Positions 1 to 35,248 of a stretch of DNA of 35,248 nucleotides are shown piece after piece. Made by a program: the position numbers and the translations under genes. The notes below the pieces were generated by a model, which was not told the DNA's origin, searched no databases, and was given only the letters and a program-made list of their open reading frames with translations. The stretch's first letter is position 1. The number at the start of each line of letters is the position of its first letter. Origin of the DNA: an uncultured Mycoplasmatota bacterium (GTDB taxonomy: Bacteria > Bacillota_I > Bacilli_A > RF39 > UBA660). The DNA is taken from positions 1-35,248 of the forward strand of contig CAOJYR010000015.1 of NCBI GenBank assembly GCA_948465965.1. The letters are read 5' to 3'.

Positions 1-17
1 CGCTAAAGCTTTTTTGG

Positions 18-45
18 AACCCCCAGTAGAACTGGGGGTTTTCTT
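18..45 (+). terminator. Rho-independent terminator of an off-window gene
   Basis: A nine-base stem (AACCCCCAG with CTGGGGGTT, loop TAGAA) is followed by TTTTCTTT on the plus strand. The U-tract lies only on the plus side, so it most likely ends a rightward gene lying before the window. The first 17 bases contain nothing I can assign. Confidence 0.8.
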
Positions 46-65
46 TACACAAAAAAAAGAAGAAA

Positions 66-404
66 CTATTTCTTCTTTCCTAATTTATTACTAATATCTG
101 TAAGCAAAGCTATAATATGTCCTATTGCAAAAAAGAATAAACATACTAAAAAACTTATAAACCAAAAGAATATCATTAACGAAAAATTAAATTCCGTAGT
201 AGTACAAACAGAATAAAAATTAGAACTATTACCACACACAGGAAATAAATTTCCTAAAATAATTCCTACACAAAAACAAACAAAATAAGTAATAACTGAA
301 AATTTTTGATAACCATTTAATTTATAATTTTCAACCTCTTTTGTAATATTGTTTAATTTAGGAAGATCTTTTCGTGCCTTCTCTATCTCTTCAAACATAT
401 TCAT
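66..404 (-). CDS. Unknown small membrane protein, two transmembrane segments
   Basis: I do not recognise this 112-residue protein. A charged N-terminal stretch of about 40 residues is followed by two hydrophobic segments separated by a short loop with two cysteines, and a basic C-terminus ending in three lysines. The start at 404 is chosen because the GGGGG ribosome binding site lies nine bases upstream; the ATG at 413 would abut that site directly, and upstream extension would run back into the neighbouring gene. It follows the 268-residue membrane protein immediately and is almost certainly cotranslated with it. No enzymatic motif is visible; a role in a membrane complex with its neighbour is only inference. 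Confidence 0.6.
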   Translation of the reverse strand: MNMFEEIEKARKDLPKLNNITKEVENYKLNGYQKFSVITYFVCFCVGIILGNLFPVCGNSSNFYSVCTTTEFNFSLMIFFWFISFLVCLFFFAIGHIIALLTDISNKLGKKK

Positions 405-405
405 A

Positions 406-1212
406 TTATTCATCCCCCTTCTTTTTAGTTCCTTTATTCCTTTTATTATTAGTTTTATCCACCTTAGCATCGTCCAATTTTTCTTTAATTTCATCAATTA
501 CTTCACTAGATTTTTCCTCTATTACTTCTTTAATATCATGAACTACTTCCTCTATATTTTCCTTAACTGACCCTAAATCATTATTCGTACAAGTCTTATT
601 TTCTTTGCCATCTAAAAACACACCATATAAATAAATATATCTAGCAAAAAGAATAATATAAAGACAGTCCAAAATAGCCAAAACTGTACCATCAAAGGAT
701 GTTGTAAAAATCAAATTAAGTGCCAGCAAAGTAACATCTAAAATAGTAACAATATAAAAATAAGAATCATTTTTCACCTCATTAAAAGGTGATTTTTCAA
801 GTTTAAAATCTTTCCATATTCTAGTACCTCTAAAGAATAGATGAACTAAATATATTAAAAGCACGAAATGAAGAGCCAAATTAACAAAAGATGTTAAAGA
901 AAACGACTGAAAAACTGTAAGTAGTGATGTAATACTTGTAAGTAAATATAACACAATTAAAAATAAATTTAAAAAATTAAAATACTTTTTACCAGTATAA
1001 GTTTTTAAGGCTACAAAATAAACTAAAGTTATTAAATATATACTATTATGATTTACAATGTTCTTTAAAATAACAATAGTACTTAGATTACTGTTAACTG
1101 CAAAAGACTGACTTAAAATAATTATAACAGCAATAAGTCCTATAATTACATTGATAACCATACCCGGATTATCAAACCAACCAACTTCATTTTGTTTTTT
1201 ATCTATATTCAT
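406..1212 (-). CDS. Unknown multi-pass membrane protein with charged coiled-coil tail
   Basis: This 268-residue protein has about six hydrophobic segments across residues 15-200. A hydrophilic tail follows from about 205, made of Glu/Lys/Ile heptad-like sequence and ending in a run of lysines. The tail looks like an amphipathic helix or coiled coil on the cytoplasmic side. AGGAGG lies seven bases before the ATG. The gene is divergent from der, and its stop sits two bases before the start of the downstream small membrane protein, so the two form an operon. I recognise no family. No signal peptide or catalytic motif is seen. Confidence 0.6.
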   Translation of the reverse strand: MNIDKKQNEVGWFDNPGMVINVIIGLIAVIIILSQSFAVNSNLSTIVILKNIVNHNSIYLITLVYFVALKTYTGKKYFNFLNLFLIVLYLLTSITSLLTVFQSFSLTSFVNLALHFVLLIYLVHLFFRGTRIWKDFKLEKSPFNEVKNDSYFYIVTILDVTLLALNLIFTTSFDGTVLAILDCLYIILFARYIYLYGVFLDGKENKTCTNNDLGSVKENIEEVVHDIKEVIEEKSSEVIDEIKEKLDDAKVDKTNNKRNKGTKKKGDE

Positions 1213-1279
1213 AAATATCCTCCTATCATAACAATTATATCACAAGAATATTAACTTTTTTATTGAAAAGAAAAATTTC

Positions 1280-1308
1280 TTTAAAATTTCACAATCCTAT
1301 GATATAAT
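1280..1308 (+). promoter_or_regulatory. Predicted sigma-A promoter of der
   Basis: TTTAAA at 1280-1285 and TATAAT at 1303-1308 are separated by 17 bases. The der start codon lies 24 bases further on, leaving room for a short leader and the GGAGGGG ribosome binding site. The -10 is perfect and the -35 is moderate. Confidence 0.6.
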
Positions 1309-1331
1309 ACCAGTGAATTGGAGGGGATATT

Positions 1332-2639
1332 ATGTCTATACCAACAGTTGCTTTAGTAGGACGACCAAATGTTGGAAAGTCTACTCTATTTAATAAAATA
1401 GTAGGTAAAAAGATTTCAATAATTGAAGACTTTCCTGGTGTAACTAGAGATAGAATTTACCAAACAACCACTTATAATAATAAAAAATTCCATTTAGTAG
1501 ATACAGGGGGAATTGATGCTAGTAAATTAGCGTTTAATGATGAAATTAAAATGCAAGCAGAAATTGCCATAAATGATGCAGATATTGTTGTCTTTATCGT
1601 TGATGGAAAAGAAGGGTTAACTAGTAATGATTTAATCGTTAGAGATCTTTTAAGAAAAAGTAAAAAAGAAGTAATTGTCGCTATCAACAAAGTTGATGTA
1701 AAAACTGCTAAAGATAATATTTATGATTTTTATGAACTTGGATTTGATGAATATATTCCCATTAGTAGTATTCATAATACCGGTTATATAGAATTAATGA
1801 ATGCTATAACAAAAAACTTTAAAGAATATGAAGAAGAAGAAGATAATAGATTAAAATTTTCATTTATTGGACGCCCTAATGTTGGTAAAAGCAGTTTAAT
1901 GAATGCCCTACTAAACGAAGAACGCGTCGTAGTATCAGATGTAGCAGGTACAACAAGAGACTCAATTGACTCAGTTTTAAAATACCATAATGAAGAATAT
2001 ATACTTATTGATACTGCTGGAATGAGAAAAAAGGGAAAAGTATTTGAATCAGTCGAGAAATATAGCTTATTTCGTTCCCTAAAATCAATAGATAGAAGCG
2101 ATATCTGCTTAGTAGTAATAAACGCCGAAGAAGGAATTACAGAACACGATAAACATATCGCTGGATATGCAATAGAACGTGGAAAAGGATTAATTTTTGT
2201 TGTAAATAAATGGGACACAGTAAAAGACAAAACAATCAATGAATACGAAAAATTAATGCGCGCAGAATTTCAATTCGCAACCTATGCTCCTATTATCTTC
2301 GTATCTGCCCTAACCAAAAAAAGACTTCATACTCTAATGCCAGCAGTAATCAAAGTTGGAGAAAATATAAAAAGAGAAATACCAACTAGTATTTTAAATA
2401 ATGTAATATTAGATGCTTATCAGTTAAATATTCCCCCATCATATAAAGGGAAACGATTAAAAATTTACTTTTCATCGCAAACAGGGACAAAGCCACCCAA
2501 ATTTACTCTACGTGTAAATAATAAGGGATTAATTCACTTCTCCTATGAAAGATATCTAGAAAATAAACTTAGAGAAAATTTTGAACTTACAGGAACACCT
2601 ATAGTATTACAGTTCAAAAATAGAAATGGTGATGAATAA
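1332..2639 (+). CDS. der: Ribosome biogenesis GTPase Der (EngA)
   Basis: Der is a double-domain GTPase that assists late maturation of the 50S ribosomal subunit in the cytoplasm. The 435-residue product has the family's usual length. It carries two complete G domains: the first P-loop GRPNVGKS at residues 10-17 with DTGG (G3) and NKVD (G4), and a second GRPNVGKS near residue 180 with DTAG and NKWD. The C-terminal KH-like domain follows from about 350. GGAGGGG sits seven bases before the ATG. Its stop overlaps the start of the next gene by one base (TAATG), so the two are translationally coupled. In Bacillus subtilis der lies shortly upstream of spoIVA, and the same order is kept here with different genes between. 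Confidence 0.97.
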   Translation: MSIPTVALVGRPNVGKSTLFNKIVGKKISIIEDFPGVTRDRIYQTTTYNNKKFHLVDTGGIDASKLAFNDEIKMQAEIAINDADIVVFIVDGKEGLTSNDLIVRDLLRKSKKEVIVAINKVDVKTAKDNIYDFYELGFDEYIPISSIHNTGYIELMNAITKNFKEYEEEEDNRLKFSFIGRPNVGKSSLMNALLNEERVVVSDVAGTTRDSIDSVLKYHNEEYILIDTAGMRKKGKVFESVEKYSLFRSLKSIDRSDICLVVINAEEGITEHDKHIAGYAIERGKGLIFVVNKWDTVKDKTINEYEKLMRAEFQFATYAPIIFVSALTKKRLHTLMPAVIKVGENIKREIPTSILNNVILDAYQLNIPPSYKGKRLKIYFSSQTGTKPPKFTLRVNNKGLIHFSYERYLENKLRENFELTGTPIVLQFKNRNGDE

Positions 2640-2980
2640 TGCTACTAAATGGAAATAATTTTAATAATAACCAAAATAATTTTGGAAATAATAATTTAAA
2701 TCATAATAATGGTTTTATAAAAACAAACTTTAAAAGAAATGATCCATACGAAAATATTAACAATAACAACAAAAGCAATAACCGGCTTGGATTCAATGAA
2801 GAATTATCAACTTATAAACATACAAATCCAACAAATGATATAGACATGTATGATAAATCAATCGCCATGCTCCATGAAAGATATGAAAACAATTTAATAT
2901 CTTTAGATGAATTCCAAAAAAAATGTGCGCAAATTGGAAAGAAAAAAAGAGCTGCTTTAGAAAATAGAAATAAATATTAA
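2639..2980 (+). CDS. Asn-rich small protein with SHOCT-like C-terminus
   Basis: This 113-residue protein has a low-complexity N-terminal half dominated by asparagine, probably disordered. A short helical C-terminal unit of about 35 residues (MLHERYENNLISLDEFQKK) resembles the SHOCT short C-terminal domain, in which a brief helix precedes an 'L..G.IT.eEF...K' pattern. The start codon overlaps the der stop and uses the GGTGA inside der's last codons. No membrane segment or enzyme motif is present. It could be a der-linked accessory or a spore-associated protein, but nothing in the sequence decides this. Confidence 0.65.
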   Translation: MLLNGNNFNNNQNNFGNNNLNHNNGFIKTNFKRNDPYENINNNNKSNNRLGFNEELSTYKHTNPTNDIDMYDKSIAMLHERYENNLISLDEFQKKCAQIGKKKRAALENRNKY

Positions 2981-3022
2981 ACAAAATAAAATCTCCAACA
3001 TATAATTATATAGGAGGTTTTT

Positions 3023-3262
3023 ATGTTTGGAGATAACTTTTTTAAACGTGTAGAAAATAAAACAAATGTGGATAAAAATACCATTATGTCACTTGCTAAA
3101 AAATTACAAAATTCCAATATGAAAGACGAAAAAAACTTAAGGGAAATAGTAAAAGAAATTAGTACAATGACAGGAAAAGAAGTATCAAAAGAAAAAGAAG
3201 ATAAAATTGTAAATGCAATTATAAAAGACAATATTCCTAAAGATATTGATAAAATGTTCTAA
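3023..3262 (+). CDS. spoVIF: Stage VI sporulation protein F (SpoVIF/YjcC family)
   Basis: SpoVIF is a small protein needed late in spore formation; in Bacillus subtilis it is made in the mother cell and supports coat assembly and GerE-dependent expression. The 79-residue product shows the family pattern: an FFK.VE.KT.V N-terminus, LAKKLQ near residue 28, an LREIVKEIS helix, MTGKEVSKE, and a KIV.AII tail. AGGAGG lies six bases before the ATG. It is followed directly by a terminator and sits between der and spoIVA, giving a small sporulation group. The assignment rests on remembered family sequence, so the exact subfamily needs a profile search. Confidence 0.85.
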   Translation: MFGDNFFKRVENKTNVDKNTIMSLAKKLQNSNMKDEKNLREIVKEISTMTGKEVSKEKEDKIVNAIIKDNIPKDIDKMF

Positions 3263-3267
3263 AAAAT

Positions 3268-3288
3268 CTAACTAAGGTTAGTTTTTTT
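3268..3288 (+). terminator. Terminator after spoVIF
   Basis: CTAAC and GTTAG pair around a TAAG loop, flanked by A-rich sequence upstream and seven T residues downstream. It begins six bases after the spoVIF stop. Confidence 0.75.
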
Positions 3289-3392
3289 ATTTTTATACTA
3301 ATAAAATGAGTAAATATACAAATTATAATAAGTATTTAATACTATTTTATACCTATTTATGATAAACTATTATTAGCTTAGGAGGATAAATT

Positions 3393-4412
3393 ATGTATTG
3401 TAATAAATGTGGAAAAAAATTAATAGATGGAACTAAATTTTGTACAAATTGTGGAACAAAACTAAAAAATGGCCATGAAGATCAATTTAATTATAGTTAT
3501 AACTACAATAGTAGTGATGATGATTATAAAAAAGCATACATTGGGAATAACTACGATAAAATAAAAGATGGAAAATTCTCTATCCCAGCATTTATCTTTG
3601 GAGGTTACTACTTCTTATATAGAAAGTTATGGTTATATGCCTTTATACTAATTATTACAAATTTTGTTATCACATTTTTTATTAAAGAATACAGTTCTGT
3701 AATAATTATTGTCTTATATATTTTAGTGGGAATAAAATTTAATAGTTTCTATTTACAAAAAGTTGATCAAAATATTGAAAAAATAAAACAACAAAATATA
3801 GATAAAACAAGTAATGAATTATTAAATGAATGTAGAAAAAAAGGTGGCGTTAGCCCAGCTGCAGTCATCATCGTATTTCTTATAATATTTACAATAGGAT
3901 TTATTATAGGACTAACGACAACTGTAAATGAAATTTTCCAAAACATTAAAGATATTCCCTTCGAAGAAAAATATAAAAATAATAGTAATGATACCTACAT
4001 AGAAGAATTAACATATCAAATACCAGAAGGATTTATAAAAACCAACTACAACACAAAAGACTACAAAAGTTATACCTATAATACAGGTAGTGATTTCTGT
4101 TCCATAAGAATGGAATACAATGAATTTACAAATCTATACAAGACAAAAGAAGAATACTTAAAATCACATATATATACAAATCAAAACGACGAAGTAAGCA
4201 ATATAACAGAAGAAACAATAAATAATACAGTCTGGGGTCTTATAAAAGTAACTACCTCTAACAGTAAAGAATATAACTATGCCACTATCTACAATAACAA
4301 AATTTATAATATAGAATATAAAGTATATTCTAACGATAACGAGTTATGTAGCAAAAAGTATTTAGAATTAATAAATAGTCTGTCATTTACAAAAAATAAT
4401 AATAGTGTATAA
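3393..4412 (+). CDS. Zinc-ribbon membrane protein with DUF2628-like region
   Basis: A 339-residue protein. Residues 3-23 form a zinc ribbon (CNKCG ... CTNCG, four cysteines). After a Tyr/Asn/Asp-rich linker, residues 55-115 carry the 'PAFIFGGYYFLYRKLW' pattern and two membrane helices typical of DUF2628. A further strong membrane helix lies near residues 155-175, and an extracellular domain of about 150 residues follows. AGGAGG is seven bases before the ATG. The gene has its own terminator and lies just upstream of spoIVA. The function is unknown; the cytoplasmic metal-binding knuckle with an outer domain suggests a sensor or scaffold, but that is inference. Confidence 0.8.
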   Translation: MYCNKCGKKLIDGTKFCTNCGTKLKNGHEDQFNYSYNYNSSDDDYKKAYIGNNYDKIKDGKFSIPAFIFGGYYFLYRKLWLYAFILIITNFVITFFIKEYSSVIIIVLYILVGIKFNSFYLQKVDQNIEKIKQQNIDKTSNELLNECRKKGGVSPAAVIIVFLIIFTIGFIIGLTTTVNEIFQNIKDIPFEEKYKNNSNDTYIEELTYQIPEGFIKTNYNTKDYKSYTYNTGSDFCSIRMEYNEFTNLYKTKEEYLKSHIYTNQNDEVSNITEETINNTVWGLIKVTTSNSKEYNYATIYNNKIYNIEYKVYSNDNELCSKKYLELINSLSFTKNNNSV

Positions 4413-4413
4413 C

Positions 4414-4457
4414 AGAATAAATTTCACATCGAGTAGAGAAATTTGTTCTTTTTTTTT
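4414..4457 (+). terminator. Terminator between the zinc-ribbon gene and spoIVA
   Basis: A 12-base stem (4414-4425 with 4438-4449, one T-G pair) is followed by eight T residues. It isolates spoIVA transcription from the upstream gene. Confidence 0.85.
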
Positions 4458-4499
4458 ATCTAAATACATAAGGTTTTACTGTATAAGGAGAATGTGTAT

Positions 4500-5975
4500 A
4501 TGGATAAACAAGAAATTATTAAAAATATAGCGCAAAGAAGTGGAGGAGATATTTATCTAGGTGTAGTTGGAGCTGTACGTACTGGAAAATCAACCTTTAT
4601 TAAAAAAATGGTAGAAACTCTAGTAGTACCAAATATTGAAGATGAATATGAACGAAAAAGAGCTCTAGATGAAATCCCCCAAAGTGCTGCTGGAAAAACA
4701 ATTATGACTACAGAACCAAAATTTGTTCCTAATAATACTGCAAATATTAAAATTGATGATTTTACATGCAATATTAGATTAATCGATTGTGTTGGTTATA
4801 TGATAGATAAAGCAATAGGCGCAACAGATGAAAATGGTCCACGTATGGTAAAAACTCCATGGTATAACGAAGAAATACCATTTATAGAAGCAGCGGAGAT
4901 TGGTACTGAAAAAGTAATTAAAGACCATTCAACAATAGGTATCGTTGTAACAACAGATGGCTCTATTGGAGAATTTGAAAGAAATGATTATCTGGAAGCT
5001 GAATCTAGAGTAATAAATGAACTAAAAAATATTGGTAAACCATTCATTGTACTTTTAAACACCACTCATCCAACTTTACCTGAAACAATACGTCTAGCTG
5101 AATCGCTAAAAGAAGAACACAATGTACCAGTAATGCCAATCAGTATTGAAGCCATGAATGAAAAAGATATGTACGATATTTTAAGAGAGGCTTTATATGA
5201 ATTCCCAGTATTAGAAGTAAAAGTCAATATGCCAGAATGGATTGCTATACTAAATCACGATCATAAAGTAAAAGAAAGTTATATAGAGTCAATTAAAGAA
5301 AGTGTAATAGAAATTGACAAATTAAGAGATATAGATAGCATAACCAGTCACTTCCTGGCAAACGACATGATAGAAAAGGCATACCTTTCGGATGTTGATC
5401 CATCTACTGGAATAATTACAATAACCCTAACAGCACCAGCTGACTTATATAACAAAACACTTACTGATATAATAAAAATTGATGTAAAAAACAAAGCAGA
5501 TTTACTAGCACTATTTCAGGACTTTAATATCGCCAAAAAAGAATATGATCAAATTAAATATGCCTTAAAAATGGTAAAACAAACTGGCTATGGAGTCGCA
5601 ACACCTTCAATCGAAGATATGAAACTAGATAAACCAGAAATCATAAAACAAGGTCCTCGCTATGGTGTTAAATTAAAAGCAGTTGCCCCATCTATTCACA
5701 TGATAAGAGTTGACGTTGAATCCACCTTCGAACCAATTATAGGAAGTGAGGTACAAAGTAAAGAATTAATTGATTACATAATGCAAGGTAAAGATAAAGG
5801 CCCGAACGACATCTGGAAAAGCGAGATATTTGGACGTAGTCTAGATTCAATAGTACAAGAAGGAATTCAATCAAAAATAAACCTAATGCCAGATAATATC
5901 AGATTTAAACTACAAACAACCCTTTCTAAAGTAGTGAATAAAGGCTCAAACAATATGATAGCTATAGTAATATAA
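4500..5975 (+). CDS. spoIVA: Stage IV sporulation protein A, spore coat ATPase
   Basis: SpoIVA is a mother-cell ATPase that polymerises on the forespore surface and forms the base layer of the spore coat. The 491-residue product matches the usual length (about 492). The Walker A motif GAVRTGKST lies at residues 24-32, preceded by the hallmark GGDIYLGVV. The conserved PQSAAGKTIMTTEPKFVPN follows, then a DCVGY segment in the Walker B region, and the C-terminal half contains DIFGRSLDSIVQEGIQ. ATG 4500 is chosen over an in-frame GTG at 4494 because AGGAG lies nine bases before it. Expression is expected from a sigma-E promoter, but I could not find a convincing one. Its presence shows the organism makes, or recently made, endospores. 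Confidence 0.98.
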   Translation: MDKQEIIKNIAQRSGGDIYLGVVGAVRTGKSTFIKKMVETLVVPNIEDEYERKRALDEIPQSAAGKTIMTTEPKFVPNNTANIKIDDFTCNIRLIDCVGYMIDKAIGATDENGPRMVKTPWYNEEIPFIEAAEIGTEKVIKDHSTIGIVVTTDGSIGEFERNDYLEAESRVINELKNIGKPFIVLLNTTHPTLPETIRLAESLKEEHNVPVMPISIEAMNEKDMYDILREALYEFPVLEVKVNMPEWIAILNHDHKVKESYIESIKESVIEIDKLRDIDSITSHFLANDMIEKAYLSDVDPSTGIITITLTAPADLYNKTLTDIIKIDVKNKADLLALFQDFNIAKKEYDQIKYALKMVKQTGYGVATPSIEDMKLDKPEIIKQGPRYGVKLKAVAPSIHMIRVDVESTFEPIIGSEVQSKELIDYIMQGKDKGPNDIWKSEIFGRSLDSIVQEGIQSKINLMPDNIRFKLQTTLSKVVNKGSNNMIAIVI

Positions 5976-6038
5976 GATATATAAAAACACTGAAAATAAT
6001 GTGAACCCTTTTAAAAACATCAATAAAAAAGTAATATA

Positions 6039-6076
6039 TAATAATCCATAGATAAACTTGTGGATTATTATTTTGT
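6039..6076 (+). terminator. Terminator of spoIVA
   Basis: A perfect ten-base stem (TAATAATCCA, 6039-6048, with TGGATTATTA, 6061-6070) is followed by TTTTGTTTTA on the plus strand. Confidence 0.8.
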
Positions 6077-6097
6077 TTTATCCCAAAACATAATAAA

Positions 6098-6123
6098 AAT
6101 ACACCTCCCTTTGAAAGTGTATT
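6098..6123 (-). terminator. Candidate terminator of the BspA-type gene
   Basis: AATACAC at 6098-6104 pairs with GTGTATT at 6117-6123. Read on the minus strand it is followed by a short TTTTTATTA tail. The loop is 12 bases and the tail weak, so this is tentative. Confidence 0.45.
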
Positions 6124-6159
6124 ATACTATTCTTTATTAAAATGCTTTTTATACAATAA

Positions 6160-8508
6160 CTAACTACTTTTTACAATATCCCCATTAGCATTAAATTGAT
6201 AAATAGAGTCCGCTGCAAAGATAACTTTTGACTTTCCTAATGATTTTAATGTATTTAAATCATTCGTCTGAATAGAAGTTATAGTACTAGGAATATATAT
6301 AGTACTAGCTGCTAAACCATATATAAATGCACCCTGTGTACTTTCAACACCTTCCTCTATTGTTATTACTCCTGTTTTAGCTGTTGGAACATACCACAAT
6401 GTTTTACCTGTCTTACTATAAAGAATTCCATCAATTGTTTTATATCTTGGATTAGAATCCTTTACCTCAATTTCATATACGCCAGTATACTTATATAGTG
6501 CATTACCAAGTTGATTCAAATTATTTCTAACAACATTCAAACTATCAGGAAGCACAATTTTCTTAAGTCTTGTACTTGGATTTGCCAAGTAATCACTCCC
6601 AGCTCTACTAAATGCCATTTGATCTAAAATAATTACTCCTTCTGGTATTGTATAAACACTACCTACTTTAGATGCAGGATAACTAATTAATCGAGTAGCA
6701 TCTTTTGTAAATAAAACCCCATCTATGGCCTTAAAATCATTGTTTCCTTCTTCTACTTTAAACTCTTTAATATATTTAGTTGCAAAATTATAAAAATTAT
6801 GTGTTCCCTCAGTCTCGCTAGCACCTATCATCTTTACTGATCTAGGTATAGTTAAACTTGTATTTTTAAAACTCTCACAATGACTAAAGGCATGATCCTC
6901 TATAACTTCCAAAGTATTTGGTAAAGTTAGGTTCCCATTAAATCCAACACAATTATTAAATGCTGCATATTTTATCTCTGTTACCCCCTCAGGTATAGTT
7001 AAATCACCTATTAATTTTCGACATTCAATAAATGCATATTTCCCTATAGATTTTAATGTATTTGGAAGAGTTAATGTCCCATTTAGATTACCGCAATAAT
7101 AGAAAGAAGAATCTCCAATAGATGTTACTCCTTCTGGAATAACAACTTCACCAATCAAATTATTACATCCATAAAATGTATAATCTTCTATAACTTTTAG
7201 TGAATTAGATAATACCAATTTACCATTAAATCCACTACACCCTTGAAATGCACCAACCCCGACATATATAACACTATTAGGAATAATAATATCTCCAACT
7301 AAGCCTGTACAATTACCAAATGCCTGTTTTTCTATTGTTTTTAATGAATCAGATAACACCAATTTACCATTAAACCCACTACAATTTGCAAACGCCGATT
7401 TTCCTATGGACACAACATTATTTGGAATAACTAAATCGCCTTTTAACCTAGTACAATTACCAAATGCAGCCGTACCAATTGATTTTAAACTGTCTGGTAA
7501 AACTAATCCACCATTAAGTCGATTGCAACCAGTAAAAGCACCAGCACCAATCGTATCAACACCTTCAGGAATGATTAAATTTCCCGTTAAAGAACTACAT
7601 CCATTAAATGCACCAATTTCTATTTTTCTTAGCCCAGCTTCAAAACATAAACTTTTAATAGTTGTATTTGTAGTAGTCTTCTCACCAAAAATATTATAAC
7701 GCTCTGCAGCTTTTGTTGCCCCTCCAGCGTTTGGATTCCCAACTGAATAAACCCTATATCCGTCATATATAGCTGGTATAGTTAAGGCTGTCTTCTTTCC
7801 CATATATCTCGTTAACTGAATCTCTCCACTATCTAAAACAATATATTTAAACTCACCATCTACACCTATTTTTTCTTCTTCGTTACTACTAATATTTTTA
7901 ATAGATACTGTAACATTTTTTGTTTTTCCATCTATATCCTTAAGTGTAACAACTTCTTCTTCATTTGAAATATATTCTTTCGTCAATATCTTCCTATCAT
8001 TTGATAAAGTCCAACCATCAACTGGTTCTAATTCCTTATTAGATGTTATAGTAACAGTCACTGCTTTATAAGTTAATGAATCAGTACTATAATTTAGTTC
8101 TACCTCTAAATCCTTTATACTAGGACTAGGATTCAAAATAGAACTAGAATCATTATAATTTTCGTTATCTGTTTTTGTATCATTAGTGTTAGTAGTAACA
8201 TAACGTCTATCATCCCTACTATAATCTCTTCGATAAGCATAAGTATACTCCAAGTCTATTTCTGGTTTAACCACCTGAAAGGTTCCTTCATTTATATACC
8301 CATCAGTAACAGAATAATTAGAATCAGAAGAATCTTCCTCTTCTTCATCAAATTTTTTCTCAGTATAACTACCAGTTTTATCACTTGTATGACTATCACC
8401 TTTTTCTACTTTGAACATAGTACAAGAAATGGGTATTAAAAGTAGTAATAATAACAAAATTACCAATACCAATTTCTTACTATTATTGCTCTTTTCTTTC
8501 TTACTCAT
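6160..8508 (-). CDS. BspA-type leucine-rich-repeat surface protein
   Basis: A 782-residue surface protein. After a basic N-terminus, residues 12-32 form a hydrophobic signal or anchor segment ending in a single cysteine. The sequence around that cysteine (PISC) is not a standard lipobox. A Ser/Asp/Tyr-rich linker follows, then a predicted beta-sandwich near 130-205. About 14 BspA/TpLRR (LRR_5) repeats of about 23 residues span roughly 225-570, with the 'IP..V..IG..AF..C..L.G' pattern. The C-terminal part carries further repeats and two 'IDG.L(F/Y)(T/S)K' blocks. No LPXTG or SLH anchor is visible. ATG 8508 is chosen over GTG 8517 because AGGAG lies eight bases before it. Such proteins bind host or bacterial surfaces in other species; the ligand here is unknown. 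Confidence 0.88.
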   Translation of the reverse strand: MSKKEKSNNSKKLVLVILLLLLLLIPISCTMFKVEKGDSHTSDKTGSYTEKKFDEEEEDSSDSNYSVTDGYINEGTFQVVKPEIDLEYTYAYRRDYSRDDRRYVTTNTNDTKTDNENYNDSSSILNPSPSIKDLEVELNYSTDSLTYKAVTVTITSNKELEPVDGWTLSNDRKILTKEYISNEEEVVTLKDIDGKTKNVTVSIKNISSNEEEKIGVDGEFKYIVLDSGEIQLTRYMGKKTALTIPAIYDGYRVYSVGNPNAGGATKAAERYNIFGEKTTTNTTIKSLCFEAGLRKIEIGAFNGCSSLTGNLIIPEGVDTIGAGAFTGCNRLNGGLVLPDSLKSIGTAAFGNCTRLKGDLVIPNNVVSIGKSAFANCSGFNGKLVLSDSLKTIEKQAFGNCTGLVGDIIIPNSVIYVGVGAFQGCSGFNGKLVLSNSLKVIEDYTFYGCNNLIGEVVIPEGVTSIGDSSFYYCGNLNGTLTLPNTLKSIGKYAFIECRKLIGDLTIPEGVTEIKYAAFNNCVGFNGNLTLPNTLEVIEDHAFSHCESFKNTSLTIPRSVKMIGASETEGTHNFYNFATKYIKEFKVEEGNNDFKAIDGVLFTKDATRLISYPASKVGSVYTIPEGVIILDQMAFSRAGSDYLANPSTRLKKIVLPDSLNVVRNNLNQLGNALYKYTGVYEIEVKDSNPRYKTIDGILYSKTGKTLWYVPTAKTGVITIEEGVESTQGAFIYGLAASTIYIPSTITSIQTNDLNTLKSLGKSKVIFAADSIYQFNANGDIVKSS

Positions 8509-8537
8509 ACTGCACACTCCTTATTTTACCCTTATAA

Positions 8538-8566
8538 ATTATAACAAATTCCTCAAAAAAAGACAA
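8538..8566 (-). promoter_or_regulatory. Predicted sigma-A promoter of the BspA-type gene
   Basis: On the minus strand TTGTCT (8561-8566) and TATAAT (8538-8543) are 17 bases apart, with the start codon about 30 bases downstream. Confidence 0.55.
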
Positions 8567-8601
8567 TAAAAAGCAAAAAAGTTAACTTCAAACAAATGAA
8601 A

Positions 8602-8628
8602 AACTTTCCACAAAAACTGTGGAAAGTT
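8602..8628 (-). terminator. Terminator overlapping the stop of the 229-residue gene
   Basis: An 11-base perfect inverted repeat (AACTTTCCACA with TGTGGAAAGTT, five-base loop) overlaps the TAA at 8627-8629. On the minus strand the tail reads TTTTTCATTTG. Confidence 0.7.
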
Positions 8629-9316
8629 ACTTTATTTTGCTCACCAATAAGTTATACTGATTTAACAAATCATTCGTTCTAAATTGAATTTCTTTATCCC
8701 TTAACTCCCAATTATCCTTATTATTTTTTAAGAAAGTAATTACTTCTAATTCCACATCTAGTATATAATTAAAATCATCTCTAGAATGAGTAAATAGTTC
8801 CTTATTATTATTTAAATAAGTAATCATTTCATCCGTATTTAATAAATCATCACATAAATTACTATAATATTTACTCAAACCTTTTTTCTTTACCAAATTA
8901 ATTAGATAAGTATCTGAGCTATTAGATATTAATGCATCCATCTTCTTATTTATAGTGTTTTTAACTTCTGTTATATATTGAATACTATTATCAAACAAAG
9001 GACCATCAGTTTCATAATTATCATAGGATAAAATAGATTTAACTTTTTTATTATTCATTATATTAGAAACTTCTAGGTAAGTATCATTTTGATCTTTTAT
9101 ATAGCCCTTAACCTCTTTTTCTATAATAGAATATTTAAATGAAGTTTTTATATCATATTTATACCTCGAAGAACTAATATCAACCTTATATATTTTATTA
9201 ATTTCACTATATAAAATATGTTTTTGAACAAACACATTAATAACAAAATATCCACTCAATAAACAAAAAAGAATAACTATTATAAAAATAATAAAATTTT
9301 TCCTATTAAAAGTCAT
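8627..9316 (-). CDS. Unknown single-pass membrane protein
   Basis: I do not recognise this 229-residue protein. A hydrophobic segment at about residues 8-28 anchors or exports it. The remainder is hydrophilic, rich in Lys, Asn, Asp and Tyr, without cysteines in a lipobox and without repeats. It looks like a small extracytoplasmic domain of mixed alpha/beta content. ATG 9316 follows AGGTGA by five bases and is preferred to the in-frame GTG at 9325. It sits between the BspA-type gene and the engB operon. A terminator overlaps its stop codon, so it is the last gene of its transcript. Confidence 0.6.
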   Translation of the reverse strand: MTFNRKNFIIFIIVILFCLLSGYFVINVFVQKHILYSEINKIYKVDISSSRYKYDIKTSFKYSIIEKEVKGYIKDQNDTYLEVSNIMNNKKVKSILSYDNYETDGPLFDNSIQYITEVKNTINKKMDALISNSSDTYLINLVKKKGLSKYYSNLCDDLLNTDEMITYLNNNKELFTHSRDDFNYILDVELEVITFLKNNKDNWELRDKEIQFRTNDLLNQYNLLVSKIK

Positions 9317-9354
9317 AAAATTCACCTGAGCTAATTATACACAAAATAACAAAT

Positions 9355-9807
9355 TTATACAACAGTAGCATTATCTAGGATATCTAAGACCATATCCCCA
9401 TATATAAAACTACCAAACTCTACTATATTTAAAATATTAGGTACTAATGAAGCATCACAATAAAACCGATTATTATAATAATATTTATCTACACGATCGG
9501 GTAAAATATAGTAGTTTTCTGTCTCAAAATAAATTTTTTCATCCATATAAACAATAACTCGTAAATCAACAGTATTAGATAGTTCAATATCTTCTAGTCG
9601 ATTAATATCCAAAAACAATCCTACTTTTTTATTCACAAATACTTTAACCTTATAAAAACCTCTTAAATTAAGTCTCTTCTTATATTTAATAATGAAATCC
9701 TTAACAGCAAAAATAATGTCCTCTTTTGATGCAAGATCAGTATCATTTAAATACCCACTATTTATAAAAATAAAAATATTCTTTTTATCAGCAATTTCTA
9801 TCTTCAT
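9355..9807 (-). CDS. Unknown 150-residue protein downstream of engB
   Basis: An unrecognised, Tyr- and Asp-rich protein with alternating hydrophobic stretches suggestive of beta strands (KIEIADKKNIFIFI near the start; VKVFVNKKVGLFLDI in the middle). It has no signal peptide, membrane helix or known catalytic motif. The start at 9807 is chosen because AGGTGA lies five bases upstream; extension to 9858 would overlap engB and has no ribosome binding site. It follows the engB stop by 31 bases and probably belongs to the ackA-nrnA-engB transcript. It may be a lineage-specific cytoplasmic protein. Confidence 0.6.
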   Translation of the reverse strand: MKIEIADKKNIFIFINSGYLNDTDLASKEDIIFAVKDFIIKYKKRLNLRGFYKVKVFVNKKVGLFLDINRLEDIELSNTVDLRVIVYMDEKIYFETENYYILPDRVDKYYYNNRFYCDASLVPNILNIVEFGSFIYGDMVLDILDNATVV

Positions 9808-9838
9808 ATATTCACCTATTCTAATATATGAAAAAAAC

Positions 9839-10435
9839 CTAAATTGTTTCATCAACAATTAGGTCCTCAATCTTTTTCAATACTTCTTTTACACCAAGTT
9901 TAGTAACACTAGAGAAAACTACCAAATCATCTCCAACTACCAAATCTAAAGTATCAAGTATATCCTTTAAATTTTTCTGTTTCTTACTTCCTCCAACCTT
10001 ATCAGCTTTAGTCGCAATAACTGTAACAGGAAGATTATAGTACTTCAAAAAGTTATACATAATCAAATCATCCTCAGTAGGCTTATGCCTAAAGTCTATT
10101 AACAGAAAAACACGTTTTAAAACATCCCTTTTTTCCAAGTATTCTTCGATCATCATTCCAAACTTTGCCTGTGTTTTTTTATCAACTGCGGCATAACCAT
10201 AACCAGGAACATCAATTAAATAGAAAGAATCATTAACCGAATAAAAATTAAGTGTCTGCGTTTTTCCAGGACGCGATGAAGTATAAGCTAAATTTTTCCT
10301 TGATAATATAGAATTAATAAAACTACTTTTACCTACATTACTTCTTCCTACTAATAAAAATTCTGGTTTACCCAAATCAGGGTATTGACTACGTCTTGTC
10401 GCAATGATTTCTAAGTTAGCATCTTTAATAACCAT
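9839..10435 (-). CDS. engB: Ribosome biogenesis GTPase EngB (YsxC/YihA)
   Basis: EngB is a cytoplasmic GTPase needed for assembly of the large ribosomal subunit. The 198-residue product has the single G domain of the family: P-loop GRSNVGKSS at 30-38, the switch I region with TSSRPGKTQT near 53-62, G3 DVPGYG near 75, and G4 TKAD near 142. AGGAGG precedes the ATG by seven bases. The start lies three bases past the stop of the DHH phosphoesterase, indicating cotranscription. In many Firmicutes engB follows lon or clpX; here the neighbours are different. Confidence 0.96.
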   Translation of the reverse strand: MVIKDANLEIIATRRSQYPDLGKPEFLLVGRSNVGKSSFINSILSRKNLAYTSSRPGKTQTLNFYSVNDSFYLIDVPGYGYAAVDKKTQAKFGMMIEEYLEKRDVLKRVFLLIDFRHKPTEDDLIMYNFLKYYNLPVTVIATKADKVGGSKKQKNLKDILDTLDLVVGDDLVVFSSVTKLGVKEVLKKIEDLIVDETI

Positions 10436-10437
10436 AT

Positions 10438-11391
10438 TTACTCCTCCTTATTATCTTCATTATATTCCAAAAGAAGTTGATCTAAATCACTCATTAATTG
10501 CATAGCTTCATCAAATGTTTTAACCCTTGCGCCTGATGCAAACATATGTCCCCCACCATTATATTTCTCAGCAACCTTATTAACAGCAGGTCCACGTGAA
10601 CGAATAGAAACCCTTACTTGATTATTTCTTATATCTTCAGTTATGGTTGCCCATACTAAAACTTCATGAATAAAGTTAAAATTATTAACCATATTACCAG
10701 CCGATGCACTATCCACTCCAAATTGATTAATAACCTCGTCAGTAATTTTTACATAACCTAAACCATTGTCAGTAACTTCCATATTAGAAGCAATATAACC
10801 TTCCAATCGAACTTCACAAAGAGGCCTTAAATAAAGCTTCTGGTACAGCTCACCTATATCAAACCTATATGCATCTAAAAACTTAGAAACAAGCATAAAA
10901 GTATTCGTCGTGCAACTATTAAATAAAAATCGATTAGAGTCAGATACTAACCCCATAAAAAGTGTTTCCGCTATTGTCCTATTACATCCCAACTTAGTAT
11001 TTAAAATAAGCTCCATAATAATCTCACAGGCTGAACTAGCTGTATCTTCAATAAGTTCCAAATCACAGTACTTTTCAATAAAAGGGTGATGATCTATTTT
11101 TATCTTATAAGAAAACATAGAAAAATCAACTGAATCAACACGTTTTTTATCAGGAGTATCAGTAACAATAAGTAATGCATCATCTACTGGCTCTATTTTA
11201 TCTAACTTACCAATATGAACAAACTTAGCACTACCAGTACCAATTGCATACACTTTCTTTTCAGGAAAAGTGAGTCTTATGGAGTCTCTAAGTGCTAATT
11301 GACTTGCTAAAGCATCTGGATCAACACCCACATGTCTAGCAATTACAATCGTATCATACTTCTTTATCTCTTTATATATCTTTTTATACAT
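10438..11391 (-). CDS. nrnA: NrnA-like DHH/DHHA1 phosphoesterase
   Basis: DHH-DHHA1 proteins of the NrnA group hydrolyse short oligoribonucleotides and often pAp or cyclic dinucleotide products. The 317-residue product shows the N-terminal motif HVGVDPDALAS, a VTDTPDKKR segment, the DHH signature KIDHHPF near residue 105, and the C-terminal DHHA1 motif GGGHMFASGA near 285. The start at 11391 is preferred to 11409: AGGA lies eight bases before it, whereas the longer start has no ribosome binding site and sits inside the acetate kinase stop. It follows the first acetate kinase by about ten bases. From memory nrnA and ackA also lie in the same chromosomal region of Bacillus subtilis. Substrate specificity is inferred. 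Confidence 0.85.
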   Translation of the reverse strand: MYKKIYKEIKKYDTIVIARHVGVDPDALASQLALRDSIRLTFPEKKVYAIGTGSAKFVHIGKLDKIEPVDDALLIVTDTPDKKRVDSVDFSMFSYKIKIDHHPFIEKYCDLELIEDTASSACEIIMELILNTKLGCNRTIAETLFMGLVSDSNRFLFNSCTTNTFMLVSKFLDAYRFDIGELYQKLYLRPLCEVRLEGYIASNMEVTDNGLGYVKITDEVINQFGVDSASAGNMVNNFNFIHEVLVWATITEDIRNNQVRVSIRSRGPAVNKVAEKYNGGGHMFASGARVKTFDEAMQLMSDLDQLLLEYNEDNKEE

Positions 11392-11401
11392 GATCCATTT
11401 C

Positions 11402-12583
11402 CTATCCATTGATTAAATTAAGTGTATCCCTTGCTATCATTAATTCTTCATCTGTTGGTATAACATAAACATCTACACTAGAATCATCCGTACTAATTTT
11501 AATAGTCTCACCACATTTATTATTAAGTTCCAAATCAATTTTTATTCCAAGACAAGCCAATTCCTCACAAACAAGTCTTCTAATCAAAACACCATTTTCT
11601 CCAACTCCTGCTGTGAAAACTATAATATCAGCACCACCTAAAAGTACATAATATTGAGCAATATAATCAACAATACGACGAACATATTTATTACGAGCAG
11701 TTATAGCCTTTTCATCACCCTCATCACAACGAGCCAAGATATCTCGCATATCACTACTAAACTCACTCATTCCCAATAAACCACTTTGTTTATTTAAATC
11801 ATCAATAATCTCAGAAGCATTTTTCCCCTCTTTTTCCATAACATAAGGAATAATAGAAGAATCAATATCTCCAGAGCGGGTTCCCATCATAACACCTGGA
11901 AGTGGTGTAAATCCCATAGTTGTGTCTACACATTTACCATCCTTAATTGCAGTAATAGAAGCACCACTACCAATATGACAACTAATAAGTCTATACTGAT
12001 CCTTACCTAAGATATCTTTAACTACACCAGCTATATAGCGATGACTAGTTCCATGAAAACCATACTTACGAACACCATATTCACTATACCATTTATAAGG
12101 TACTGGATATAAATAAGTTGCCTTTTCCATAGTTTGATGGAAAGTAGTATCAAACACACCTACCATAGGTACATCTGGTAAAACTTCTTTAAAAGCATTT
12201 ACCCCTAATATATTAGCTGGAATATGTAATGGAGCAAATTCCTTGAACTCCTCTAAATCTTGCATAACCTCATCTGTAATAATAACGGATTCTTTATACT
12301 TTTCCTTACCATGAGCTAAGCGATGTCCAACACCTTCAATTTCATCTAAAGACTTAATTATTTCTAAATCAATAAGTTTATCTAGCAATACCTTAACAGC
12401 ATCTGTGTGATTATTAAGCTCAATTTCTTGTTGTACCTTCTCACCATTAAACTTAATAGTATAAAAACTTCCCTCTATACCAATACGTTCAAAATATCCA
12501 CTAGCAATAACACTCTCATCATTCATATTAAATAAACTAAACTTTAACGAACTACTTCCTGCATTGATCGATATTATTTTCAT
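11402..12583 (-). CDS. ackA: Acetate kinase, first copy
   Basis: Acetate kinase interconverts acetyl phosphate plus ADP with acetate plus ATP, giving substrate-level ATP in fermentation. The 393-residue product has the family length and landmarks: NAGSSSLKF near the N-terminus, GHR near residue 85, FDTTFHQT with the catalytic Asp, KYGFHGTSH, GSGAS, MGTRSGDID, GVGENG and a TDEELMIARDT tail. Two substitutions stand out against the neighbouring copy and the usual family pattern: HGKEKY where HGG is usual, and LHIPAN where LHNPAN is usual. The start at 12583 is set by the family N-terminus and GAGG upstream. No phosphotransacetylase lies in the window. Confidence 0.95.
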   Translation of the reverse strand: MKIISINAGSSSLKFSLFNMNDESVIASGYFERIGIEGSFYTIKFNGEKVQQEIELNNHTDAVKVLLDKLIDLEIIKSLDEIEGVGHRLAHGKEKYKESVIITDEVMQDLEEFKEFAPLHIPANILGVNAFKEVLPDVPMVGVFDTTFHQTMEKATYLYPVPYKWYSEYGVRKYGFHGTSHRYIAGVVKDILGKDQYRLISCHIGSGASITAIKDGKCVDTTMGFTPLPGVMMGTRSGDIDSSIIPYVMEKEGKNASEIIDDLNKQSGLLGMSEFSSDMRDILARCDEGDEKAITARNKYVRRIVDYIAQYYVLLGGADIIVFTAGVGENGVLIRRLVCEELACLGIKIDLELNNKCGETIKISTDDSSVDVYVIPTDEELMIARDTLNLING

Positions 12584-12615
12584 AATTTTTAACCTCACTC
12601 TCAAAATCTATTAAT

Positions 12616-12643
12616 ATTATACTACAAAAATAAAAATATTCAA
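12616..12643 (-). promoter_or_regulatory. Predicted promoter of the ackA-nrnA-engB operon
   Basis: On the minus strand TTGAAT (12638-12643) and TATAAT (12616-12621) are 16 bases apart, about 33 bases before the acetate kinase start. Confidence 0.55.
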
Positions 12644-12693
12644 AGAAAAAGACAAAAGCCTTTATTAGAAATAATAAATACTATAATGTCTTT
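12642..12693 (-). terminator. Candidate terminator between the two acetate kinase genes
   Basis: Minus-strand AAAGACA and TGTCTTT can pair around an inner TTTATTA/TAATAAA hairpin, and TTTCTTTG follows. The long, imperfect structure makes this a moderate call. It would separate the two kinase genes into different transcripts. Confidence 0.4.
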
Positions 12694-12756
12694 CTCTTAA
12701 TCTTAATTCACTCAAAAAATTACCTAGAATAATACATTGTCTAGCTGCATCATAAA

Positions 12757-13944
12757 TTATTCACATAACTCATACGTATCACGTGCTATCATTAATTCTT
12801 CATCAGTCGCTAAAACGTAAACTGGTATAGAAGAATCTTCCATAGTAATAATTCCTTCTTTTCCTTTACGAACAATAGTCTCTTTATTCTTCTCTTCATC
12901 TAATTTAATCCCCAGTGGATAAAGTTTTTTAAGTACCTCACCACGAATAATATCATCGTTTTCTCCACCACCTGCAGTAAAGCAAATAGCATCAACTTTT
13001 CCACCTAATTTAACATAGTATTTAGCAATATAATCAACAATTTTATCCGTATACATATTTATGGCAAGAGAAGCCTTAACTTCTTTAGCTTCAAAGGCAC
13101 GATCTATATCACGTAAATCACTCATTCCAGCAATACCCTGAAGTCCACTATTTTTATTTAACTTATTATCAATCCAGTCTAAAGTTCTTTCTTCTTTTTT
13201 CATAATATAATTAATGATAGAATAATCAATATCTCCAGAACGTGTTCCCATCATAATACCAGCATTAGGAGTGAATCCCATAGAAGTATCAATACAAATT
13301 CCCTCTTTAATAGCCGAAATACTAGCTCCACTACCTATATGACAAACAATTAAACTAGCCTTCTTATCTAACATATGATTCATCTTTTCTGATATAAACT
13401 TATGACTTAATCCATGAAAACCATATTTACGAACATCATATTTAACATACCACTCATAAGGAACAGGATACAAATAAGTAGCTTCATCCATCGTTTGATG
13501 AAAAGCAGTATCAAAACAAGCAACCATCTTTGCATTAGGAATACTTTCTTTAAAAGCATAAATTCCCTTTAAGGCAGCAGGGTTATGAAGTGGTGCTAAA
13601 TCAGAAATAGATTCTATTTCTAATAAAACACGATCAGTAATAAAAACACTTCTAGAATATTTATTCCCACCATGCACAACTCGATGTCCAACAGCCTCAA
13701 TCTCATCTAAACTAGAAACAACATGATTTTCAAGTAATTGTTTTAATAAAAGATCAACTGCATCCTTATGATCCTTTAAAGATATAAGTGCACCCTGTTT
13801 TTCATCACCTATACGGATACTGTAACTAGATCCTTCTAAACCAATACGTTCATACATTCCTTTCATGATCAATGACTCTTCTGGCATCTCATATAATCTA
13901 AATTTTAATGTAGAACTACCAGCATTAATTGACAATAATTTCAT
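12757..13944 (-). CDS. ackA: Acetate kinase, second copy
   Basis: A second acetate kinase of 395 residues lies directly upstream of the first and in the same direction. It keeps the canonical motifs better: NAGSSTLKF, GHRVVHGG, LAPLHNPA, FDTAFHQT, KYGFHGLSH, GSGAS, MGTRSGDID and TDEELMIARDT. The GIGEN motif reads GGGEN. The two copies share long identical blocks but differ in many positions, so this is an old duplication rather than a recent one. GAGGG lies seven bases before the ATG. The upstream DUF285 gene ends with its own terminator, so a promoter is expected in 13945-13990. One copy could favour another short-chain acid such as propionate or butyrate; that is inference. Confidence 0.94.
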   Translation of the reverse strand: MKLLSINAGSSTLKFRLYEMPEESLIMKGMYERIGLEGSSYSIRIGDEKQGALISLKDHKDAVDLLLKQLLENHVVSSLDEIEAVGHRVVHGGNKYSRSVFITDRVLLEIESISDLAPLHNPAALKGIYAFKESIPNAKMVACFDTAFHQTMDEATYLYPVPYEWYVKYDVRKYGFHGLSHKFISEKMNHMLDKKASLIVCHIGSGASISAIKEGICIDTSMGFTPNAGIMMGTRSGDIDYSIINYIMKKEERTLDWIDNKLNKNSGLQGIAGMSDLRDIDRAFEAKEVKASLAINMYTDKIVDYIAKYYVKLGGKVDAICFTAGGGENDDIIRGEVLKKLYPLGIKLDEEKNKETIVRKGKEGIITMEDSSIPVYVLATDEELMIARDTYELCE

Positions 13945-13978
13945 ATCTATCCCTCACTTTATAACGATAGAGTAACAA

Positions 13979-14009
13979 AGTAAAAAAGAAAAGTCAAGAA
14001 ATTCTTGAC
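13979..14009 (-). terminator. Terminator of the DUF285 gene
   Basis: The perfect palindrome GTCAAGAAATTCTTGAC (13993-14009) is followed on the minus strand by TTTTCTTTTTTAC. Confidence 0.8.
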
Positions 14010-14025
14010 CTTATAAACAATACAT

Positions 14026-15927
14026 TTAAACACCTTGTATATTAACATTAGCAGTAGAATTAACACCTAATATAAATTCTTTAGCAACTTCATCTTTTAC
14101 TATAATATCCATTGGTGAATAAGCTGAATAAAACATATTAGTAGTTGTAGTAACATTCGAAAAAGTCATATTTGCTATATTCAAATTCGTTAATTTAGAA
14201 CATCCATAAAACATCCACATCATATTGGTTACTTTCGATGTATCAAAACTACTTATATTAAGTTTTTCAAGAGCCATATAAACCTCTGCCCCAGTTTCCC
14301 TTGATGCAAACATATAAGACATATCTGTCACATTTGATGTATTAAAATGTCCCAAATCCAATTCTGTCAAACTTCTACAAGCAAGAAACATTCTTGACAT
14401 ATTTACTACATTAGTAGTATCTAAAGGTGTTAAATCTAGATGAGTTAAGCTAAGCCCAGAAAACATGCCTGACATATTTGTAACATTACTAGTATTTAAA
14501 GGTGTTAAATCCAAACTAGTTAAACCAATAAGCCCAGAAAACATACCTGACATATTTGTAACACCACTAGTATCAAAGGATGTTAAATCCAAACTAGTTA
14601 AACTACTATAATTTTTAAACATACTAGACATATTCTTAACTTTTGAGGTATTAAAATGTTTTAGGTCTAAAGTTGCTAATTTCTTATTTCCATAAAACAT
14701 TCCAGACATATCAACAACATTTGATGTATCAAAACTGCTTATATTAAGTTTTTCAAGTACCATACTAGCTTCCGCTGCAGTATCTCTTGAGGCAAACATA
14801 TAAGACATATTTGTAACATTTGAAGTATTAAAATTAGATAAATCCAGTTCAGATAAACTTCTACATCCGCAAAACATTCTTGACATATTTACTACATTAT
14901 TCGTAACAAGATTACTTATATTTAAATTCATTAATTTATTACAATTATAAAATAGATAAGACATATCCGTCACATTAGTTGTATCTAAAGGCGTTGCATC
15001 TAGACTAGTTAAATTAGAAAGTCCGGAAAACATACTAGACATATTTGTAACACCACTAGTATCAAAAGATGTTAAATCCAAACTAGTTAAACTACTATAA
15101 TTTTTAAACATACTAGACATATTCTTAACTTTTGAGGTATTAAAATGTTTTAGGTCTAAAGTTGCTAATTTCTTATTTCCATAAAACATTCCAGACATAT
15201 CAACAACATTTGATGTATCAAAACTGCTTATATTAAGTTTTTCAAGTACCATACTAGCTTCCGCTGCAGTATCTCTTGAGGCAAACATATAAGACATATT
15301 TGTAACATTTGAAGTATTAAAATTAGATAAATCCAGTTCAGATAAACTTCTACATCCGCAAAACATTCTTGACATATTTACCACATTATTTGTACTAAAC
15401 TTATTCATATCTAGATTTAATAATTTATAATTATTATAAAACATATAAGACATGTTTATTACACCTGAAGTATCAAAAAAATCTCCAAACTCTATAAATT
15501 GTAAATTAGTAAAACCATAAAAAGCATAAGAAGAATTGGGATTCGCTTTTACTCCGCCTCTTCCTATTATATATAATTCATATAAGTCATCACTATCCTC
15601 ATCCAATATATAGGCAACAACTGATGTATCCTTGGCAGCTGAGGCATCCCAGGAATCAACTACATTGTCTGGTACTACACTACTATCCTTAAATTCTATA
15701 CTTTCTATTTTATTTCTAGCTAAAGTTTTATTAAAAATCGTTGTGGTATTGCGTCCATTTGTTGCAAGGATTGGTTCTTTATACCCTACTACTTTCACTC
15801 TTCCACGTAATTCTAAAGAGGAAGTTAAGAAACTATAACCAATTGACATAAATAAAAGTATAACAAAAACAGATACATATAATATCTTTTTCTGGCTATT
15901 TTGATAATTTAAATGTAATCTTCTCAT
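14026..15927 (-). CDS. DUF285 repeat surface protein
   Basis: A 633-residue exported protein. A basic N-terminus leads into a hydrophobic segment at about 13-37, then a short domain of about 100 residues. From about 130 to the end runs a chain of DUF285 (BspA-like) repeats of about 24 residues with the pattern 'L..LDLS.FNTSNVTNMSYMF'. Two blocks of about 119 residues in the middle are nearly identical, reflecting the DNA duplication described separately. No LPXTG or SLH anchor is visible, so the N-terminal segment may tether it. AGGAA lies nine bases before the ATG. Proteins of this kind are common surface antigens or adhesins in gut Firmicutes and mycoplasmas; the target here is unknown. Confidence 0.9.
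   Translation of the reverse strand: MRRLHLNYQNSQKKILYVSVFVILLFMSIGYSFLTSSLELRGRVKVVGYKEPILATNGRNTTTIFNKTLARNKIESIEFKDSSVVPDNVVDSWDASAAKDTSVVAYILDEDSDDLYELYIIGRGGVKANPNSSYAFYGFTNLQFIEFGDFFDTSGVINMSYMFYNNYKLLNLDMNKFSTNNVVNMSRMFCGCRSLSELDLSNFNTSNVTNMSYMFASRDTAAEASMVLEKLNISSFDTSNVVDMSGMFYGNKKLATLDLKHFNTSKVKNMSSMFKNYSSLTSLDLTSFDTSGVTNMSSMFSGLSNLTSLDATPLDTTNVTDMSYLFYNCNKLMNLNISNLVTNNVVNMSRMFCGCRSLSELDLSNFNTSNVTNMSYMFASRDTAAEASMVLEKLNISSFDTSNVVDMSGMFYGNKKLATLDLKHFNTSKVKNMSSMFKNYSSLTSLDLTSFDTSGVTNMSGMFSGLIGLTSLDLTPLNTSNVTNMSGMFSGLSLTHLDLTPLDTTNVVNMSRMFLACRSLTELDLGHFNTSNVTDMSYMFASRETGAEVYMALEKLNISSFDTSKVTNMMWMFYGCSKLTNLNIANMTFSNVTTTTNMFYSAYSPMDIIVKDEVAKEFILGVNSTANVNIQGV
14549..14905. repeat. Near-identical internal duplication, copy A
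   Basis: 357 bases match 15038-15394 at an offset of 489 with three mismatches by my reading (14578, 14893, 14902). The offset is a multiple of three, so the frame is kept. The copies lie inside the DUF285 gene. Confidence 0.95.
15038..15394. repeat. Near-identical internal duplication, copy B
   Basis: Partner of 14549-14905. The unit pitch of 489 bases equals 163 codons, so each full period adds several DUF285 repeats to the protein. Confidence 0.95.
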
Positions 15928-15956
15928 ACTCTCACTTCCTTTATTGTTATATATAT

Positions 15957-15986
15957 AATATATCCCAATAAAAATAATTTTGTCAA
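15957..15986 (-). promoter_or_regulatory. Predicted sigma-A promoter of the DUF285 gene
   Basis: On the minus strand a consensus TTGACA (15981-15986) lies 18 bases before TATATT (15957-15962), with the start codon about 30 bases downstream. Confidence 0.65.
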
Positions 15987-15989
15987 ATG

Positions 15990-16027
15990 AACAAAAACAA
16001 AAAGATAGGAACTAAATCCTATCTTTT
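15990..16027 (-). terminator. Terminator of the SASP gene
   Basis: A perfect 11-base stem AAAAGATAGGA with TCCTATCTTTT encloses a six-base loop. On the minus strand TTTTTGTTTTTG follows. Confidence 0.85.
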
Positions 16028-16036
16028 AAGCTATAC

Positions 16037-16249
16037 TTATTTATTATTATAGCTTCCACTTACTTGATTAAGTCCATTTTGAACTAAACGTCTAGTAATT
16101 TCACCACCAACACTTCCGTTAGCACGACTAGTAGCATCTGGTCCTAAATTAACACCAAATTCATTAGCTATTTCATATTTCATCTTATCGATAGCTTGTT
16201 TAGCTCCTGGAACATTCATTTTCATTGATCCACTTAATTTGTTGTTCAT
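16037..16249 (-). CDS. Alpha/beta-type small acid-soluble spore protein
   Basis: These proteins coat DNA in dormant spores, protect it from UV and heat damage, and supply amino acids on germination. The 70-residue product has the two family signatures: [13 protein letters not shown] (the region cut by the germination protease GPR, E-(I/F)-A-x-E) and [13 protein letters not shown] near the C-terminus. AGGAGGTGA precedes the ATG by six bases. It lies next to thiI, as sspA does in Bacillus subtilis from memory. Expression is expected in the forespore under sigma-G. Confidence 0.96.
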
Positions 16250-16271
16250 TGTGTTTCACCTCCTACATTCA

Positions 16272-16301
16272 TAGGTTGTGAAATTTTTAATAATTAATAC
16301 A
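16272..16301 (-). promoter_or_regulatory. Possible sigma-G-type promoter of the SASP gene
   Basis: On the minus strand TGTATT (16296-16301) and CAACCTA (16272-16278) are 17 bases apart and resemble the sigma-G pattern TGhATA / CATAnTA. The -10 has mismatches, so this rests mainly on gene identity. Confidence 0.3.
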
Positions 16302-16318
16302 TACTTTTTACTGGAAAT

Positions 16319-17506
16319 TTATAACAAATTTTTAAATTTATTAAAAGCATCTTCAGTAATTCTTATTGTATCCAAACCTGTAACAGCATCATCTACCATT
16401 TTTTTATAATCAAATTTTTCCTCTTCGATTATGGCTTGATCAATTTTTGGGTTAATCACAGGATGTTTAGGAACAAAAACGGTACAACAATCCTCATATG
16501 GTAAAATACTCGTCTCATATGTATCAATTTTTTTTGCAATATCAATAATCTCCAATTTATCTAGACAAGCAACAGGACGAATAACAGGCATATTCGTAAC
16601 ACTATTAATAACTTTCATACTAGTTAGGGTTTGCGATGCGACCTGTCCAATCGACTCACCATTAATAATAGCAAATCCTTTATGTGTATTACAAATCTTT
16701 TCCATAATACGATACATCATTCTACGCATAATAGTAATACAATAATTAGGACTACAATTTTTATAAATTTCTTCTTGAATTGGAGTAAAATTAACAATAT
16801 GTAGATTAATATTCCCTCCATATAAAGCTAATTTTTTTGTCAAAGTAATAACCTTATTTCGTGCATCTAAACTCGTATGAGGAATAGCCTCAAAATAAAC
16901 AGCATCAAGTTTTACACCACGTTTCATAGCCAAATATCCAGCAACAGGAGAATCAATCCCACCACTTAGCATTAACATACCCTTCGGTTGTGTTCCAACT
17001 GGATATCCACCACTACCTTTATAACTGTTTAAATAGATATAACTATTTTTCTCTCTAATTTCCACTTTGACTAAAACATCAGGATTATGAACATCAACAT
17101 GAATATCATCAATATTTTTTAAAATGACCCCGCCTAAAATACGACTCATTTCTTGACTTCCTAGTTCAAAAGACTTATCACTTCTTTTAGATTCAACTTT
17201 AAAAGTTTTAAAAGAAATACTTTTCATAATATTGACAATTTCTGCTTTTATATCATCCATATTAGTATTTACAATATAAGCAATATGATACGTATGTATA
17301 CCAAATACTTTATCAATATTTTTCTTGATATCATCAAGATCACTATCATTAAATTCTATATACATACGAGCTCTATCTTTATGAATTTTAACATCAAATT
17401 TTTTTAATTTTTCTTTAATATTATTATACAAAGTATTTATAAAAAAATTACGATTCCCCTTTTTAGTTGTAAGTTCACCATATTTTATAAGAATAATTCT
17501 ATTCAT
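16319..17506 (-). CDS. thiI: tRNA 4-thiouridine sulfurtransferase ThiI
   Basis: ThiI adenylates U8 of tRNA and transfers sulfur to make 4-thiouridine; some members also serve thiazole synthesis. The 395-residue product has an N-terminal ferredoxin-like region, a THUMP domain at about 60-165, and the PP-loop SGGIDSP at 181-187. The conserved NCSPNYC and EDCCTVF segments lie in the C-terminal half. There is no rhodanese extension, as in Bacillus subtilis. AGGTG lies six bases before the ATG. It follows ezrA by 80 bases. In Bacillus subtilis a dedicated cysteine desulfurase gene (nifZ) lies between ezrA and thiI; no such gene is present here. Confidence 0.96.
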   Translation of the reverse strand: MNRIILIKYGELTTKKGNRNFFINTLYNNIKEKLKKFDVKIHKDRARMYIEFNDSDLDDIKKNIDKVFGIHTYHIAYIVNTNMDDIKAEIVNIMKSISFKTFKVESKRSDKSFELGSQEMSRILGGVILKNIDDIHVDVHNPDVLVKVEIREKNSYIYLNSYKGSGGYPVGTQPKGMLMLSGGIDSPVAGYLAMKRGVKLDAVYFEAIPHTSLDARNKVITLTKKLALYGGNINLHIVNFTPIQEEIYKNCSPNYCITIMRRMMYRIMEKICNTHKGFAIINGESIGQVASQTLTSMKVINSVTNMPVIRPVACLDKLEIIDIAKKIDTYETSILPYEDCCTVFVPKHPVINPKIDQAIIEEEKFDYKKMVDDAVTGLDTIRITEDAFNKFKNLL

Positions 17507-17586
17507 ACTAACACCTCAATCACTGGAGATATTTTATCAAAAAAAAATATATAAATCAATAAATCTATATATTTTAATAATCATAA

Positions 17587-19299
17587 TTATTCATCATAGA
17601 CCGAAAGTAACTTCTTATAAATATCTGCATCTACTATTGAAGTAGTCTTTATAGAAACATCCAAAGATTTTTTATATTCACCCTTATAAAACAACTCTTC
17701 TGCATCAAACAACCCAGAATCAACTTCGTCATAATAAGCCCTATATCGATTTCCATAAACAATAGCCATCTCGGCAAGTTGTGCAGTCTTTATCATCTCG
17801 TTAGTAGTATTATAAAGTTTTAAAACCAAATCCCGTGCAGTATCTACCCTAGTATTTAATGTTTTAATAACTATAGGTTTTTTCTCTAATTCTTTAATTA
17901 CCTCAACTATAGCCTCATTAGCCTCAGATAACTGTACAAAATAATTATCTGTAATAATAGGTAATTTATAACTACGCATTTTCTCTTTACATTTCTTTAA
18001 AAAAGCTTGTATTTCATCTAACTGCTCGCGTGCTCTAACTTCATCATCATACATATTTCCTAAAGATTTTAAAGCTTGATCAAGATCTTCTTCCATCTCC
18101 TTAAGACGAACAGTTAAATCCTCAACCTCCTTATGTAAAATAGAATAAGGCGTTGAATTAGCCTCCACTTTTGAAAGTAACTTTTTATAATCATCATTAA
18201 TAACAACCAAAATCTTTTTTACTTCGTGTATAATTTCAATATCCTTTTCATTTAAATCATACATACTTTTAATATCATCTAATTGGTTATAAATATCTTT
18301 AACTACAATATTTGTTTTCTCAAGCTTTTTAGAAAAATCCTTTTCTATTTCTTCATAAACCTTTCTAGAAAGACGCTCTTTCTCAAAATCAACAAATAAT
18401 GAATCAAAATAATCAAGCATTGTCTTAAGCTCAAACATACAATCCTCTAAGTTTAAAACCTTAACCTTATCAAGAACATTACCAATATTTTTCTTTGACT
18501 CTTCTAAATTATAATCTATATTTAAGTAATCAAGCGGATAACCTAAATTTGTCATTTCCTCAAACGTATCTTTAATTTCCTTCATACGATTAGGAATAAT
18601 CTGCTTAGCCATCAAAAGTAAATCAGGAACTTCCTTAACCACAATACTCATATGATCAATCATAGTATCAAGTGCTTTAACAATATGGACAACTTCACTA
18701 TACTCATTTTTATCCATAACTTTCTCAAAATCTAAAAATCTTTTTTCTATATTTTCAAGTTGTAAAGATATAGCATCTTGCATGTCATCATACATCTGCT
18801 TATGATCACTAAATTCACGAGAAAGTTCACGATACTTAGTTTTTAGTTTAATAACAATAGCCCTGTATTTCTCCTCACTTAATGTGATTTCTTTAATTTC
18901 ACCTAATAAATGATCAGCAGCCTCTTTAGCCTTATAAATCTCCATTTCAGTTTTTGCAAGTCTATAGCTACAAGTTTTATAATCTTTCTTCTCTATATAA
19001 ATATCTAAATCAATTAGCATATCATCAATCTGAATTAATTGATTCTCTTTTATACTTGTAAACTTCTCTTGCCAATTATTATATTTTTCTTCCATCTTAT
19101 CATTTTTTATAATTGGTTCTACCTTGGAAAGTTCAAGTAATACAGGAGTAGAGGCAACCATATTCTTTTGAATCTCTAAACTTTGAACTTTCTTTCTATA
19201 ACTGTTAGCAGTAATCTTTCTAATAAAGTGAAGTAAAACAATAATAAGTATTATTGAAATAACAACAAAAGAGCCAATAATTAAAAACTGTCCATGCAT
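17587..19299 (-). CDS. ezrA: Septation ring formation regulator EzrA
   Basis: EzrA is a membrane-anchored division protein that interacts with FtsZ, limits extra Z rings and helps coordinate septal wall synthesis in Firmicutes. The 570-residue product matches the family length. One membrane helix at about residues 5-26 is followed by a long, almost entirely helical cytoplasmic region of spectrin-like coiled-coil segments with high Glu/Lys content. AGGTGA lies five bases before the ATG. It is divergent from rpsD and upstream of thiI, a neighbourhood also known in Bacillus subtilis. EzrA is typical of Bacilli, which supports the lineage call. Confidence 0.93.
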   Translation of the reverse strand: MHGQFLIIGSFVVISIILIIVLLHFIRKITANSYRKKVQSLEIQKNMVASTPVLLELSKVEPIIKNDKMEEKYNNWQEKFTSIKENQLIQIDDMLIDLDIYIEKKDYKTCSYRLAKTEMEIYKAKEAADHLLGEIKEITLSEEKYRAIVIKLKTKYRELSREFSDHKQMYDDMQDAISLQLENIEKRFLDFEKVMDKNEYSEVVHIVKALDTMIDHMSIVVKEVPDLLLMAKQIIPNRMKEIKDTFEEMTNLGYPLDYLNIDYNLEESKKNIGNVLDKVKVLNLEDCMFELKTMLDYFDSLFVDFEKERLSRKVYEEIEKDFSKKLEKTNIVVKDIYNQLDDIKSMYDLNEKDIEIIHEVKKILVVINDDYKKLLSKVEANSTPYSILHKEVEDLTVRLKEMEEDLDQALKSLGNMYDDEVRAREQLDEIQAFLKKCKEKMRSYKLPIITDNYFVQLSEANEAIVEVIKELEKKPIVIKTLNTRVDTARDLVLKLYNTTNEMIKTAQLAEMAIVYGNRYRAYYDEVDSGLFDAEELFYKGEYKKSLDVSIKTTSIVDADIYKKLLSVYDE

Positions 19300-19500
19300 A
19301 CTATCACCTCTATCATAAGACTACTTTTATTTTAACATAAATAGCAAACAAATTTCTACAAATTTAGAAAAATATACAAAAAATACCAATTAAAGTTTTA
19401 ATTAATATTGAAATTACTATACAATTATAATAATATTAACTCCTTTCATAAAAAACCTAATTACATATTCTTAAACAAAAACCCTTCTTTAATAAAAAGC
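19300..19500. other. AT-rich divergent intergenic region, no gene seen
   Basis: Between ezrA (leftward) and the rpsD promoter I find no open frame with a ribosome binding site and no strong hairpin. The stretch must hold the ezrA promoter, but no convincing -35/-10 pair stands out. Confidence 0.5.
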
Positions 19501-19529
19501 TTGACTTATAAGGACTTTTCGCATATAAT
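19501..19529 (+). promoter_or_regulatory. Strong sigma-A promoter of rpsD
   Basis: TTGACT at 19501-19506 and TATAAT at 19524-19529 are 17 bases apart. Transcription should start near 19536 and give a leader of about 160 bases before rpsD. Confidence 0.85.
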
Positions 19530-19535
19530 TAATAC

Positions 19536-19690
19536 TGCAATTCACTTGAAACAGCGAATTTAGAATATTTTAATGTGTTTTTCAAGTTATATAATTGAGT
19601 AACTATTGCTGTTTACGCGAAAAAATAAGAAAAACTCCCTAAAGTATGACTAAATTACTACAGTGAAATGTATAATTTATAGAAAGGAGA
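19536..19690 (+). promoter_or_regulatory. rpsD leader RNA, candidate S4 autoregulatory pseudoknot
   Basis: ACTTGAA (19544-19550) pairs with TTCAAGT (19581-19587). AAACAGC (19549-19555) can pair with GCTGTTT (19608-19614) beyond that hairpin, which gives a pseudoknot geometry. In Bacillus subtilis and relatives ribosomal protein S4 binds a structured rpsD leader and represses its own gene. The position, length and cross-pairing here fit such an element. No intrinsic terminator is visible in the leader, so control would act on translation or in another way. Confidence 0.6.
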
Positions 19691-19697
19691 ATTATTT

Positions 19698-20300
19698 ATG
19701 GCAAGATATACTGGATCTAGTTATAAACAAGCTCGTCGTGTTGGATTTTCTATTTCAGAAACAGGTAAAGAATTAGCTCGTCGTCCATATGGACCTGGTC
19801 AACATGGTAATGCACGTAAAGGTAAATTATCAGATTATGGAGTACAATTAAAGGAAAAACAAAAAGTACGTTTCATGTATGGACTTAATGAAAGACAATT
19901 TAAAAACACATTTAAGAAAGCTGAAAAAATCAAGGGTGTTAAAGGTACTAACTTCTTAAGACTACTTGAGTCCCGCCTAGATAACTTAGTTTATCGTATC
20001 GGTTTTGCATCTACTCGTCGTGGAGCTAGACAACTTGTTAACCATGGACATGTAACTGTAAATGGTAAAAAAGTTGATATTCCTTCATATCAAGTAAAAG
20101 TTGGAGATGTTATTTCTCTAAAAGAAGACGATAAGAACTTAAAAGTAGTTGCAGAAAGCTTATCTAAAGTAACTAAAAGAGTTGATTTCATTACATATGA
20201 TGAAGGAAAGATGGAAGGAACTTTCGTAAGACTTCCTGAAAGAAATGAACTTAATGCTGAAATTAATGAAGCATTAATCGTTGAATTCTATAACAAGTAA
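19698..20300 (+). CDS. rpsD: 30S ribosomal protein S4
   Basis: S4 is a primary 16S rRNA-binding protein that nucleates 30S assembly and often represses its own synthesis. The 200-residue product has the bacterial S4 length. It shows the N-terminal [11 protein letters not shown] and [10 protein letters not shown] segments and an RNA-binding S4 domain at about 93-155 ([23 protein letters not shown]). The zinc-binding cysteines of some S4 proteins are absent. AAGGAGA lies eight bases before the ATG. It stands alone with its own promoter and terminator, as in Bacillus subtilis, where it is also close to tyrS. Base composition is visibly richer in preferred codons than that of its neighbours. Confidence 0.98.
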
Positions 20301-20305
20301 TAACA

Positions 20306-20342
20306 AAAAAATAAAGACTAAACAAATAGTCTTTATTTTTTT
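20306..20342 (+). terminator. Bidirectional terminator between rpsD and the phosphatase gene
   Basis: AAATAAAGACTA and TAGTCTTTATTT pair around a six-base loop with A and T runs on either side, so it can work on both strands. It overlaps the end of the leftward phosphatase gene. Confidence 0.85.
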
Positions 20343-20872
20343 ATCTCTATTTCTTCATAAAAACAATTATCAATTGCAATATCTAACAAATTCCCCTTTA
20401 ATTCATGTTTAAGCAATAAATGATGTAATACTCTAAATGTAGCCCCATGTGTAACTAACAAAATATCTTCTCCATCATGTTTATCTAAAATATAATCTAG
20501 AAAAAGACGACAACGTTTAAACATATCCTGAATAGATTCTATCCCCAAATCAGAACAATTCTTATCATAATCCCAATATTTTATAAAATCATACAAATGA
20601 TTAGGTTTCCCATCTAATTGACCAAAATCACGCTCAATAAGTCTTTCATCAGGTATCATTTCCACTCGATCACCAATTAAGATCATTGCTGTTTCAACAC
20701 ACCTAATTAAAGGAGAGGTATAGCAAATATCAAAATGCTTCGCTCTAAATTCATCTCTAAGCCTTTGACACTGCCTTCTTCCAGTATCGTTAAGTAAATT
20801 ATTTTTTCGCCCCTGAATAAGATCCTTATAATTATCTTCTGTTTGACCATGTCTAACTAAAGTTACTTTCAT
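20333..20872 (-). CDS. Histidine phosphatase family protein (phosphoglycerate mutase-like)
   Basis: A 179-residue member of the histidine phosphatase superfamily. The catalytic motif LVRHGQT lies at residues 5-11. A TSPLIRC segment follows near 55, ERDFGQLDG near 85, and the second catalytic histidine is in VTHGA near 140. The length fits the small phosphatases of the CobC/GpmB type rather than a full glycolytic mutase. AGGTT precedes the ATG, and the gene follows the propeller-like gene by two bases, so they are coupled. The substrate cannot be read from sequence. Confidence 0.88.
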   Translation of the reverse strand: MKVTLVRHGQTEDNYKDLIQGRKNNLLNDTGRRQCQRLRDEFRAKHFDICYTSPLIRCVETAMILIGDRVEMIPDERLIERDFGQLDGKPNHLYDFIKYWDYDKNCSDLGIESIQDMFKRCRLFLDYILDKHDGEDILLVTHGATFRVLHHLLLKHELKGNLLDIAIDNCFYEEIEIKK

Positions 20873-20874
20873 TA

Positions 20875-22089
20875 TTATTTAACCTCCAAGACTTTTAGAG
20901 CATCACTATATGTAATAAATTTACTTAAATAGCCATCCTCATTATAAGAAGAATATCCACTAACTAAATAATTATTATCAACTAATTTAACTGTAGTAAA
21001 ATAGTCATCCTGTTCATCCCCATACTCTAAAACAGAAACCTTTTTTAAATTTGATTTATATTTACCAATTAAGCCATTATACATAAGTCCCTTTTTATTA
21101 GTAGATGCTTTTTTATTATAAATAGCTGTAGTACCAATAACAACTATATCGTTATTAGCATCCCGAATTACTTCATTAAATCTTTCTATACCATTAGACT
21201 CATAAGTAACTTCTCCAATATAACTACAATTTAAATCATATTTAACTATCAATGCAACAGTAGCACTATCGTTAGCATCAATGCTTTTAGATCCCGTTAT
21301 AATTAATTCATCATCTAAAAGAACAACACCTGAAAATCCTAAAGTATCAGTATCACTATATTTTGTAGTAATTAAGTGATTACCAAACATATCATATTTA
21401 GATACAATGCCTATTTTACTATCATCTTTACCAACTGCATAAATATAACTATCATCTACAACCAAATTATTATAAATAGCTGTCCTACTACTACCATAAT
21501 TACTTTTCCAAACAAGTTTACCCTCTTTATCATATTTCAATAAAAATGCCCCACCTTCTTCAGATGTACCTAAAGTCATATCACTATAAATACTTTGACC
21601 AGTAACAATATAACCATCATCTACAACCAAGACATTCGTAAACTTTGAGTTGTCCAAAATCTGAAATTCCTTTTCAAATAATACTTTCCCCAAAGAATCA
21701 TATTTAACAAGTAATGCAGTCCTAAAGGAATTACGATGCTCAAATTTACTACTTTCAAAACTTCCAACTGCGACTATATCTTCACCATCGCTAGCAACAC
21801 CAAAATAAGCACCATTATATCCCTTATTAAATACCTTTTCCCAAACCTTTTCCTTCTTCTGATTATATTTAGTTATTTTCGCCTTTTCAAAATGTTTATC
21901 ATTATCATTATTGCTACCAACTGCTATATAAGAATCATCTAAATAAACAAAATCATTAATGCCATCAAAATAATTATATTCATCTTGCCTAAGATAGTTT
22001 AAATAAATAAAATAACCTATTTCCAACAATAAAATTACAATACAAACAAAAGAAATAACCTTTAAAATTTTTAATATCATCCTGTTCAT
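20875..22089 (-). CDS. Membrane-anchored beta-propeller-like protein
   Basis: A 404-residue protein with one hydrophobic anchor at about residues 8-28. The outer part contains at least six repeats with a '(K/S)KYD..G......' strand followed by a 'DD.YIV.G' strand, about 50-55 residues apart. That pattern suggests a six- or seven-bladed propeller related to the delta-60/WD40-like bacterial repeats. AGGTGA lies four bases before the ATG. No lipobox is present. It is cotranscribed with the histidine phosphatase. The function is unknown; an extracytoplasmic binding or scaffold role is inference. Confidence 0.7.
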   Translation of the reverse strand: MNRMILKILKVISFVCIVILLLEIGYFIYLNYLRQDEYNYFDGINDFVYLDDSYIAVGSNNDNDKHFEKAKITKYNQKKEKVWEKVFNKGYNGAYFGVASDGEDIVAVGSFESSKFEHRNSFRTALLVKYDSLGKVLFEKEFQILDNSKFTNVLVVDDGYIVTGQSIYSDMTLGTSEEGGAFLLKYDKEGKLVWKSNYGSSRTAIYNNLVVDDSYIYAVGKDDSKIGIVSKYDMFGNHLITTKYSDTDTLGFSGVVLLDDELIITGSKSIDANDSATVALIVKYDLNCSYIGEVTYESNGIERFNEVIRDANNDIVVIGTTAIYNKKASTNKKGLMYNGLIGKYKSNLKKVSVLEYGDEQDDYFTTVKLVDNNYLVSGYSSYNEDGYLSKFITYSDALKVLEVK

Positions 22090-22204
22090 AACATCACCTA
22101 AACTTCCACTATATATTTTAATTTTAACAAAAATAATTACCTTTTAAAAGGCAAACAAAAAGAAAACATCAATTTCCTTATTCTTAATTGTAAATTAACA
22201 TTTC

Positions 22205-23437
22205 CTATTTAAAAGTACCTATATAATGTTTTTTCTTTCCACGACGTATAACTACATATTTTTGTTCTATCGCAACATTTTTAGTAACAACAAATTCCAA
22301 ATCTGCCACTTTTTCTCCATTTAAACTAATAGAATTATTCTTAATAAATTCACGGGCTTCTCTTTTACTAGAACATGCACCAGAAGAAACTAATAAATCA
22401 ACAAGTAAAATATCTTCACTTAGTTCAAATGGTTCAATCCCCTTAAAAGCATCCTCAATTTGTTTAACAGTCAAACTTTTAATATCACCACTAAATAATG
22501 ACTCACTAATTTTTTCAGCTTCTGCATAAGATTCTTTTCCATGCAAATCTGTAATAATCTCACGCGCAAGTGCTTTATGCGCTTCTCTTAAGTGAGGATT
22601 TTCTGTATTGGACTTTTCCAATGCTTCTATTTCATCTTTAGTTAAGAAAGTAAATATTTTTAAATAATCAATAACCATTTCATCATCAACATTAATTAAA
22701 TATTGATACAACTCATAGCTAGAGGTTTTTTTCTCATCTAACCATAATGCATTTCCTTCACTTTTTCCAAATTTACGCCCATATTTATCCAAAACCAAAG
22801 GCATTGTAAAAGCATATGCATCCTTCCCCGTCTTTTTCTTAATCAAATCAAGACCAGTAGTAATATTACCCCATTGATCAGATCCTTCAGCTTGCATTAT
22901 ACAACCCTTATTTTCATATAACCATAAAAAATCATACCCTTGTATTAATGTATATGTAAATTCGGCAAAAGTTATACCAGAATCGAGTCTTCTTCTAATA
23001 ATATCTTTATCAAGCATATAGTTAATATTAATATACTTTCCAACATCCCTTAAAAAATCAGTTACTTCATAACCCTTAAACCAATCATAGTTATTAACAA
23101 CTTCAGCCTTTCCATCAAAAATCTCACTTACCTGCTTCTTTATTCCCTCTAAATTTTTATTAAGTTGTTCTTTAGAAATAATCTCACGTTCAGCAGTAGG
23201 TCTAGGGTCCCCAATAAGACCAGTAGCACCACCACATAAAAGAATAGGATGATGCCCAGCCCTAGCAAGCCTTTTTGCAGTAATTAAAGACGAATAATGT
23301 CCTAAATGCAAACTATCTGCAGTAGGATCTGTTCCCCAATAAAAAGTAATATTACCACTATTAATCTTATCTTCTAAATCCTCTCCAGCCATATCTTTAA
23401 TAAGGCCTCTCCATTTTAATTCTTCAAATAATGTCAT
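22205..23437 (-). CDS. tyrS: Tyrosyl-tRNA synthetase
   Basis: Charges tRNA-Tyr with tyrosine in the cytoplasm. The 410-residue class I enzyme has the HIGH-type motif HLGH at 44-47, the tyrosine pocket region QGYDFLWLYENKGC, QAEGSDQWGN near 190, and the KMSKS-type loop KFGKS near 232. A C-terminal S4-like RNA-binding domain starts at about 345. AGGAGG lies eight bases before the ATG. It is the last gene of an operon headed by a T-box leader and containing the broken CYTH gene and the ImmA/IrrE-like gene. The stop of the preceding gene is three bases upstream. Induction by uncharged tRNA-Tyr is expected. Confidence 0.98.
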   Translation of the reverse strand: MTLFEELKWRGLIKDMAGEDLEDKINSGNITFYWGTDPTADSLHLGHYSSLITAKRLARAGHHPILLCGGATGLIGDPRPTAEREIISKEQLNKNLEGIKKQVSEIFDGKAEVVNNYDWFKGYEVTDFLRDVGKYININYMLDKDIIRRRLDSGITFAEFTYTLIQGYDFLWLYENKGCIMQAEGSDQWGNITTGLDLIKKKTGKDAYAFTMPLVLDKYGRKFGKSEGNALWLDEKKTSSYELYQYLINVDDEMVIDYLKIFTFLTKDEIEALEKSNTENPHLREAHKALAREIITDLHGKESYAEAEKISESLFSGDIKSLTVKQIEDAFKGIEPFELSEDILLVDLLVSSGACSSKREAREFIKNNSISLNGEKVADLEFVVTKNVAIEQKYVVIRRGKKKHYIGTFK

Positions 23438-23440
23438 TTT

Positions 23441-23929
23441 CTAATCCTCCTTAAATTTTAATATTTTTAATTTTCCTTTTTCTTCTACTTTCTTCTTTTT
23501 TTCATAAATTAGACTTTCAGGAATCTTATACTTATTAGCCAAATATAAAACTTTATCGGCATTCAAACCTCTTAAAAAATTACTCGAAAAACTAACATCT
23601 GGCATCAACAAATCAAGCGTCTTTAAATAAGCTACTCTATCATGCATAGTTTCATTAAACACAACATAATCAGGCTGTTTATCACCATAAAGATTAATAT
23701 AAGATAATAAATAAGCTACTAAAAACCTCTGAAAAGTAAACTTTAAATTTATATTAACAAAAATTTCAAAAAATCCATTTCTTTTGCCATATCCAGCATA
23801 TACAGCATCAGTCATTGGAGCCTGATAAACATCAACACCACACTCTTTAGCTATTTTCACAATATCTGGAACCTCAGCAACATCTAAATATTTAACAAAT
23901 ATTCTAGGATCTTTAATACGTCCTTTCAA
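23441..23929 (-). CDS. Degenerate ImmA/IrrE-like protein lacking the HEXXH motif
   Basis: A 162-residue protein that resembles the ImmA/IrrE (DUF955) metallopeptidase family. The segment FTFQRFLVAYLLSYINLYG sits where the family has 'RFTLAHELGHYLLH', and LDLLMP matches the family's 'FAAELLMP' block about 35 residues later. The zinc-binding HEXXH is replaced by YLLSY, so peptidase activity is not expected. A TTG start at 23929 is chosen: GGAGGTGA ends five bases before it, whereas the longer frame would bury that site inside the gene. It lies between the CYTH pseudogene and tyrS under the same T-box. The fold assignment is from motif spacing only; an unrelated origin remains possible. Confidence 0.65.
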   Translation of the reverse strand: MKGRIKDPRIFVKYLDVAEVPDIVKIAKECGVDVYQAPMTDAVYAGYGKRNGFFEIFVNINLKFTFQRFLVAYLLSYINLYGDKQPDYVVFNETMHDRVAYLKTLDLLMPDVSFSSNFLRGLNADKVLYLANKYKIPESLIYEKKKKVEEKGKLKILKFKED

Positions 23930-23959
23930 CCAAATCACCTCCAAATTATAATCGTTTAG

Positions 23960-24255
23960 TTATCTTCGATTATCTTCTAATTTTAAATCATATATTTCAT
24001 TTAGATTATATCCATAGTCTAAATAGACCTTTTCCACATCTTTAGTAACAATTTGGTCAAGGTTAAATCCAAGTTTTGATACAATATTATATACAGCATC
24101 CTCACTTTTACCCTCGATTTCTAAATAATCTGGAATAAAAGGCCATGAATCAATATCAATCTCCACTCCATCTAAAACATATTGAACTCTTCTAACTTAC
24201 TAATAATTTTTTTCTTATCAATATCTAATATTCCAACTTCATATTCTGTATGCAT
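23960..24255 (-). pseudogene. Broken CYTH-domain (class IV adenylate cyclase-like) gene
   Basis: From ATG 24255, with AGGAGG four bases upstream, the frame reads MHTEYEVGILDIDKKKIISK and stops after 27 codons. That is the N-terminus of CYTH/class IV cyclase-like proteins, including the ExE-type EYEVKIL strand. One frame over, the sequence resumes as RRVQYVLDGVEIDIDSWPF and continues to the family's C-terminus, ending at 23960. The central region of roughly 80 residues, with the basic and acidic tunnel strands, is missing. The two parts join at a short TAGAAGAGTT stretch, suggesting deletion between short direct repeats plus a frame shift. Intact homologues act on nucleoside or inorganic triphosphates. 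This copy should be inactive. Confidence 0.85.
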
Positions 24256-24270
24256 ATATCCTCCTAAGAC

Positions 24271-24304
24271 AAAAAAACTACCCTCCCATAAGGACGAATA
24301 GTTC
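24271..24304 (-). terminator. T-box leader terminator hairpin
   Basis: Minus-strand CTATTCGTCC pairs with GGGAGGGTAG (one mismatch, several G-T pairs) and is followed by seven T residues. It overlaps the 3' side of the antiterminator, as expected for a transcriptional T-box. Confidence 0.85.
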
Positions 24305-24480
24305 GCGGTACCACCTTAATTTATAAGTATGACTTATACACTCAAATATCTTAACGCGATAAACGATTTTTCTCCTAATAATGTAATTCATAAATAATTA
24401 TCTCCTAGTTTTCACCAACCACTAAGTCTCTAAAAGTAATAATTACTTACTACTAAGTTATTAATCACCAAAAATTACAT
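24271..24480 (-). promoter_or_regulatory. T-box riboswitch of the tyrS operon
   Basis: On the minus strand the conserved T-box AAGGTGGTACCGCG spans about 24304-24317, with CGTCCTTA completing the antiterminator. The distal Stem I landmarks AGAGA (near 24430) and GGTTGGTGAAAAC (near 24420) are present. ATGTAATT at the 5' end pairs with AATTACAT near 24381-24388, closing Stem I. A TAC triplet lies in that 3' strand, but pairing overlaps it and I cannot fix the specifier by eye; tyrosine is expected from tyrS downstream. A TATACT at 24485-24490 is a likely -10. Uncharged tRNA should favour antitermination and read-through into the operon. Confidence 0.93.
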
Positions 24481-24501
24481 AACTAGTATAACATAAATTT
24501 C

Positions 24502-24525
24502 AAAAAAAAGAAGACTATTTAGTCT
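24502..24525 (-). terminator. Terminator of the ytxH-like gene
   Basis: AGACT and AGTCT pair around a four-base loop, overlapping the stop codon of the gene. The minus-strand tail is TCTTTTTTTTG. Confidence 0.65.
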
Positions 24526-24928
24526 CTTTTTCTAATTTTTTTACAACATCTTTAGTAACTTCAATTGCCTTTTGCTTAACTTCTTCTGCTGCATCTTTCA
24601 AAACTGGAGTACCTTTTTCAATCGCTAAGTCAACTAACTCTTGAACCTTCTCCTTGATAACTTCTGTTTTTTCTTTAGCAATCTTTAAAACTTTTTCTCC
24701 ATCCAAATCACTTAACTCTTTTTTGATTTCTTCTACTTTTTTATCAAACTCATCTTTTACTTCATCAATATCAATATTCTTAATTTGTTTAACTAAATCA
24801 TCCAATTTAGCTTTCAATTCAGCTCTTGTTTCACTACCCTTCTTTGGTGCAAACAAAACTCCAAGTCCTGCACCAATAGTAGCTCCAGCTATAAACTTTC
24901 CTAACCCTGGTTTTTTACATTTACTCAT
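24515..24928 (-). CDS. YtxH-domain protein
   Basis: A 137-residue protein with the YtxH signature at residues 8-32: GKFIAGATIGAGLGVLFAPK followed by KGSETR. One glycine-rich hydrophobic segment is followed by a long Lys/Glu helical region that resembles apolipophorin or LEA-like amphipathic helices. In Bacillus subtilis ytxH is a general stress gene cotranscribed with ytxG, a DUF948 protein. The same pair is found here, with an eight-base overlap. ATG 24928 follows GAGGAGG closely; the 26 extra upstream codons of the longer frame overlap the previous gene. The molecular role is not known. Confidence 0.85.
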   Translation of the reverse strand: MSKCKKPGLGKFIAGATIGAGLGVLFAPKKGSETRAELKAKLDDLVKQIKNIDIDEVKDEFDKKVEEIKKELSDLDGEKVLKIAKEKTEVIKEKVQELVDLAIEKGTPVLKDAAEEVKQKAIEVTKDVVKKLEKETK

Positions 24929-25211
24929 AATCATCCTCCTCTTTATTTTTCTTTTTATTAAATATCTTAGAAACAAATGTAATAATTCCACTAACCATTT
25001 TATCACTAATCATAGATAATCCATAAGAGGTTTTATTAATAGCATGAAAAACCCCATTCAAAGAATTTACCTTTTCTTCAATATTATCAACTACTTTATC
25101 AACCTTATCTAAAATGTAAATTAGTTTTATTCCTAAAATAATTAATACTATTAATAATATGATACCAAATGTATATAATAATACTGGTAAAACAACATTT
25201 AATGCTTCCAT
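24921..25211 (-). CDS. DUF948 (YtxG-like) membrane protein
   Basis: A 96-residue protein with one N-terminal membrane helix at about residues 7-30 and a helical tail ending in a Lys/Glu/Asp-rich stretch. The 'LDKVDKVVDNIEEKVNSLNG' region matches the DUF948 pattern of YtxG. AAAGGA lies seven bases before the ATG. It overlaps the YtxH-like gene downstream. The pair is expected at the envelope in stress or stationary phase; that expectation comes from Bacillus, not from this sequence. Confidence 0.75.
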   Translation of the reverse strand: MEALNVVLPVLLYTFGIILLIVLIILGIKLIYILDKVDKVVDNIEEKVNSLNGVFHAINKTSYGLSMISDKMVSGIITFVSKIFNKKKNKEEDDYE

Positions 25212-25230
25212 AACAAATCCTTTCTATTCC

Positions 25231-26283
25231 CTACTTTTCTTCTTCATACATTGAATCAATCAAATCAAACAAATTATCATCTGCATCTATATCTATTGTT
25301 GTATCATTATCATTTACTGGTATTTCTTTATTTTCTTCTTTTTCTACTTTTATTTCTTCGTTTTCTAAATCGTCATAATGCTCTTTACTTCTTCTGCCAG
25401 TCGCCTTTTCTTTACTTAGATCTTTATAATCTATATTATATTCTAACCCCAAATCCTGAAAATATTCCTCTGCATCACCCATAGTAACTTCATGTACTTG
25501 AGGTTTTTTAGTATCAGAACTTAAATCAACTAACAAATTAGAATCATCTTCATATACACTTGCATCTTCTTCTAAATGATTAGGCTCTTCCTGAATTTCT
25601 CTAGCAATATCATCACTTAATGTACCATATGCTTTATTACGGACATCATCAACACTCAAATTTTCACGAGCATAACTACTAGTAAGCCTAACCTCTTTTT
25701 TAGTAACGATTTCTTCCTTTTTATAATTTTTATCTAACACTCCATAAATAGGTGAAATGATTGGAGAGGGTTTGAAGTTTTTCTTTTCTTCTTTTTTCTC
25801 ATAAGTTCCATATTCATGGACATTAATTTTATTATCATCATCTATACCATACAAATTTTTTTCCTTTTTTCCCTGATAAAGATGATCAACTGGCATTTCA
25901 TTACGTTTATAATCAGATTCAATAACTCTAACTATTTCAGGCTCTGATTTTGGCCTTTGAATATAAGGATCTTCCTCCACCTTGAAATCCCTATCATCCA
26001 TCATTGGAAATTTAAATTCACTATTTTCTTGCCGAGTTTCTAATGGCTCAACATCAAAATCATGATCAATTGATTCTGCATCATTTCTATTATCTATATG
26101 AACTTCTTTCACCTTATCTTGTTTATCTGGTAAAACAATTTTCTTTGCTATAGGTTTACTTTCCTTATTAACCTTAACCTCTTTCTTTGGTTTCTCACGT
26201 TTTGCTTTTACCTTTGGTTTTTCCTCAACCTCTACATATTCTTCTTCAAAAAGAGCGTTCTTTATTTTATCAAACACACCCAT
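25231..26283 (-). CDS. Unknown charged, largely disordered protein
   Basis: I do not recognise this 350-residue protein. The N-terminus GVFDKIKNALF looks like a short amphipathic helix of the kind used for membrane targeting (for example in SepF). The rest is mostly Lys/Glu/Asp-rich and probably unstructured. One hydrophobic island stands out at residues 169-192 (NFKPSPIISPIYGVLDKNYK). A second possible structured stretch near 265-285 reads EVTMGDAEEYFQDLGLEYNI. AGGTGA precedes the ATG by four bases. It lies between the lipoprotein and DUF948 genes in one operon. A role as a membrane-associated scaffold, perhaps in division, is inference. Confidence 0.65.
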   Translation of the reverse strand: MGVFDKIKNALFEEEYVEVEEKPKVKAKREKPKKEVKVNKESKPIAKKIVLPDKQDKVKEVHIDNRNDAESIDHDFDVEPLETRQENSEFKFPMMDDRDFKVEEDPYIQRPKSEPEIVRVIESDYKRNEMPVDHLYQGKKEKNLYGIDDDNKINVHEYGTYEKKEEKKNFKPSPIISPIYGVLDKNYKKEEIVTKKEVRLTSSYARENLSVDDVRNKAYGTLSDDIAREIQEEPNHLEEDASVYEDDSNLLVDLSSDTKKPQVHEVTMGDAEEYFQDLGLEYNIDYKDLSKEKATGRRSKEHYDDLENEEIKVEKEENKEIPVNDNDTTIDIDADDNLFDLIDSMYEEEK

Positions 26284-26300
26284 AAGTTCACCTCTTTAAC

Positions 26301-26960
26301 CTATTCTTCATCAATATCAAATATATCTTCATCCGATGAATTTTTTTGATTATTATCATATTCTTCCACATAATCTAAAAAATCCTCATTATCAGAATTA
26401 GAATCAAAAATATTAAATGTCTCTTCTTTATAATCTAAAACATTCTCTCCTACTAAACTTTCTAAAACTTTATCATTATACTTAACAGATTTAACTAAAT
26501 AACAAATATTACTAATTGCATCAACCAAATGTTCTTTAGAAACATAAGCCTCTACTTTCGTATAGTTAAACACAAATTCAACAAAATATTTATTATTAAC
26601 TTCATTAATCTCAATATACCCTGTTTTCTTATTATAATCTAATTTCTCAGAATAAAAAGCCCTCTTATTTACCTTATAACTATTCTCTACTTTATGATAA
26701 TAACTAATAACATCAACATATAAATAGTAATTATTATCATATTTATCTTTTAGTAAAGCATTATAATTATCTTTATTAATAAATTTAAGACCTCGAGGAA
26801 CATAATACTTATAACCTTCAAAATTAACATTATACAGTTTAGTATTATCAGATAAAATTGCATCAATATTCTTAGATATTGAAGTATTACTTAATGTCTT
26901 AATACTACATCCTGATACTAAAAGTACCAAAATAGAGAGTAAAATAACTATTCTTTTCAT
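26301..26960 (-). CDS. Unknown lipoprotein
   Basis: A 219-residue protein with a clear lipoprotein signal: basic MKR start, hydrophobic core, and lipobox LVSGC with Cys at residue 18. The mature part has a mixed, Tyr/Asn/Lys-rich domain with 'YYVPRGLKF' and 'GYIEINEVNNKYFVEF' strands, then an acidic Asp/Glu-rich tail of about 40 residues. No family is recognised. AGGTGA precedes the ATG by three bases. It heads the operon with the disordered protein, DUF948 and YtxH genes. Confidence 0.75.
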   Translation of the reverse strand: MKRIVILLSILVLLVSGCSIKTLSNTSISKNIDAILSDNTKLYNVNFEGYKYYVPRGLKFINKDNYNALLKDKYDNNYYLYVDVISYYHKVENSYKVNKRAFYSEKLDYNKKTGYIEINEVNNKYFVEFVFNYTKVEAYVSKEHLVDAISNICYLVKSVKYNDKVLESLVGENVLDYKEETFNIFDSNSDNEDFLDYVEEYDNNQKNSSDEDIFDIDEE

Positions 26961-26980
26961 AATTCACCTACTCTTATTAC

Positions 26981-27008
26981 ATTATATCAAATTTTTATTA
27001 AATGTAAA
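26981..27008 (-). promoter_or_regulatory. Predicted promoter of the lipoprotein-ytxH operon
   Basis: On the minus strand TTTACA (27003-27008) and TATAAT (26981-26986) are 16 bases apart, about 20 bases before the start codon. Confidence 0.6.
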
Positions 27009-27020
27009 AATATTTTACTA

Positions 27021-28445
27021 TTATTTACTAATTTGGACACTTTTAACAGCCTTCACACTATAAATAGCCATACCCTTTTGTGAAAATCTATCTTCATACT
27101 CCGTTGTAATAAAATCACCAAAATCATCCACATCTTTATGTAAATCTAAACTTATGTCCCTTAAAATATATCCATTTTCACTAAAACTTTCCAAAGAATA
27201 CGTAAATAAATCAGAATTATCTGTTCTCATAAAAATCTCTTTATTATCTTTAAATATATTTTCATACTTATCTAAAAACACTTTACTAGAAAGTCTACGT
27301 AAATGATGTCGCATCTTAGGCCAAGGATCAGAAAAATTTAGATAAATTCTAGAAATTTCATTTTTAAACACCTTATCTATATCTAATGCATCCATTCGAA
27401 TAATTAATAAATTTTGAAGATCATCATCGATTTTCGGTAAACACTTCGCAACTACACTATCAAACTTCTCTATACCAATAAAATTTATATTAGGATATTT
27501 TCTAGCATTCTCACGAATAAATTTACCCTTACCCATACCAATTTCTATATATATTGGATTACTATTTCCAAATAAACTAGACCACTTACCACAATAATCA
27601 AAATAATCTTTAACTAAAAACTTTGAATTATTTAAAATTTCCTCTTTATTTTTTACATTTCTAAGCCTCATGATTTCACCTACTTTTTTATATACCTTAT
27701 TATTTATATTTTTATATTTTAAATCATTATTAATATAATCAATTGCAGCCTTATTAGTTCTTCCAATATAATAGCAATTCCTAAGATATTCTAACTCTTC
27801 TCCACTAATATTAATATCTACAACCATCTTCTCATCTACAACATCTACTTCCTTTTCGAATTGAAGTATAGTAGAAAGAGGAAAGTTAATAACCTCATCT
27901 CTTATTACACCAAATCCAGCCTCTATCTCAGGATTACCTATCTCTATTGAATCAAAAGAAACAGAAGTAATATCTTTTTTTCCTACTTTCCTTTCATCCT
28001 TAATATAATTATTTTCACCTAAGTACTCTTTAAAATAATTAGCAATATCTTTTAAATCAATAATTCCTTTATTCTTTAAAATATTCTTTAATAGGATATA
28101 AAGCTTTGGATAGTAATTAACTTCTGCAATATATTCACAAGTTCTATTGCCGCCATATCTATTTTCATTTGATGAAGTATCAGATACATGGTAATCTAAT
28201 ACATCATATCTTTTCCCATCATTATATTTTAAAGTATATGGCATAGAAAAAACACTACTACATGTATCCTGATCGCAAATTATAATATCTCTATATGAAT
28301 ACTTATCCTTTATAGAATTAATATACTCTTCTACCCACCATTCATAAGAAAAATTGTAAATCTTTAATTTATTCTCAGAAAAAATTGGAAAATAAGTCTT
28401 TTTATCGCCATCATCAGAAAAATTATTCAACATAACTATTGCCAT
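27021..28445 (-). CDS. trmB: TrmB tRNA (guanine-N7)-methyltransferase with unknown N-terminal extension
   Basis: The C-terminal 216 residues form a complete TrmB, which methylates G46 of tRNA using S-adenosylmethionine. Its landmarks are the MRLRNVKNKEE start, the SAM loop EIGMGKGKF, NFIGIEKF, and the catalytic-region motif NFSDPWPKMRHHLRR. About 258 residues precede it in the same open frame and match nothing I know; they include WWVEEYI and CDQDTCSSVF but no clear enzyme motif. The long start at 28445 has GGAGG seven bases upstream. An internal ATG at 27671 marks the normal TrmB start and has its own AGGTGA, so TrmB may also be made alone. Usual TrmB proteins are about 215 residues and stand-alone. 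Confidence 0.85.
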   Translation of the reverse strand: MAIVMLNNFSDDGDKKTYFPIFSENKLKIYNFSYEWWVEEYINSIKDKYSYRDIIICDQDTCSSVFSMPYTLKYNDGKRYDVLDYHVSDTSSNENRYGGNRTCEYIAEVNYYPKLYILLKNILKNKGIIDLKDIANYFKEYLGENNYIKDERKVGKKDITSVSFDSIEIGNPEIEAGFGVIRDEVINFPLSTILQFEKEVDVVDEKMVVDINISGEELEYLRNCYYIGRTNKAAIDYINNDLKYKNINNKVYKKVGEIMRLRNVKNKEEILNNSKFLVKDYFDYCGKWSSLFGNSNPIYIEIGMGKGKFIRENARKYPNINFIGIEKFDSVVAKCLPKIDDDLQNLLIIRMDALDIDKVFKNEISRIYLNFSDPWPKMRHHLRRLSSKVFLDKYENIFKDNKEIFMRTDNSDLFTYSLESFSENGYILRDISLDLHKDVDDFGDFITTEYEDRFSQKGMAIYSVKAVKSVQISK

Positions 28446-28524
28446 ATTTATTCCTCCATACAATTATTTTATCACATCCATACTTTATTTGCATATAATA
28501 AAACGACAAGTAAAGGAGAATTAT

Positions 28525-28719
28525 ATGAATAACTTTCCATTCCCATATATGCCAAATTCATACCAACAAAATAATCCATACCAACAATATACAAATATAG
28601 AAGCTGAAATAATGAAACTGCGACAAGAAATAAAAATTCTCAAAGAAAAAGTAGCGTTCTTAGAAAAAAAAGAAAAAAATGATTATTTAAAAAAAGAAGA
28701 TGGTTTATATATGATTTGA
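28525..28719 (+). CDS. Small protein with Pro/Tyr/Gln-rich head and coiled-coil tail
   Basis: A 64-residue protein. Residues 1-25 are rich in Asn, Pro, Tyr and Gln (NNFPFPYMPNSYQQN); residues 28-50 form a clean heptad coiled coil (IMKLRQEIKILKEKVAFLEKK). AAAGGAGA lies six bases before the ATG at 28525, which is preferred to an upstream in-frame ATG without a ribosome binding site. Composition resembles small spore-coat or polymer-binding proteins, but no family is recognised. It is divergent from the trmB fusion gene and ends in a strong terminator. Confidence 0.65.
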   Translation: MNNFPFPYMPNSYQQNNPYQQYTNIEAEIMKLRQEIKILKEKVAFLEKKEKNDYLKKEDGLYMI

Positions 28720-28743
28720 ACACGAATTTGTGTTCTTTTTTTG
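28718..28743 (+). terminator. Terminator of the small coiled-coil gene
   Basis: GAACAC (28718-28723) pairs with GTGTTC (28730-28735) and eight T residues follow. It overlaps the stop codon. Confidence 0.85.
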
Positions 28744-28769
28744 TTGAAAAATCCTATTTATGGTATACT
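28741..28769 (+). promoter_or_regulatory. Predicted promoter of the femX pair
   Basis: TTGTTG (28741-28746) and TATACT (28764-28769) are 17 bases apart, 22 bases before the first transferase start. The -35 abuts the U-tract of the upstream terminator. Confidence 0.6.
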
Positions 28770-28791
28770 AGTAAAAGAAGGTGATAATTAT

Positions 28792-30108
28792 ATGCATAAA
28801 CTAATTTCTTTAGAAAAAGATAAATATGATGAATACGTAAAAAATCATAAAACAAAGTCACATTTTTTACAATCTGTAGCGTGGGGCGAACTATGTAAAG
28901 TTAAAAAAAATTTAACGCCATATTATTTAGGTTTAGTAGATGAGGATAATAATATTTTAGCCTCTGCTTTATTATTACAAAAGCATCTTCCCATGAACTA
29001 TTGTTATCTATATTCTCCACGTGGTTTTGTAATGGACTATCAAGATAAAAAGTTAGTAAATGAAATGACGAAAAAAATAGTAAAATTTGCAAAAAGTAAA
29101 AGAGCAATTTTTGTAAAAATGGATCCTGATATAATTATAAAAGACAACAATTATTTAAATGAAGAAATACCTCTAGAATATGATCCAAAAAGTATATTTA
29201 AAACTATAAAAGAACTAGGCTGGAAACACTTAGGATTTACAAAAAATTTTGAAACAACACAACCTAGATACTCATTTAGAATAAATTTAAAACAACCTAT
29301 TGAAGAAATAGAAAGTCATTTTTCTAAAACCACAAAACAACGTATTTCAAAAGCAATAAAGTTAAATACTATTGTAGAAATAGGTACCCAAAAAGATATA
29401 AAAGAATTTTATCACCTAATGACATTAACTGAAACAAGAAAAGATTTTATATCATATAATGAAGATTATTATGAAACGTTATACGAAATATTCAATGGAA
29501 CTGAATCTAGCAAAGCAACTCTTTTCTTAGGAAAAGTTGACTTAAATAAAACCATTAAAAGTATTGAAGAAAACTTAAAAAATGTAAATAATCAAATTTC
29601 AATTCTTCCAATTGATAATTTAAGCAAAAGCGCAAAAAACAAACTAAAAGAGTTAACAAGACAAAAGGAAAATTATACAAAAGAAATTAAGAAATTTAAA
29701 GATTATAAAAAAGAATATGGCAACAGATTAACTTTAAGCGCCCATATGATCATTGAATATGGAGACAAAGCCTGGGTTCTATATGCTGGAAATCATAATA
29801 TTTTAACCGAAACTTATGTAAATTATAATACCTACTTTGAACACCTAAAATATTGTAAAGAAAGAAACCTAAATATTTATGATCAATTCGGGACAATAGG
29901 AGACTTATCTAAAGATAATCCTCGTCTTGGCCTTCATGAATTCAAAAAGAAATTTGGTGGAGACTATGTTGAATTTATTGGAGAATTTGACTACATTATA
30001 AATAAACCATTATACTTTATCTTTACAAAATTAGTGCCAATCTATAGAAATATAATAAAAAAGCGTAGTAAAAAGGAGCTAAAAAATGAAGTTAATAGAA
30101 CTAAGTAA
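28792..30108 (+). CDS. FemABX-family aminoacyltransferase, first copy
   Basis: FemABX enzymes use aminoacyl-tRNA to add amino acids to the lysine side chain of the peptidoglycan precursor, building the cross-bridge at the inner membrane face. The 438-residue product has two GNAT-like domains with the family motifs LQSVAWGELCK, YYLGLV, YSPRGFVMDY, and near the C-terminus DQFGTIGDL and LHEFKKKFGGDYVEFIGEFD. A Lys/Glu-rich helical arm at about 245-310 matches the tRNA-synthetase-like arm of FemA. ATG 28792 follows AAGGTGA and is preferred to the longer frame starting at the promoter. It overlaps the second copy by 23 bases. Confidence 0.92.
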   Translation: MHKLISLEKDKYDEYVKNHKTKSHFLQSVAWGELCKVKKNLTPYYLGLVDEDNNILASALLLQKHLPMNYCYLYSPRGFVMDYQDKKLVNEMTKKIVKFAKSKRAIFVKMDPDIIIKDNNYLNEEIPLEYDPKSIFKTIKELGWKHLGFTKNFETTQPRYSFRINLKQPIEEIESHFSKTTKQRISKAIKLNTIVEIGTQKDIKEFYHLMTLTETRKDFISYNEDYYETLYEIFNGTESSKATLFLGKVDLNKTIKSIEENLKNVNNQISILPIDNLSKSAKNKLKELTRQKENYTKEIKKFKDYKKEYGNRLTLSAHMIIEYGDKAWVLYAGNHNILTETYVNYNTYFEHLKYCKERNLNIYDQFGTIGDLSKDNPRLGLHEFKKKFGGDYVEFIGEFDYIINKPLYFIFTKLVPIYRNIIKKRSKKELKNEVNRTK

Positions 30109-31381
30109 AGAAGAATTTAAAAGATTTGCAGATAAAAATCCCGAAATTACTTTTCATCAAACAAAAGAGTGGGCCCAACTAAAAAAAAGAAATGGATGGA
30201 CAGCATACTATGTAGGATTAAAAGAAAAAAAAGAAGTAAAAGCAGCAGCTCTTCTTTTAGGAAAACAACTACCAATAATAAAGAAAGTGATGTTTTACTC
30301 CCCACGTGGATTCTTAATTGATTATAGTAACCAAAAACTGTTAAAAGAATTTACAGAGGAAATTAAAAAATTCGCAAAAGAAAAAAAGGGAATCTTTATA
30401 AAAATTGATCCCTATGTAGAATATAGAGAAAGAGATTTAAACGGCGAATTAATCAAAGATGGTATCAATAACAGTAGATGCCATGAAAATCTACTCTCTT
30501 TAAGATATAAACATTTTGGTTTTAATATTATGCAAGATACCCTTCAACCAAGATGGATGCATGTCATTGAAACAAAAGATAAATCACTTGATGATATCAT
30601 GAAAGATATGGAATCAAAAACAAGACAAATAATTAGAAAAAATGAACGCTGTGGAATTCATACTAGAGAAATCAAAAGAGACGAAATAAAAATATTTAAA
30701 GATATAATGAAACACACGAGCGATAGACGAGAATTTATTGATAGACCACTATCTTACTACGAAAATATGTGGGATTCTCTTCATGAATCGGGAATACTAA
30801 AAATAAAAATTGCCGAAATCGACTTTACTGAGTATGAAAAAAATACAAATGAAGAATTATCTGAAATAGAAAAAAATCTAAAGGACAGAATCTATAAAAA
30901 AGAAAAAAATATTTTAAAAATGAATGATAAAAAATATGAACAAAGTAACAAAAAAGATCAGGAAAGTATCAAAAGATTAAATAAACAACTAGAAAAAATT
31001 AAAGAATATAAAAAAGAGTATGGTAATAAAACAATCCTTGGAGGAATACTTTTCCTAATCTATGGAAATGAAGTACTATCCTTACTTGGTGGAAGCCTTG
31101 CCAAACTAATGCAATTCCAATCAGCCTATACACTTCACTTTGAAGGAATAAAATATGCTGTAGAAAATAATTATGAAAGATATAACTTTTATGGAATTAC
31201 CGGAGACTTTAGAAAAGAAAACCCATTATATGGATTATATCTATTTAAGAAAAGTTTTGGAGGACACGTTGTAGAGCTACTTGGTGAATACGACTTAATT
31301 ATAAATAAATTTTGGTATAAAACATACAATCTAGCCTTTGGATTATATCATAAAATTAAAAATTTAAAGAAAAACAACTAA
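30086..31381 (+). CDS. FemABX-family aminoacyltransferase, second copy
   Basis: A 431-residue paralogue of the preceding enzyme, with the same order of parts: FHQTKEWAQLKKRNGW, YYVGL, YSPRGFLIDY, a long Lys/Glu helical arm at about 240-315, YNFYGITGDF, and LYLFKKSFGGHVVELLGEYD. AAGGAG lies eight bases before the ATG, inside the end of the first gene. Two consecutive FemABX genes usually mean stepwise addition of two different residues, as with MurM and MurN of Streptococcus pneumoniae. Which amino acids are added cannot be told from sequence. Confidence 0.92.
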   Translation: MKLIELSKEEFKRFADKNPEITFHQTKEWAQLKKRNGWTAYYVGLKEKKEVKAAALLLGKQLPIIKKVMFYSPRGFLIDYSNQKLLKEFTEEIKKFAKEKKGIFIKIDPYVEYRERDLNGELIKDGINNSRCHENLLSLRYKHFGFNIMQDTLQPRWMHVIETKDKSLDDIMKDMESKTRQIIRKNERCGIHTREIKRDEIKIFKDIMKHTSDRREFIDRPLSYYENMWDSLHESGILKIKIAEIDFTEYEKNTNEELSEIEKNLKDRIYKKEKNILKMNDKKYEQSNKKDQESIKRLNKQLEKIKEYKKEYGNKTILGGILFLIYGNEVLSLLGGSLAKLMQFQSAYTLHFEGIKYAVENNYERYNFYGITGDFRKENPLYGLYLFKKSFGGHVVELLGEYDLIINKFWYKTYNLAFGLYHKIKNLKKNN

Positions 31382-31411
31382 CTTAAATTTAAGTAATTGT
31401 AATATAAAAAC

Positions 31412-31439
31412 AAAAAAAGTAACTAATAATTACTTTTTT
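31412..31439 (+). terminator. Bidirectional terminator between the femX pair and the flippase gene
   Basis: AAAAAAGTAA pairs with TTACTTTTTT around a seven-base loop with A and T runs on both sides, so it serves converging transcripts. Confidence 0.8.
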
Positions 31440-33073
31440 CTTTTTATATAATTTCCAATTCTTTTACCAAAAATATTTTGAATTGTCCTACTCTTATAAG
31501 TATAAATAAAGTATACGAAAGCCCCAATAATAAAATAAATAAAAATAATAAATAGATTAACAAGACGCACTTCAGAATAAATTGGTATTGCAAATTTAAC
31601 GAAATATAAGACTATAACCATTAAAACTGAAGCACACAAAATATCAAAAAAATTCTTAATTACATTTTCATAATTAACACCATACTTTTTATGTAAAACA
31701 ACTAAACAAATAATAAGAGAAACAAAATATCCAATAATCGTTGCAGTAATAGTTCCATAATATGAAGGAAGACCTAATTTATAAAAAGCACTAATTAGAT
31801 TAGTATTAAATAATATCTTTAATAATACCCCTGATAACAGACTAACAATAAGAGCTTTATAATCCTTAAAAACCTGAACTACAGAAATCATAGCAGTAAA
31901 AAGAGCAGTAAATAATCCAACAAAGATTGAATAAGATAAAACATTAGCACCATAAACACTAGAACCATAGAATAAATTCCAAATAGGTCTAGCTAAAAAA
32001 CTAATACCAATACACATAGGCAATGTTAAAAATAAAATAACATTTAAAGTCTGATTAACTTTTTTATTAATATCCTTTTTGTCACCCTTTACATAACTTG
32101 TAGTCAAATTAGGAATTAAGCTAACAATAACACCTGTAGAAACAGCCAAAATAATCATATTAAATTTAGCACCCCAGGTAGAAAGCATACTCATTACAAT
32201 TTCTGCATTTTCAACAGAGAAATCAGCATAATTAACTAATCCTTTAACCACTGTCACCATATCAACACAACTATATATAGATTTAAAAATATCAATCATT
32301 ATAAATGGCACTGCATAAAATATAATTTTTTTTAAAATTTGTTTATCCGTAACAATAGGTTCATTAACTGGTCGAATTTTTTCATTAAATTTGCCCCTAT
32401 TTTTAAATCTCTTCTCAACCAAATATAGATAAGAAACAATCGCTCCAGCAGTAGCACCAAAAACAGCTACTCCAACTGCACTAGTAAGAGGTAATTTAAA
32501 CACCTTTAATGTCAAATAACTTCCCAAAACAATAACAAAAACTCTAACTAGCTGTTCTATAACTTGTGAAATAGAAGGAGGCGTCATAAATCGATGACCA
32601 TCAAAATAACCTCTATAAATACTTAAAACAGGTACAATTAATATAGCTGTAGAAATAACACGAATAACAAAGCTTACATCCTCTATTGTATTCCCTCCAG
32701 TTAAATCTCCTAGTATTAGTTTAGCTATTATAGGTGCAAATAACATAAGTATTAAAAAACAAATAAAACCTAAAAACAAGGCCAGTTTCTTACCAATAAT
32801 AAAAGCACGTTTTTTTGCATTGTAATATCCTAGTGTTTGATATTCACTAACAATATTACTAATAGCTAAAGGAATACCTGCAGAAGATAAAGATATAAAA
32901 AATAAATAAATCGTATAAGCATATCCATATAAAGCTCCACCTGAATCTCCAATAACCGCATGAAAAGGAATAACATATAATATACCCAAAATCTTCGTGA
33001 TAACAACTCCAAGAGTCGCAATAAATGCCCCCTTTAAAAATCCACTCTTCTTCATAGATTCGTCTTTCCTCAT
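31430..33073 (-). CDS. MOP-superfamily lipid flippase (SpoVB/MurJ type)
   Basis: A 547-residue polytopic protein with about 14 hydrophobic segments and the N-terminal pattern GAFIATLGVVITKILGILY of the polysaccharide transporter (SpoVB/MurJ-like) branch. Family members flip lipid-linked precursors such as lipid II; SpoVB acts on the spore cortex pathway and YtgP-type MurJ on vegetative wall synthesis. AGGAG lies eight bases before the ATG at 33073. A Lys-rich C-terminus follows the last helix. Convergent with the femX pair, it adds a second wall-precursor gene to this area. SpoVB and MurJ cannot be separated with certainty by eye; a tree would be needed. Confidence 0.9.
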   Translation of the reverse strand: MRKDESMKKSGFLKGAFIATLGVVITKILGILYVIPFHAVIGDSGGALYGYAYTIYLFFISLSSAGIPLAISNIVSEYQTLGYYNAKKRAFIIGKKLALFLGFICFLILMLFAPIIAKLILGDLTGGNTIEDVSFVIRVISTAILIVPVLSIYRGYFDGHRFMTPPSISQVIEQLVRVFVIVLGSYLTLKVFKLPLTSAVGVAVFGATAGAIVSYLYLVEKRFKNRGKFNEKIRPVNEPIVTDKQILKKIIFYAVPFIMIDIFKSIYSCVDMVTVVKGLVNYADFSVENAEIVMSMLSTWGAKFNMIILAVSTGVIVSLIPNLTTSYVKGDKKDINKKVNQTLNVILFLTLPMCIGISFLARPIWNLFYGSSVYGANVLSYSIFVGLFTALFTAMISVVQVFKDYKALIVSLLSGVLLKILFNTNLISAFYKLGLPSYYGTITATIIGYFVSLIICLVVLHKKYGVNYENVIKNFFDILCASVLMVIVLYFVKFAIPIYSEVRLVNLFIIFIYFIIGAFVYFIYTYKSRTIQNIFGKRIGNYIKRKK

Positions 33074-33120
33074 ATTAACTTCTCCTTATATTATCTATAT
33101 CATACCATATTTTACCACAA

Positions 33121-33147
33121 AGAAAAAAGGAATTTCCCCTTCCTTTC
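33121..33147 (-). terminator. Terminator of the cse60-like gene
   Basis: Minus-strand AAAGGAA pairs with TTCCTTT around a GGGGAAA-type loop and is followed by TTTTTCTTTG. It lies 14 bases after the stop. Confidence 0.75.
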
Positions 33148-33160
33148 ATCATAAATAACA

Positions 33161-33331
33161 TTACGTGTATACAATCATAGCAGAAAAACAAAATACTTGT
33201 TCTTCACTAAATATACTTACACTTACCTGATACTTAATATCAATAACCTCTCCAGTCATCTCAGATAAAAACTCATTAACTTCATCTTCTAAATCCTTTT
33301 CATCCTCAAAGTCAAAAATTTTAACTTTCAT
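33161..33331 (-). CDS. Cse60-like sporulation protein
   Basis: A 56-residue protein matching the small sporulation protein Cse60, which in Bacillus subtilis is made under sigma-E; its role is unknown. Shared features are the N-terminal KVKIFDFEDEKDLEDEVNEF helix, a central DIKYQVSVS strand and a CFSAMIVY C-terminus. The start at 33331 is chosen because GGTGA lies four bases upstream; the 12 extra codons of the longer frame carry no ribosome binding site. It stands between the Fic gene and the flippase with its own terminator. I assign the family from memory of its length and pattern. Confidence 0.7.
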   Translation of the reverse strand: MKVKIFDFEDEKDLEDEVNEFLSEMTGEVIDIKYQVSVSIFSEEQVFCFSAMIVYT

Positions 33332-33403
33332 AATATCACCAAAATAAGTATAAAATTTTTTATCCACAAAAATTGTTGAAATTTATATTTTAAATTATTC
33401 TAC

Positions 33404-34315
33404 TTAAGAATTTAAAGCATCTTTAACTTTTACCTTTCCTTGCACCTTTTTCTTATATACTATATCTGCATTCTTAACTCTGTCATTAATATCAAGCTCA
33501 ATAATAGAATCACATACTTTATAACGATAAAAAGCCTTAATATCCGAATAATTCCCTTCATTATTTGCCAAATTCATAGCCTTATGATAATCAGTGCGTT
33601 CATTCGCCTTTATATAAATAGGTGGCAATCCAGCATCTTCTAATAACTTATTAATGAATCCCCTAATTGTGCGACCATTTCCATCTCCAAAAGGATGTAC
33701 TTTAATTAGTTTACATTTAAGTTCTACACACCTATCCAAATAATATAATAACATATCAACATCCCCAGAACCTTTTACAGTAGATGCACATTTTCTTAAA
33801 GATTGTACCTCTTTATCCAATTCATTAAGTTTAGGGCGAATCATGGACCATTCAGATAATTCTGTCCCTGTACCAGGAAGATAAACATCCCAATTTCTAA
33901 AATCACCAGCACATTCAGAATAATCTGCATAAGAGAATAACTGTTTATGTAAATCCTTCAGTGTATATACATCAAACATATACTCAATATCCTCAGAGTG
34001 AATATATTCATACATTCTTTGAAAGCCTTTAATTTCTATTTGCCCATGGATATCTTGATCATTAACACCTTCTAATTTACTTTCATTTAAAACGTATCTA
34101 GAAACAAAAGCCTTTTTCATCTCATCGAAAACAATCTCGCTAGGATTTAATTCATAATACATTTTAATTAATTTTGTAGGAATTGAAGCATCAGCACTAT
34201 AAAGTTTATGATTATTCTTACGATATTTATAACCCAGAAATGCTTCTTGAATCATAAAAGCCAAATCAATACCATAATTATCTAATTGTTCTAATAATTT
34301 TTCTTTTTCACTCAT
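33404..34315 (-). CDS. Fic-domain protein (AMPylator-type)
   Basis: Fic enzymes transfer AMP or related groups to hydroxyl side chains of target proteins. The 303-residue product carries the full catalytic motif HPFGDGNGRTIR at 207-218, matching HxFx(D/E)GNGRxxR, so it should be active. A motif ESKLEG at 78-83 aligns with the N-terminal inhibitory (S/T)xxxE(G/N) helix of class II Fic proteins, with Glu in place of the first Ser/Thr. The core is flanked by helical regions; no DNA-binding domain is seen. GGGGG lies about seven bases before the ATG. It follows the repeat-containing protein by 48 bases and should share its promoter. The target is unknown. Confidence 0.92.
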   Translation of the reverse strand: MSEKEKLLEQLDNYGIDLAFMIQEAFLGYKYRKNNHKLYSADASIPTKLIKMYYELNPSEIVFDEMKKAFVSRYVLNESKLEGVNDQDIHGQIEIKGFQRMYEYIHSEDIEYMFDVYTLKDLHKQLFSYADYSECAGDFRNWDVYLPGTGTELSEWSMIRPKLNELDKEVQSLRKCASTVKGSGDVDMLLYYLDRCVELKCKLIKVHPFGDGNGRTIRGFINKLLEDAGLPPIYIKANERTDYHKAMNLANNEGNYSDIKAFYRYKVCDSIIELDINDRVKNADIVYKKKVQGKVKVKDALNS

Positions 34316-34363
34316 AGTACTTCCCCCTAACTAACATATCGTATTAACAGAATTCTCATATTA

Positions 34364-35119
34364 CTAAAAAAGTTTTTGTTTATACTTCCTTTTTTGATAA
34401 GTTGAACCAGCATTTCCTCCAGTAGTATAATTCACTTTTATCTGTGATAAGAAATTATATAATTCAGTAATTTCTTTTACACTATATTTCCTCTTTTCCG
34501 GTAATATCTCTTCTTTTTTATAAGGAGAATATCCACATAATTCTTCTTCTAATATTTTTGACCCACTAATAGCATCATAATATCCATATACACGTGCCAT
34601 TCCATAAGAATCCCTAATATATTCATCCTTATCTTTCATTACTAAAAAATAAAATTTTTGAGTTTTTGGATTAGCCATTACCTCTAACTCTTCATAACTA
34701 AATTCTGTTTGTTCTGTTATTTCAATAAATGGAGCAATTCTATTTAATACTCTCGCATCCTCTTCCGTTATTTGAATAGATTCAGAAATTTCACTCGATG
34801 AGGTGGTATTATTTTTGCCTTTTGGAAAAGTAAAATTTACTTTAGCATTATTCATTTCATGATATATTTTACTAAGTTCTTTTCTTGTATACTGTTTACC
34901 TTCTTCTAATATTTTTGACTTATCTAATTGCTTATAACCCCTTAACTCATAAGAGCTAACCTCTTGTCCATTTATCAAATCCTCATACTTTCTTTCTCTA
35001 CGATAATAATCGGCTCCAAGTGACTTTAAAAAATAAAATTGACCTGTCTCCTCATTATATCCAATCTCTATATCTTGGTAACCTACTGGTCCCAATTCCT
35101 CTATCACAATCCTCTTCAT
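34364..35119 (-). CDS. Unknown protein with two homologous halves, upstream of fic
   Basis: A 251-residue cytoplasmic protein of no family I know. It contains two related units of about 75 residues. The first (from residue 22) reads NEETGQFYFL and ends KELSKIYHEMNNAKVNFT; the second (from about 150) reads NPKTQKFYFL and ends KEITELYNFLSQIKVNYT. The last 53 residues of each align without gaps and share an SSYELRGY / EEELCGY core. A Ser/Thr-rich linker joins them, and the tail is basic. GGGGG lies nine bases before the ATG. It is first in a two-gene unit with fic, behind a consensus promoter. It may be a partner, regulator or target of the Fic enzyme; this is inference. Confidence 0.75.
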   Translation of the reverse strand: MKRIVIEELGPVGYQDIEIGYNEETGQFYFLKSLGADYYRRERKYEDLINGQEVSSYELRGYKQLDKSKILEEGKQYTRKELSKIYHEMNNAKVNFTFPKGKNNTTSSSEISESIQITEEDARVLNRIAPFIEITEQTEFSYEELEVMANPKTQKFYFLVMKDKDEYIRDSYGMARVYGYYDAISGSKILEEELCGYSPYKKEEILPEKRKYSVKEITELYNFLSQIKVNYTTGGNAGSTYQKRKYKQKLF

Positions 35120-35147
35120 TTTATATATCCCCCTTCATTTGCAGTGT

Positions 35148-35176
35148 ATTATACCAAAAATCACCTCTTATGTCAA
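35148..35176 (-). promoter_or_regulatory. Consensus sigma-A promoter of the repeat protein-fic unit
   Basis: On the minus strand a perfect TTGACA (35171-35176) lies 17 bases before a perfect TATAAT (35148-35153). The start codon is 28 bases downstream of the -10. It is the strongest promoter match I found in the window. Confidence 0.9.
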
Positions 35177-35192
35177 TACTTATTATTTTTAT

Positions 35193-35244
35193 CTGTAATC
35201 ATTTTGTGATAATGTCATGTTATATCATTTTTTGAAAATGTCAG
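35193..35244. repeat. Two tandem 26-bp repeats upstream of the fic-unit promoter
   Basis: ATCATTTTGTGATAATGTCA (from 35198) and ATCATTTTTTGAAAATGTCA (from 35224) repeat with a 26-base pitch. Each holds a TCA-N5-TGA inverted element and the invariant AATGTCA. They lie upstream of the -35 box and may continue beyond the window edge. Position and spacing suggest binding sites for a regulator, unproven. Confidence 0.6.
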
Positions 35245-35248
35245 TAAA

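Follow-up and report, generated by a model that had tools for sequence, protein, structure and literature searches.

An IS1202-family insertion sequence (IS) very probably targets sigma70-type promoters at a fixed offset, judging from the sequences that flank its ends. The site that brings this out lies at the end of a 35,248-nt stretch of DNA (the window), where the IS adjoins the promoter of X, a gene for an orphan protein located upstream of the Fic-domain gene fic. Our account of the locus has two parts, that X is a lineage-restricted gene in an old block of genes and that the promoter of X was the target of the IS, and we consider the two together likely. The features involved are listed in Table 1.

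Table 1. Features at the right-hand end of the window (all on the minus strand)
Feature	Position	Strand	Basis
Promoter-side terminal end of the IS1202-family element, 55 bases	35194..35248	-	
17-bp target-site duplication GATAAAAATAATAAGTA, ending exactly at the -35 box	35177..35193	-	
Consensus sigma70/sigmaA promoter TTGACA-17-TATAAT, before X	35148..35176	-	
Ribosome-binding site (RBS) of X, AAGGGGG	35129..35135	-	sequence
X, 251-aa orphan protein, two homologous units and a Ser/Thr/Asn-rich linker	34364..35119	-	
X repeat unit 1, residues 4-97	34829..35110	-	self-alignment
X repeat unit 2, residues 132-232	34424..34726	-	self-alignment; structure model
Fic-domain protein, 303 aa, downstream of X	33404..34315	-	Pfam Fic match
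Inhibitory-helix-like motif ESKLEG, before the Fic core	34067..34084	-	Glu kept in orthologues
Fic active-site motif HPFGDGNGRTIR	33662..33697	-	
Cse60-like small protein, conserved block	33161..33367	-	
MurJ/SpoVB-like flippase, conserved block	31430..33073	-	name from sequence reading

The contig extends 129 bp upstream from the start codon of X and ends inside the IS. The second copy of the duplication GATAAAAATAATAAGTA is at the leuS-side end of another contig of the host assembly, C38, where leuS ends 141 bp from the left end. Since C38 and the window end have in common this 17-bp sequence, which one following base extends to 18 bp, and inverted GACATTTTC repeats, we place the IS between leuS and X, which were about 145 bp apart before the insertion. 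The body of the element at this site is missing from the host assembly (G000), and its identity there is read from its ends. Ten contig ends in this assembly are breaks at the IS (the window end and ends of C1, C5, C10, C13, C19, C36, C38, C44 and C45), and they pair into five copies with perfect duplications of 16, 17, 17, 17 and 18 bp.

A related full element in G262 measures 1579 bp, with both ends present and no matching duplication, and its transposase is of the ISNCY/IS1202 type (NF033594, E = 5e-104, 348 bits against a cut-off of 250). An intact copy of 1566 bp in G045 (G045:C68:1172-2737) has a perfect 16-bp duplication followed by TTGACT-16-TATAAT. The elements end in TGT...ACA with imperfect terminal inverted repeats near 25 bp, 18 of the first 25 bases matching, and carry further GAAAATGTCAG copies inside. 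Set beside the 16-28 bp that defines long target-site duplications (TSDs), the host copies have 16-18 bp and their relatives 16-18 and 27-30 bp. Two other identities were discarded: IS21, as an IstB search gave no match at the element and the full G262 copy has an ISNCY/IS1202 transposase, and the ISAjo2 group, which makes duplications of 3-5 bp by dif/pdif, against 16-18 bp here.

At the five host copies, the promoter-side duplication abuts TTGACA, TTGAAA or TTGATT, with TATAAT 16-17 bases further on. The same arrangement recurs across the bacterial family of the host, where 20 of 25 end-flanks have a promoter matching at least 10 of the 12 consensus bases with its -35 box at 15-18 bp; all other offsets together hold two. 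Opposite-strand promoters of this quality number zero in the 25 flanks, and 14 far-end flanks have no promoter at the 15-18 bp offset. With elements from other families included, 27 of 39 sites reach at least 10 of 12, compared with 0.74% of random positions, though the sites are not fully independent because a single bacterial family contributes many of them and two other chromosomes several each. Six of the 39 are poorer than 9 of 12, and L102, L113, L114 and L143 are among those that do not fit. Orientation is fixed, with the 5' end of the transposase gene toward the promoter, and the core promoter is left intact. At 33 of 37 sites an open reading frame (ORF) lies behind the promoter, and housekeeping genes are frequent among these ORFs; as named by sequence reading, the genes include hisS, thrS, gltX, hrcA, lon, rpsO and infC.

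Insertions inside genes are usually harmful, and such ORFs would also be found if the IS inserted nearly anywhere and selection left only the copies just upstream of promoters. This is very improbable, since selection cannot set the -35 box at 15-18 bp, the length of the duplication itself, with promoters almost absent from adjacent offsets and from the other orientation. A copy on a Paenibacillus cellulosilyticus plasmid also argues against it: this copy lies inside an apparent ORF for another transposase, and yet its 18-bp duplication abuts an antisense promoter, TTGACC-17-TATAAT.

Targeting at a fixed offset extends to distant elements, whose duplications of 16-18 or 27-30 bp also end at the -35 box, the longer class exceeding the shorter by about one helical turn. 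Both lengths occur in G676, where copies of one element have duplications of 16, 27, 27 and 28 bp. On a Spiroplasma citri plasmid, TTGTAA-15-TATAAT follows 18 bp. For two Enterococcus plasmids, where no duplication turned up, the offset was judged by eye: it is 27 before TTTCTT-16-TATAAT in E. casseliflavus and 28 before TTTACT-17-TAAAAT on the E. faecium cfr(D) plasmid. On the Enterococcus plasmids L158 and L159, an IS1202-type element precedes cfr(D), a resistance gene, at the promoter-targeting spacing.

In the mechanism that we propose, the transposase would select a sigma70-type promoter and join the element in such a way that the promoter-side duplication, 16-18 bp long or in relatives about 27-30 bp, stops at the -35 hexamer. 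An element placed in this way leaves the core promoter intact and would sit safely by expressed, often essential genes. Because sites with a poor -35 box have a perfect -10 hexamer, the transposase may read the promoter as a whole, most simply through the bound RNA polymerase holoenzyme, and recognition through the polymerase is the reading towards which we lean, by a modest degree. A transposase that reads the -35 DNA itself, binding the target as a pseudo-end without RNA polymerase, is a possible but somewhat doubtful alternative. It would fit the far ends of the elements, whose final bases are TTGACA in every group examined, but it accounts poorly for a -10 hexamer as well conserved as the -35, and for the pairing of poor -35 boxes (TTGATT, TTTTCA, TTTAAA, TTGTTT and TTTCTT) with a perfect TATAAT. 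Holoenzyme recognition leads to a broader proposal, that the long-duplication half of the IS1202 family are promoter hunters, in which a single transposase would recognise the holoenzyme on a sigma70-type promoter and insert just upstream of the -35 box. Its strand-transfer sites would be separated by 16-18 bp, or by one more helical turn (about 27-28 bp), and we give this proposal, taken as a whole, slightly more credence than doubt.

The promoter of X matches the consensus at 12 of 12 positions with a 17-base spacer, in keeping with the very strong promoter of the original prediction; no other perfect one occurs in the window, where chance would give 0.16. X starts at an ATG with a good RBS upstream. 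Its two-fold repeat was confirmed by aligning residues 4-97 with residues 132-232, which gave a score of 148 against a mean of 35.6 and a maximum of 72 in 2000 shuffles; the units have 34 identical columns (34-35% identity), and the C-terminal half of each is ungapped, as had been described. Structure prediction from the two-unit alignment gives a beta meander and then a helix (mean pLDDT 71); as a single sequence in AlphaFold, X gave an uninformative model (pLDDT 34.5).

X had been assigned to no recognised family, and this still holds. It has no significant match in Pfam, NCBIfam, PHROGs, PADLOC or PDB sequences, and the unit model matched no fold in PDB or BFVD at an E of 0.001 or better. 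No relative was found in phages, plasmids and viral contigs or by a species-wide peptide scan, nor by profile and protein searches in 98 relatives and in 386 family, 385 order and 392 phylum genomes (overlapping sets); peptide scans detect close relatives only, and distant homologues may exist beyond the sampled genomes. Weak matches to polyphosphate kinase, to GalE and others, and to glycyl-tRNA synthetase and an IS30 transposase were rejected as unrelated proteins. A match of whole X to phrog_27114 (E = 0.0018) was lost when the units were searched singly, and these single-unit searches likewise gave no profile match to a known unrelated family.

The conserved chromosomal block is leuS-fic-cse60-flippase, and X lies between leuS and fic only in the host genome. 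In G016, G136 and G322, fic comes straight after leuS, with the flippase downstream, and in G285 a PHP-family gene occupies the leuS-fic gap. The gap in G002, a genome of the same genus, holds an unrelated 875-aa protein (L048:6848-9475, plus strand) with no significant Pfam or PADLOC match and only a weak match to FlbD. We also observed that the host leucyl-tRNA synthetase (946 aa; L076:142-2982, minus strand, contig C38) has a NUDIX domain at the editing domain (Pfam E = 4.5e-13), an insertion missing from the 805-aa enzyme of G002; a search for publications on such an insertion in leucyl-tRNA synthetase found none. Further along the window, 14026-15927 (minus strand) encodes a large protein of surface type whose long internal repeats are nearly identical, in units of the TSNVTNMSYMF type.

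X is best read as a lineage-restricted gene without detectable relatives that settled in an accessory slot of this old block. Its presence only in the host genome, among those searched, and the adjoining mobile element would also suit recently acquired cargo, a phage or defence gene. We hold such an origin to be unlikely: searches of phages, plasmids, viral contigs and PADLOC gave no match to X, its GC of 29.1% and GC3 of 19.0% equal those of adjoining fic, and X is not carried by the IS, which sits outside the X promoter.

The gene downstream does encode a Fic protein whose catalytic motif is intact, as predicted, with a Pfam match above the cut-off (PF02661) and the active-site motif HPFx[D/E]GNGRxxR. 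The segment NESKLEG precedes the core, and its Glu is conserved in orthologues. Self-inhibited Fic enzymes have an inhibitory helix, of which NESKLEG is reminiscent; measured against [S/T]xxxE[G/N], the motif before the core in class II enzymes (inhibitory helix N-terminal in the same chain), ESKLEG has the Glu-Gly but a Glu instead of Ser/Thr at the first position. Cotranscription of X and fic, earlier put forward without qualification, is better described as likely: the two genes are on the same strand, we found no terminator-like site in the 48 bp between them, and fic is probably read through from the X promoter.

The proposal that X is a partner of Fic found no support across genomes. Of 291 family genomes, 105 contain a Fic match at E up to 1e-5, and X is absent from all of the best 29 Fic loci besides its own (a few of them cut upstream by a contig end), including loci with the leuS-fic-flippase order; a Fic 61% identical, in Bacillota SIG201 (a named metagenome-assembled genome), stands in another gene context. 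A dedicated partner made from the same transcript, whether inhibitor, adaptor or AMPylation target, would agree with the adjacency, common strand, short gap and shared strong promoter, with the richness of X in Tyr, Ser and Thr, and with the different orphan gene in the same slot of G002. Such a role is nonetheless quite improbable in view of the 29 loci and of a slot that elsewhere holds a PHP-family gene or nothing. The FicT/FicA and VbhT/VbhA pairs resemble the X locus in having a gene directly upstream of fic, but their antitoxins carry [S/T]xxxE[G/N], whereas X is 251 aa long, duplicated and without this motif, and the Fic here has its own Glu-Gly segment. We thus think it quite likely that X is not a dedicated Fic partner; a partnership private to the host species would be compatible with the loci sampled. 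The position, promoter and repeats of X are observed; as to function, we infer that X most likely acts in the cytosol as a small binding or adaptor protein with two domains, and that its place next to fic is incidental.

The promoter rule offers an answer to a published question, namely what the long-TSD IS1202 elements target. The literature searched (subscription papers outside its coverage) contained no report of promoter targeting by IS1202-family elements. Siguier and colleagues reportedly made a similar division of the family in 2023, in which only one subgroup was shown to target XerCD sites. If true, the rule would supply a bacterial counterpart of transposons that settle by transcription complexes, precise to the base pair and, it seems, independent of accessory targeting proteins. 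The way in which these elements can multiply in small genomes by essential genes would then be explained as well, uncultured bacteria would gain natural markers of their strong promoters, and a tool for promoter-directed insertion would suggest itself. An ISNCY-type transposase is also found at the very end of Vibrio phage-like elements of 9-13 kb (PQ189352.1, PQ189311.1 and relatives), where it is perhaps the integration enzyme.

Targeting of a safe site beside a DNA-bound host machine would be shared with the Tn5053-type res-site hunters and with Ty1/Ty3, which insert upstream of Pol III genes. Their enzymes and targets differ from those described here, and we saw no accessory targeting proteins for the IS. 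Closer at hand is the long-TSD group itself (IS1202, ISTde1, ISHahy13 and ISSeq2; ISNCY in ISfinder), which has, as here, one DDE transposase of about 430-470 aa in an element of 1.4-1.6 kb, TGT...ACA ends and duplications of 16-18 or 27-30 bp (PMC10132070). A study of 2023 reported no targets for that group (PMC10132070), whereas the elements described here appear to have one, the sigma70 promoter at a fixed offset. The dif hunters of the ISAjo2/ISAba32 group, also in the IS1202 family, are similar in their fixed orientation and in having exactly one copy of the duplication between element and target (PMC10132070), but their duplication is 5 bp and their target the XerC side of dif/pdif, as opposed to 16-30 bp and a promoter here.
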